Shown here: piece by piece, positions 1 to 42,206 of the stretch
How the letters are laid out: each line of letters starts with the position of its first letter
Position numbering within the stretch: the stretch's first letter is position 1
Virus record (IMG/VR): IMGVR_UViG_3300024264_000069
Coordinates: 1 to 42,206 of that record
DNA: 42,206 nucleotides
Direction: 5' to 3' (one strand)
DNA from: a virus
Notes under the pieces: generated by a model
Databases searched by the model: none
The model's input: only the letters and a program-made list of their open reading frames with translations
What the model was told of the DNA's origin: nothing
Made by a program: the position numbers and the translations under genes

Positions 1-89
1 ATATCGTCTGGCTCTGATATGGGGATTAGGTGACCTTTAACTAACCAAAAAAGTCTATTGGCTTCTTTTCTTACAAACGGTGAACACAT
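1..89 (-). CDS. Hypothetical protein, N-terminal fragment (runs off left edge)
   Basis: A minus-strand ORF starts with ATG at 89 and is open to the left edge, giving 29 residues beginning MCSPFVRKEANRLFWLVKGH. A good ribosome-binding site (GGGAGAG) lies about 5 bases upstream of the ATG, which is why I accept so short a fragment as a real gene. It lies downstream of gp13 on the same strand. An inverted repeat (99-105 with 124-130) ends right next to this ribosome-binding site. No family is recognisable from the visible part, so no function is offered. Confidence 0.55.
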   Translation of the reverse strand, partial: MCSPFVRKEANRLFWLVKGHLIPISEPDD

Positions 90-98
90 TGGACTCTC

Positions 99-130
99 CC
101 TACTGTAATTGTATTTACATTGGCAGTAGG
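99..130 (-). other. Inverted repeat between gp13 and the next gene
   Basis: CCTACTG (99-105) is complementary to CAGTAGG (124-130), a perfect 7-bp stem with an 18-nt loop. On the minus-strand transcript the 3' arm directly abuts the GGGAGAG ribosome-binding site of the next gene. There is no T-run after it, so it is not a typical intrinsic terminator. It could affect translation or RNA processing. TGTAAATA (minus strand, 112-119) inside the loop is one mismatch from the late promoter box, and I do not count it as a promoter. Confidence 0.4.
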
Positions 131-155
131 ATGTTAGCGTAAACTTAGGGTATTT

Positions 156-911
156 TTAGCCAATCAAGAATCCGTAGCCAACGCCGCCCGGAACTGCCAT
201 TGAAACTTCTATTTCTAATTTTTCCATCTCAGCTTGTGCTTCAGCTTTTAGTGTGTCGCCATTGAGAGTTGATCCGCCTTGTGGACCAGCAATGGTAGCA
301 AACTTACTACGTGCTTCTCCTAGCATATATTTGCATGCTGCTAGTGTGTAATCTTTGATCCATTGTACAGCTAGGTAATCATTTAAAATTTCACTGTCTG
401 GACGATAGTTGTAACAATAAAGTAATAATTCTTCTTCTGCTCTAGGACGCTGAAGTAGTGTAAGTTTTTTAGTTGTATTATTCCACTTGAATTCAATAAA
501 GCTGCCAAACATTCTGCCTACTAATTCTTGGTGCTGAGCAAATAAATCATATGTTGCTAATCCGCCTAGCTTAGAACCTGAAAGTAAGTATGTGTTTGTA
601 TAAGCAAGGTTAAACGGTTCAAACAAACTTCCGCCGTCTCCGCCACCTGTGCGTGAACCTATACTTCTGCGAAATAGCTTGCGTACTTCTATCACTTCGT
701 TTGGTAATACATAATCATTTTGATCTACAACCGTTGTAAGAAACATGTATGATTCTTCCACAGCATGATCACTACGCATCCTATAACGTGTTAATGCTTT
801 ATTTAAGCCTGTTTGATAGTGTATAGGATCAAGTTCAACATCAACCATTCCGCCACCTAGAAAGGTGTTAACATAATCATATACTTCTTGTTTTTGTGTC
901 GCTAGTGTCAT
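156..911 (-). CDS. 13: Neck protein, gp13-like (T4-type head-tail connector)
   Basis: This 251-aa protein resembles the gp13 neck proteins of marine T4-like phages. In T4, gp13 and gp14 form the neck that closes the DNA-filled head and accepts the tail. Recognisable stretches are the N-terminal ALTRYRMRSD segment, DQNDYVLPNEVIEV near residue 65, QELVGRMFGSFIEF near 128, and the C-terminal QWIKDYTLAACKYMLGEARS followed by IAGPQGG. It has no signal peptide or membrane segment. The ATG at 911 has a GGAGA ribosome-binding site, and a late promoter box lies at 929-936. Unusually, it is transcribed away from gp14, whereas in T4 genes 13 and 14 lie in tandem. The identification rests on remembered family sequence, not a search. 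Confidence 0.72.
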   Translation of the reverse strand: MTLATQKQEVYDYVNTFLGGGMVDVELDPIHYQTGLNKALTRYRMRSDHAVEESYMFLTTVVDQNDYVLPNEVIEVRKLFRRSIGSRTGGGDGGSLFEPFNLAYTNTYLLSGSKLGGLATYDLFAQHQELVGRMFGSFIEFKWNNTTKKLTLLQRPRAEEELLLYCYNYRPDSEILNDYLAVQWIKDYTLAACKYMLGEARSKFATIAGPQGGSTLNGDTLKAEAQAEMEKLEIEVSMAVPGGVGYGFLIG

Positions 912-928
912 ATGAAGTTCTCCAATAG

Positions 929-936
929 TATTTATC
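929..936 (-). promoter_or_regulatory. T4-type late promoter for gp13
   Basis: The minus strand reads GATAAATA, matching the T4-like late -10 box NATAAATA. It lies 18 bases upstream of the gp13 start, leaving room for a short leader with a GGAGA ribosome-binding site. It forms a perfect inverted repeat with the box at 942-949. Confidence 0.7.
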
Positions 937-941
937 TTAAC

Positions 942-949
942 GATAAATA
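942..949 (+). promoter_or_regulatory. T4-type late promoter for gp14-gp15
   Basis: The plus strand reads GATAAATA, identical to the divergent box at 929-936 and separated from it by only 5 bases. Transcription would start near 955-956, just ahead of the AGGAG ribosome-binding site at 962-966 that serves gp14. Confidence 0.7.
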
Positions 950-973
950 TGTATAACGAATAGGAGAACAGTT

Positions 974-2134
974 ATCCCACGTCTTAGCTTATATAAACCA
1001 GAACGCGGAAACGATTACCATTTCTTAGACAACCAAATCCTAGAAATGTTTACTATCGGCGGCACAGATATTAATATCCACAAGTTTCTTGGGGCTGAAA
1101 ATCCTGATGAAGGCGAAGGAACTGCTGACCAGCCAACATACGATGCTGTAAAAGAAACTAATATACAAGACTTACTATTCTTAGAAAATAGAGACAGAAA
1201 GTATGATCCAGATGTATACAGTATGCGTGGCATTTATAATGTCCAAGATATAGACTTTGATCTAAGTCAGTTTGGATTGTTTTTAAGTAATGATACACTT
1301 ATGTTAACTATTCATATTAATTCAAGTGTTAAGACACTAGGTAGAAAAATTATGTCAGGAGATGTAATCGAACTACCGCATTTAAAAGATGAATATGCGC
1401 TAAACGATTATAGCTTTGCACTAAAGCGTTTTTATGTTGTAGAAGATGTTAATCGTGCAGCAGAAGGATTTAGTCAAACTTGGTATCCGCACTTATATCG
1501 CTTAAAATTAAAGCAAATATACGATGGACAAGAATATGCAGAAATATTAGACTTACCTGCAGAAGAAGGTAGCGATAATACACTGCGTGATTTGCTGTCA
1601 ACTTACGAAAAAGAAATGCAAATATCAAATGCAGTAGTTGCACAAGCAGAATCCGACGCTCCTAAAAGTGGATATGATATTAATCATTATTACACAGTAA
1701 GTACCAATGACGACGGTAGTGTAGCATTACAGACAGCAGATGATACAGACATTGAAGCAAGCAATATTAATAGAACAACTGACGAGGTTGTAAGTAGACC
1801 AGAACGCGAAGGCTATACCGGATACCTAGTTGGTACTGGTGATAGTGCTCCAAATGGTGCTCCATTTGGTTTTGGTATACAATTTCCAACTAACAACGAA
1901 AGCGGCGACTATTTTTTACGTACAGACTTTTTACCAAATAGAATGTTCCGTTATGATGGCACACGTTGGGTTAAAGTACAAGATGATATTAGAATGTCAC
2001 TCAGCAACACACTTGAAAGACAAACCTACAAAACATCATTTATTAATAATACTAAATCGAGTCAAATTGACGGCGAAACTGTTCAAGAAAGACAGAGTTT
2101 GTCTAAGGCACTTCGTCCAAAGGCGGATAACTAA
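974..2134 (+). CDS. 14: Neck protein, gp14-like, with apparent AUC start
   Basis: A gp14-type neck (head-completion) protein; in T4 gp14 works with gp13 at the head-tail junction. Family-like stretches include NIQDLLFLENRDRKYDPDVY, MRGIYNVQDIDFDLSQFGLF, SGDVIELPHLKDEYALNDY and GFSQTWYPHLYRLKLKQIYD. The first ATG (1046) would cut off the conserved segment LYKPERGNDYHFLDNQILE and has no ribosome-binding site. Between the in-frame stop at 944 and 1046 there is no ATG, GTG or TTG. An AGGAG at 962-966 sits 7 bases before ATC at 974, giving a protein that begins (M)PRLSLYKPERGN, so I place the start there (386 aa). T4 gp14 is 256 aa. The extra C-terminal part here is low-complexity and ends with a fibre-like FRYDGTRWVKV motif. 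The stop overlaps the gp15 start (taATG). Confidence 0.78.
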   Translation: MPRLSLYKPERGNDYHFLDNQILEMFTIGGTDINIHKFLGAENPDEGEGTADQPTYDAVKETNIQDLLFLENRDRKYDPDVYSMRGIYNVQDIDFDLSQFGLFLSNDTLMLTIHINSSVKTLGRKIMSGDVIELPHLKDEYALNDYSFALKRFYVVEDVNRAAEGFSQTWYPHLYRLKLKQIYDGQEYAEILDLPAEEGSDNTLRDLLSTYEKEMQISNAVVAQAESDAPKSGYDINHYYTVSTNDDGSVALQTADDTDIEASNINRTTDEVVSRPEREGYTGYLVGTGDSAPNGAPFGFGIQFPTNNESGDYFLRTDFLPNRMFRYDGTRWVKVQDDIRMSLSNTLERQTYKTSFINNTKSSQIDGETVQERQSLSKALRPKADN

Positions 2135-3546
2135 TGCAGCATTTTTATGACGGACAAATAAGAAGATATCTTACGCAAATGATGCGTATACTTGCAAACT
2201 TTCCTGTACAAGACGGCAAAGGTGCGCAAAAAGATGTGCCTGTGACATACGGCGATTTAACTCGTCAAGTAGCAAATATTATTAGAGAAAATAGTGAAAA
2301 TAAGTTACCCAGTGCGCCGCGTATTGCAGTATATCTAACTGGCTTAGAACTAGACAAAGACAGGCTAACTGATTCAACCTACACACGTAAAACTAATATT
2401 AGAGAACGTGCATATGATAGTGATGCAGGTGAGTATTTAAATACACAAGGTAAAAATTATACAGTTGAACGTTTAATACCAACTCCATATATCATGCGTA
2501 TCAATGCGGATATCTGGACAACTAATACAGATCAAAAATTACAATTATTAGAGCAAATATTAGTATTGTTTAATCCTAGCTTAGAAATGCAAACCACAGA
2601 CAACTTTATTGACTGGACTAGTATCAGTGTTGTTAATTTAGAAAATGTACAGTGGAGTAATAGAAGTGTTCCAGTTGGTGTAGACAGTGAGATAGATATT
2701 TGTACTATGACATTTAGTATTCCTATCTATATTAGTCCGCCTACTAAAGTTCGTAGAATGGGTGTTATTACAAATATTATTACAAGTATGTTTGACGAAA
2801 CACTAGGAGATATTGAATCAGGAGTCAGTGCTCCTATCCTAAATGCATATGATGATGTGCCACGTGCAGGAATTGCAGAAAATGAATTTGGCAGAAAAGC
2901 TCAATCTGAAACAGCGGCAGAAATGGCAAATGTAAACTATAATACATACGGAGCATTTATAGACGGCAATAACATACAATTATTTTCTAATGGCATGGTC
3001 GGTAATAAAAATTGGAGAGAAATATTCGAAGCACTACCTGGAACTTATGCCGCTGATGTAAGTCGTATATTCTTTACTAGTCAGGATAATTCTAAAACAG
3101 TTACTGGAACATTTACACTAAGTCCGTTTGATGAAACTGTAATTCTAATGAATTGGGATACAGATAGTTTTCCAAGCGATACTGTAATAAACGGACGTAC
3201 AAGTATTGACTATATCATTGACCCAACAAATTTTAATCCAAGTAATATTAAAACTAGTGGTGTAAGGTTATTATTATTAGAAGATGTAGGAAATGAAGAT
3301 GCTACAGAATCACCAGTAGCTTGGCAAAATAATGATCTTAGTGCAACAGTGGCTAGTGCAAATGATATTATTGAATGGAATGGATCTAGATGGAATACTG
3401 TATTTGATGCTAGTGCTGCTACAACAATTACATACACTACGAATTTAAACACAAACGTTCAATACAGATTCAACAATAACGAATGGTTAAAGAGTATTGA
3501 TGGAGATTATCCAGTTGGCACCTGGAGAATTGAACTGGCTGGCTAA
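2134..3546 (+). CDS. 15: Tail sheath stabiliser / tail completion protein, gp15-like
   Basis: Residues 1 to about 260 match the gp15 family of marine T4-like phages: an N-terminal QHFYDGQIRRYLTQ, then VTYGDLTRQVANIIRENSEN, VERLIPTPYIMRINADIWTT, LLEQILVLFNPSLEMQTTDN and GVITNIITSMFDE. In T4, gp15 is a hexamer that caps the finished tail tube and sheath and joins it to the neck. Length here is 470 aa against 272 in T4. The extra 200 or so residues form a C-terminal extension with a beta-rich fibre-like tail, including DIIEWNGSRWNTVF and YRFNNNEWLKS. It is translationally coupled to gp14 by a one-base overlap. In T4, gp16 and gp17 (terminase) follow; here sugar genes do. Confidence 0.82.
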   Translation: MQHFYDGQIRRYLTQMMRILANFPVQDGKGAQKDVPVTYGDLTRQVANIIRENSENKLPSAPRIAVYLTGLELDKDRLTDSTYTRKTNIRERAYDSDAGEYLNTQGKNYTVERLIPTPYIMRINADIWTTNTDQKLQLLEQILVLFNPSLEMQTTDNFIDWTSISVVNLENVQWSNRSVPVGVDSEIDICTMTFSIPIYISPPTKVRRMGVITNIITSMFDETLGDIESGVSAPILNAYDDVPRAGIAENEFGRKAQSETAAEMANVNYNTYGAFIDGNNIQLFSNGMVGNKNWREIFEALPGTYAADVSRIFFTSQDNSKTVTGTFTLSPFDETVILMNWDTDSFPSDTVINGRTSIDYIIDPTNFNPSNIKTSGVRLLLLEDVGNEDATESPVAWQNNDLSATVASANDIIEWNGSRWNTVFDASAATTITYTTNLNTNVQYRFNNNEWLKSIDGDYPVGTWRIELAG

Positions 3547-3554
3547 TTATATGT

Positions 3555-3995
3555 ATGAGCGATCTTATTACATGTAGCGGTGCGCTATTTTATACATTAG
3601 ACACAAATAGATTTCTTTTCTTGCACAGAGCGCAAGGTAAGCGAAATAATATGTGGGGATTAGTTGGCGGCACAAATGAAGGATCCGAAACTCCTTGGGA
3701 AGGCTTAAAACGAGAAATCGAAGAAGAAATAGGATTTTTGCCAGAGATCAAAAAAACACTACCTTTAGAAAGCTTTGTGTCTCCTGATAGTAGATTTCAT
3801 TTTCATACCTATCTATGTGTTATAGGAAATGAATTTATTCCTAAACTTAACATCGAACATGACGGATATGCTTGGTGTAGTTTTACTAAATGGCCAAAGC
3901 CTTTGCATCACGGATTGCGCAATACACTTCAAAGTAAGGTTAATTTAAATAAGTTAGAAACTGTATTTAAAACTATCAACTTACTTGACAATTAA
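3555..3995 (+). CDS. Nudix hydrolase
   Basis: A complete Nudix box runs from G39 to F61 and fits G-x5-E-x7-REUxEExGU exactly (G39, E45, then REIEEEIGF at 53-61). Nudix enzymes hydrolyse nucleoside diphosphates linked to another group, such as NDP-sugars, ADP-ribose or damaged dNTPs; the Glu residues bind the metal. The 146-aa length is a single-domain enzyme. The N-terminal CSGALFY and the C-terminal WCSFTKWPKPLHHGLRNTL recall the GDP-mannose hydrolase-like group, which suggests but does not prove a nucleotide-sugar substrate. It lies 8 bases after gp15 without a clear ribosome-binding site, probably on the same late transcript. Its 3' end contains the -35 box of the promoter for hldE. Confidence 0.85.
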   Translation: MSDLITCSGALFYTLDTNRFLFLHRAQGKRNNMWGLVGGTNEGSETPWEGLKREIEEEIGFLPEIKKTLPLESFVSPDSRFHFHTYLCVIGNEFIPKLNIEHDGYAWCSFTKWPKPLHHGLRNTLQSKVNLNKLETVFKTINLLDN

Positions 3996-4013
3996 CCTAA
4001 AAGATTGTATAAT
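3985..4013 (+). promoter_or_regulatory. Consensus sigma-70 promoter, probably giving a leaderless hldE mRNA
   Basis: TTGACA (3985-3990) and TATAAT (4008-4013) are both perfect matches to the bacterial consensus, with the optimal 17-bp spacer. With the usual 6-base gap after the -10 box, transcription would begin at about 4020, the A of the hldE ATG. No ribosome-binding site precedes that ATG. The arrangement differs from the NATAAATA late promoters of the structural genes and implies earlier or host-polymerase expression of the heptose operon. Confidence 0.65.
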
Positions 4014-4019
4014 ATAAAC

Positions 4020-5159
4020 ATGAAAGTTTTAGTTCTTGGCGACATAATCATCGACACATATATTTACGGTACTAGTTCACGTATTAGTCCCGAGGCTCCT
4101 GTTCCTGTTGTAACATATAAACGTGAAGTTCAAACAATTGGTGGCGCAGGACTTGTATACGAAAATCTTAAAAGTTTAGGTGTTGATGTTGAGTTAGTTG
4201 ACATTTTTGACAAAGCAAGTGTTAAAACTAGAGTAATTTGTGACGGGCATTATGTCACACGCATTGATGACGATTATCACGCAGACAGCAAACAATACCT
4301 TGATTATATTCTATCACGAGATTTTAGTGATTACGAGTATGTTATCCTAAGTGACTACAACAAAGGCACACTAGACGAATCTTTAAAAATCATCGAACAT
4401 CTAAACACGTTTGGATGCAAAGTAATTGTAGATCCTAAAGAACATGCAAATCACTACAAAGGTGCTTGGCTTGTAAAACCCAACTACAAAGAGTTCGGCG
4501 ACTTTGGATTTACTAACTGGCAAGATAATATCATTACAACCAATGCTGGCGATAATGTAGTTGCTAATATAGACAACGTAGTATATGACATCGCTGTTGA
4601 CGCAGTAGAAGTAAACGATGTCACAGGCGCTGGCGATTGTTTCCTAGCAGCATTTGTATACGGGCTTACAAAAGAATATACTTATGAAAAATGTTTACAA
4701 CTAGCAGTAAAGGGCTCTACTAAAGCAGTTACACATGTAGGCACATATACGCTTGCTGTAAGCGATTTAGAAGATCGTGTAGTGTTTACTAACGGAGTGT
4801 TTGATATACTACACACGGGTCATTTTGAGCTCCTAGCAAAGGCAAAATCGCTTGGTAATAAACTAATTGTAGGCATCAATTCAGATGCAAGTGTACAGAG
4901 ATTAAAGGGCAAAAATAGACCTATCAATAATTTAGGCAAACGTGTAAAACAATTAGAAATGCTACCGTGGGTAGATGAAGTTCATGTATTTGAACAAGAC
5001 ACACCTTACGAAATAATTAAACACATACAGCCTGATTTGATTGTTAAGGGTGGAGATTATACTGTTGAAACTGTTGTAGGACATGATTTGGCGGAAGTAT
5101 ATCTTGTGCCTACAGTAGAAGGTTATTCAACAACAGAAATTATTGAGAAAAGCAGATGA
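4020..5159 (+). CDS. hldE: Bifunctional heptose-7-phosphate kinase / heptose-1-phosphate adenylyltransferase
   Basis: A fused HldE (RfaE). The N-terminal ribokinase/PfkB domain (about residues 1-250) has LGDIIIDTYIYG, SSRISPEAPVPVV, the GGAG substrate loop, VDPKEH, the VKPNYKEF segment and the catalytic VTGAGDCFLA. The C-terminal nucleotidyltransferase domain (about 255-379) has FTNGVFDILHTGHFELLA with the HxGH motif, IVGINSDASVQRLKGKNRPI and LIVKGGDY. The kinase phosphorylates heptose-7-P at C1; after GmhB removes the 7-phosphate, the second domain adds AMP to make ADP-heptose. At 379 aa it is about 100 shorter than E. coli HldE (477), mainly in the kinase part. An upstream in-frame TTG (4005) exists, but ATG at 4020 gives the normal MKVLVLGD start. 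Its stop overlaps the hldD start (ATGA). Confidence 0.93.
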   Translation: MKVLVLGDIIIDTYIYGTSSRISPEAPVPVVTYKREVQTIGGAGLVYENLKSLGVDVELVDIFDKASVKTRVICDGHYVTRIDDDYHADSKQYLDYILSRDFSDYEYVILSDYNKGTLDESLKIIEHLNTFGCKVIVDPKEHANHYKGAWLVKPNYKEFGDFGFTNWQDNIITTNAGDNVVANIDNVVYDIAVDAVEVNDVTGAGDCFLAAFVYGLTKEYTYEKCLQLAVKGSTKAVTHVGTYTLAVSDLEDRVVFTNGVFDILHTGHFELLAKAKSLGNKLIVGINSDASVQRLKGKNRPINNLGKRVKQLEMLPWVDEVHVFEQDTPYEIIKHIQPDLIVKGGDYTVETVVGHDLAEVYLVPTVEGYSTTEIIEKSR

Positions 5160-5974
5160 AAATATTAGTTACAGGAAACCAAGGATTTATTGGTAAAAAT
5201 ATTGCAAGCTATTTGCAACAACAAGGACACGAAGTAGAAGGTTGGGAATGGGAGCCAGGTGTGCTTCCGCATACCGAAGGCTACGATTGGTGTATACACT
5301 TAGGTGCTATTAGTTCAACTACATACACAGATGTTGATCAAATATTAGAACAGAATTTTGAGTTTAGTGTTAGACTTGCACAAATATGTGAAAATTTTGG
5401 TACTAATTTACAATATGCATCCAGTGCAAGTGTATATGGACCAACAGATCATTTTACTGAAGATGGTCCGTTGTTGCCACAATCACCTTATGCTTGGTCA
5501 AAGTATTTGTTTGATAGATTTATAAATCAATACATAGATGAATTTGCAATTAAAATACAAGGATTTAGATATTTTAATGTATACGGCGAAGGCGAAGAAC
5601 ACAAAGGTGATCAAGCAAGTCCTTATACTAAATTTGCATATCAAGCTAAAGACAACGGTGTAATTAAGTTATTTGAAGATAGTAATAATTATCTTAGAGA
5701 TTTTGTATGTGTAGACGATATATGCAAGCTCCATGAAAAAATGTTTGATGTAGATCAATCAGGTATCTTTAATGTAGGCACAGGACGTCCTGTAAGTTTT
5801 GAAACAGTAGCACAATCTATTGTTAACAAGCACGGCGGTGATATTGAATACATACCAATGCCAGAGAACATAAAGTCGCAATACCAGAAATATACTTGTG
5901 CAGACTTGACTAATTTAAATAGTGTAGTAGATATGCAATGGGTAAACATAGAGGATTATATTAATGGAAAATAA
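5156..5974 (+). CDS. hldD: ADP-L-glycero-D-manno-heptose 6-epimerase
   Basis: An extended short-chain dehydrogenase/epimerase. It has the NAD(P)-binding GNQGFIG at residues 7-13, the SSASVYG serine motif near 90, the catalytic Tyr-x3-Lys in SPYAWSKYLFD, and features specific to HldD: FRYFNVYGEGEEHKGDQASP, LRDFVCVDDICK, FNVGTGRPVSFETVAQ and the C-terminal EYIPMPENI...ADLTNL. It converts ADP-D-glycero- to ADP-L-glycero-D-manno-heptose, the last step before transfer. The 272-aa length is somewhat below E. coli HldD (310). It overlaps hldE by 4 bases and the cupin gene by 11, so the operon is probably translationally coupled. A related NDP-sugar epimerase is possible but less likely given the HldD-type motifs. 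Confidence 0.88.
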   Translation: MKILVTGNQGFIGKNIASYLQQQGHEVEGWEWEPGVLPHTEGYDWCIHLGAISSTTYTDVDQILEQNFEFSVRLAQICENFGTNLQYASSASVYGPTDHFTEDGPLLPQSPYAWSKYLFDRFINQYIDEFAIKIQGFRYFNVYGEGEEHKGDQASPYTKFAYQAKDNGVIKLFEDSNNYLRDFVCVDDICKLHEKMFDVDQSGIFNVGTGRPVSFETVAQSIVNKHGGDIEYIPMPENIKSQYQKYTCADLTNLNSVVDMQWVNIEDYINGK

Positions 5975-6386
5975 TGAACCAACTAGATTAACTGGTGTTG
6001 TTCCCAAAGGATGGGGATATGAATTAATTTGGGCAACCAATGACAAATACTGTGGTAAAATTATGTTCTTTGAAAAATCAAATGCTAAGTTCAGCATGCA
6101 CTTTCATAAAGAAAAAGACGAAACTTGGTTTGTTAATACTGGAAGATTTAAAGTTAGATGGATTGATACATCCAACGCAGCACTATATGAAAAAGAACTT
6201 AAAGAAGGCGATGTATGGCACAATCCTCCGTTACAGCCTCATCAATTAATTTGCTTACAAGAAGGTTCAAGTATTACAGAAGTAAGCACTGCTGATAGTG
6301 TTGAAGACAATTATAGAGTTGCTCCTGGTGACAGTCAAAAGACACAAGTCGAACCTAATCTAAATCCCGAGAATCAAGATGGTTGA
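5964..6386 (+). CDS. Cupin, phosphomannose-isomerase type II-like
   Basis: A 140-aa single-domain cupin. It begins with KGWGYELIWATNDKYCGKI, then HFHKEKDETWFVNTGRFKVR (metal ligands His-x-His and Glu, followed by the conserved VxxG turn), then PPLQPHQLICLQEGSS with the second-motif His, and closes with ITEVSTADSVEDNYRVAPGD. This arrangement matches the cupin domain of mannose-6-phosphate isomerase/ManC proteins. It sits between hldD and gmhB with overlaps of 11 and 8 bases, so its function is probably tied to the heptose pathway. Because no gmhA is present, it may act as the sugar-phosphate isomerase (inference). It could instead be a binding protein or act on a different sugar. Confidence 0.72.
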   Translation: MENNEPTRLTGVVPKGWGYELIWATNDKYCGKIMFFEKSNAKFSMHFHKEKDETWFVNTGRFKVRWIDTSNAALYEKELKEGDVWHNPPLQPHQLICLQEGSSITEVSTADSVEDNYRVAPGDSQKTQVEPNLNPENQDG

Positions 6387-6990
6387 TATTTATTGGGGCG
6401 ATGATGTATCGAGTCCAAATTATATTGCACCTAAATGTGTAATTGGGCTTGACAGAGACGGCGTTATCAATGTTGATCGCGGAACATACACATGGAAAGG
6501 CACTGATTTTGAACCTATTGACGGTAGTTTAGAAGCAGTTGCCAAACTACGAAAGTTAGGTCATAAAATTGCAATTATTACCAATCAAGGAGGCATTGAA
6601 CACGGATTGTTTACTGAGCAAGATGTCGATGCTCTGCACACATATATGTTAGAGCTTTTGGGTAAAGCAGGATGTCCTAGCATTGATGCTATTTACTATA
6701 GTGCTAGCAGTCATAAATCTGATATGTATGCAAAGCCTAACACAGGCATGTTTAAAAGATGTCAAAAAGAATTTCCTCATATTAAATTTAATAAAGGTTA
6801 TTATGTAGGTGATAAATTAAGTGACCTAAAAGCTGCCCATAAAATAGGAGCAAAGCCTGTACTTGTGCGTACTGGATACGGACTAGAAACTGAAAAAAGT
6901 CTAAGTAAATTTTCTTATCGTGATATAAAGAAAAAGACCATCATATTTGATGATCTTAGTTCTTTTGCAGATTGGATAGAAGCACGTTAG
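6379..6990 (+). CDS. gmhB: D-glycero-D-manno-heptose-1,7-bisphosphate 7-phosphatase (HAD family)
   Basis: A HAD-superfamily phosphatase of the GmhB/histidinol-phosphatase type. Motif I is LDRDGVINVD, with nucleophile D25 and acid/base D27. Motif II is TNQGGI from T68, motif III is the Lys in AKPNTGMF, and motif IV is YYVGDKLSDLKAA. GmhB removes the 7-phosphate between the two HldE reactions. The 203-aa length fits the family (about 190). The usual zinc-binding Cys/His loop is not intact: the region YYSASSHKSDMYAKPNTGM keeps a His but has no Cys. Its TAG stop overlaps the TAA of the convergent gene (bases 6987-6990, TTAG). Last gene of the heptose operon. Confidence 0.85.
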   Translation: MVDIYWGDDVSSPNYIAPKCVIGLDRDGVINVDRGTYTWKGTDFEPIDGSLEAVAKLRKLGHKIAIITNQGGIEHGLFTEQDVDALHTYMLELLGKAGCPSIDAIYYSASSHKSDMYAKPNTGMFKRCQKEFPHIKFNKGYYVGDKLSDLKAAHKIGAKPVLVRTGYGLETEKSLSKFSYRDIKKKTIIFDDLSSFADWIEAR

Positions 6991-7001
6991 GCTTGTGCTT
7001 C
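6979..7001. repeat. Hairpin over convergent stop codons
   Basis: GAAGCAC (6979-6985) and GTGCTTC (6995-7001) form a perfect 7-bp inverted repeat with a 9-nt loop. Both stop codons lie in the loop: TAG of gmhB on the plus strand and TAA of the 2131-aa gene on the minus strand. Being symmetrical, it could end or protect transcripts from both directions. It lacks a T-run, so a classic intrinsic terminator is uncertain. Confidence 0.45.
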
Positions 7002-10000
7002 ACCCCATCTTAGAATAATATTTGAATTAATATCAGCGCCACTAACCTTATACACGTTAATAGCTAATACATCTGGACCATTTGGGAATGTTCCTCTACC
7101 ACCTAGTGGAGTGTTTGTAAGTTCTTTCAACTCAGCCAATGATAGTGTCGAACGTTCTCCAGGCACAGCAATAAATGAGAACACAGTTTCTCCAGGTTGT
7201 GCATACGGAGGTTGTTCAAATGTAAATTCAAGTGTTCCTGATCCATTTGCAAGTGTACCACTAAAGTTGTTGTTGAACTGTACTTCGTAATATGAAGTTC
7301 CGCCAAATTCCTTTAATTCAACACTGTTGACCTGTGAGTTTGCAGGAAAGTTTACTGATCCGCCTGATGTTGCAGCAGTTCCTACTTTTGCGCCAGCAGC
7401 CGTAAAAGAAGCTACTGAAAAATAAGCAAAGTTTCTGTCTACTAAACTAACAGGGTTAAGTGAGACAGTAAATGCATCCACTGTGCCTTGCGGTATCCCG
7501 TTAGTAGTTCTATTGGACAATCTAAACCAACCATAGCTGCCGTTGCTGTCAACTCTTGCATCTATGATTGTTGTGTTAGATGGAATATTAGTTCCTGTTA
7601 TACTTTTACCAATTACCAAACTGGTTTGATTTGAACCAAATACTGTTCGATAGTCACTAGCATCAATAGGAATATAATTATTGCTACCCCAGTTTCTTGT
7701 TGGATTACTGTTGATTGTACCAGAAATCACACCAGATGCAGTTGCAGTAGTAGTTGTCGCAGCAGCTCCTGTACTCCATACAACAGAACCGCCAGCTGCA
7801 ACTTCTGCAAAACTTGGTTGTCCACCTTGGGCAACACCGCTTAGACCTGACCAACCAACGTCATCTGGATTTAATGGATAGTTTTGAGGATTTAAAATGC
7901 CTTCAATAACAATGCCGCCTGCGCCTGTATCTGATGTAACTTCGATACCTTGTAGTAGTAACTGAGCTCTGTTTAGTAGTTCTCTTTCTCCTAAATCTCC
8001 AATTAGAGCATTGCTCACACTTGGTGCTAGTCTAATCATAAACGCTGTTTGTTTGGTTGTACTAACTGTAAGTGCGGTTTCTGCGTATGAGAAAATATAA
8101 CCTCTATCTTCGTCAAATCCGCCGTCTGTAATAAACGCACTACCCCAGTGACTAATTAATGGTGTAATAGACTGTGATATGAGTACAACACCTGTTCTAT
8201 CAGTGTGTGTTGCTGCAAGACCTGCTGTGTATGTTCTTGTTGCTCCAGCTTGGAAATTAGTAAATGTTGCTCCTCTAACAACACCAGTTAGTGTATTAGT
8301 AGCCTTATTATTTGCATTAAACGTAATAATTTCATTATCGATATAAAGTGTACCTTTGTCTGGGAAGAAACTACTATCAACTAACGGAACAGTAACTTGT
8401 GTTGAATCCATTGCTGCTACTAGCTTACCACTCGGGCCTTCGTTGGTAACTTCATAACGCACAGGCAAGTTACCTGAACGCATAAACGCTTCTGTGTTTA
8501 CGTTTGAGTTACGCATTCTGTGCGCAAATACAAAGTTACCATCTGCGCCACGTAGCATAAAGTCGATAAAACCAGCACCATACCAACTGTATTGAATACC
8601 AATCATCTGCATCTTAGCAATATCAATATCATAACCACTAGGTCCAGTTCCGTCTAATCTATCTAAGTTAAATTCACTCTGCTTAACTTTTTTATCTACA
8701 ATCAAGTTTGCTTTAGCACCTGTAATATCTACTACACCTCTCCAGTCTGGTGTAACTGTTATTTCAGTTTGGCTGTTGACATGACTTACAACGTGTGTCA
8801 TACCTTTGATAATAATTCTGTCGCCTGCTTTAAGCTGATCGGTAAATCTAGTAGTATCGCCTGTTACCAAGTTGTTATCAACTTCTAATGAAATAGTTCC
8901 TGCAAGCTGTCTAGTACCTGTACGTTGGTTTACACTAATATTAGTGCCGTCGTATTCCCAGAAGATGCCGTTTTGGTCGTCAAATATACCCGAACGTACT
9001 GTTGCGCCGTGCCATGCAACAACACTCATTTGTGAACCAAATCCTAAGATTGCTTCAGTTGCACCTAGTCTACGTTGCGCACGAATTTTAAATGTGCGTT
9101 CGTCTACTACTTCTTCTACAGTATAATCAAATGTTGGCGGTACAGCAGTTTCAGAACCACTGTTATAACCAGGTGTTTCAACACCAAGTATTCTTATAAT
9201 ACCATCTTCTTGAACACCATGATCATTATCATCAGTTACTACAGTAATAAGCGAGCCTACTTCTACATCTTCAGCTGTTAAACTACGCAAGTCGTAGCTT
9301 GGTGCAAATAGAGCACCAGTGGTATACATAATGCCTTTACCTGACTGATATCTAATATATTTTTTACTTTGACGTATTGCTTGTGCACCGTGCTGCGGTC
9401 CGCCTGTACCAAGTTGTACGCCGCCGTCATATGGTCTGTGAATAAAGAAACTATCAGGTCTTGGATATACTTCGCCTTGTATATCAGTTCCTGTTACATC
9501 AATTGAACCTGGCGCTCTTACTTGGAAACGTAATTTATTTATTTCAGGAATATCTGTTGCAATATAAGAACCAGCAGCTAATTGATGATTGTTACTATCG
9601 TCATCTGAACTTACACTGGTAATAAATGTACTACCAGGAACTAATCCGTGTGCGTTAGTAAATGTTGCTTCAATTGTAGCAAGAGCACTAAACGTAATCT
9701 CATCATCTAATGCTATAGCACCAGTAGTTGCTTCTGTCATAGTTACTGTAGATATTAAATCTGCACTTGTACCGACAGCTGCTTCGATTGCGTCTGTGCT
9801 AAATGTTAACACGCCGCCTGTTTCATTTACACTACCAACACTTATAAGAATATCATTTAAAGGACTAACGCCATCTACAAGTGACGCTTCAATTTCAAGC
9901 CTATTTCCTACTTCATATCCTGTTCCTGGAGAAGTAATAGTAAAATTAGAATAATTGCCAGCATCTCTAGTAAGACTAAATGTAGCACCAACTCCGTCTG

Positions 10001-13000
10001 ATGTATTATTTGTGCCTACTATATCTATATATGTTCCTAATGGAACATAACCAGTACCTGAAGTTGATATACTTGTAATTTCACCATCTTCTAAGTCACT
10101 AATAGAATCAATACTAATTGTTAAATCATTTGCTGGCGATGTTCCGCCAAATAATGTACCTGAAACAGTATGTGTTTGTCCAACGTTGTATCCGCCGGCA
10201 CCTGGATCTGATATTGTAGCATTTAATGTACCGTCTTGATTTTGGTCAACATTGAATGTTGCTCCAGTCGGTGTAACATTGTTTCCAGGTAACCCTGATA
10301 ATGTGTCGCCATTATATGTGGTGCCAACTTCTGTGGTTACAGTAATGTCTCCACTTCCGCCAACATTGTCAATAGTAATTGTTAAATCATTGGCTGGTGA
10401 TGTTCCGCCGAGAGTTGTTCCTGCAACAGTAATTGTTTCTGTTGGGAGGTAGTTGTTACCAGCGTTTGTAAATGTTGTTTGATAAGAATCACCAGTTACT
10501 TGTACATCAATAACTGCTCCTGTGCCGCTTGCAGTTGTTGAAGTATACGCAACACTAGTGTATGTTTTGTTTATTGCAGGTGCAGAACCTGCAAATGTAA
10601 TTGTTTCAATAGATCCTATAGCAGAAACTGTATCTATACGGAAAGTACTATCGCTGTTTCCTGCTGATAATGTAACTACATCAAAAACTGTATATCCTGA
10701 TCCTGTCGCTGCAATCACTGCACTTGCAACTTCATCAGTGTTGACTGCATCTGTTGTAATAGTTAGTGTTAGCCCAGATCCAGTTCCTCCGGTAGTATTA
10801 ACAGTTGTGCCGTCTGAATATCCTGTACCAGCTGTTACTAGTGATACAGAAGTTGTAACACCTGCTTGGGTGCCAACAGCGTCTACTGATATAAATGCAC
10901 TACGTTCTGGTCCGCTATATCCTGGAACAAGTGTGTCTGCTGTTATTTTAAGAACATCACCTACTTTGTATCCTGAACCTTTTTCAGTTGAAGATACATC
11001 AAGACTGTTGTATACTCCGTTTGCAAAAGTAATATTAAATTGCGCTTCTGTGCCTAAACCACCTGTGAATGTAGCGGGTTGATCTGCTAGATAAACGTCA
11101 TTGTCAAAGTATAAGCCAGAAATTGATGCAGTAGCAATTGAGTTGTCACTACCTACACTATCAACTATAATCGTTGCATCATTTGCAGGTGTTGCTCCGC
11201 CAAGATCAGTGCCGAGAATTGTTATTCTATCACCAACTTTATAGTTAATGCCGTCGTTTTCAATAGCAGTTAACACATAAGTAAACGACGAATCTGACGA
11301 ATGTGATATGTCAAATTTAGCAAGAGACCCGACATTAGGATCGTTGTCAGGCTGGACACCAGTATATATATTACGATTGCCTACAATGGTAGTTGTAAAG
11401 TTGCCGTCAAATGTAGCAGTATTTCCTGTAACATCATTGATGTATATAGCATTGCCGTCACCACGGTCAATTGCTAGATTTTCCACTACTCCAGAAATAC
11501 TTTGGAACTCCATCTGGTTTTGTCCAGCGGCAGTATTAGAAGCAGTTAATGGTGTAACATATGTTCCGCCGCCTGCACTGTTATCGATAATACCAGTAAC
11601 CTGTGAACCTAAAGGTATGTTTGCATTTGTTAACGGAGATCCAATCTCTGGAGCTGTGCCATCAAATGGAATAATATTAGAACCCGTTAAAACTCCTAGT
11701 TGTGTAAACAGTGAGCCTGCGCTGCCGTTACTAGCAATTACAAAATTAGGTGTTCCAATACTTGCTCCTGTATAAAAGCCAGCTTGTCTTAGCTGTGTAT
11801 ATGTTGTAGATAATGTTGTTGGATTAACTGTACCAACTTTAGATTTTGCATAATATTCAAAAGTAGTATCACTCGGTACATTAACAATTACAAATGAACC
11901 TTCTGCTCTAGCAGCACCATTAACACTGTCTTCAAGTGCTTTAATAGTTATTGGTGTACCTACTGAAAAACCATGAGGTGTAACAGTAGTAACTGTAATT
12001 TTACTTTGACCAATTCCTTCAGTGCCAGCACTTGCATCAGTTACAACAGATGTTACTTGTGTGTCTGTTCCTGGTATTTCATATACACTAGGATAACCAC
12101 GCATTGCTGCAATTGCTGCCCATTTAGTAGGCTGTAGTCCGTATTCAAAGTCAGCGTCAAGCATTGATAGTGCAGGTGCTACTCGCATACGTTCAATAGC
12201 ATCTGTGCCAAAGTCATATGGTCTAGTAGTTACAACACTTCTTCCATTTTCAAGTCTTTCTACAAATACTTGTATTTCGTCGGTTGCACTATGAGAACTA
12301 GTATCATAATTAAATTTAACAAGTGTTATACCATCAGTGGTTTCTAAGTATTTAGGAAAGTCGGGATCTACTGCAATTTGATCGTTTGTAATTTCGACTG
12401 TAGCACCCGAAGTTACATTAGTAAAATTGTATATTACTTCACTCTTGGTGCTATTGGTTACTAATAGTATTTCGTCGATGCTGTACTTGCCTTGCATTCT
12501 AAGTGTACCTACACCTGACATTAGTAATTTAGGTAGTGCATTAAGTCCATTAGTAATAACGTCTACAGTATTAAATGCAAGGGTATTAATCTTAGCACTT
12601 GGTCCAGCAGTTACACTATTTGCTAGTGCGCTTGAAAATGTGTGAACACTAGTATCAGAACTTATGCCTACATTAGCAGTTATTGTAGTCGAAGTTACTG
12701 ATTTAACAGTAATAGGAGCATAATAGTAAGGATCTTTGCCTTTTGCATTAGGGACACCGGAAGCTCTTGGATACGGATGCAATGTTGCTCCGCCATCTAA
12801 CGCACACGTAAATGTTATGCCGCCTGGCGCAATATGTATTTCATCGCCAACTGCAAGACTATGTGAGCCTATTGTTATAGACATGTCACCTGTTGCTGGA
12901 TTATATGTTGCGCCAGTTGGAGTAAATTGTGCAGTATTTTCACTTGCACTTCCTTCTGTAGTTTGTGCAACTTCTGTATTATCAGCATCATAAGCTACTT

Positions 13001-13382
13001 GCGCAAATATATTGTCTTTAATTAAATTACCAATAAATGTATGTGTTTGTATTTCAGGTTGTCTGTCTCCGTCAACTTGTGCAACACCTTGATCCCAATA
13101 ATATTTTATTGTATTATAAAGTTTTTCATTGCCGCCGTATCGTAAGTCATTCAAGTATGCATCAATTACATAGCCAACATCTCTTTCGCACTTTGCTTGA
13201 TTGTATGTATAACCTACAAATCCAGCTGCGCCAGCTGCTACTTGGGCAGCTATCCATGCTGTTGCTTCTTTTTGTATAAATGTTTTATTTGCATTTAATA
13301 GGCTATATGCATTTGGAAATTTATTTCCCGTTGCACCAATGCCTGGTTTAAATACATAATTTTTTATCTGCGTCTTTGCCAT
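6987..13382 (-). CDS. Giant repeat-rich virion structural / tail-fibre protein (2131 aa)
   Basis: A very large surface-type protein of the kind found in marine T4-like myoviruses. Residues about 16-125 form a helical domain (LLNANKTFIQKEATAWI, then CERDVGYVIDAYLNDLRYGG) that recurs twice in the 1832-aa protein. Residues about 690-1170 hold roughly eight diverged tandem copies of a 50-60-residue beta-module with consensus GxGYxVGDxITI...LGGTSPANDLTITIDSVG. Residues about 1300-1800 are a conserved globular part (SKKYIRYQSGKGIMYTTGA, QMIGIQYSWYGAGFIDFMLR, AFMIRLAPSVSNALIGDLGE). The C-terminus is Ser/Thr/Gly-rich. It has no enzymatic motif. A GGATT ribosome-binding site precedes ATG at 13382. The nearest late boxes are the twin TATAAATA sites inside the previous gene. 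Role: probably distal tail or fibre component. Confidence 0.75.
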   Translation of the reverse strand: MAKTQIKNYVFKPGIGATGNKFPNAYSLLNANKTFIQKEATAWIAAQVAAGAAGFVGYTYNQAKCERDVGYVIDAYLNDLRYGGNEKLYNTIKYYWDQGVAQVDGDRQPEIQTHTFIGNLIKDNIFAQVAYDADNTEVAQTTEGSASENTAQFTPTGATYNPATGDMSITIGSHSLAVGDEIHIAPGGITFTCALDGGATLHPYPRASGVPNAKGKDPYYYAPITVKSVTSTTITANVGISSDTSVHTFSSALANSVTAGPSAKINTLAFNTVDVITNGLNALPKLLMSGVGTLRMQGKYSIDEILLVTNSTKSEVIYNFTNVTSGATVEITNDQIAVDPDFPKYLETTDGITLVKFNYDTSSHSATDEIQVFVERLENGRSVVTTRPYDFGTDAIERMRVAPALSMLDADFEYGLQPTKWAAIAAMRGYPSVYEIPGTDTQVTSVVTDASAGTEGIGQSKITVTTVTPHGFSVGTPITIKALEDSVNGAARAEGSFVIVNVPSDTTFEYYAKSKVGTVNPTTLSTTYTQLRQAGFYTGASIGTPNFVIASNGSAGSLFTQLGVLTGSNIIPFDGTAPEIGSPLTNANIPLGSQVTGIIDNSAGGGTYVTPLTASNTAAGQNQMEFQSISGVVENLAIDRGDGNAIYINDVTGNTATFDGNFTTTIVGNRNIYTGVQPDNDPNVGSLAKFDISHSSDSSFTYVLTAIENDGINYKVGDRITILGTDLGGATPANDATIIVDSVGSDNSIATASISGLYFDNDVYLADQPATFTGGLGTEAQFNITFANGVYNSLDVSSTEKGSGYKVGDVLKITADTLVPGYSGPERSAFISVDAVGTQAGVTTSVSLVTAGTGYSDGTTVNTTGGTGSGLTLTITTDAVNTDEVASAVIAATGSGYTVFDVVTLSAGNSDSTFRIDTVSAIGSIETITFAGSAPAINKTYTSVAYTSTTASGTGAVIDVQVTGDSYQTTFTNAGNNYLPTETITVAGTTLGGTSPANDLTITIDNVGGSGDITVTTEVGTTYNGDTLSGLPGNNVTPTGATFNVDQNQDGTLNATISDPGAGGYNVGQTHTVSGTLFGGTSPANDLTISIDSISDLEDGEITSISTSGTGYVPLGTYIDIVGTNNTSDGVGATFSLTRDAGNYSNFTITSPGTGYEVGNRLEIEASLVDGVSPLNDILISVGSVNETGGVLTFSTDAIEAAVGTSADLISTVTMTEATTGAIALDDEITFSALATIEATFTNAHGLVPGSTFITSVSSDDDSNNHQLAAGSYIATDIPEINKLRFQVRAPGSIDVTGTDIQGEVYPRPDSFFIHRPYDGGVQLGTGGPQHGAQAIRQSKKYIRYQSGKGIMYTTGALFAPSYDLRSLTAEDVEVGSLITVVTDDNDHGVQEDGIIRILGVETPGYNSGSETAVPPTFDYTVEEVVDERTFKIRAQRRLGATEAILGFGSQMSVVAWHGATVRSGIFDDQNGIFWEYDGTNISVNQRTGTRQLAGTISLEVDNNLVTGDTTRFTDQLKAGDRIIIKGMTHVVSHVNSQTEITVTPDWRGVVDITGAKANLIVDKKVKQSEFNLDRLDGTGPSGYDIDIAKMQMIGIQYSWYGAGFIDFMLRGADGNFVFAHRMRNSNVNTEAFMRSGNLPVRYEVTNEGPSGKLVAAMDSTQVTVPLVDSSFFPDKGTLYIDNEIITFNANNKATNTLTGVVRGATFTNFQAGATRTYTAGLAATHTDRTGVVLISQSITPLISHWGSAFITDGGFDEDRGYIFSYAETALTVSTTKQTAFMIRLAPSVSNALIGDLGERELLNRAQLLLQGIEVTSDTGAGGIVIEGILNPQNYPLNPDDVGWSGLSGVAQGGQPSFAEVAAGGSVVWSTGAAATTTTATASGVISGTINSNPTRNWGSNNYIPIDASDYRTVFGSNQTSLVIGKSITGTNIPSNTTIIDARVDSNGSYGWFRLSNRTTNGIPQGTVDAFTVSLNPVSLVDRNFAYFSVASFTAAGAKVGTAATSGGSVNFPANSQVNSVELKEFGGTSYYEVQFNNNFSGTLANGSGTLEFTFEQPPYAQPGETVFSFIAVPGERSTLSLAELKELTNTPLGGRGTFPNGPDVLAINVYKVSGADINSNIILRWGEAQA
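9880..11330 (-). repeat. Tandem beta-module repeats in the 2131-aa gene
   Basis: About eight diverged copies of a unit built around GxGYxVGDxITI and LGGxSPANDLxIxIDSV. DNA similarity between copies is visible: TGATGTTCCGCC occurs in two copies about 270 bases apart (near 10140 and 10400), and a related GTTGCTCCGCC occurs near 11190. Copies differ in length because some have lost the PAND half. Confidence 0.7.
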
Positions 13383-13385
13383 GTT

Positions 13386-14279
13386 TTATAATCCAAATGC
13401 TATTGATAATGCCAGTGCTGTACTGTCTACATATTGTTTGTTAGATACTTGTATATCAGTAATAGGTAAATTTGATACTGATGCCGTAGTAAATGCTGCT
13501 GTCGATGGTGTTGTTGCTCCTATTGGCGTATTATTTATAGTACTGTTATTTATAGTAACCGAAAGTCCTTCCGAACTTATATCGCCTATTTTTATCTCGT
13601 CAATTTTGAGGATAATTTTGTTTACTGCACTTAATTCTAAATTAGTACTAGAACTTAATTTAGGTATTCCTATACCAGCTGTTGCTAGTTCTCCCCCAAT
13701 AAAAAAGTCTTTTTCAACACTTGCGCCACCAGCAACAGTCAGTGCTCCTGTAGTTGCACTAGTTGCATTAGCAGTAGAGTTAACATCAATAGTACTGAAT
13801 TGACCTAGTGGGTCAACTACATTAATTGTTCCAAAATTATTTTTTAGAGTATCAGCATAATATAATGTATTAGGTGCGCTTGTAGGTACTGCCCATCTTA
13901 ATGTCCCGGTTGTTTTGAGTTGTGCGGCTGCTCCACTACTACCATCAGAATGTGTTATTCCTGTACTATACTGCAAGGAATCAAGAGCGTTTCCGACTAG
14001 TATTTGAAATGCTAAATCTGGTACATCAAGACCAAAGGTATATACTTCGCCTCTAGCAATTGTAATAGTAGGATTTCCCGAGGCGCCTAGTTCTGCAATA
14101 ATAAAATCATTATCAACGTCGGTAACTGTAAAATTTACAAATCCTGCCTCTACTTCTGCATCGTTATCTGCACTACCGGTAATGATAGAAGTAGCAACAA
14201 TGTTACCTTCTGCATCAACAGAAAATCCTGGTCCTTTAAATCCGTATTCTGATTCAAATGGTGTATTCAATACCGGCAT
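13386..14279 (-). CDS. Tail-fibre-like structural protein (297 aa)
   Basis: A protein of unknown exact role, rich in Ser, Thr, Asn and Ala. It contains fibre-type motifs common in marine myoviruses: TTGALTVAGGASVEKDFFIG (about 175-195), followed by a DIQVSNKQYVDSTALALSIA C-terminus resembling the VxNKxYVD ends of phage fibre proteins. The first half has ITIARGEVYTFGLDVPDLAF, a possible beta-sandwich. It is translated from ATG at 14279 with AGGAGA upstream, under its own late promoter at 14298-14305, and ends 3 bases before the giant gene starts. Probably a virion surface component co-expressed with that gene. Confidence 0.65.
   Translation of the reverse strand: MPVLNTPFESEYGFKGPGFSVDAEGNIVATSIITGSADNDAEVEAGFVNFTVTDVDNDFIIAELGASGNPTITIARGEVYTFGLDVPDLAFQILVGNALDSLQYSTGITHSDGSSGAAAQLKTTGTLRWAVPTSAPNTLYYADTLKNNFGTINVVDPLGQFSTIDVNSTANATSATTGALTVAGGASVEKDFFIGGELATAGIGIPKLSSSTNLELSAVNKIILKIDEIKIGDISSEGLSVTINNSTINNTPIGATTPSTAAFTTASVSNLPITDIQVSNKQYVDSTALALSIAFGL
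13532..13554 (-). promoter_or_regulatory. Twin T4 late promoter boxes inside the 297-aa gene
   Basis: Two perfect minus-strand TATAAATA boxes (the exact T4 late consensus) lie at 13532-13539 and 13547-13554, 15 bases apart. Both are within the 297-aa gene and 150-170 bases upstream of the 2131-aa gene, which has no late box directly before its own start. They may be internal promoters for the giant gene, but could be chance matches in AT-rich coding sequence. Confidence 0.4.
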
Positions 14280-14297
14280 TTACATTCTCCTATATGT

Positions 14298-14305
14298 TAT
14301 TTATC
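14298..14305 (-). promoter_or_regulatory. Late promoter for the 297-aa structural gene
   Basis: The minus strand reads GATAAATA 19 bases upstream of the ATG at 14279, with AGGAGA between them. Confidence 0.65.
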
Positions 14306-14316
14306 TGACTCTAGCT

Positions 14317-14754
14317 TTAGACTACAAGAGGAGTTTGTGTATGATAATATTGTGCTGTATAAATGACTTTGGTTCCTGTATAATCTTGTGCAAGGATATT
14401 GGCGGCTGGATCGGCTACGACGATCTTAGGATTTAAAATAACGTCTACATAACTATCATTAACTGTTGCGCTCACAGTTAAGATATCGTTAGCTGTATTA
14501 TTTCTAGCATATACTACTACACTAGCTGTATCTTTGGTTGCCGTAACAGCTATTTTTATAAGCTCTTTATTGTTAACATCAAAGTCGGCACTTATAGTAT
14601 AATCTACACTAGCAAAATTTCCTACATGCCACCTGTCTAGCAAAGTGTCTGTATACACTTGTTGCCAGGGACCATTGTGACTGGTCCCTGCATTGTTCTT
14701 AAACAATAATGTATTTTTTAATCCGTCTGTTAAATATTTCTTTAAGTTTTGCAT
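14317..14754 (-). CDS. Hypothetical structural protein (145 aa)
   Basis: The family is not recognised. The protein starts MQNLKKYLTDGLKNTLLFKN and is then beta-rich and acidic, with many Val, Thr and Asp. It has no Cys and no signal or membrane segment. Its own late promoter box (14774-14781) and its position between structural genes suggest a virion component made late. It is separated from the next gene by a 37-base gap holding that gene's late promoter. Confidence 0.55.
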   Translation of the reverse strand: MQNLKKYLTDGLKNTLLFKNNAGTSHNGPWQQVYTDTLLDRWHVGNFASVDYTISADFDVNNKELIKIAVTATKDTASVVVYARNNTANDILTVSATVNDSYVDVILNPKIVVADPAANILAQDYTGTKVIYTAQYYHTQTPLVV

Positions 14755-14773
14755 TTCGTGCCCCTATTTGTAA

Positions 14774-14781
14774 TATTTATC
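14774..14781 (-). promoter_or_regulatory. Late promoter for the 145-aa gene
   Basis: The minus strand reads GATAAATA 20 bases upstream of ATG 14754. It overlaps the TGA stop (14780-14782) of the carbamoyltransferase gene. Confidence 0.65.
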
Positions 14782-16579
14782 AGTTTTTTACAGTAATTAA
14801 TTTACCATACTCCGGAAGATACAAATATTCAATATCACAATTATCTAGTGTACGCACAGCATCATCTAATGTTTCTACCAACGGCTCACCGCCTAAATTA
14901 AAGCTTGTATTAAAGATAATTGGGCAACCAGTTTTTTCTTTGAATGCTTTGATAATATCATAGTAATGTGGATTTTGTTCTCTAGTAACTGTTTGTATTC
15001 TGCAAGTTCCGTCTACGTGAATGATAGCAGGGATCTTGTCTTCAATACCAGGTTGACAGTTTACAGCATACATCATTGTAGGAGAGCTTTCCATACCACG
15101 TAGGTCAAACCATTCGTGTACATCTTCTTCTAATATGCTGCCTGCAAATGGACGGAAGTATTCTCTGTGTTTTACGCTGTTAACAAAGTCCTTGCCATTT
15201 GGATCAGTTGGGTCATACATTATACTTCTGTTACCTAATGCACGTGGGCCATTTTCTGAACGTCCTTGGAATAATGTTACAATATTTCTATCAGTCATTA
15301 ATTTAACAACATCTTCTTTGGAAGCGTCTGTAACTTCTGCGTTATATGTTTGTGCAATATTATTAATATCTTCAGTTGTATAAGTGTGTATTGGGCCTAG
15401 GTACACATCTGTTGCTTGAGGTTTGACTTCTGTACTTTCTGTTGTACGATAATGCCAGATTAATGCTGCACCCATTGCTGTTCCTGCATCATTACTTACA
15501 GGCTCAACATAGATTTTAATTCCTTCGTCTTCTAATTCTTTCAAATAATAATAGTTAGCAACACAATTTAATCCGTATCCTCCACTAATAACAACATTTT
15601 TACTTCCACTTATTGATACTGCGTGTCTAATTAAATCGGCAACTGCTTGTTGGCTTTCTGTTTGTACAGCATATGCCAAATCTCTTCTATTTGATAAAAG
15701 TGTTACATCTTTAGCTTCGTGATCATCTAGTGTTTTGTAAACATTAGCGTTTACAATAGCGCCATTAGGATATCTTGGTAGTATTAAGTTTCTATTAACT
15801 GTAGGGATAGGCAAATCGTTTTCGTCAATTATATTAGGAAAAGTATCATTTTGTTTACCGTATGGAAACAATCCCATAGTTTTTCCTGCTTCGATACTAC
15901 TCCATCCGCAATACTCTGTAACAGCTTCATATGCTTTTACGATGCCGGCTTTGTCAGATATACTTAAATTAAAATATGCACCTGGTTCCCAGTCTCCTGC
16001 TTCAAAATTTTCTACATATGCATTTGCTACCATTTCTCTACAGCCCATTGTTTTATGCATAGTTTTAATTTCGGCAGGGTATGAACATTTGTAAATACTT
16101 TCTGTTTCGAAAACAGTCATATTGTCGCCTGCAATATTAATTGGAAAAAATGTTCCTGCGCCATCGACAATAACTGCAACAGCTTCTTCAAAACCACTAC
16201 GGTAAAATGCTAAACCTGCATGCATTTTATGGTGGAACATAGACATATCAATAACTTGAGGATATAAGCCATTTTCGCCTCTAGGTCCTTTTTCAATTAG
16301 TCCTATTTTTCTTGCAAATCCGCTGTATACATCTTCACCGGTGTAGTCTAATTTACCCGCAGTATCATTAAGAGTTGTTGTATGTGATATGCATAACCAA
16401 TCTAATTTATCAGTATATTCTTTAATTTTAAGCATACTTGCTAATGGCCCGCCATCGTATTTTTCTCTAGTTAGTCTTTCTTCTTCAATACTAAAGACAA
16501 TTTCTCCGTCTTTAAGTAGACAAACTCCTGCGTTATGTCCTCTAGCTATACCTGCTATCCAAACCGGGTCTTTTTTCAT
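14780..16579 (-). CDS. O-carbamoyltransferase, NodU/TobZ family
   Basis: A full-length two-domain carbamoyltransferase. The N-terminal actin-like domain has GIARGHNAGVCLLKDG and FSIEEERLTREK, then the metal-binding HHKMHAGLAFYRSGF followed by VDGAG. The C-terminal YrdC-like/carbamoyl-transfer domain has NGPRALGNRSIMYDP, REYFRPFAGSILEE, NTSFNLGGEPLVETLDDAV. Family members transfer carbamoyl from carbamoyl phosphate through carbamoyl-AMP to a sugar hydroxyl, as in NodU and tobramycin biosynthesis. I start it at ATG 16579 (599 aa) because GAGG lies 7-8 bases before it; an ATG at 16606 in the same frame has no ribosome-binding site. It follows the SGNH gene directly (1-base gap) and is the last gene of the GT9 operon, so its acceptor is probably the glycan made by GT9. 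Confidence 0.9.
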   Translation of the reverse strand: MKKDPVWIAGIARGHNAGVCLLKDGEIVFSIEEERLTREKYDGGPLASMLKIKEYTDKLDWLCISHTTTLNDTAGKLDYTGEDVYSGFARKIGLIEKGPRGENGLYPQVIDMSMFHHKMHAGLAFYRSGFEEAVAVIVDGAGTFFPINIAGDNMTVFETESIYKCSYPAEIKTMHKTMGCREMVANAYVENFEAGDWEPGAYFNLSISDKAGIVKAYEAVTEYCGWSSIEAGKTMGLFPYGKQNDTFPNIIDENDLPIPTVNRNLILPRYPNGAIVNANVYKTLDDHEAKDVTLLSNRRDLAYAVQTESQQAVADLIRHAVSISGSKNVVISGGYGLNCVANYYYLKELEDEGIKIYVEPVSNDAGTAMGAALIWHYRTTESTEVKPQATDVYLGPIHTYTTEDINNIAQTYNAEVTDASKEDVVKLMTDRNIVTLFQGRSENGPRALGNRSIMYDPTDPNGKDFVNSVKHREYFRPFAGSILEEDVHEWFDLRGMESSPTMMYAVNCQPGIEDKIPAIIHVDGTCRIQTVTREQNPHYYDIIKAFKEKTGCPIIFNTSFNLGGEPLVETLDDAVRTLDNCDIEYLYLPEYGKLITVKN

Positions 16580-16580
16580 T

Positions 16581-17447
16581 TTAGTATCCTCTGTATGTTT
16601 TGTCATAATTTTTTAATTCTAATGCTATCACATCTCCAAAATCTTGAAGATCTTCAAAACTATTCTTTACTTGGCGACATCTAGCAATCCAATCCAATTG
16701 TTCAGTAGTTAGTTTGTCGTTGTCTAAATTCAAACTTGGTTTAAGTATATTATATAACCAATCTATACCCAATTCAGGTGCCGGATGTGGATCAACCCAT
16801 TTTAATTTCTTTGGTCCTGATAACCAAGTATAAAATAAATCTACATTTTTCCAACAATATGTCCCAATAGGAGTTACCCAATTACTATTATCCCAAATTT
16901 TCTTGTAAGGTAAAAATTTGTCATTGTCCCATAAGTTTGAATGTTTAGATATTTGTTCTTGATAATTTATTGGGTCAATAATATTATCTGTACCTAACTT
17001 ATTAAATTCTCCTATAGATGTCATCTTCCATTTACACCCTGTAGATTCAACAAGTTGTATAGTTGAATAAATTGCATTTAACGATAACATTATATAAGAT
17101 TGTTCATCGAAGAATGTAGTTAACCAATTTTTGTTATACAATTGTGTGTTTGTATAACCAAATATATTTCCTTTGGTCTTCCAATTATTATCAAGATCTC
17201 GATTGTTTACATCTTCAAACAAATGGTAATCGTTTCTTAAATAATTGGACCATTGTATAACTACTGTATCTTCTGATGTAATGTTATTTTTTACAAAACA
17301 TTCAGATACTCTGTTAGCAATAGCAACATTACCTATACCAGGAACTCCCCAATTTTCAAAATAATCAAATTCCAATCCTAGAAAGTCTGCCCAGGTTGGC
17401 CAAGAATAATTAGTAAAACTACAACCAAAAGTGAATAATCTTGACAT
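16581..17447 (-). CDS. SGNH/GDSL-like hydrolase
   Basis: A 288-aa protein with SGNH hydrolase blocks in order. Block I is FTFGCSFT at 5-12, with Ser10 the likely nucleophile. NWGVPGIGN at 32-40 contains the Gly/Asn oxyanion residues. Block III-like VVIQWSNYLR is at 62-71, and WVDPHPAPELGIDWLY carries Asp219 and His221 of the likely catalytic dyad. Related proteins are esterases or acetyl-hydrolases/transferases acting on polysaccharides. It has no signal peptide, so it acts in the infected cell or on the virion. It begins directly after the GT9 stop codon and precedes the carbamoyltransferase, suggesting work on the same glycan. It could also be an acyltransferase, since the fold supports both. 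Confidence 0.72.
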   Translation of the reverse strand: MSRLFTFGCSFTNYSWPTWADFLGLEFDYFENWGVPGIGNVAIANRVSECFVKNNITSEDTVVIQWSNYLRNDYHLFEDVNNRDLDNNWKTKGNIFGYTNTQLYNKNWLTTFFDEQSYIMLSLNAIYSTIQLVESTGCKWKMTSIGEFNKLGTDNIIDPINYQEQISKHSNLWDNDKFLPYKKIWDNSNWVTPIGTYCWKNVDLFYTWLSGPKKLKWVDPHPAPELGIDWLYNILKPSLNLDNDKLTTEQLDWIARCRQVKNSFEDLQDFGDVIALELKNYDKTYRGY

Positions 17448-18404
17448 CTATTTTTTATTTTTAGTTATAGCTTTTTTTACAGATTTAATAATAACTTCTT
17501 CTACCTTTTCATTCATCTGCATAATACCTTCATTGTGTCTGTCGGAAAATTCGTCTATAGTAATTCTTATAGGACTATAAATTCTTGCTCCTTCGCCCAT
17601 GTCTAGAATATCAAATGATTTTTCGTTAGGGTAAGAAACATTTTCTTTAAATGTACTTCCTACTACTATAGTTGCAGGTATATTCAAAGAATATGCCAAA
17701 TGCTGACCTACACTGTCGCAACCTAAAAAATAATCAGCTTGGTCAATAATTGCTGTCCATGTTCTTAGGTCAACGCCTTGAGGTATTGCAACTGGTTCCG
17801 TTATTCCATGTTTTGAAAATTCTAATGCTACTTCACCCATAAAAATAATAGCATAATCTTTGGATAATTCTTTTACAAGATTAATAACAGTTGTTGCTTC
17901 AAAACTTCTTCCGCTGAAGTCTGTAATTATTCCATTTTCACTTATTACGCCACGTCCAAACGGTTGTATTACTATGGCTTTTTCTTTGCTGGTTTTATCT
18001 TTTACTTCTTTGACCACTTGTGCTGCTGAAATTTTTTCTTGCTTGCTAAGTTTTATTGTGGGTTTAGGAAGATCTCTTACACCTTTATTATTAATTTCAA
18101 TATCATATGCTTGTGATAGATTTGCTTGTTGATTATAGTATTCCCACACTCTGTATGGTTCAGGACTTACTAATTCCATGTCTTTTAATTTATCTTCAAA
18201 CAAATTTTTGTGCCATACATCATATGCTTTTGCATGCAACAATGGATGTCCTTTATAAAAATCAGTGCCGCCTTCACATACAATAATAAAATTATTGTCA
18301 GGATTTTCTTCTGCAAATTTTTCTAATGCAGGTATACTACATACTACACGACCGGCGCCGCCGTTAATAAAAAACGCTTTATTTCTTGACATATTTAATT
18401 CCAT
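17448..18404 (-). CDS. Glycosyltransferase family 9 (heptosyltransferase-like)
   Basis: A 318-aa protein resembling ADP-heptose:LPS heptosyltransferases (GT9, GT-B fold). The N-terminal FFINGGAGRVVCSIPALEKF matches the GT9 start, where Gly-rich residues follow the first strand. The middle has IVIQPFGRGV and DFSGRSFE. The C-terminal nucleotide-sugar site is FLGCDSVGQHLAYSLNIPAT followed by IVVGSTF, equivalent to the family's D-S-G-x-x-HLA-A-x-G-x-P pattern. A second start, ATG 18392 (MSRNKAFF), is equally possible. It is the first gene of a three-gene operon with its own late promoter and an upstream terminator. The ADP-heptose cassette at 4020-6990 would supply its donor. The acceptor is unknown. 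Confidence 0.8.
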   Translation of the reverse strand: MELNMSRNKAFFINGGAGRVVCSIPALEKFAEENPDNNFIIVCEGGTDFYKGHPLLHAKAYDVWHKNLFEDKLKDMELVSPEPYRVWEYYNQQANLSQAYDIEINNKGVRDLPKPTIKLSKQEKISAAQVVKEVKDKTSKEKAIVIQPFGRGVISENGIITDFSGRSFEATTVINLVKELSKDYAIIFMGEVALEFSKHGITEPVAIPQGVDLRTWTAIIDQADYFLGCDSVGQHLAYSLNIPATIVVGSTFKENVSYPNEKSFDILDMGEGARIYSPIRITIDEFSDRHNEGIMQMNEKVEEVIIKSVKKAITKNKK

Positions 18405-18423
18405 TCTAAGTTAACTATGCATT

Positions 18424-18431
18424 TATTTATT
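18424..18431 (-). promoter_or_regulatory. Late promoter for the GT9-SGNH-carbamoyltransferase operon
   Basis: The minus strand reads AATAAATA 20 bases upstream of ATG 18404. It lies just downstream of the terminator at 18466-18491, making the operon an independent late unit. Confidence 0.6.
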
Positions 18432-18465
18432 AGTCGGCATATTTAAAACGGAAGTAAACTGAACT

Positions 18466-18491
18466 AAAAAAAGACGCAAAATGCGCCTTTT
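18466..18491 (-). terminator. Intrinsic terminator after the Gly/Cys-rich gene cluster
   Basis: On the minus strand AAAAGGCGCA (18491-18482) pairs with TGCGTCTTTT (18478-18469) across a 3-nt loop, with one G-T pair. The stem runs into seven consecutive T residues. It lies 22 bases after the stop of the gene at 18513 and before the GT9 promoter. The strongest terminator seen in the window. Confidence 0.85.
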
Positions 18492-18512
18492 AATATTAGA
18501 TTTTGATGGATA

Positions 18513-19478
18513 TTAATCTGCGTCTGGATAACTGTCTAGTGCGTTTGAATGACTATCATTTCGATCATTGTTCTCAACCGGATTTCTAATCATCGTAATT
18601 TTATGCGGTGCTACAGTTGCAATTTTAGACATATTAAATGTTGCACCAGAACCTGCAGAATTTGTTGTGTAATAAACACCTGTATACGATCCAGCTAAAG
18701 GATGATAATCATAACAGTGTTTAGCTGAACTTGTAAACTTTACAATTCCTCCTGCATCATTAATTTCTGACACAGTTAACAAAATATCTGCTGCACTGGC
18801 ACCGTTTTTAAATGCAGGATCAGATATTAATATACCGTCACCGACACTATATCCTGTTCCAGCTGCTGATGCAGTTATAATCCAAGATGCTCCACAATGC
18901 TCCGGCAGTTCTCTCAAATACCTTTTATACTTAGCTACCAAGTTATACAAACTTGTTGGCATATCTTCGCTTAAACGATGATCTGCATTATGTAAAGCTT
19001 TGTTTCTTGTAGTAAGAAATTCTGCCCAAGTCTCGATTGGCGGATGCCACGGAAATGGCTCAACAAACCTTTCAGCTGCAAAATCATACACGATTTCTTC
19101 TTTTTCATATACGTGATCTGGCAACATTGGGTCATTTCTAACATAGGGTAGTGCTGAACCTGGAATATCTTCGCTTGAAGTTGGCATTGCTTCGACATCA
19201 AATCTTCCGTATTGGGGGAATAAAGAACACATAAGTGGATTAACATTGCAATCCACTTCTACAGCATAATCGTTGTCTGGCTGGTTGTTAAATTCGCCAT
19301 CTTGCCAAATAGATTCTTCAATAACTCTGCCAGTTACTTTTCCTGTAGTCCTGTCAACTACAATATATTTTTTATCAGGACCTTCATAAGTAATTGTTGC
19401 TGTAGAGTTATTGTTGTTAGTTTGCGAATACTGATCATCAGTTACGTTGTAAGTAAACTCTTTTGTAATTGTTGCCAT
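18513..19478 (-). CDS. Putative tail-fibre assembly chaperone-like protein A (321 aa)
   Basis: Paralogue of the 215-aa protein at 21034-21681. Shared parts are the N-terminus (TKEFTYNVTDDQYS; TATITYEGPDKKYIVVDRTTG) and a C-terminal region IETWAEFLTTRNKALHNADH...KYKRYLRELPE. The latter fits the W...RN..L...D...Y(R/K)xxLRxLP pattern of phage tail-fibre assembly chaperone-type proteins. A beta-module (about residues 200-288, with GTGYSVGDGILI) has been inserted after that motif and is absent from the paralogue. It is the last gene of the Gly/Cys-rich cluster and lies 13 bases from the nearest Gly/Cys gene. The chaperone role is inferred from the motif and the alternating gene order. Confidence 0.55.
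   Translation of the reverse strand: MATITKEFTYNVTDDQYSQTNNNNSTATITYEGPDKKYIVVDRTTGKVTGRVIEESIWQDGEFNNQPDNDYAVEVDCNVNPLMCSLFPQYGRFDVEAMPTSSEDIPGSALPYVRNDPMLPDHVYEKEEIVYDFAAERFVEPFPWHPPIETWAEFLTTRNKALHNADHRLSEDMPTSLYNLVAKYKRYLRELPEHCGASWIITASAAGTGYSVGDGILISDPAFKNGASAADILLTVSEINDAGGIVKFTSSAKHCYDYHPLAGSYTGVYYTTNSAGSGATFNMSKIATVAPHKITMIRNPVENNDRNDSHSNALDSYPDAD
18615..18881 (-). repeat. Beta-module copy inserted in protein A
   Basis: Residues about 200-288 of the 321-aa protein (GTGYSVGDGILISD, AADILLTVSEI, then LAGSYTGVYYTTNSAGSGAT) match the module repeated in the 2131-aa and 1832-aa proteins. The paralogue at 21034-21681 lacks it, so it looks like an insertion. Confidence 0.6.
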
Positions 19479-19490
19479 TATTATTTCCTA

Positions 19491-20264
19491 TTAGTAAAAG
19501 AGGACATATACCATGCCTCCGGCTCCGTGTTCGCCTGCGCAGCATTGATTATCATATTTATTTGCAGAAAGCCCGCCGCCACCTGGGAACATTCCACAAC
19601 CGCAATCAGCATGCCATGATCTACAATTGCCTGGACCAGGTCGGAACCCGCCTGCTGTAAATGGAGCATTTGCTGTTACTGAATATGCATTACCGAAGCA
19701 ATATTGATTGGGGTGTATACCACCATTTGTTCCACCTATGTGTAAATCTGGAGTTGCGTTGCTGCTTGAACAGCCGCTTCGTCCTCCGCAACAAAAACAC
19801 ATTGAACAACAGTCATAACAGCTGCCATGGAACTGACACCTGCGACATACTGATACAGACATTCCTCCGCACAAGCAATATTTCCATGATGGGCTTCCGC
19901 CTCCGCCGTTGCTACAGATATAAGTCGAACAACCTTCTGCGCCGTTTCCTTCACTAGGATCTACACATCTGTTGCTGCCGCCAGCACAAATTGTAAATGT
20001 ATCTCCTGGGTTTACACTTGTTGATTTAATTGCATACCCGCCAGATCCAGCGCCGCCACCTTGTTGACAACAACATACTCCGCCGCCGCTTCCGCCGCCG
20101 CTCCACATTTCAAAAACTGCATAACTTTTTCCTGCAGGCACTGTCCATAAGAGGCAACAGCCCCCGTTGGCTCTACCCCTGTCAGTATGAGTAACTGTGA
20201 ATTCTCCAGGAACAATTGCTGTTCCTTCTTCATATCCCCATAAATAATCTCTTAAATTTGCCAT
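19491..20264 (-). CDS. Glycine/cysteine-rich putative adhesin 3 (257 aa)
   Basis: One of three paralogues. It has the short N-terminus MANLRDYLWGYEEG, the shared core GGCCLLWTVPAGKSYAVFEM followed by WSGGGSGGGVCCC, then YAIKSTSVNPGDTFTICAGG and long Gly-rich loops. It has 26 Cys by my count, many adjacent (CCC, CC) or as CxC/CxxC, including a dense cluster near SCYDCCSMCFCCGG. It ends in a beta-strand after a final Gly-rich turn (GAGGMVYVLFY). No signal peptide, despite the Cys. Gly-rich stretches recall the polyglycine loops of T4-like gp38-type tip adhesins. The Cys content suggests metal clusters or post-lysis disulphides. AAGGAA ribosome-binding site. Confidence 0.65.
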   Translation of the reverse strand: MANLRDYLWGYEEGTAIVPGEFTVTHTDRGRANGGCCLLWTVPAGKSYAVFEMWSGGGSGGGVCCCQQGGGAGSGGYAIKSTSVNPGDTFTICAGGSNRCVDPSEGNGAEGCSTYICSNGGGGSPSWKYCLCGGMSVSVCRRCQFHGSCYDCCSMCFCCGGRSGCSSSNATPDLHIGGTNGGIHPNQYCFGNAYSVTANAPFTAGGFRPGPGNCRSWHADCGCGMFPGGGGLSANKYDNQCCAGEHGAGGMVYVLFY

Positions 20265-20277
20265 TTATAATCTTTCC

Positions 20278-21027
20278 TTACGAAGCTACACTATAATAAA
20301 TTGATATTAATCCGCCTGCGCCTGGAGCTCCGCACACCACGCTTGTGCTGCTTGCTACTGCGCTTGCGCCTCCTCCGCCGGGCCACTGTGCATTACCGCC
20401 GACACCAACACCGCTGTCGTGAGTACAATAAGACATTGTTCCTCGTGCGCCGCCTGGCGTGTATGGGGCTGATGGCATGTAGCCTTGTGCATTTGCTCCA
20501 CACATTGGACTTCCTTTTGCTGTACCGTTTACACCGCACATTCCAAAAGTTCCCGTCCATGATCCACATTGATATTGGGTGCAAAATTGACAAGTACAGT
20601 TAATCTGGAAGTAGCATCTGCCGTAGCCTTTGCCTCCGCCTGATGCACAAACTTGCACTGCGCCTCCGTTAACATTTACATAACTTGGAAATCCTACACA
20701 TCCTTGGCAATCTTGTTGACTGCATCCTGTTGTACCTGCTGCACACATAGTAAACTGTTCACCAGCTGTTAAGCCTGTCATAATTTTTCTAGCATATGAT
20801 CCTGAACCGCCAGGCCATCCTGATTTACAACAACAGTGTCCAGCTCCGCCGCCTCCGCCGCCCCACAATTCTACACCCAGCCAAGTTACGCCTGCTGGTA
20901 TTGTAAACAAACAACATTGGCCACCATTATTTTGCGTTGTCTTGTTAGTGTTGAAAATATGGAGTTCGGTTATGGTTGCTGCTCCGCCTCCTTCGCCTAT
21001 TCCTAATAATGTTCTTAAGCCTGCCAT
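20278..21027 (-). CDS. Glycine/cysteine-rich putative adhesin 2 (249 aa)
   Basis: Paralogue of the genes at 19491 and 21694. It begins MAGLRTLLGIGEGGG and has the core GGQCCLFTIPAGVTWLGVEL followed by WGGGGGGAGHCCC, then YARKIMTGLTAGEQFTMCAA. It has 19 Cys by my count, with a cluster at RCYFQINCTCQFCTQYQCG. The C-terminus has QWPGGGGASAV and a closing strand GGLISIYYSV. The conserved scaffold with highly different Gly/Cys loops suggests divergence for different receptors. It sits next to another adhesin (13-base gap) and shares the operon promoter at 22798. Confidence 0.65.
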   Translation of the reverse strand: MAGLRTLLGIGEGGGAATITELHIFNTNKTTQNNGGQCCLFTIPAGVTWLGVELWGGGGGGAGHCCCKSGWPGGSGSYARKIMTGLTAGEQFTMCAAGTTGCSQQDCQGCVGFPSYVNVNGGAVQVCASGGGKGYGRCYFQINCTCQFCTQYQCGSWTGTFGMCGVNGTAKGSPMCGANAQGYMPSAPYTPGGARGTMSYCTHDSGVGVGGNAQWPGGGGASAVASSTSVVCGAPGAGGLISIYYSVAS

Positions 21028-21033
21028 TTTATA

Positions 21034-21681
21034 TTAATCCTCTGGTGTCGCTGGCATGTTTACTTTCCATGCTTCAATTTCATCCGCATCACCGTAGTTA
21101 AAAGTTGCTGGTAAATCTCTTAGTGCCTGTCTATAGGTTATCCAAGGTTGTTTAATAGCGTCTGGCTGATCTGGTGATATCTTGCCGTCTGTTGCTGTTA
21201 GTGCGCCGTTTCTAGCATCAATTATCTGATCCCAGGTAACATGAGGTTCTACCAAACTTCCAAGATCCCACGAACTTCCGTCGTGTACTAATTCTTGCAT
21301 ATTGTATGTTTGACCTAATGTAGCAACACTGTTGTACACACATGTAGATCCATCTGGTAAATTATCTGTTGTTTCAGTGACATCTGCGTATGTTACTTCA
21401 TATTCTCTTATTATAGAAATAACAATAGGGTCATCTGCTGCTACAACTTCAACTTTACGATGATTTATCGGAGTTGGAACATCTGCTCCGTCTTCGACAG
21501 AAGTTAGCGGTGGTTGAATATCGCTAAAAAGTCCCGTAGTAGAATCTACAAAAACCCAAATTCTGTCTGGGCCTGTGTAAGTTGCTGTTGCTGTTCTAGC
21601 TAATGAAGTACTTGTACTATACAGAACATCTGCAATGTTGTAAGTAAAAGTTTCTGTTGTTGTTGTAATTGGTGTTGGCAT
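21034..21681 (-). CDS. Putative tail-fibre assembly chaperone-like protein B (215 aa)
   Basis: Paralogue of protein A. The N-terminus TETFTYNIADVLYSTSTS and ATYTGPDRIWVFVDSTTG match A. The C-terminal part has VTWDQIIDARNGALTATDGK and PWITYRQALRDLPATFN. The YRQALRDLP motif is typical of short phage tail-fibre assembly chaperone or tail proteins. The acidic tail ends NMPATPED. It lies between Gly/Cys adhesins 1 and 2, so one partner may serve each adhesin group. Whether it is a chaperone or a virion subunit cannot be decided from sequence alone. GAGG ribosome-binding site. Confidence 0.6.
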   Translation of the reverse strand: MPTPITTTTETFTYNIADVLYSTSTSLARTATATYTGPDRIWVFVDSTTGLFSDIQPPLTSVEDGADVPTPINHRKVEVVAADDPIVISIIREYEVTYADVTETTDNLPDGSTCVYNSVATLGQTYNMQELVHDGSSWDLGSLVEPHVTWDQIIDARNGALTATDGKISPDQPDAIKQPWITYRQALRDLPATFNYGDADEIEAWKVNMPATPED

Positions 21682-21693
21682 TCTTAAATCCTC

Positions 21694-22443
21694 TTATTGG
21701 TATGATACTTTAACTAGGCCTTGGGAGCCATGCTGACCATGACAGTAGCCGCCGCCACAGCTTCTAGCTGATGAGCCACCGCCTGCGGGCCAAGATGGAA
21801 CTGTACACTTATGATAAGGGCCACTGCCGCTTGGTTCTTTAGCACAAAACGATGATGTTTTACTTTCTGATCCAAAACCGCCTGCAGTCATCATGTGTAT
21901 ATCGGTATTACAGTGACAAGTAACAATACTCGTTCCACCTGTTCCATCCATCACAATGTCTCCTAAACCAGTTCCTGATAACAGTCCCCAACAGCATATA
22001 TATCCATAACAAAATCCGCCTCTTGTCATCTGTGAGCAGCCGCCTGTGCCGCCGACAGCACAACCTATTGTTGTGTTTGCTGTAATATCAAAGACATAAC
22101 TAGGATTTGCTCTAGGTTGTATTCCACAACATCCTCCACAGCCAGTTGAACCAGCTGCACAGATTCTGTACTGACAGCCTGCTGCTGTTGAAATTGTTTT
22201 GAGAGCATACGACCCGCCTGTGGCCATAGTTCCTGCTCGTTCACAACATCTTGCTCCGGCGCCGCCTCCGCCTGCACCCCACATCTCAAATGATATGCTG
22301 GTAAAACCTGCAGGTACTGTAAACAAACAGCAACAGCCGCCGGCGCCGGCACCGGTGTCGGTATTTCTAACATAAAATACCGTGTTAGGATTACCAATTG
22401 GTTGTGGCGATAAGTCTGATAAAAGTGAACGTAATGATGCCAT
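21694..22443 (-). CDS. Glycine/cysteine-rich putative adhesin 1 (249 aa)
   Basis: First of the three Gly/Cys paralogues in the transcript. It begins MASLRSLLSDLSPQPIGNPN and has the core GGCCCLFTVPAGFTSISFEM followed by WGAGGGGAGARCC, then YALKTISTAAGCQYRICAAG. It has 21 Cys by my count, with FCYGYICCWG and TCHCNTDIH. The C-terminus has SWPAGGGSSARSCGGG and a closing strand LVKVSY. Alignment with the other two by eye keeps the pattern CC(L/C)-FT(V/I)PAG-E(M/L)W-Gly-run-CC at the same place, which supports a shared fold. It follows the 108-aa fibre gene by only 3 bases. Confidence 0.65.
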   Translation of the reverse strand: MASLRSLLSDLSPQPIGNPNTVFYVRNTDTGAGAGGCCCLFTVPAGFTSISFEMWGAGGGGAGARCCERAGTMATGGSYALKTISTAAGCQYRICAAGSTGCGGCCGIQPRANPSYVFDITANTTIGCAVGGTGGCSQMTRGGFCYGYICCWGLLSGTGLGDIVMDGTGGTSIVTCHCNTDIHMMTAGGFGSESKTSSFCAKEPSGSGPYHKCTVPSWPAGGGSSARSCGGGYCHGQHGSQGLVKVSYQ

Positions 22444-22446
22444 GAT

Positions 22447-22773
22447 TTAGGTTCCTGTAATTACCCAACCGTATGTAGCTCCTGTATAAACTAATACAGT
22501 TGCTGAGTTGTTAATATCAATTGTTAAATTTTCTGCAGAGCTTTGAATATTTGCTCCATTTCTTGCGACTGTGATATTGCTGCCAGCTGCGTTACCACCG
22601 ACGTCAACTATTTGTACAGTATCTCCTGATACTGCATCTGATGATATAGGCAGTGTAATTGTGATACCACCTGAGGTACACAATACCCTATCATTTGTTT
22701 TTGCTTGATAGCTAACAGCAGTTACAACATTAGTTGTTGCATATGATGCTGTGCTTGTAATATATCTTCCCAT
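22447..22773 (-). CDS. Small fibre-like protein (108 aa)
   Basis: Matches a beta-type domain common in phage fibre proteins: DRVLCTSGGITITLPISSDA, then GDTVQIVDVGGNAAGSNITV, ARNGANIQSSAENLTID and LVYTGATYGWVITGT. Such domains often occur near fibre C-termini; here one is free-standing. First gene of the Gly/Cys cluster, with a late promoter 25 bases upstream and an AGGAA ribosome-binding site. It may form the base on which the Gly/Cys proteins sit (inference). Confidence 0.6.
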   Translation of the reverse strand: MGRYITSTASYATTNVVTAVSYQAKTNDRVLCTSGGITITLPISSDAVSGDTVQIVDVGGNAAGSNITVARNGANIQSSAENLTIDINNSATVLVYTGATYGWVITGT

Positions 22774-22797
22774 AATATGTTGTTCCTTCGTTACTTG

Positions 22798-22805
22798 TAT
22801 TTATG
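22798..22805 (-). promoter_or_regulatory. Late promoter for the Gly/Cys-rich cluster
   Basis: The minus strand reads CATAAATA 25 bases upstream of ATG 22773. It overlaps the TAA stop (22801-22803) of the preceding gene. With the terminator at 18466-18491 it defines one transcription unit of six genes. Confidence 0.6.
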
Positions 22806-23118
22806 CTGTTGTTTCAATTCCGAACGCTACAGCAGTTACATTTGCTTGCGAGGAACGTACTACGATCTTCTGCGTTGCAGCTAGTACAATACCAGTGCGT
22901 TCTAATATGTTTTTTGGTAATAATTCAGTTTCAAACTCAATATATTCACCTAGTGTAGGAGCATCTAAATCAGCAATTGCAACGTTAATTACAGTAGGTT
23001 GGTTACCCCTGTTAACAATGTTTAAACTTGCCACGGTATATATGTCCGCCGGCGTAGTGTAAACCGTTGTGTTTGTGCCTGCTGCGATATCAGCTCCTGC
23101 TAATCTACCTGTGGCCAT
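22801..23118 (-). CDS. Small beta-rich structural protein (105 aa)
   Basis: One of three small proteins (105, 109 and 110 aa) with the same plan. An N-terminal strand is followed by ASLNIVNRGNQPTVINVAIA, a loop, LPKNILERTGIVLAATQKI and a final VRSSQANVTAVAFGIET strand. The plan resembles the single-domain beta-sandwich virion proteins of marine myoviruses. It has a GGAG ribosome-binding site and follows the 1832-aa gene by 15 bases on the same transcript. Function unknown, probably a virion accessory protein. Confidence 0.5.
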   Translation of the reverse strand: MATGRLAGADIAAGTNTTVYTTPADIYTVASLNIVNRGNQPTVINVAIADLDAPTLGEYIEFETELLPKNILERTGIVLAATQKIVVRSSQANVTAVAFGIETTA

Positions 23119-23133
23119 TTTCTTTTATCTCCG

Positions 23134-26100
23134 TTATTGTTGTAAGAAGTAATTCATAGCTACCGGCGAACCACTTATGCCGCCTGTATAATTTACCTTC
23201 TGTAATATATTTATCTGATTGCCTGTTGTTGTTGTTATTTCTTGCCCACTAATTAGTACTGAACCAGCTGTAATGCTGTTAACATTAAGTTCGCCAGCGC
23301 CGCCACCAATTTGTGAAGCAATATAAGTTTTAATTGCTTTTTGTGTTGGAACAATATTATCACTATTAGCAGTAAACGTACCGTCTACACTAAATTCAGT
23401 AATAGTTGCTCCAGTGCCGCCGAGCTCAACTGCACCTAGTGATAGTTCTTGTAGTCCACTAATATTAAATGCGTCTGCATTTAGTGTAGCAGTACCTGTC
23501 GACTGTTCAACGTTGAACAGACCGCCAACTCTAAAGTTACCGTCTTGGTCAGTGGTAGTGTAGAATACTCGTCCGCCTCCGCCAACAAACGTTTCTTTTG
23601 TTGGGTCAATTGGATTGACTGGAACACCTGGATAGTTAGTATCTGTAAAATTACCAGTACCAATATCTAAGAAATCATGTCCTGTTAGACGTACTTGAGA
23701 ATATCTAATACGCATTGTAACATCGTCATCGTGTTCCATTGCTTGTGTAGTAGTTATTTCTGGACTTAGTTGAAGTTGTGCATCAAACGGTCCAGTACCT
23801 GTTAAATCTCTTACATTAACTAGTTTGAAATATTCTCCAGGTATGTCTGCAAATTCGATATTTGAACCAGGTAATGGTGCAGCACTTAAATTTGTAACTC
23901 TAACCAATGTTCCCGGCTGATATAAATCAGCAAATCCGTCACCTGTCAACTCTGCACTAGCTGTAACAAATCCGCTACCTCTGCTAGTCCAAGTTGGCTG
24001 TTTTAGTACTCCGTTGCCTATTCTAACAGTGTGCGGAACATCAACAGTATTATTTGGATCTGTAGTTGTTAGTACAGGAGCAGTGGTATAACCTGTGCCT
24101 GGATCCCATATACTAATCATTGTAATTGCACCGTCACTTACTGTTGCACGACCTTTGGCAGTATCTGCATACAATCCGCTCGATGGTGCTGCAAATGTTA
24201 CTCTTGGTTCGATACTATAATTTGTGGTATCATTCAGTGTTGCTTCAATTGCAACTCCTGTAACATGATCCCAACCAGCAGTATCGTCACTCATTTTCTT
24301 AACTGTAGCAATTTTTGTGCCGCTATTGTATGTGTCAATATAAGCATATTGTCCAGCGCCTACACCTGTTGTCAAGTAAATTGCCATTCCTACATACTGG
24401 CTACTCAATCTACCATCTGTATTTGACAGTGTAATTTGAGTAGTATTACCTTGCTGAGCAACGTTTGCTGCGTCAAGATATCCTGTGCCACCTTTGTTAT
24501 CAGCTGGATCAGTGAGCCTAACTTCAAATACGCCGCCGTTGGATATTTGCGCATTATCAACTGCTGCACCAAAGCCTTCGCCGGTAACAGTAAATTCAGT
24601 TGCATCGCCAATTGTAGCAACATCAAAAGTAAAGTCTGGTGCGCCACCGCCGCCTAGTAAACTGTCTGCAATAGTAATTACATCAGATGCTGCATGTCCG
24701 CTGCCGCCTTTGTTAATAACTACTGTACATAACCCGTTGTCGTCGACAATAATATCAAACTCTTGTCCTGTTCCGCTTGCGCTGGAAGAGCCACTTACAT
24801 CGTAATATGTTCCTTTTGTTCTAGATGAGTTTGCAGCGCCGATATTTGTAATAGTACGTAGCGCATCAGTAGCAGTTGTATAGTTTTGTCCTGCGTTTGC
24901 ATACTCTAATACCAATACATTGTTACCGTCTGTTAGTACGCTGTGTACAATTGCGTCAAAATACTGATTTGTAACCTTACCAGTAACTGGAACTTCTGTA
25001 GAGTCAATACCTTCTGCAACTGTACCAAATGCACCATATGAGCTGTTACCGTTAGTAGCACGAATCTTACCGCCATTCTCTGCTAAGTAACCAATGTGTC
25101 CATAGTATGAGAACACACTAACAAGTTCTGTTCTTCCTAAGTTAGTACACCATACACCAATTCCGTCTGATATAATTTGTGTAAAGTCGTTAGCAACAAT
25201 ACTATCATTACCGCCATCATGTAAGTCGCCGTCAATTTTACAACCAACACAACCAGTACCAAACGTTGTTACGTTTTGTACATATGGAGATTTGTTAATG
25301 ATCCATGCATCTGTGTGTGCTGGACCCCAACCTGGATCTAAACTTACAAATGCGCCTGCTGTTGGACGTTTGGTTCCGTATGCATTTGCAGAACCTAGTG
25401 TTCCTGACAATCCATTTACAGTGCAATTTCTTAAACCTGTACCATTGCGCATGTAGAACATATCTTCTGTTGTTGATCCGCTTACAGCGTTTGTATAGTA
25501 ACGTGCATACAACAATGACTTATAGTTACCAGTATAAATTAAATCATGTTTAATTGCATCAATATATCTGTTTACATCTCTACGACATTTGTCTTCTTCG
25601 TATACATATGCAGGATAAGCATCAGCAATAAATGCAATGGCTTCTTCAACTAAAAATGTTCTATTTAATTCAAGTGTTTCAACAGCATATGTATAGTCTG
25701 TTGTTGTGTTTGGAGTATTTGATCCGTATGATACTGGAACGGTACTATCTCCAGATGCACCGTTGACTTCATAATCTATGTAATCATAAATTTGTTGCCA
25801 CAACTCTGTTGCAAAAGTACCAGCGGCTGCTGCGCCTGCTGGACTTGTAGTAACCGGATTTTGAGCGTTTCCTGTAGTTTTAGTAACTGATGCTTGTGTA
25901 ATAATATTACTAGTAATTGCTTGTAATCTAGCAATTGCAGCAAGAGTGTAAGTAGTATCGCTTGAATCAACTAATGAACCTGCTGGAGCAATACGTGTTG
26001 AACGTAATTCATCTCCTATAACTGCTGTATTTTCAGGAACAATAATTGGTAATACTTCACTAAAGTTGCCTGTTTTAACAAATATACTGTGTTGTGGTTT

Positions 26101-28632
26101 AACTGATGCCGGAACATTGGTAGTCTCACCTGCTGTAATTGCACTAGTAACTATTCCTGTTAATGTTGTTACAGTTGCAAGTGCATCTGCTTCTTCAACA
26201 AATGCAGCATTAGTATATTGATTTAATGATCCGCGTACTGTTGCTGGAGCAAGATTTGACATAACTGCATCTGCAAGAGTTACAATATATCCAAGTGCTG
26301 CTGCTGTTTGTGTAGCATTATCTGCAACATACGTGTCGCCTGCTGCATTAAAATATGATTTAGCTGCTTTTACTGTACGGTCATTGCCGCCGTGTGATAA
26401 GTCCCATATAACTGCATCTAGTACTTGTCCTGTGTCTCTACGACATGAAGCTTCGAGATAAGAAAGACTTACTACTGATGTTCCTGTTGCGTCTGCTAGT
26501 GCAAAAATTGCGCCGCCTTTAGTTTCTGAAACTGTAAATGTAGTTGCGTTTAAAATAGTTTTTACAAAGTATTCTGTGCCTGCAACAAGGTTTCCAAAAG
26601 TAGTTGCAGCAAACTTAACTGCTGTTTCTCCAGCTACCATCCAGCTTGTATCTGTTATAGTAATAGCATCTGTCGATGCAGTAGTTGCTGTTGCAGTATC
26701 GGTGTATGTAGCTGTGATATATTCAATAACTTCATCTTGTATAAAGCTTCTGTTTCTTTCTAAAAGAGTTTTTGCATTGTAGCGTATTGCACCTGCTTGT
26801 ACTTGTTCGGTAGCATATCGTATTGTTTTCCATGGACGGTCCAATGTAACACCATAACTAGGTGCTGGCTCATCAGCTCCTCCAGCAGGTTCTACATAGA
26901 ATACATTATTAATAGCACCAAAACTTGTCCATTCCGGAGCATTAGCTGCGTTATTAACTTTGAGAACTTGACCTGGGGTTCCGATTGGTAATCTTGTTGG
27001 GCCTGCTCCACCATAGTAGACAATGTCACCTTGTGTGGTTAAGTTTCCTGATTCTGCGCCTGCAACTAGTAAATTCCATTCACTGCCGTCAACATCTTGA
27101 TCTGGTCTGTTTTGTAGTGTGACTTCGTCTGAAGTATGTGCAAGAACACAAATATAACTGTTTACACCATGTTGTACAGAATCGCCTGCATCATAGAATG
27201 TAGCATCAGTCCAAGTGCCCTTCCACTCCATGCCTTCATTAAGTCGCTGCCAGTATGTTGCATTTGGCGGACGTTCGCTTTCGTGTTTTAGAATACACAA
27301 ATATGTGTATCCGCCCAATCGTACTACATCACCTTCAATGTATTCTCTAGTAGCACTATCTTCTTCATAGTCGCCAATGAATCTAAATCCTGTTGTAAAC
27401 AAGTCCCACGCTAGAGCATTGTCGCTTGGCTTTAATCCAGCGTTGTTGGTTATAGAAACATAACTATAACCGCCATAGGTTACAAAGTCGCCTGGCTGAT
27501 ATGCTCTAACTGAATCCCAGCTGTCTTCAAACTCAAGTCCTTCGACAAACTGTGCCCAATTGCTTTCGTCTGCTGCTAGGTTAGTTGCGCTTGCAGTGTG
27601 TTGTGTTGTACAAATCCACAAGCCGCCGCCATATTTAACAACGTCATTGATTCTATATCTAGTACTAGCAGTCCAATCTGATCTATACTCTATACCTTTG
27701 TGTAGATAATCCCATTTTGACTGATCTGCTTCTAATCCGTTTGCTAGCGATACATTACTAGTGTGTCCTTCGTTACAGATGTAAAGTGTGCCGCCGTAAC
27801 GTACAATATCATTTACTCTGTATCTAGTAACAGTATTCCATGTATCAGTCCAATTAAATCCTTCTGAGAAAATATTCCATTTAGATTGATCAGCTTCTAA
27901 GCCTAGTGCAGCAGTAGCAGATGATGTATGGTCTAATGTACAAATATATATCGTGCCGCTGTATTTTACAATATCGTTTATTTTATATCTAGTTGAAACT
28001 GCCCAGTCTGTTTTGTAATCAAACCCTTCGGCGTACAAGTCCCATTTATTATTTACAGTATCGACAACTACATTTACTGTGGCAGCTCCGCCACCGCCAA
28101 GTAAGTCATCTGTTATTGTAATATTATCGCCTACTTTATACTGGCTGCCGCCATCGGTTACTGTAATAGATACTGCGCCGGTGCCGTCTACAACCGCAGT
28201 TACCGTTGCATCTAAACCTAGTCCTGTTGTAGAAGGTTTGATGTCTGTGTAAGTGCCAGCAGTTCTAAGTGGGTCTGGTTCTCCAACTGCACTAGCAGTT
28301 AATATTACACCGTCGTCTGCTTCCAAACCAAGTGTGAGAGTAGAACTAGTATGACCTTGAGTTGCAATGTATAATAGACCACCATACTTTACTATGTCAT
28401 TTACTTTATAGTAAGTAGCTGGTTCCCAATCTGCTTTCCATTCAGTGCCATCTGAAATTTTATTCCAGTATGTTGCTTCCTGATCAGTAAACAATGTCGG
28501 AGCAGTATGACCTTGAATACATACATATGTGTTTCCGCCGTTGCGAACAATATCATCTTTGTAGTAGACTGTAGAAGAAACCCAATCGTTCTTCCAAATA
28601 AATCTAATTCTACCTAATTTAAACTCTGCCAT
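23134..28632 (-). CDS. Giant modular tail fibre with CBM5/12-like repeats and beta-helix (1832 aa)
   Basis: A modular adhesin. Residues about 9-530 hold eight CBM5/12-like repeats with consensus W-x-Y-x-xxD-x-V-x-YxG-x-x-Y-x-C...HTS...W. From about 570 a pectate-lyase-like right-handed beta-helix begins (NNVFYVEPAGG, RPWKTIRYATEQ) and continues through FVKTGNFSEVLPIIVP, TAGAFVSLDPGWGPA, YLAENGGKIRATNGNSSYG. Two helical Cys-Arg-Asp domains (about 614-845 and 888-1067) interrupt it. A conserved C-terminal part has RVFYTTTDQDGNFRVGGLF and NIVPTQKAIKTYIASQIGGG. The 1595-aa neighbour is a full-length paralogue without the helical inserts. CBM-like repeats suggest carbohydrate binding. Late promoter 28657-28664; GGAG ribosome-binding site. 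Confidence 0.75.
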   Translation of the reverse strand: MAEFKLGRIRFIWKNDWVSSTVYYKDDIVRNGGNTYVCIQGHTAPTLFTDQEATYWNKISDGTEWKADWEPATYYKVNDIVKYGGLLYIATQGHTSSTLTLGLEADDGVILTASAVGEPDPLRTAGTYTDIKPSTTGLGLDATVTAVVDGTGAVSITVTDGGSQYKVGDNITITDDLLGGGGAATVNVVVDTVNNKWDLYAEGFDYKTDWAVSTRYKINDIVKYSGTIYICTLDHTSSATAALGLEADQSKWNIFSEGFNWTDTWNTVTRYRVNDIVRYGGTLYICNEGHTSNVSLANGLEADQSKWDYLHKGIEYRSDWTASTRYRINDVVKYGGGLWICTTQHTASATNLAADESNWAQFVEGLEFEDSWDSVRAYQPGDFVTYGGYSYVSITNNAGLKPSDNALAWDLFTTGFRFIGDYEEDSATREYIEGDVVRLGGYTYLCILKHESERPPNATYWQRLNEGMEWKGTWTDATFYDAGDSVQHGVNSYICVLAHTSDEVTLQNRPDQDVDGSEWNLLVAGAESGNLTTQGDIVYYGGAGPTRLPIGTPGQVLKVNNAANAPEWTSFGAINNVFYVEPAGGADEPAPSYGVTLDRPWKTIRYATEQVQAGAIRYNAKTLLERNRSFIQDEVIEYITATYTDTATATTASTDAITITDTSWMVAGETAVKFAATTFGNLVAGTEYFVKTILNATTFTVSETKGGAIFALADATGTSVVSLSYLEASCRRDTGQVLDAVIWDLSHGGNDRTVKAAKSYFNAAGDTYVADNATQTAAALGYIVTLADAVMSNLAPATVRGSLNQYTNAAFVEEADALATVTTLTGIVTSAITAGETTNVPASVKPQHSIFVKTGNFSEVLPIIVPENTAVIGDELRSTRIAPAGSLVDSSDTTYTLAAIARLQAITSNIITQASVTKTTGNAQNPVTTSPAGAAAAGTFATELWQQIYDYIDYEVNGASGDSTVPVSYGSNTPNTTTDYTYAVETLELNRTFLVEEAIAFIADAYPAYVYEEDKCRRDVNRYIDAIKHDLIYTGNYKSLLYARYYTNAVSGSTTEDMFYMRNGTGLRNCTVNGLSGTLGSANAYGTKRPTAGAFVSLDPGWGPAHTDAWIINKSPYVQNVTTFGTGCVGCKIDGDLHDGGNDSIVANDFTQIISDGIGVWCTNLGRTELVSVFSYYGHIGYLAENGGKIRATNGNSSYGAFGTVAEGIDSTEVPVTGKVTNQYFDAIVHSVLTDGNNVLVLEYANAGQNYTTATDALRTITNIGAANSSRTKGTYYDVSGSSSASGTGQEFDIIVDDNGLCTVVINKGGSGHAASDVITIADSLLGGGGAPDFTFDVATIGDATEFTVTGEGFGAAVDNAQISNGGVFEVRLTDPADNKGGTGYLDAANVAQQGNTTQITLSNTDGRLSSQYVGMAIYLTTGVGAGQYAYIDTYNSGTKIATVKKMSDDTAGWDHVTGVAIEATLNDTTNYSIEPRVTFAAPSSGLYADTAKGRATVSDGAITMISIWDPGTGYTTAPVLTTTDPNNTVDVPHTVRIGNGVLKQPTWTSRGSGFVTASAELTGDGFADLYQPGTLVRVTNLSAAPLPGSNIEFADIPGEYFKLVNVRDLTGTGPFDAQLQLSPEITTTQAMEHDDDVTMRIRYSQVRLTGHDFLDIGTGNFTDTNYPGVPVNPIDPTKETFVGGGGRVFYTTTDQDGNFRVGGLFNVEQSTGTATLNADAFNISGLQELSLGAVELGGTGATITEFSVDGTFTANSDNIVPTQKAIKTYIASQIGGGAGELNVNSITAGSVLISGQEITTTTGNQINILQKVNYTGGISGSPVAMNYFLQQ
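24600..24830 (-). repeat. Second beta-module copy in the 1832-aa gene
   Basis: It encodes KGTYYDVSGSSSASGTGQEF, then TVVINKGGSGHAASDVITIA and DSLLGGGGAPDFTFDV. This parallels the copy at 28048-28311 (AGTYTDIKP..., GGSQYKVGDNITITDDLLGG) position by position. Confidence 0.6.
26280..26785 (-). repeat. Helical Cys-Arg-Asp domain, copy 1, with nested beta insert
   Basis: It encodes LLERNRSFIQDEVIEYITAT, then CRRDTGQVLDAVIWDLSHGG. Between these two halves lies a beta-type segment of about 80 residues (roughly 26463-26700; VAGETAVKFAATTFGNLVAG) that is absent from copy 2 in the same gene (near 25540-25680, LELNRTFLVEEAIAFIADAY then CRRDVNRYIDA). Confidence 0.6.
27060..28608 (-). repeat. Eight CBM5/12-like repeats in the 1832-aa gene
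   Basis: Each unit is about 50-55 residues, for example DWAVSTRYKINDIVKYSGTI and TWNTVTRYRVNDIVRYGGTL, ending in a Trp-containing SKWNIFSEG-type strand. Repeat 2 is split by a beta-module. Eight equivalent units occur in the 1595-aa gene. Confidence 0.75.
28048..28311 (-). repeat. Beta-module inserted inside CBM-like repeat 2
   Basis: Residues about 108-195 of the 1832-aa protein interrupt the unit between GLEADD and KWDLYAEGF. In the uninterrupted repeats 3 and 4 these flanks are joined as GLEADQSKW. The insert has RTAGTYTDIKPSTTGLGL and YKVGDNITITDDLLGG. Confidence 0.7.
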
Positions 28633-28656
28633 TTAAAAACTCCGCTCTATTTAATA

Positions 28657-28664
28657 TATTTATC
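28657..28664 (-). promoter_or_regulatory. Late promoter for the 1832-aa gene
   Basis: The minus strand reads GATAAATA 25 bases upstream of ATG 28632. It overlaps the TGA stop (28663-28665) of the 1595-aa gene. Confidence 0.65.
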
Positions 28665-31600
28665 ATATTCCAAACAACTGTTGTGCTAACATGTCGCCAT
28701 CGATGCCGCCTATTTGGTGTACGCTTACAGGAATATTTATTTGTAATCCTGATGTTGTTGTAATGTTATTACTTGATACTTTAACCTGTCCAGCAATTAA
28801 TGTATTAGTAGAAGCATCTGCTCCACCACTACTAATTCTACTTTCCAAATAAGATATAATTGCTGCTTCAGTTGGAACAATGTTGTTTGAATTTGCTATA
28901 AATGTTGCATCTTTACTAAATTCTTTAATAACAACAGCACTGCCGCCAACTTGTATTCCGCCTAGTGATAATTCAGAAAGTCCGTCGAGTTCGAACAAGT
29001 CTGCATTAACAGTTACGATACCGCTAGCTTGTTCAACTTGGAACAACTCACCAACTCTAAAGTTACCATCCTGGTCAGTACTTGTATAAAATACTCGTCC
29101 TCCGCCATTATCAACAGTTTCATTAAACGGTTGTCTAGGTGTATTTGGATCTTCGCCTTCCAGATATAATTGAGGATATCTTGTGCTAGTGGTATTACCT
29201 GTTCCAATATCTAAGAAGTCATGTCCTGTTAGACGCACTTGGCTATACTGTTCTCGTATAATCAATGTTTCTTCGTGATTAGGTGAATTCTGATTGGTAA
29301 TAGTAGGACTAATATTAGCTTCAATAATTAAGTTAGGTGCTACTCCAGTTTCTGAAACAATTTTTGTTAATCTGTATGTAACATCGTCGATGCCATTAAT
29401 AACAACGTTTGCGCCTGGTCCTGGTGTTCTAAGAACATTTTTTAATTTTATTGTTTTTCCAGTTTGGAATATATCAGCAAATCCATCGCCTCCAACTACT
29501 GCCGTAGCAGTAATATATCCAGCACCTCTATTAGTAAATATTGGTTGTGGTAGTACACCGTCAAATATTCTCGGTTGATTTAACCCTTCTATTGTTTTTT
29601 CAGGATCGACTATTAATATTCCTGGAACTGTTGTATAGTTTGCGCCCGGATCGTACATTATAAATTTTTGAAGTCTACTTGAACTTACTGTAACTCTAGC
29701 AATTGCTCCTGCGCCAGATTGTAAAGTTATTATTGAATTTCCAGCACTACCAGCGCCGCCATCGCCGCGAATGAACCATGCGCCTTCAGGTGTACTTGTT
29801 GATCCTGCAAGACTATGCCCAGCATCATTTAATGAGTATGCTGTACTATCTTCAGAGAACCATTGCCAAGCAAATCCGTCTTTTGATTTTGCCATATAAT
29901 TTGTCAAAGCTGAGTTTACAGTTGTTGTAGCAATAAACTCTCCATGAGCATATATAATATCGGTCAAGCCAGTTGCTGCTGGCAATGTTTCTAAATGTGC
30001 ATCATCGGAATACCAAGTTGCACCGTCAAAACTATATGCAGCATTTTTATCGCCAACTGCTACAAATCTACCATTACCATACGTAACATCAGTCCATGTA
30101 ACAGATGTGTCTAATACTCCAGTCTGTAATGTCCAGTTCACCCCTTCATTTACACTTGTTAGTGCAGTGCCATTGGTTTGTAACAATACCCAAATACCGT
30201 TTCCGTATGCAACACCTATTATACTACCACCAGAAGAAATGCCGCCGATAACTTGATTAGTAACGCCGTCTGGTGTAAATCTAGTAACTCCACCAGTGCT
30301 CGATAACATACTAAGACCTGTTGATTGATTTGTTGCTAACCCTGTGTAGGCGAAGTTTGAAATTGCAAAGTTAGTCCATGTTGATGTTGATGTATCATAG
30401 TTGTAAACTACTGGACCGTTTTGGAAGAACATATTAGTCCCTGAAGCTCCAGTAGGGCCAAAGCCCCATGCTACATTTAAATCTTCGCCTGCTGTAAACG
30501 TTGTGCCGTCAGTACTTATTGCTGTTTCTCCTAAGCGATTTATTACTACATACGTTCCGTTTGAGTATTGAATTGCTGATGCCCATTTGCCGCCTTCGCC
30601 GGCTGTTAAAAAATCTGTAGGGAAAGTTTTTGATGTGTTATTGTTTATAGTTACACCTGGGTCATCTATTATAACTCTTGGCTCTAAACTATATCTAGTT
30701 GTTGCATCTAATGTTGTTTCAATTGGTCTTCCGGGATATAAATTTTCCCAACCACTAGTATCGTTATATTCTTTACTAACAATTGCAACTTTGGTCAATT
30801 CGTCGTACCCAGTAATGTACCCGTATTGACCTACACCTTTACCTGAAACAATTACAATTCTCATACCTATATATTTTTCAGGTGTCCCTGTGTTGTCCGA
30901 AGCAGCTAGCGTTATTGATCCAGTATTGCCGCCTTGAGCATTGTTCAGCAAGTATTGATAATTTAGTCCGCCTGGCGTACTTGAATCAGAAGGATCAATT
31001 AATCTAATTTGTGATATAGCGTTATTTCTATATTCATCATATGCTACTGTAGCATTAATACCTGGTCCTGATATAGTAGAAGTTGCACTGGTGTAACTTT
31101 GACCAGCATGATCATAACCAAATGCTACTAATTCATTACCATTAGTATGTACAATATTTACTTGTGCTTCTAATGTGCGGTTGTCTATTTCAGCTGTGAT
31201 CGGTGTTTCGTTAGCATCAAATCCTTCTGCTACACTTCCGTATGTACCATAACTGTTGTTGCCGTTAGTAGCACGTAATACGCCGCCGTTTTCAGCCAAA
31301 TAACCGATATGACAGAAATACGTAAACACTGATACAAGTTCTGATCTACCACCATTAAGTGCCCAATATCCAATACCGTCACTTAATACTTGTGTAAAGT
31401 CATTAGCAACAACTGATTTGTTTCCGCCGTTGTGTAATGATCCATCAATTTTCATACCTATACATCCAGTACCGAATGTAGTTACATTTTGTACATAGCA
31501 TGATTTATTAGTAATCCAAACAGAAGTGTCAGCTGGGCCAGTGCCCGGATCAAGACTTACAAATGCGCCAGCTGTTGGACGTTGAGTAAAATATTGATTT

Positions 31601-33450
31601 GGCGTACCTAATGTTCCTGTTAACCCTTGAAGCGTCATATTTCTAATACCACTACCATTGTTTACTAGAAACATGTTTATTAGTTCATAACCAGCAGCTG
31701 GTTGAATAACAGTACTTCTTAATTCGTCTCCTACCAATGCACAGTTTCTTGGAACTTTAATAGGCAACTGTTCGTTATATTGTCCAGTTTTAATAAAAAT
31801 AGTAGTGTTTACGTTGCTAGTATCTATGTTAGCTTGGATATACTCGCATGCATATTTTACTGTTTGAAACGGTGCGTTTAGAGTTAAGCCTGCTCCGGCA
31901 ACATTTATTCCTTCTGGTGCTACATAAAATACTTTGGTTACTTCTTCAAAGTTTTGCCAAAGTATATCACCAGCCGAAGCTTTTAAAAGATTACCAGCCG
32001 AACCAATTGCAAAGCGTGTAGTTTCAGTACCGTCGTGTGTTCTTAAATCACCTCTGTAAGCTAGTACATTACTAGCAGTACCTTGGATCAATACTGTCCA
32101 ATAATTGTCTGTTAGATTTTCAATATCTAAATCAGGACGATTATCACTTTCTGTACCTAAGTGGCGAGCAATACAAATATATGCAGTGCCTGCATATGTT
32201 ACAACGTCACCTAAATGATACTCTACATTGTCAATCCATGCGTTTTTCCACTTGCGTCCAGTAACTAATACTTGCCATTTAGTATCATCAGTATCTGGTT
32301 TTATTCCTGTACTGTCACCTATTGCAATATAAAGATATCCCTGGTCTCTTATAACACTTCCTGTTTTATAAGCAGTAGCTGATAACCAGTCGCCTAAATG
32401 TTTGTAACCAGCAACAAGTAGTTCCCAATCGCCTGTATCTTGTAGTATTCCATTTACACTAGGAACACTATTTAAACTAGCATTTAATGCAGTGTACGCA
32501 TATCCGCCGTACATAACAATATCGCCTGCATCATACTCAGCATCGGCTTCCCATATAGCTTCGAATTCAAGTCCTGGAACATAAATTTCCCAACTAGCTA
32601 TATCACTTCTTAGAGCGGATCCAGCTGTGTGTCCTTGAATTGCTCTCCATAATGATCCGCCTGATTTTACAACATCATACTTTTTATACCGTATTGCAGA
32701 TGTCCAGTTGCCTTTGTATTCAATACCTTCTAAGAATATTTCCCATTTTGACTGATCATTTTCGAGACCGTCATCAATGTCATCTGTGCTTGTATGACCT
32801 TCTAAACATCTATAACTAATAGCACCATATTTTACAATATCATCTACGGTATATCGAGTACTTATAGTCCAATCAGTTCTCCAATTATCGCTTCTTGAAA
32901 CAATATTCCATTTGCTTTGATCATCTTCAAGTCCTAGAGCATACGAATTTGCAGCAACATGTTTTTCAATACAAATATAAGTTATACCATTGTATATTAC
33001 AACATCGCCTAAATTATAATATTGAAAAACAGCTGGGTTAGCAGTTGGATCACTAGGTGTCCACGTGTTTAACCAATTGTATGTTGTTGCAACAATTGTC
33101 CATTTTTCAATATCTTGTATTAGTCCTTGTGATACAATGTTAGTAGATGAATGTTCAACAATACATTGATATACATAGCCACTGAATTTAACTAAATCGC
33201 CTCTGTTGTAATAGGTGCTGTATAACCAATCACTGCGCCATTGTGTGCCGTCGAACATTAATTCCCAGCGTGTATTAGGGGCTGCTAGATTTAAATCTGC
33301 ATAAATGTTGCCTGCGGCTGATTCATGTCCGATTAAACATACATATGTTTTACCTTGGAATCTAACAATGTCGTCTTTAACGTAGTTAGTTGAGGCAATC
33401 CAATCGCCTTTCCATCTAAACCTAATTCGTTCTAAATTAAACTCTGCCAT
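28663..33450 (-). CDS. Giant modular tail fibre with CBM5/12-like repeats, beta-helix and propeller-like insert (1595 aa)
   Basis: Full-length paralogue of the 1832-aa protein. Residues about 9-455 have eight CBM5/12-like repeats (such as DWIASTNYVKDDIVRFQGKT and NWTSAIRYKKYDVVKSGG). From about 500 a beta-helix (KVFYVAPEGINV, FIKTGQYNEQLPIKVP, GTLGTPNQYFTQRPTAGAFV) runs without the helical inserts of its paralogue. Residues about 937-1245 hold an extra domain with Asp-box-like repeats (YGNGIWVLLQTNG, VNEGVNWT, YGNGRFVAVGDK, SFDGATWYSDD), probably a beta-propeller. The C-terminus has RVFYTSTDQDGNFRVGELF and NIVPTEAAIISYLESRI, nearly as in the paralogue. Carbohydrate or host-surface binding is inferred. 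GAGAAGG ribosome-binding site; probably on the transcript starting near 37618. Confidence 0.75.
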   Translation of the reverse strand: MAEFNLERIRFRWKGDWIASTNYVKDDIVRFQGKTYVCLIGHESAAGNIYADLNLAAPNTRWELMFDGTQWRSDWLYSTYYNRGDLVKFSGYVYQCIVEHSSTNIVSQGLIQDIEKWTIVATTYNWLNTWTPSDPTANPAVFQYYNLGDVVIYNGITYICIEKHVAANSYALGLEDDQSKWNIVSRSDNWRTDWTISTRYTVDDIVKYGAISYRCLEGHTSTDDIDDGLENDQSKWEIFLEGIEYKGNWTSAIRYKKYDVVKSGGSLWRAIQGHTAGSALRSDIASWEIYVPGLEFEAIWEADAEYDAGDIVMYGGYAYTALNASLNSVPSVNGILQDTGDWELLVAGYKHLGDWLSATAYKTGSVIRDQGYLYIAIGDSTGIKPDTDDTKWQVLVTGRKWKNAWIDNVEYHLGDVVTYAGTAYICIARHLGTESDNRPDLDIENLTDNYWTVLIQGTASNVLAYRGDLRTHDGTETTRFAIGSAGNLLKASAGDILWQNFEEVTKVFYVAPEGINVAGAGLTLNAPFQTVKYACEYIQANIDTSNVNTTIFIKTGQYNEQLPIKVPRNCALVGDELRSTVIQPAAGYELINMFLVNNGSGIRNMTLQGLTGTLGTPNQYFTQRPTAGAFVSLDPGTGPADTSVWITNKSCYVQNVTTFGTGCIGMKIDGSLHNGGNKSVVANDFTQVLSDGIGYWALNGGRSELVSVFTYFCHIGYLAENGGVLRATNGNNSYGTYGSVAEGFDANETPITAEIDNRTLEAQVNIVHTNGNELVAFGYDHAGQSYTSATSTISGPGINATVAYDEYRNNAISQIRLIDPSDSSTPGGLNYQYLLNNAQGGNTGSITLAASDNTGTPEKYIGMRIVIVSGKGVGQYGYITGYDELTKVAIVSKEYNDTSGWENLYPGRPIETTLDATTRYSLEPRVIIDDPGVTINNNTSKTFPTDFLTAGEGGKWASAIQYSNGTYVVINRLGETAISTDGTTFTAGEDLNVAWGFGPTGASGTNMFFQNGPVVYNYDTSTSTWTNFAISNFAYTGLATNQSTGLSMLSSTGGVTRFTPDGVTNQVIGGISSGGSIIGVAYGNGIWVLLQTNGTALTSVNEGVNWTLQTGVLDTSVTWTDVTYGNGRFVAVGDKNAAYSFDGATWYSDDAHLETLPAATGLTDIIYAHGEFIATTTVNSALTNYMAKSKDGFAWQWFSEDSTAYSLNDAGHSLAGSTSTPEGAWFIRGDGGAGSAGNSIITLQSGAGAIARVTVSSSRLQKFIMYDPGANYTTVPGILIVDPEKTIEGLNQPRIFDGVLPQPIFTNRGAGYITATAVVGGDGFADIFQTGKTIKLKNVLRTPGPGANVVINGIDDVTYRLTKIVSETGVAPNLIIEANISPTITNQNSPNHEETLIIREQYSQVRLTGHDFLDIGTGNTTSTRYPQLYLEGEDPNTPRQPFNETVDNGGGRVFYTSTDQDGNFRVGELFQVEQASGIVTVNADLFELDGLSELSLGGIQVGGSAVVIKEFSKDATFIANSNNIVPTEAAIISYLESRISSGGADASTNTLIAGQVKVSSNNITTTSGLQINIPVSVHQIGGIDGDMLAQQLFGI
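29715..30640 (-). other. Asp-box beta-propeller-like domain insert
   Basis: It encodes repeated units of the form YGNGxFVAVG...S.DGxxW. The 1832-aa paralogue passes directly from SIEPRVTFAAPSSG to AKGRATVSDG at the equivalent point, while this protein has about 300 extra residues between SLEPRVIIDDPG and GAIARVTVSS. Confidence 0.6.
32080..33426 (-). repeat. Eight CBM5/12-like repeats in the 1595-aa gene
   Basis: Tandem units with W...Y...DxVxxxGxxY and a closing W strand, for example DWTISTRYTVDDIVKYGAIS and AWIDNVEYHLGDVVTYAGTA. All eight correspond in order to those of the 1832-aa protein, so the array predates the gene duplication. Repeat 3 carries a 10-residue loop (SDPTANPAVF). Confidence 0.7.
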
Positions 33451-33462
33451 TTACCTTCTCTC

Positions 33463-33834
33463 TTATAATCCGTTTGATGATGAATTTTCATCATATGTAA
33501 AGCTGTGATTTACTCTTGCTATTAATTCGCCTTCTGAATTAATGTAGTAAGATATATTTCTACCATCCCAACGTAGTTGTTCATAATTTAAATTTTCATA
33601 AACTAAATTATGATTAACATCTCTACCTTCGTAAAAGTCTTGACCTTCTTGAAAACTAGGATAATTTTTTGTTGGGTCGCCTGGGTTGTTTATTGTAACA
33701 CCATCAGTTGTTGACATTTGATCCATTTTTCCGATAAACAATTCGCCTTGGTCAGTTCTGCGTAATCCATAAAAATATCTATCTGGAATTGCTCCGTCTA
33801 AATGATCTGGTGTTGTACCTGTGTAATTTGACAT
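33463..33834 (-). CDS. Hypothetical virion protein (123 aa)
   Basis: A short hydrophilic protein with DHLDGAIPDRYFYGLRRTDQ and GELFIGKMDQM, then YENLNYEQLRWDGRNISYYI and NSEGELIARVNHSFTYD. It resembles small conserved proteins found between fibre genes in marine T4-like phages, but I cannot name a function. It lies between the small beta protein (10-base gap) and the 1595-aa fibre (12-base gap), so co-transcription is likely. AAGGAAT ribosome-binding site. Confidence 0.55.
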   Translation of the reverse strand: MSNYTGTTPDHLDGAIPDRYFYGLRRTDQGELFIGKMDQMSTTDGVTINNPGDPTKNYPSFQEGQDFYEGRDVNHNLVYENLNYEQLRWDGRNISYYINSEGELIARVNHSFTYDENSSSNGL

Positions 33835-33844
33835 AATTTATTCC

Positions 33845-34174
33845 TTATACAATATCTACGTAACTAATAACTGCATCTAATGCTGCATCGGTGCTAGCAA
33901 CTATATATAATTCATTATCCGGAGCAAGTATTAATTTTTCTCCTGCTGCTAGTGCTTTTAAACTACTATTTGGCGGTACCATAACGTCTTTCATTAGATA
34001 ACCTTCAACACTTGTGTCATCGTGTACTAGTATACTTGCGTAAACTATAAAATCTGTTAGGTTAGCTAAGTTGAGACCAATAATAGTTGATCTTGTAGCT
34101 GCATCTGTTTCTAGTACAAGTATAGGAACTGGTCCTACTTCTTTTACTACTTTGTTTTTAAATTGTGTTGCCAT
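33845..34174 (-). CDS. Small beta-rich structural protein (109 aa)
   Basis: Second member of the 105/109/110-aa group. It has LVLETDAATRSTIIGLNLAN, a middle strand FIVYASILVHDD, then VPPNSSLKALAAGEKLILAP and a closing AALDAVISYVDIV. The pattern of two strands, a Pro/Gly-linked loop ending in GEKLxLxxxxxL, and a terminal SYxxxV strand is shared with the 110-aa protein at 40752. It lies 6 bases after the 1108-aa gene. Possibly a virion accessory beta-sandwich; function unknown. Confidence 0.5.
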   Translation of the reverse strand: MATQFKNKVVKEVGPVPILVLETDAATRSTIIGLNLANLTDFIVYASILVHDDTSVEGYLMKDVMVPPNSSLKALAAGEKLILAPDNELYIVASTDAALDAVISYVDIV

Positions 34175-34180
34175 CGTTTC

Positions 34181-37100
34181 TTATCCTAGTGTTAGTACGT
34201 ATTCAATTGCTAAATCTTCTGCTGCTGAAAAACTAATCGAGCCTGTTGCGCCTGCAACTGATACCCAGCTAAATCCGTCCCATATTTCTAAATATCTTTG
34301 TTCTGTGTTGTAACGAACCATTCCTGTTTCTCTATATGCTTGCGCAGGACGTTGAACATTTGATCCAACAGGAACAATAAATCCTCCTGTGCCATCAATT
34401 TTAAAGTAGCCAGAACCTTGCTGTTCAAAATTAAAAACTCCATCTACTTCAGTGTTTGTAACAGTCGAGTCTTTAAATGCAATATTATCAATTACAACTG
34501 ATCCTGTGCCATTTGCACTCAATGTTAAATCAGTATTTGCTGTTTCAGTAGTTATAGAATTACCATCAATACTTATATCATCAACTTCTATTCTCGGAGT
34601 AGATAGTTTATCTGCATCAATTGTAGTAACTACGCTGTCTTGAATGTAGAATCTAATTACGCCATCGTTTGCGCCAGGAGTAAGTTCTGCTGTAATACGT
34701 GTGTCTAAATCTAAATCGTAAACACCGTTAAGTGCCATCCAGTTGCCGTCATAGCCTTCATACAAATTAGTATCAGTATTATAACGAATCATACCAGTGG
34801 CTGGTGTTGGACGACTAGCTGTGTCACCTTTTGGAAGTTGTAGCGCACTTGTTGAATTAATTCTAACAGTGCCGCTGTCTGCGTCTAAGTTGATATCTCC
34901 AGTTAAACTTTCAATAGTGTTGCCACTTAATCTTAAATTACCTGTATCAATCTTTTCGCCAGTAATAGTTGTTTGACTTCCGCCTGTAGTAATTGTTATA
35001 CCACTTGACGTATTAATGTTAAATGTTGAACTACTAAAGTCTACAGTACCGTCTTCTTGATTAACATAAAATAAATCTCCAACTCTAAAATCACCTTTGT
35101 GATCTACTGAGCTGTATCTTATTTGTGCATTATTTAATTCAACAACTTCGTTTGCTTGTATTACATTATTATCATCGTTGTCTACTTCTTTACCTACACC
35201 AATGTATGCTAAGTTTTGACTTATCAAGTACATTAGTACACCTGGTCCATCACCAACTATACCAAAATTGCCGTAAACACAAGCACTCGCAATTGAACGA
35301 ACTTCTGCGCCGAACTCTGTTTGATCTGCTAGTGTAACAAAATTAGCAGTAGAACCGTTACTGAATCTTAAATCTTGTGAGTTAAGTGTATCGTCAACAA
35401 TTGTAGTTGCACCATCTACTGCATTATTAAAATGTAGTAATAGTTTAGTATCAGTATCACTTGCAAATTCTGATGCAGGTACTACAAAGTTTCCTGTATA
35501 TCTTGCTAGGTCTTTTGTAACTCTAAATTCATCTACGTAGCCGTCTAGTTTATTTGCACCATCCCAACGGGCACCAATAATAAGAGGTTTAGCAATATCA
35601 TAATCTACCGGAGATACTGTCCATGTTCCTTGACTCGAACCGTTTAAAAATAATCTTGTATCGTTACCGTTGCGACTGATTGCAATGTGGTACCATTGTC
35701 CTGTTGTTAGTGTTGCACCTGTAATTCTATCTGCACTATATGAGTAAAAGCGCAGTTCGCCGCCGGCATCAATATAAACTACTGGTGCTACGTCTGATCC
35801 TGCACCTGCTCTAAAATCGAATAAGTTTGTAATAGCAGCTACACTATTAAAATAAAACCAACCTTCTACAGTATAATTGCCTGTACCAAACCCAAAATCA
35901 TTGTTTGATGCTATTCCGATATAATCAGTAGTACCATTAAGTTCTAAGCTACTAGTTCCAAACTTTTTAATTGTAGTATCTGTTGTTGGTGTTCCGTATT
36001 TGGTTATTATTTTTCCGCCACGTTCACCAGCAGTTTCTAATCCTGTTAAATTACCTGGTATATAAAATTTACCATCTGAATCAACACTATCAATTGTTCC
36101 TGTTGCAAGAACTGTAACACCATCTGTATCATAGTAGGTGAATGTGTTTCCAGGAGTAATTGTTCCGCCTGATAGTCCTCCTACTCTAACTGCTGTTTTG
36201 CCTGTGCCACGTAAACCTGTTGCGCCATCAACGCCATAAATGCCTCTATTAGCAAAATATGTAAATGAATTTAACCATTCTATTCTAGCGCCATTTGTTG
36301 CTGTAATAGCGTCTACACCGGGTGTAATAAATGTAGCACTATGGAACAGCATAGTAGCTTCCAAGCTTGTAGCGCCTGCTACAGCGCCGTCTATGTACGC
36401 TCCTTTGCCAGCATCGCCTTCGTTAAAGCCTCTAGGATCAGCGGCGCTTGTAACGCTGCCTTGTGTGATAACACTGATATTTCTAATGTAGGGTGAACGA
36501 TTATTTCCTGATACTGTGAATCCTGTTGCTAGTTTAAATGCGTATCCTGTGTAAAATCCTGAAATAGTTAAATCTTCTATTGTGCTGCCACCGTTGAGCA
36601 AGAATGCATCATTACTCTGTGTAGCAACTGTTGGAGTAATATTAACTCCACGTATGCTGTGACCTTTTACAGTAACGCCTGTAGGCACAGTCATCGGAAA
36701 TGCTTCTTGATACACGCCTGGATAAATGTGTATTGTGTCGCCACTTGTAGCTTGACTTAGGGCATATTTTAGAGTGCCAAATGGATCGTTAGGATGATCG
36801 CCTGTATAAGTATCGTCACCGTTTTCAGCAACATAATAAATATTGCCTTGACGTAGTGCAATATCAACACCGTCTACTATAATAGAATCTGTGGTAACTG
36901 TTCCTGCATAAAAATTCTGTGTGTGAACATCTGCCCACGTTTTTCCAGATTCGCCTAGTTTGTATGTGTTGTCAGCATCTGGTATAATATCTGAATTAAT
37001 TTCTGCGTTAAATGTAATATTATCAGTATCAGCATCACCAATAGTAATGTTACCATCTGCTGTAATATTACCTGTTGCTGTAATATTACCTGTTACATTT

Positions 37101-37507
37101 GTATCTGCAAATATTTCTACAGTGCCAGTGCCGTTAGGATTAAATTCAATGTTTGCATTAGTTTCATTTGAACTAATGACATTGTTTTCTAAATCTAAAC
37201 TGTCAATTGTTAATTTGTTTTGGTATATAACATTATCAGCAGCACCTAAATTAAGTGTAGGCTGATTTGTTGAAATTGTTGTACCTGTGATAGTTACATT
37301 GCCAATATTAGCAAGTGTGCTAACTTCTAGAGAAGGTGCTCTAGTTGTACCAGTTACGTCTAAATCGTATTGAGGGTCTGATTTGTTAATGCCGATACGA
37401 CTGTTAACAACATCTAGATATAATAAGTCGTTCTCAAATGCAAGATTTACTCCTTCACGAAGTAAGTTTGCTTTTAAGAGCGGACCCGATATGCGACCGA
37501 TAGCCAT
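34181..37507 (-). CDS. Beta-helix tail fibre with LamG-like insert (1108 aa)
   Basis: Paralogue of the 833-aa protein. The N-terminus (RISGPLLKANLLREGVNLAF; YLDVVNSRIGIN) is followed by a low-complexity NITATGNITADGNITIGDAD region, then SDIIPDADNTYKLGESGKTW and a beta-helix (NIYYVAENGDDTYTGDHPND, IHIYPGVYQEAFPMTVP, VTVKGHSIRGV). Residues about 426-727 are inserted relative to the paralogue and include a LamG/concanavalin-like domain (about 505-680: SLELNGTTDYIGI, YTVEGWFYF, WYHIAISRNGNDTRLFLNG, DGYVDEFRVTKDLARY). The C-terminus has RYNT-type motifs (TGMIRYNTDTNLYEGYDGNW). LamG domains commonly bind glycans. Late promoter and structured leader upstream; GAGGAGA ribosome-binding site. Confidence 0.75.
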   Translation of the reverse strand: MAIGRISGPLLKANLLREGVNLAFENDLLYLDVVNSRIGINKSDPQYDLDVTGTTRAPSLEVSTLANIGNVTITGTTISTNQPTLNLGAADNVIYQNKLTIDSLDLENNVISSNETNANIEFNPNGTGTVEIFADTNVTGNITATGNITADGNITIGDADTDNITFNAEINSDIIPDADNTYKLGESGKTWADVHTQNFYAGTVTTDSIIVDGVDIALRQGNIYYVAENGDDTYTGDHPNDPFGTLKYALSQATSGDTIHIYPGVYQEAFPMTVPTGVTVKGHSIRGVNITPTVATQSNDAFLLNGGSTIEDLTISGFYTGYAFKLATGFTVSGNNRSPYIRNISVITQGSVTSAADPRGFNEGDAGKGAYIDGAVAGATSLEATMLFHSATFITPGVDAITATNGARIEWLNSFTYFANRGIYGVDGATGLRGTGKTAVRVGGLSGGTITPGNTFTYYDTDGVTVLATGTIDSVDSDGKFYIPGNLTGLETAGERGGKIITKYGTPTTDTTIKKFGTSSLELNGTTDYIGIASNNDFGFGTGNYTVEGWFYFNSVAAITNLFDFRAGAGSDVAPVVYIDAGGELRFYSYSADRITGATLTTGQWYHIAISRNGNDTRLFLNGSSQGTWTVSPVDYDIAKPLIIGARWDGANKLDGYVDEFRVTKDLARYTGNFVVPASEFASDTDTKLLLHFNNAVDGATTIVDDTLNSQDLRFSNGSTANFVTLADQTEFGAEVRSIASACVYGNFGIVGDGPGVLMYLISQNLAYIGVGKEVDNDDNNVIQANEVVELNNAQIRYSSVDHKGDFRVGDLFYVNQEDGTVDFSSSTFNINTSSGITITTGGSQTTITGEKIDTGNLRLSGNTIESLTGDINLDADSGTVRINSTSALQLPKGDTASRPTPATGMIRYNTDTNLYEGYDGNWMALNGVYDLDLDTRITAELTPGANDGVIRFYIQDSVVTTIDADKLSTPRIEVDDISIDGNSITTETANTDLTLSANGTGSVVIDNIAFKDSTVTNTEVDGVFNFEQQGSGYFKIDGTGGFIVPVGSNVQRPAQAYRETGMVRYNTEQRYLEIWDGFSWVSVAGATGSISFSAAEDLAIEYVLTLG
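35325..36230 (-). other. LamG-like domain insert
   Basis: About 300 residues separate RGIYGVDGATG from TEFGAEVRSIAS. In the 833-aa paralogue the equivalent flanks RGLYATQGASGKL and RYGAEVRSIGSA lie about ten residues apart. The LamG-like core is roughly at 35465-35990. Confidence 0.65.
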
Positions 37508-37618
37508 CTCTTCTCCTCAATACGGGGATCCTGTCCCTCTAGCCAAATTCGCAGCCTTTCGGCTCTTTGCTGGTTAACCACAGTATGACACTTCAATACA
37601 ATGGTCGCTGTATTGCAG
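37508..37618 (-). promoter_or_regulatory. Structured 5' leader of the 1108-aa gene
   Basis: The longest non-coding stretch in the window. The predicted transcript (start near 37618) opens with a 7-bp hairpin (CAATACA/TGTATTG, 8-nt loop). It continues with AGCC-GAAA-GGCT (GNRA-type loop; a second GGCT 10 bases on could replace the first), then GGGA-CAGGA-TCCC, and then the ribosome-binding site GAGGAGA. No known riboswitch is recognised, and it does not fold as a tRNA by eye. No ORF of note. Confidence 0.45.
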
Positions 37619-37624
37619 TAATAG

Positions 37625-37632
37625 TATTTATC
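37625..37632 (-). promoter_or_regulatory. Late promoter for the 1108-aa gene and following genes
   Basis: The minus strand reads GATAAATA. Transcription would start near 37618, giving a leader of about 110 nt, unlike the short leaders at the other late promoters. It lies 12 bases after the stop of the 833-aa gene. Confidence 0.65.
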
Positions 37633-37643
37633 GTTTTTGGGTA

Positions 37644-40145
37644 TTATCCTAGTACAAGGGTATAGATATCAACCAGTTCTTTTAGAATAGGATCAGTTAC
37701 TTCTTCGCCTTCGCCTGCTGCTCGTTGCCATGCACCTAGCTCATCTTCGCCGCCAGTTTCGTTATATACTTCTAAAAATCCTAATCCTGCGCCAGCTTCT
37801 GTATTGTATCTAGTTTCGCCAGTAACAGCTGAACTATTTCGTTCTGCATTATTACCAAATGGAACAACAAGTCCTGTAGTTCCGTTAAATTTTACATATC
37901 CTAAACCTGTTGTAGCAAGTGTTAGTAAATTATTAGATGTATTAGAAAAATTATTATCTTTCAAATCTATGTCAAAGACATTAACAACATTTGTTGCTGT
38001 AGCTCTTCTAAGTTCTAAATCTGAATTTGATAATGTTGTTGTTATAAGGTTGTTGTCAAACAACACATCGCCAGTAGATAATCCATGTAAGTTAGTACTG
38101 TTACTATCAATTGAACCTATTTGGGTGCCGCCTACTGTTAATACTATTGTGTTGTTAGTATCATGTGCGTCTACACCTTCTTGTCTATCGCTTGAATATA
38201 TTCCACCAAAACTTAAATTACCGCTTGAGTAACCTTCAAATAAACTTGTATCAGTATTAAATCTAAAGTCAGCAGTTTCGTTGTTCTGTTGTAGTGTTGT
38301 ACCTCTACTTACAATCAATGCTGCATTGTTATCTGTATTAAATAGTTCAGTTTGCGGGCTTAGATTTAAGTCGCCGTCAAGGGTAGTAACTGTATTTCCA
38401 GTAATTCTTATATTACCAGTATCAACTCTTTCACCATCAATAAAAGTAACTTCTAAACCATTGTTTACAGTTATGTTGCCGATTCCACTAAAGTCAATAG
38501 AGTTTGCATCAATACTTGTTTCGCCCGTATCAAAGTCTACAAAGAAATTTTCGCCTACGCTAAATTTACCTTTTTGATCTGTAAGAGTATATACAATGCT
38601 GCCAGAATTTAATTCAACTACCTCTTGACTAGGTATTGCAAGTGTGTTATCATTAGTTGTGTCTTTACCGGTACCAATATAAGCAAGATTATGACTAATT
38701 AAATACATCAGTGTATTTGCGCCGTCTGCTACTACACCAAAATTTCCGTATACATTTGCTGAGCCAATTGACCTAACTTCTGCACCGTAACGTATCGAAG
38801 CATCAGGCATTAGTTTGCCACTAGCACCTTGTGTAGCATACAATCCTCTATTAGCAAAGTATGTAAAGCTGTTAAGCCACTCTACTCTTACACCGTTTGT
38901 CATTGTAATACAATCAACGCCGGGCGTAATAAATGTTACACTATGAAATAACATACTAGCTTCTAAACTTGCACTGTCTAATGTTGCACCGTCAATTAAT
39001 GCGCCTTTGCCTGCATCGCCTTGTGCAAAACCTCTTGGGTCACTTGCACTTGTTACACTGCCTTTTGTAATAACTGTTACGTTTCTAATATACGGTGAAC
39101 GTGTGTTTACTAAGCCGCCGGCAGTAAATTGAAATGCATATCCATTATAAAAATCTTTAATAGTTAAGTGTTCGATTGTAACATCATCTTCTAAATAAAA
39201 TGCACTATTAGTTTGTGTTGCAACTGTGGGTTTAATAATAACATTTCTTATATCTTCACCAACAATATCTGTATGAGAAGGAACAGTTAGTGGAAATTCT
39301 TCTTCGTATTCACCTGGAAATACGTGTATAACTGTTGGGCCAGAAGTACTTCCATCTATTACACTTAGTGCGTGTTTAAGTGTACGAAACGCACCGTGTT
39401 GATGATCACCTACATTTGTATCACTACCTAATGTACTAACATAAAATGTATTTCCTTGACGTCTTGCTAGGCTGGAGTCGCCGCTGCCAACAATTACTTC
39501 ATCAAGAACAACTGCTCGCGAGTTTAATAGATTACTGTAAATATCTAACCATTTTTTACTAAGCGAGCCTAAATCGCTTGTGTTAGTTTGATCTGGTATA
39601 ATATCACTATTAACGTCAGATGCAAACGTTACATTATCTTCGTCATCGTTGCCAAAAGTAAAATCGCCAGTAGTTTGTATATTGCCTGTTGCATGTAATG
39701 CTCCTGTAATATTCCAGTCACTTTGAATATTTACTGTACCATTTCCATTTGGACGGAGCTCTATATTAGTATCTGTAGTTGTTGTGCTAATAGTATTAAA
39801 ATCTAATTTTAAATTATCAGTTGCAATCGAAGTAGCAGAAATGTTATTTGCAGCATTAAAGTTAATAAAGCCGTCGCCGCCGAGCGCAACAATTTGACTG
39901 GTGTCAATTGTAAAATTTGCAATATTATTGTAGGTTGAAATTAAATTTGTTGACGCTAATGTTGTTGGTATAGTAAGTGCATCAGATGCAGCTTCTGTAT
40001 TAATACCAATTTTAGAATTGTTAACATCAAGGTGTAAGAGTGCAGTATTACCACTAGTGTTTTTAAAATTAAGATTAATACCTTGACGTAAAAGATTGTC
40101 TTTTAATACGCCGCCGCCAATGCGGCCATTTTGTGCTTCTGGCAT
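37644..40145 (-). CDS. Beta-helix tail fibre (833 aa)
   Basis: Paralogue of the 1108-aa protein without the LamG-like insert. The N-terminus (GGGVLKDNLLRQGINLNF; HLDVNNSKIGIN) is followed by NITGALHATGNIQTTGDFTF and SDIIPDQTNTSDLGSLSKKW. The beta-helix has NTFYVSTLGSDTNVGDHQHG, VIHVFPGEYEEEFPLTVPSH, IVGEDIRNVIIKPTVATQ and ASMLFHSVTFITPGVDCITM. A post-helix part has YLISHNLAYIGTGKD and VYTLTDQKGKFSVGENFFVD. The C-terminus has TGETRYNTEAGAGLGFLEVY and ends LVDIYTLVLG, much like the paralogue's EYVLTLG. Late promoter 40169-40176; AGGAG ribosome-binding site. Probably a virion fibre or spike with a depolymerase-type fold, although catalytic residues cannot be assigned. Confidence 0.75.
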   Translation of the reverse strand: MPEAQNGRIGGGVLKDNLLRQGINLNFKNTSGNTALLHLDVNNSKIGINTEAASDALTIPTTLASTNLISTYNNIANFTIDTSQIVALGGDGFINFNAANNISATSIATDNLKLDFNTISTTTTDTNIELRPNGNGTVNIQSDWNITGALHATGNIQTTGDFTFGNDDEDNVTFASDVNSDIIPDQTNTSDLGSLSKKWLDIYSNLLNSRAVVLDEVIVGSGDSSLARRQGNTFYVSTLGSDTNVGDHQHGAFRTLKHALSVIDGSTSGPTVIHVFPGEYEEEFPLTVPSHTDIVGEDIRNVIIKPTVATQTNSAFYLEDDVTIEHLTIKDFYNGYAFQFTAGGLVNTRSPYIRNVTVITKGSVTSASDPRGFAQGDAGKGALIDGATLDSASLEASMLFHSVTFITPGVDCITMTNGVRVEWLNSFTYFANRGLYATQGASGKLMPDASIRYGAEVRSIGSANVYGNFGVVADGANTLMYLISHNLAYIGTGKDTTNDNTLAIPSQEVVELNSGSIVYTLTDQKGKFSVGENFFVDFDTGETSIDANSIDFSGIGNITVNNGLEVTFIDGERVDTGNIRITGNTVTTLDGDLNLSPQTELFNTDNNAALIVSRGTTLQQNNETADFRFNTDTSLFEGYSSGNLSFGGIYSSDRQEGVDAHDTNNTIVLTVGGTQIGSIDSNSTNLHGLSTGDVLFDNNLITTTLSNSDLELRRATATNVVNVFDIDLKDNNFSNTSNNLLTLATTGLGYVKFNGTTGLVVPFGNNAERNSSAVTGETRYNTEAGAGLGFLEVYNETGGEDELGAWQRAAGEGEEVTDPILKELVDIYTLVLG

Positions 40146-40168
40146 GCCCTACTTCTCCTCTGACAATG

Positions 40169-40176
40169 TATTTATT
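40169..40176 (-). promoter_or_regulatory. Late promoter for the 833-aa gene
   Basis: The minus strand reads AATAAATA 24 bases upstream of ATG 40145. It overlaps the TAA stop (40172-40174) of the 192-aa gene. Confidence 0.6.
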
Positions 40177-40750
40177 TGTCTAGGTTATGAATTACAGTAA
40201 CTGGTTTGCCAGTAGGCACAGGACTTGTAAATTTAATCCACCAACCTGTACCTGTTTCAGTATAAGGATGATTAGGACCTTCTTCTGCGCCACCGCTTGT
40301 AACTTCTGCTGTTTGATGTATTGTATAGTTTGTAGTGGGTATTTGTACTACATTTTCAATTAATACAATAATATTATTAGCAGTTGCAGGAACAGGATAA
40401 TCTGGATCATTACTTTGTAATTCACCAAACACAGTTTCGTCTGCTGCTATGTTACCAACGCCTAGATTTTGCCAAACAATTCCAGGATCTTGATTAGGTT
40501 CTTTAAAGCGCACTTCTCTCCATGCACCGTTTTGGTATACTTCTAATTGATTGTCGGTACTGTTATATCTTAGTTGTCCTGCACTTGAACTAGTATCAAT
40601 TCCTGCTTCGCCAGGACGTTGTGCCAAAGTTCCAACTGGAACTTTCATAGCACGAGTACTATCGACAACTACTTGGTCGTCAATATCATACTTTACTCCT
40701 TTAGAGTAAATACCTCTTAGATTTGTACTTTGTGCTTTGATTAATCTCAT
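40172..40750 (-). CDS. Fibre-like structural protein (192 aa)
   Basis: It contains the fibre motif LAQRPGEAGIDTSSSAGQLR-YNSTDNQLEVYQNGAWREV (the RYN...E.y..G.W pattern seen in the 1108- and 833-aa proteins) at about residues 42-80. A C-terminal beta part has NIIVLIENVVQIPTTNYTIH and GTGWWIKFTSPVPTGKPVTV, reminiscent of tail-fibre distal domains. No enzymatic motif. A GGAAG ribosome-binding site precedes ATG 40750, and the gene lies 1 base after the 110-aa gene, with which it is surely co-transcribed. Confidence 0.6.
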   Translation of the reverse strand: MRLIKAQSTNLRGIYSKGVKYDIDDQVVVDSTRAMKVPVGTLAQRPGEAGIDTSSSAGQLRYNSTDNQLEVYQNGAWREVRFKEPNQDPGIVWQNLGVGNIAADETVFGELQSNDPDYPVPATANNIIVLIENVVQIPTTNYTIHQTAEVTSGGAEEGPNHPYTETGTGWWIKFTSPVPTGKPVTVIHNLDK

Positions 40751-40751
40751 G

Positions 40752-41084
40752 TTATACTTCCAAATAACTCACTGTCGCTGCAAGGTCAGTTAGTGCTGCT
40801 CCAATGTCAGGTTCAGCAACAAATGAAATTTTATCGCCAACTTCTAATACAATTTTTTCACTATCAAATGTAAAAGTTTCGCCTGCAGGTAATTCTAAGT
40901 TATTAATAACTCTTGTTACAGTATTACTCAAACTTGAACTTTGTGGAATTAAATGCATATCAAATGATGCCGCTGCTGTACCATTATTACAAACTAAAAT
41001 ATTTGTAATTGCATACGACTTACTAGCTGGAACTGTTATCATATCTAGTTGTGTAGTCGTTAATTGTTGGTTTACTATTGCCAT
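40752..41084 (-). CDS. Small beta-rich structural protein (110 aa)
   Basis: Third member of the small beta group. It has MITVPASKSYAITNILVCNN, GTAAASFDMHLIPQSSSLSN, LELPAGETFTFDSEKIVLEV and GDKISFVAEP, closing with LAATVSYLEV. The layout (strand, NILVxN turn, strand, LPAGETF loop, GDKI strand, terminal SYxEV) looks like a single immunoglobulin-like or jelly-roll sandwich. AAGGATT ribosome-binding site. It lies 9 bases after the 325-aa gene. Virion component likely, exact role unknown. Confidence 0.5.
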   Translation of the reverse strand: MAIVNQQLTTTQLDMITVPASKSYAITNILVCNNGTAAASFDMHLIPQSSSLSNTVTRVINNLELPAGETFTFDSEKIVLEVGDKISFVAEPDIGAALTDLAATVSYLEV

Positions 41085-41093
41085 TTTTAATCC

Positions 41094-42071
41094 TTAAAAT
41101 AACATTCCGTATAGGAGTGCTCTGTTATTACTTACTAACTCGTCTCTGTTTCCTTCGTCATTTACGAAATAAATTCCAGAGTTTCCAGTGTACTGATCTG
41201 CTATATATATTTTAGTACCATCTAATGCTTGTGCAGGTTCTAAACTAGGGTCGCCTACACTAGGAACTTTATTTAAATGTAATGTATCATCTATTCTAAT
41301 ATTACCAGTACCTGCAGATCTTAGTACTAAGTCTTCATTACTTGAAATTGTTTCAATTGTTGATCCAGCAATTCTTACTTCGTCAAATTCCCAACGGTCA
41401 GCATACAACTGACTTACAACGTTGCCATCAATTGTAAATTTAATTACACTATCAACACCAGTATTTTCTTCATCATCAATTTCAATACTACTAGGTGTTG
41501 AATCGCCATCACCAATTTGACGTAAGAAAACATTTGCAAAGTTAAATGCAACATAGTCAACTACTGCCTGTGCGTTCGGTATTACATCTGCCTTTGTAGC
41601 ATTATATCCTGTTAAGGTGCCACCACCATCGTATGTAAATACCTTTCTTTCGTAATCAACAGTAGGACTTACATTTACAGTGCTTGTTCCAGCATTTAAT
41701 ATTAAATTTTGACTTCTTGAATCGATTTGATTTGTTGCTAATGATATTAAGTTACTACTTTCATCGATTGCTATAAATCCGCTTACATCTTCATCATATT
41801 TAAAAAATGAATCAGGCAATGAACCACGATTGATTCTAATACCTGCTTCATTCAATGTAATGCCAGCGCCAGTTTCTCCACTGTTTAGTAATATAATATT
41901 ATCTTCAATATTTAATTCAGCGGTATTTACTGTTGTTGTTTCGCCTCTAACTAATAAATTGCCAGATATTTCAACTGTACCCGTTTCAAAACCAGTATCC
42001 AAATAGATTTTTCCGCCAGTCTTAACGTTTATTTTATAATTACCATTGGGTACATTTAGATATTTTGACAT
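41094..42071 (-). CDS. Fibre-like structural protein (325 aa)
   Basis: It has a segment typical of marine myovirus fibre or virion proteins: VEISGNLLVRGETTTVNTAE, LNIEDNIILLNSGETGAGIT, then GIRINRGSLPDSFFKYDED (about residues 31-93). Later come NAQAVVDYVAFNFANVF, FTIDGNVVSQLYADRWEFDE and the SNEDLVLRSAGTGNIRIDD repeat-like strand also seen in the 1108- and 833-aa proteins. It ends LVSNNRALLYGMLF. First gene after the terminator at 42087-42118, with an AGGAT ribosome-binding site. No good NATAAATA box is seen upstream (the closest is TTTAAATA), so its promoter is unclear. Confidence 0.65.
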   Translation of the reverse strand: MSKYLNVPNGNYKINVKTGGKIYLDTGFETGTVEISGNLLVRGETTTVNTAELNIEDNIILLNSGETGAGITLNEAGIRINRGSLPDSFFKYDEDVSGFIAIDESSNLISLATNQIDSRSQNLILNAGTSTVNVSPTVDYERKVFTYDGGGTLTGYNATKADVIPNAQAVVDYVAFNFANVFLRQIGDGDSTPSSIEIDDEENTGVDSVIKFTIDGNVVSQLYADRWEFDEVRIAGSTIETISSNEDLVLRSAGTGNIRIDDTLHLNKVPSVGDPSLEPAQALDGTKIYIADQYTGNSGIYFVNDEGNRDELVSNNRALLYGMLF

Positions 42072-42086
42072 TCTTTAATCCTATTT

Positions 42087-42118
42087 AAAAGTTTATGGGG
42101 GAACTTAATCCCCCATAA
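42087..42118 (-). terminator. Intrinsic terminator between the right-edge gene and the 325-aa gene
   Basis: TTATGGGGG (42093-42101) and CCCCCATAA (42110-42118) form a perfect 9-bp stem with an 8-nt loop. On the minus strand the stem is followed after two bases by TTTT. It lies 6 bases after the stop of the upstream minus-strand gene. Confidence 0.75.
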
Positions 42119-42124
42119 CTAATC

Positions 42125-42206
42125 TTAGTCAGCTTCGAAATCGTCTGCGCCAGTGAAGTCATCAGCTGTACCAGCTTCTTCCATTTCAACTTTAGCATCG
42201 TCTGCT
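42125..42206 (-). CDS. C-terminal fragment of an acidic protein (continues beyond right edge)
   Basis: The minus strand is open from the right edge to TAA at 42125-42127 and encodes 26 residues, ADDAKVEMEEAGTADDF then TGADDFEAD. The tail is strongly acidic with a small internal repeat (TADDFTGADDFEAD). A strong terminator follows, which supports a real gene end. Too little is visible to name it. Confidence 0.6.
   Translation of the reverse strand, partial: ADDAKVEMEEAGTADDFTGADDFEAD

Follow-up and report, generated by a model that had tools for sequence, protein, structure and literature searches.

What does a marine T4-like virus gain from a glycosyltransferase-like gene, a hydrolase gene and a carbamoyltransferase gene placed together among its tail-fiber genes? 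The locus lies in a window of 42,206 nucleotides, the whole stretch of DNA that was analyzed, from IMGVR_UViG_3300024264_000069. On its minus strand, a GT9-fold glycosyltransferase (GT9; 17,448-18,404, 318 aa; phrog_8954, T4-GC 302), an accessory SGNH-fold hydrolase (16,581-17,447, 288 aa) and a NodU/TobZ-type O-carbamoyltransferase (CT; 14,780-16,606, 608 aa; phrog_1601, T4-GC 303) form one unit. The GT9 and SGNH frames abut, those of SGNH and CT overlap by 26 bp, and the real start of GT9 is probably the in-frame ATG at 18,392, which is the start used by close relatives. An earlier note on this DNA had read the unit as a late, terminator-insulated operon for a carbamoylated heptose glycan; its observation is partly confirmed and its interpretation partly supported. 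The three frames are intact where it had placed them. The T4-type late promoter motif ATAAATA (18,424-18,430, minus strand) precedes the ATG annotated for GT9 by 26 nt and is preserved in the closest relatives. It is found ahead of 7 of 30 genes versus approximately 0.35 expected, which supports late expression. As for the terminator, an intrinsic-terminator-like hairpin separates GT9 from the adhesin block that precedes it (18,469-18,491, minus strand), but such hairpins are no more common in the operon region than in shuffled sequences.

The assignment of CT to the NodU/TobZ type is upheld. Both Pfam domains exceed their cut-offs (Carbam_trans_C, 3e-59, 199.8 bits; Carbam_trans_N, 9e-23, 81.6 bits), and the best PDB match is 7xb6 (5e-55), with GdmN and TobZ also found. 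Solved members of the NodU/TobZ/GdmN type (7xb6, 3ven, 7vyj) match the phage protein at E values of 5e-55 to 2e-39 and have both domains and the motifs in common with it. The motifs HHKMH, GGYGLN, NDAGT and ENGPRALGNRS are invariant or nearly so among 52 relatives, and the metal/carbamoyl-adenylate site is conserved (H125/H126/H129, D148, G342-G-Y-G-L-N, D373, G453-P-R-A-L-G-N-R). Unlike these enzymes, the phage CT belongs to a clade of its own, phrog_1601, that is tied to GT9, and its acceptor is putative. GT9 and CT are almost inseparable, and their pairing is near-obligate: they are adjacent in 56/56 IMG/VR loci, and among 34 IMG/VR records chosen by gp15 they are present in the same 14. 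Clustered at 85% GT9 identity, the IMG/VR loci together with the reference phages give about 40 lineages. A distant GT9 homologue in a Vibrio phage has neither CT nor phrog_4205, the adhesin family described below, adjoining it.

For GT9, the assignment in the earlier note stands by fold, but the sequence match is weak and the catalytic Asp of heptosyltransferases is missing. The window protein has no match to Pfam GT9 (PF01075), a model matched by 30 of 46 relatives at 1.9e-5 at best. Because PDB sequence searches with the GT9 profile, and likewise with the SGNH profile, returned chance matches only, a fold search was used. The top PDB matches of the AlphaFold model (pLDDT 90) are all GT9 proteins, namely 3tov, WaaC, WaaF and TibC (E 2e-11 to 1e-7). 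Plant NDH-PSI subunits of GT9-like fold are also among the structural matches. The position of Asp13 in WaaC/WaaF (GDxxxxxPAL) is taken by Arg19, which is invariant across the phage family, an equivalence based on the ungapped correspondence of GRVxCSIPAL with GDVLHTLPAL. The TibC equivalent of WaaC Asp13, Asp110, is the catalytic base of that enzyme (PMC4358343). In an hhalign comparison of the GT9 profile with E. coli WaaC, which aligned the donor domain alone, the donor-side motif G228-C-D-S-x-G-Q-H235 aligns with WaaC D261/H266, and D230, S231 and H235 of this D-[ST]-x-x-x-H motif are invariant in the phage family. Given the absent catalytic Asp, the protein is filed as a GT9-fold relative and not as a heptosyltransferase. 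An Arg at the Asp13 position in all members, and the presence of the NDH-PSI subunits among proteins sharing the fold, would be consistent with a protein that lost its base and serves as a non-catalytic binding partner or scaffold, leaving CT to act on another substrate. This is highly improbable, as cleft-type residues (G15-G16-x-G18-R19, E82-P-Y, Q147-P-x-G, D162, R166-S, G228-C-D-S-x-G-Q-H and P278-I-R) are strongly conserved over sequences that are approximately 50% identical, the pattern expected for an enzyme active site.

The identity of the SGNH protein is upheld by its predicted structure (pLDDT 88), which matches rhamnogalacturonan acetylesterase and TesA (E 8e-5 to 1e-3, probability 0.99-1.0). 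S10 of block I and H221 of block V are conserved; block V reads D219-P-H221 in place of DxxH, and in block III Asn68 is not conserved and Arg71 is invariant. The claim that all three enzymes retain intact motifs is consequently wrong, both for this Asn and for the GT9 Asp. The SGNH gene is optional, being absent from most GT9 loci, and tblastn with the window protein against GenBank phages gave no match.

The unit is flanked by tail-fiber and virion structural genes, all of the following on the minus strand. A tail-fiber-assembly-chaperone-like protein (18,513-19,478; phrog_9740, PF16778 match marginal) is followed by two Gly/Cys-rich adhesin-like proteins with PF21722 Gly_rich_2 matches (19,491-20,264, with 21% Gly and 10% Cys; 20,278-21,027), a second chaperone-like protein (21,034-21,681; PF16778, phrog_4912) and a third adhesin-like protein (21,694-22,443). 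The three adhesin-like proteins belong to phrog_4205 and are the proposed acceptors. The position beside these genes, pointed out in the earlier note, recurs: Gly/Cys-rich ORFs, usually three, lie near GT9 in 35/40 loci versus 0/29 control phage loci, and in all five cultured GT9 phages; in S-CAM1 they are S170810_105-107. They are missing from five GT9 loci that span 15 kb or more. Among 19 complete Kyanoviridae genomes, phrog_4205 is present in 5/5 with GT9 and 0/14 without, a split with a chance of 1/11628 if genomes are independent. One window Gly/Cys protein used in tblastn against GenBank phages gave no match. GT9 divergence correlates with that of the chaperone-like gene at 18,513-19,478 (r = 0.89) and less so with that of Lrg on the opposite flank of the operon (r = 0.55). 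Adjacency by itself fits an acceptor and a mere neighbor equally. Still, of the ideas in the earlier note, a virion target gains the most support, because in cultured phages the association with adhesins is closer than that with heptose, the adhesins being the putative acceptor.

The reading that we favor, with a probability of roughly 0.5, is that the operon forms one half, transfer and tailoring, of a system by which the phage glycosylates the adhesins of its own tail. The GT9-fold enzyme would act late in infection, placing a sugar, most likely a heptose activated by an HldE/GmhB/HldD cassette, onto the three adjoining Gly/Cys-rich adhesins. CT would next carbamoylate a hydroxyl of this sugar, and SGNH, where present, might trim or transfer an acyl group. 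The phage could benefit through a change in host binding or through a shielded virion. On this reading the operon serves late adhesin glycosylation, probably by heptosylation plus carbamoylation, where we infer the donor, the target, the order of the steps and their benefit.

The cassette that would supply this donor lies on the plus strand. It comprises an HldE-like kinase plus adenylyltransferase with a shortened kinase part (4,005-5,159), an HldD-like ADP-heptose 6-epimerase (5,156-5,974; TIGR02197, 1.6e-69, below cut-off), a cupin with a complete metal-site motif that resembles D-lyxose/mannose-P ketol-isomerases (5,964-6,386) and a GmhB-like HAD phosphatase (6,379-6,990; PRK08942, 9e-42). 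A Nudix hydrolase beside gp15 (3,555-3,995, plus strand) occurs with or without the cassette. ADP-heptose pathway models are the best matches of HldE, GmhB and HldD, though below equivalog cut-offs. The supply step of the earlier note is present for these three enzymes but incomplete, since a homologue of the sedoheptulose-7-phosphate isomerase GmhA (PF13580) is absent from all 38 phage records; of 15 host picocyanobacterial genomes, 12 have no GmhA match and none has one above cut-off. Judging from its sequence, the cupin may replace GmhA. Its PHROG label, cysteine dioxygenase, was rejected, as ketol-isomerase and general cupin models fit, and the GenBank label phosphoheptose isomerase in phages belongs to a HAD protein and not to GmhA. 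A self-contained system, in which the phage makes its own heptose through the cupin isomerase, transfers it with the Asp-less GT9 onto adhesins (possibly at Cys) and then carbamoylates it, is a tentative and rather unlikely extension.

Co-occurrence of the operon with hldE is mostly as the earlier note would have it, but exceptions in both directions show that it is not strict. hldE is found in 19/19 GT9-positive GenBank cyanophage records, mostly in the same gene run as GT9, and in 8 of the remaining T4-like cyanophage records, which number some 420 or more. All 14 gp15-chosen records with GT9 and CT carry hldE, long cassette-negative relatives in that set have neither GT9 nor CT, and in most cultured relatives the cassette adjoins the operon. 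G068, too, has the operon, and carries the cassette at another site. Weak nucleotidyltransferase matches (E ~1e-8), widespread in these phages, were not counted as hldE; they look like the core cytidylyltransferase T4-GC190. Among the exceptions, two metagenomic lineages, G008 (76 kb) and G035 (122 kb), retain GT9-SGNH-CT although their cassette site is empty and their records lack hldE. Conversely, in P-TIM68, S-T4, S-SM2 and Sf-CH8 hldE is part of another, LPS-like cluster, and these genomes have no GT9. The link between operon and cassette is strong but looser than the GT9-CT pairing. No literature combining cyanophage heptose with a carbamoyltransferase was found. The Arg at the Asp13 position, the cassette-free operon lineages and the absence of GmhA count against heptosylation of the adhesins. 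Together with the retention of hldE without GT9 in four genomes, they are consistent with glycosylation of adhesins from a host nucleotide sugar, the cassette serving another purpose. This is unlikely, given hldE in every GT9-positive cyanophage record and every GT9-positive gp15-chosen record, the contiguity in cultured relatives and a donor-side Asp/His motif of the WaaC type.

Alternatively, a carbamoylated sugar might be built or capped on host LPS or capsule during infection, excluding competing phages or releasing progeny. Such remodeling is the usual reading of marine myophage LPS genes, which a pelagiphage paper (PMC7029224) and a cyanophage paper (PMC3037559) interpret as O-chain modification or LPS biosynthesis, and hldE-type genes do occur in cyanophage LPS-like clusters with other glycosyltransferases. 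Yet the four phages with hldE in such clusters have no GT9, GT9-CT tracks the adhesin family rather than LPS clusters, and heptose is absent from marine Synechococcus LPS (PMC4515613). The late motif and the position inside the late tail-fiber block further indicate expression that is late for excluding competitors, leaving remodeling of the host surface possible but doubtful. The position in this block likewise argues against hypermodification of DNA or nucleotides, in which bases of the phage DNA would receive sugar and carbamoyl. DNA is among the substrates that phage glycosyltransferases can use (PMC12619734) and CT is a small-molecule-type enzyme, but no base-modification enzyme was found among the subset of window genes searched, and the nearest GT9 folds are protein or LPS transferases, which makes this explanation barely credible.

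Glycosylation of the phage's own adhesins has a counterpart in the autotransporter heptosyltransferases TibC/AAH, which act on TibA/AIDA-I and share the GT9-type GT-B fold with the phage protein; TibC heptosylates adhesins (PMC4358343). As in those systems, heptose-type donor genes lie nearby in the genome and the transferase sits beside a surface adhesin, here the proposed acceptor. Unlike them, the phage enzyme has Arg in place of TibC Asp110, is a late gene product and has a CT partner, and the adhesin is a Gly/Cys-rich tail protein. The LPS heptosyltransferases WaaC/WaaF share the fold and the donor-side D-[ST]-x-x-x-H, whereas the phage GT9 lacks the catalytic Asp, has no Pfam GT9 match in the window and lies outside an LPS cluster. 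Mycobacteriophages likewise encode a transferase proposed to act on virion proteins (Freeman et al. 2023, as cited in PMC12619734); there, glycosylation is demonstrated, with other enzymes, sugar and target, whereas the system in the window is deduced from genes. The recurrence of this block with heptose genes across many marine phages suggests that these phages glycosylate their own host-binding proteins. If so, many LPS genes of large marine myophages would decorate phage host-binding proteins and not the host surface, hypothetical proteins of P-SSM2, S-CAM1 and other well-studied phages would acquire a function, and the glycosylation of phage adhesins could be tested directly with virus-host pairs in culture. 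A GT9 subfamily whose active site is unusual would also be indicated, along with a possible way to make heptose phosphate without GmhA.

The same orthologues, mostly in one run, make up the cyanophage LPS run T4-GC 302-308 of P-SSM2, S-SSM7, S-CAM1, S-CAM3 and Sf-FS3. Co-occurrence of T4-GC 304, 305, 307 and 308 was previously noted (PMC3037559), and the accessible portions of the literature on this run make no mention of a link between T4-GC 302/303 and Gly/Cys adhesins. Unlike in this run, the window cassette lies approximately 8 kb from the operon on the opposite strand, the SGNH gene is extra, and GmhB replaces an EcbF/BcbF-type HAD. There is no support for a cyanobacterium as host of the window phage, as psbA was absent from the 32 GT9-positive IMG/VR records searched, mostly fragments; all five cultured GT9-positive cyanophages carry psbA.

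The window, a virus record of 42,206 bases, comes from a T4-like marine myovirus and carries neck, sheath-stabiliser and baseplate-wedge genes. The three operon ORFs are complete and follow one another, all on the minus strand, in the order GT9 (17448-18404), SGNH hydrolase (16581-17447) and carbamoyltransferase (CT, 14780-16606). The true GT9 start is probably 18392, not 18404, because a matching Met opens the GT9 of close relatives and an RBS-like stretch precedes it. T4 late promoters have the core ATAAATA, which precedes 7 of 30 window genes at a distance of no more than 60 nt (about 0.35 expected). One copy, also retained near GT9 by the closest relatives and S-CAM1, lies 26 nt ahead of the ATG annotated for GT9, in support of the late promoter proposed for the operon, and another precedes the gene after CT. 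The proposed insulating terminator fares less well: a terminator-like hairpin does lie between the adhesin block and GT9, but shuffled sequence yields as many hairpins.

Each of the 56 IMG/VR loci in which GT9 was found has CT next to it, with SGNH between them in only some, and in the gp15-selected sample both genes occur in the same 14 of 34 records. In cultured cyanophages, GT9 (T4-GC 302) and CT (T4-GC 303) are followed by adenylyltransferase, kinase, HAD phosphatase, cupin and epimerase genes; this GT9-CT-heptose run is uninterrupted in P-SSM2, S-CAM1 and S-CAM3 and interrupted by extra genes in S-SSM7 and Sf-FS3. Sullivan et al. 2010 (PMC3037559) already recorded the co-occurrence of T4-GC 304, 305, 307 and 308. 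Two loci (L027, L042) carry two GT9 copies with CT between them.

The CT-paired GT9 protein hardly matches any solved protein by sequence. Its predicted model (pLDDT 90) finds GT9 structures as top matches (V. parvula GT9, WaaC, WaaF and TibC), and the donor-side motif GCDSxGQH, aligned to WaaC D261/H266, is invariant or nearly so among relatives. The claim that all motifs are intact did not survive, as the catalytic Asp of WaaC/WaaF (in GDVLHTLPAL) is Arg19 in all aligned phage members covering the position, and the SGNH protein, whose fold is supported and whose Ser10 and His221 are conserved, lacks a conserved block III Asn and has D-P-H as block V. The TibC counterpart of that Asp is Asp110 (PMC4358343). 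Given Arg19, the protein is filed as a GT9-fold transferase rather than a heptosyltransferase. By its sequence, CT is clearly assignable as a NodU/TobZ-type O-carbamoyltransferase. GT9 of the cultured cyanophages (L002-L006) has an extra low-complexity C-terminal tail of 50-100 residues, absent from the window protein. For distant SGNH relatives in other phages (L070-L146), a nucleotidyltransferase gene mostly lies at a distance of about 2 kb, frequently accompanied by an epimerase and at L109 also by a B12-radical-SAM gene, possibly another glycan cluster.

Apart from CT, the tightest association found for GT9 is with the Gly/Cys-rich adhesin neighbourhood, formerly only a plausibility point. 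The three window proteins (19491-20264, 20278-21027 and 21694-22443, minus strand; phrog_4205) contain 20-23% Gly and 8-10% Cys, and two match the Gly_rich_2 domain. Of their two neighbours on the minus strand, the one at 21034-21681 fits a model for tail-fibre assembly chaperones and the one at 18513-19478 is its phrog_9740 relative. Among GT9 loci spanning 15 kb or more, 35/40 have Gly/Cys-rich ORFs, with two or three almost always lying immediately upstream of GT9, versus 0/29 control phage loci. GT9 and phrog_4205 agree fully across 19 complete Kyanoviridae genomes, with both in 5 and neither in 14, the latter picked for a CT or hldE homologue and not at random. Two further phages (G068, G056) have such genes undetected by the phrog_4205 model. 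GT9 divergence correlates with that of the adjacent chaperone-like gene at r=0.89 and with that of Lrg, on the operon's other side, at r=0.55, a difference partly reflecting genome distance.

The relation to the heptose cassette (plus strand; HldE-like 4005-5159, HldD-like 5156-5974, cupin 5964-6386, GmhB-like 6379-6990) is strong, not obligate. The co-occurrence check proposed earlier largely held: hldE is present in 19/19 GenBank cyanophage records with GT9, in only 8 further T4-like cyanophage records (among at least 439 by gp13 match), and in every GT9-positive record of the gp15 sample, although these records are not phylogenetically independent. The long, cassette-negative records of that sample (G065-G067) lack GT9 and CT. 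Against this, two phages (G008, G035) keep GT9-SGNH-CT with Lrg directly adjoining nudix-gp15 and the cassette absent there, hldE not being found in either record, both fragments; and P-TIM68, S-T4, S-SM2 and Sf-CH8 have hldE inside LPS-like clusters and no GT9. The cassette has moved elsewhere in operon-bearing G068, and in 350-kb phages hldE and hldD homologues are distant from GT9. GT9/cassette-negative relatives such as G066 (L252-L254) also lack Lrg beside gp15; in its place are an ORF of 683 aa and others that are very long. One locus (L225) has an inverted hldD-hldE after hldE-hldD, an arrangement that is probably an assembly palindrome.

The operon is best read as glycosylating, late in infection, the Gly/Cys-rich tail adhesins that the phage itself encodes, for which we infer donor, acceptor and effect; heptose would most likely be the sugar and carbamoyl its tailoring, by a logic comparable to TibC/AIDA adhesin heptosylation. 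The main rival is remodelling of the host surface. Marine Synechococcus LPS contains no heptose (PMC4515613), and for the cultured relatives this speaks against ordinary synthesis of an LPS core. psbA was not found in the 32 GT9-positive metagenomic records searched, most of them fragments.

As for heptose supply, a search of 38 phage records, including five complete GT9-positive cyanophages, gave no GmhA homologue, and 15 picocyanobacterial genomes gave a clear GmhA-like match in only two, both sub-threshold. The cyanophage "phosphoheptose isomerase" of GenBank and PHROG (T4-GC 306; 18027-18371 in L002 and 15916-16239 in L006, both cultured cyanophages) was rejected as GmhA and is a misannotation, since it matches the HAD capsule-type phosphatase TIGR01689, near EcbF/BcbF. 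We hypothesise that the cassette cupin may stand in for the missing GmhA. Wherever a record of the gp15 sample covers the whole cassette, the cupin is present, and it has a complete metal-site motif; 23/26 members match D-lyxose isomerase models (best 3e-4) and the match to PDB 2y0o reaches 4e-6, although oxalate decarboxylases outscore the isomerase models. PHROG labels it cysteine dioxygenase, and its profile is ketol-isomerase-like. The HldE-like protein is shortened in its kinase part (384 aa in all, against a 475-position model) and retains the GAGD and substrate motifs.
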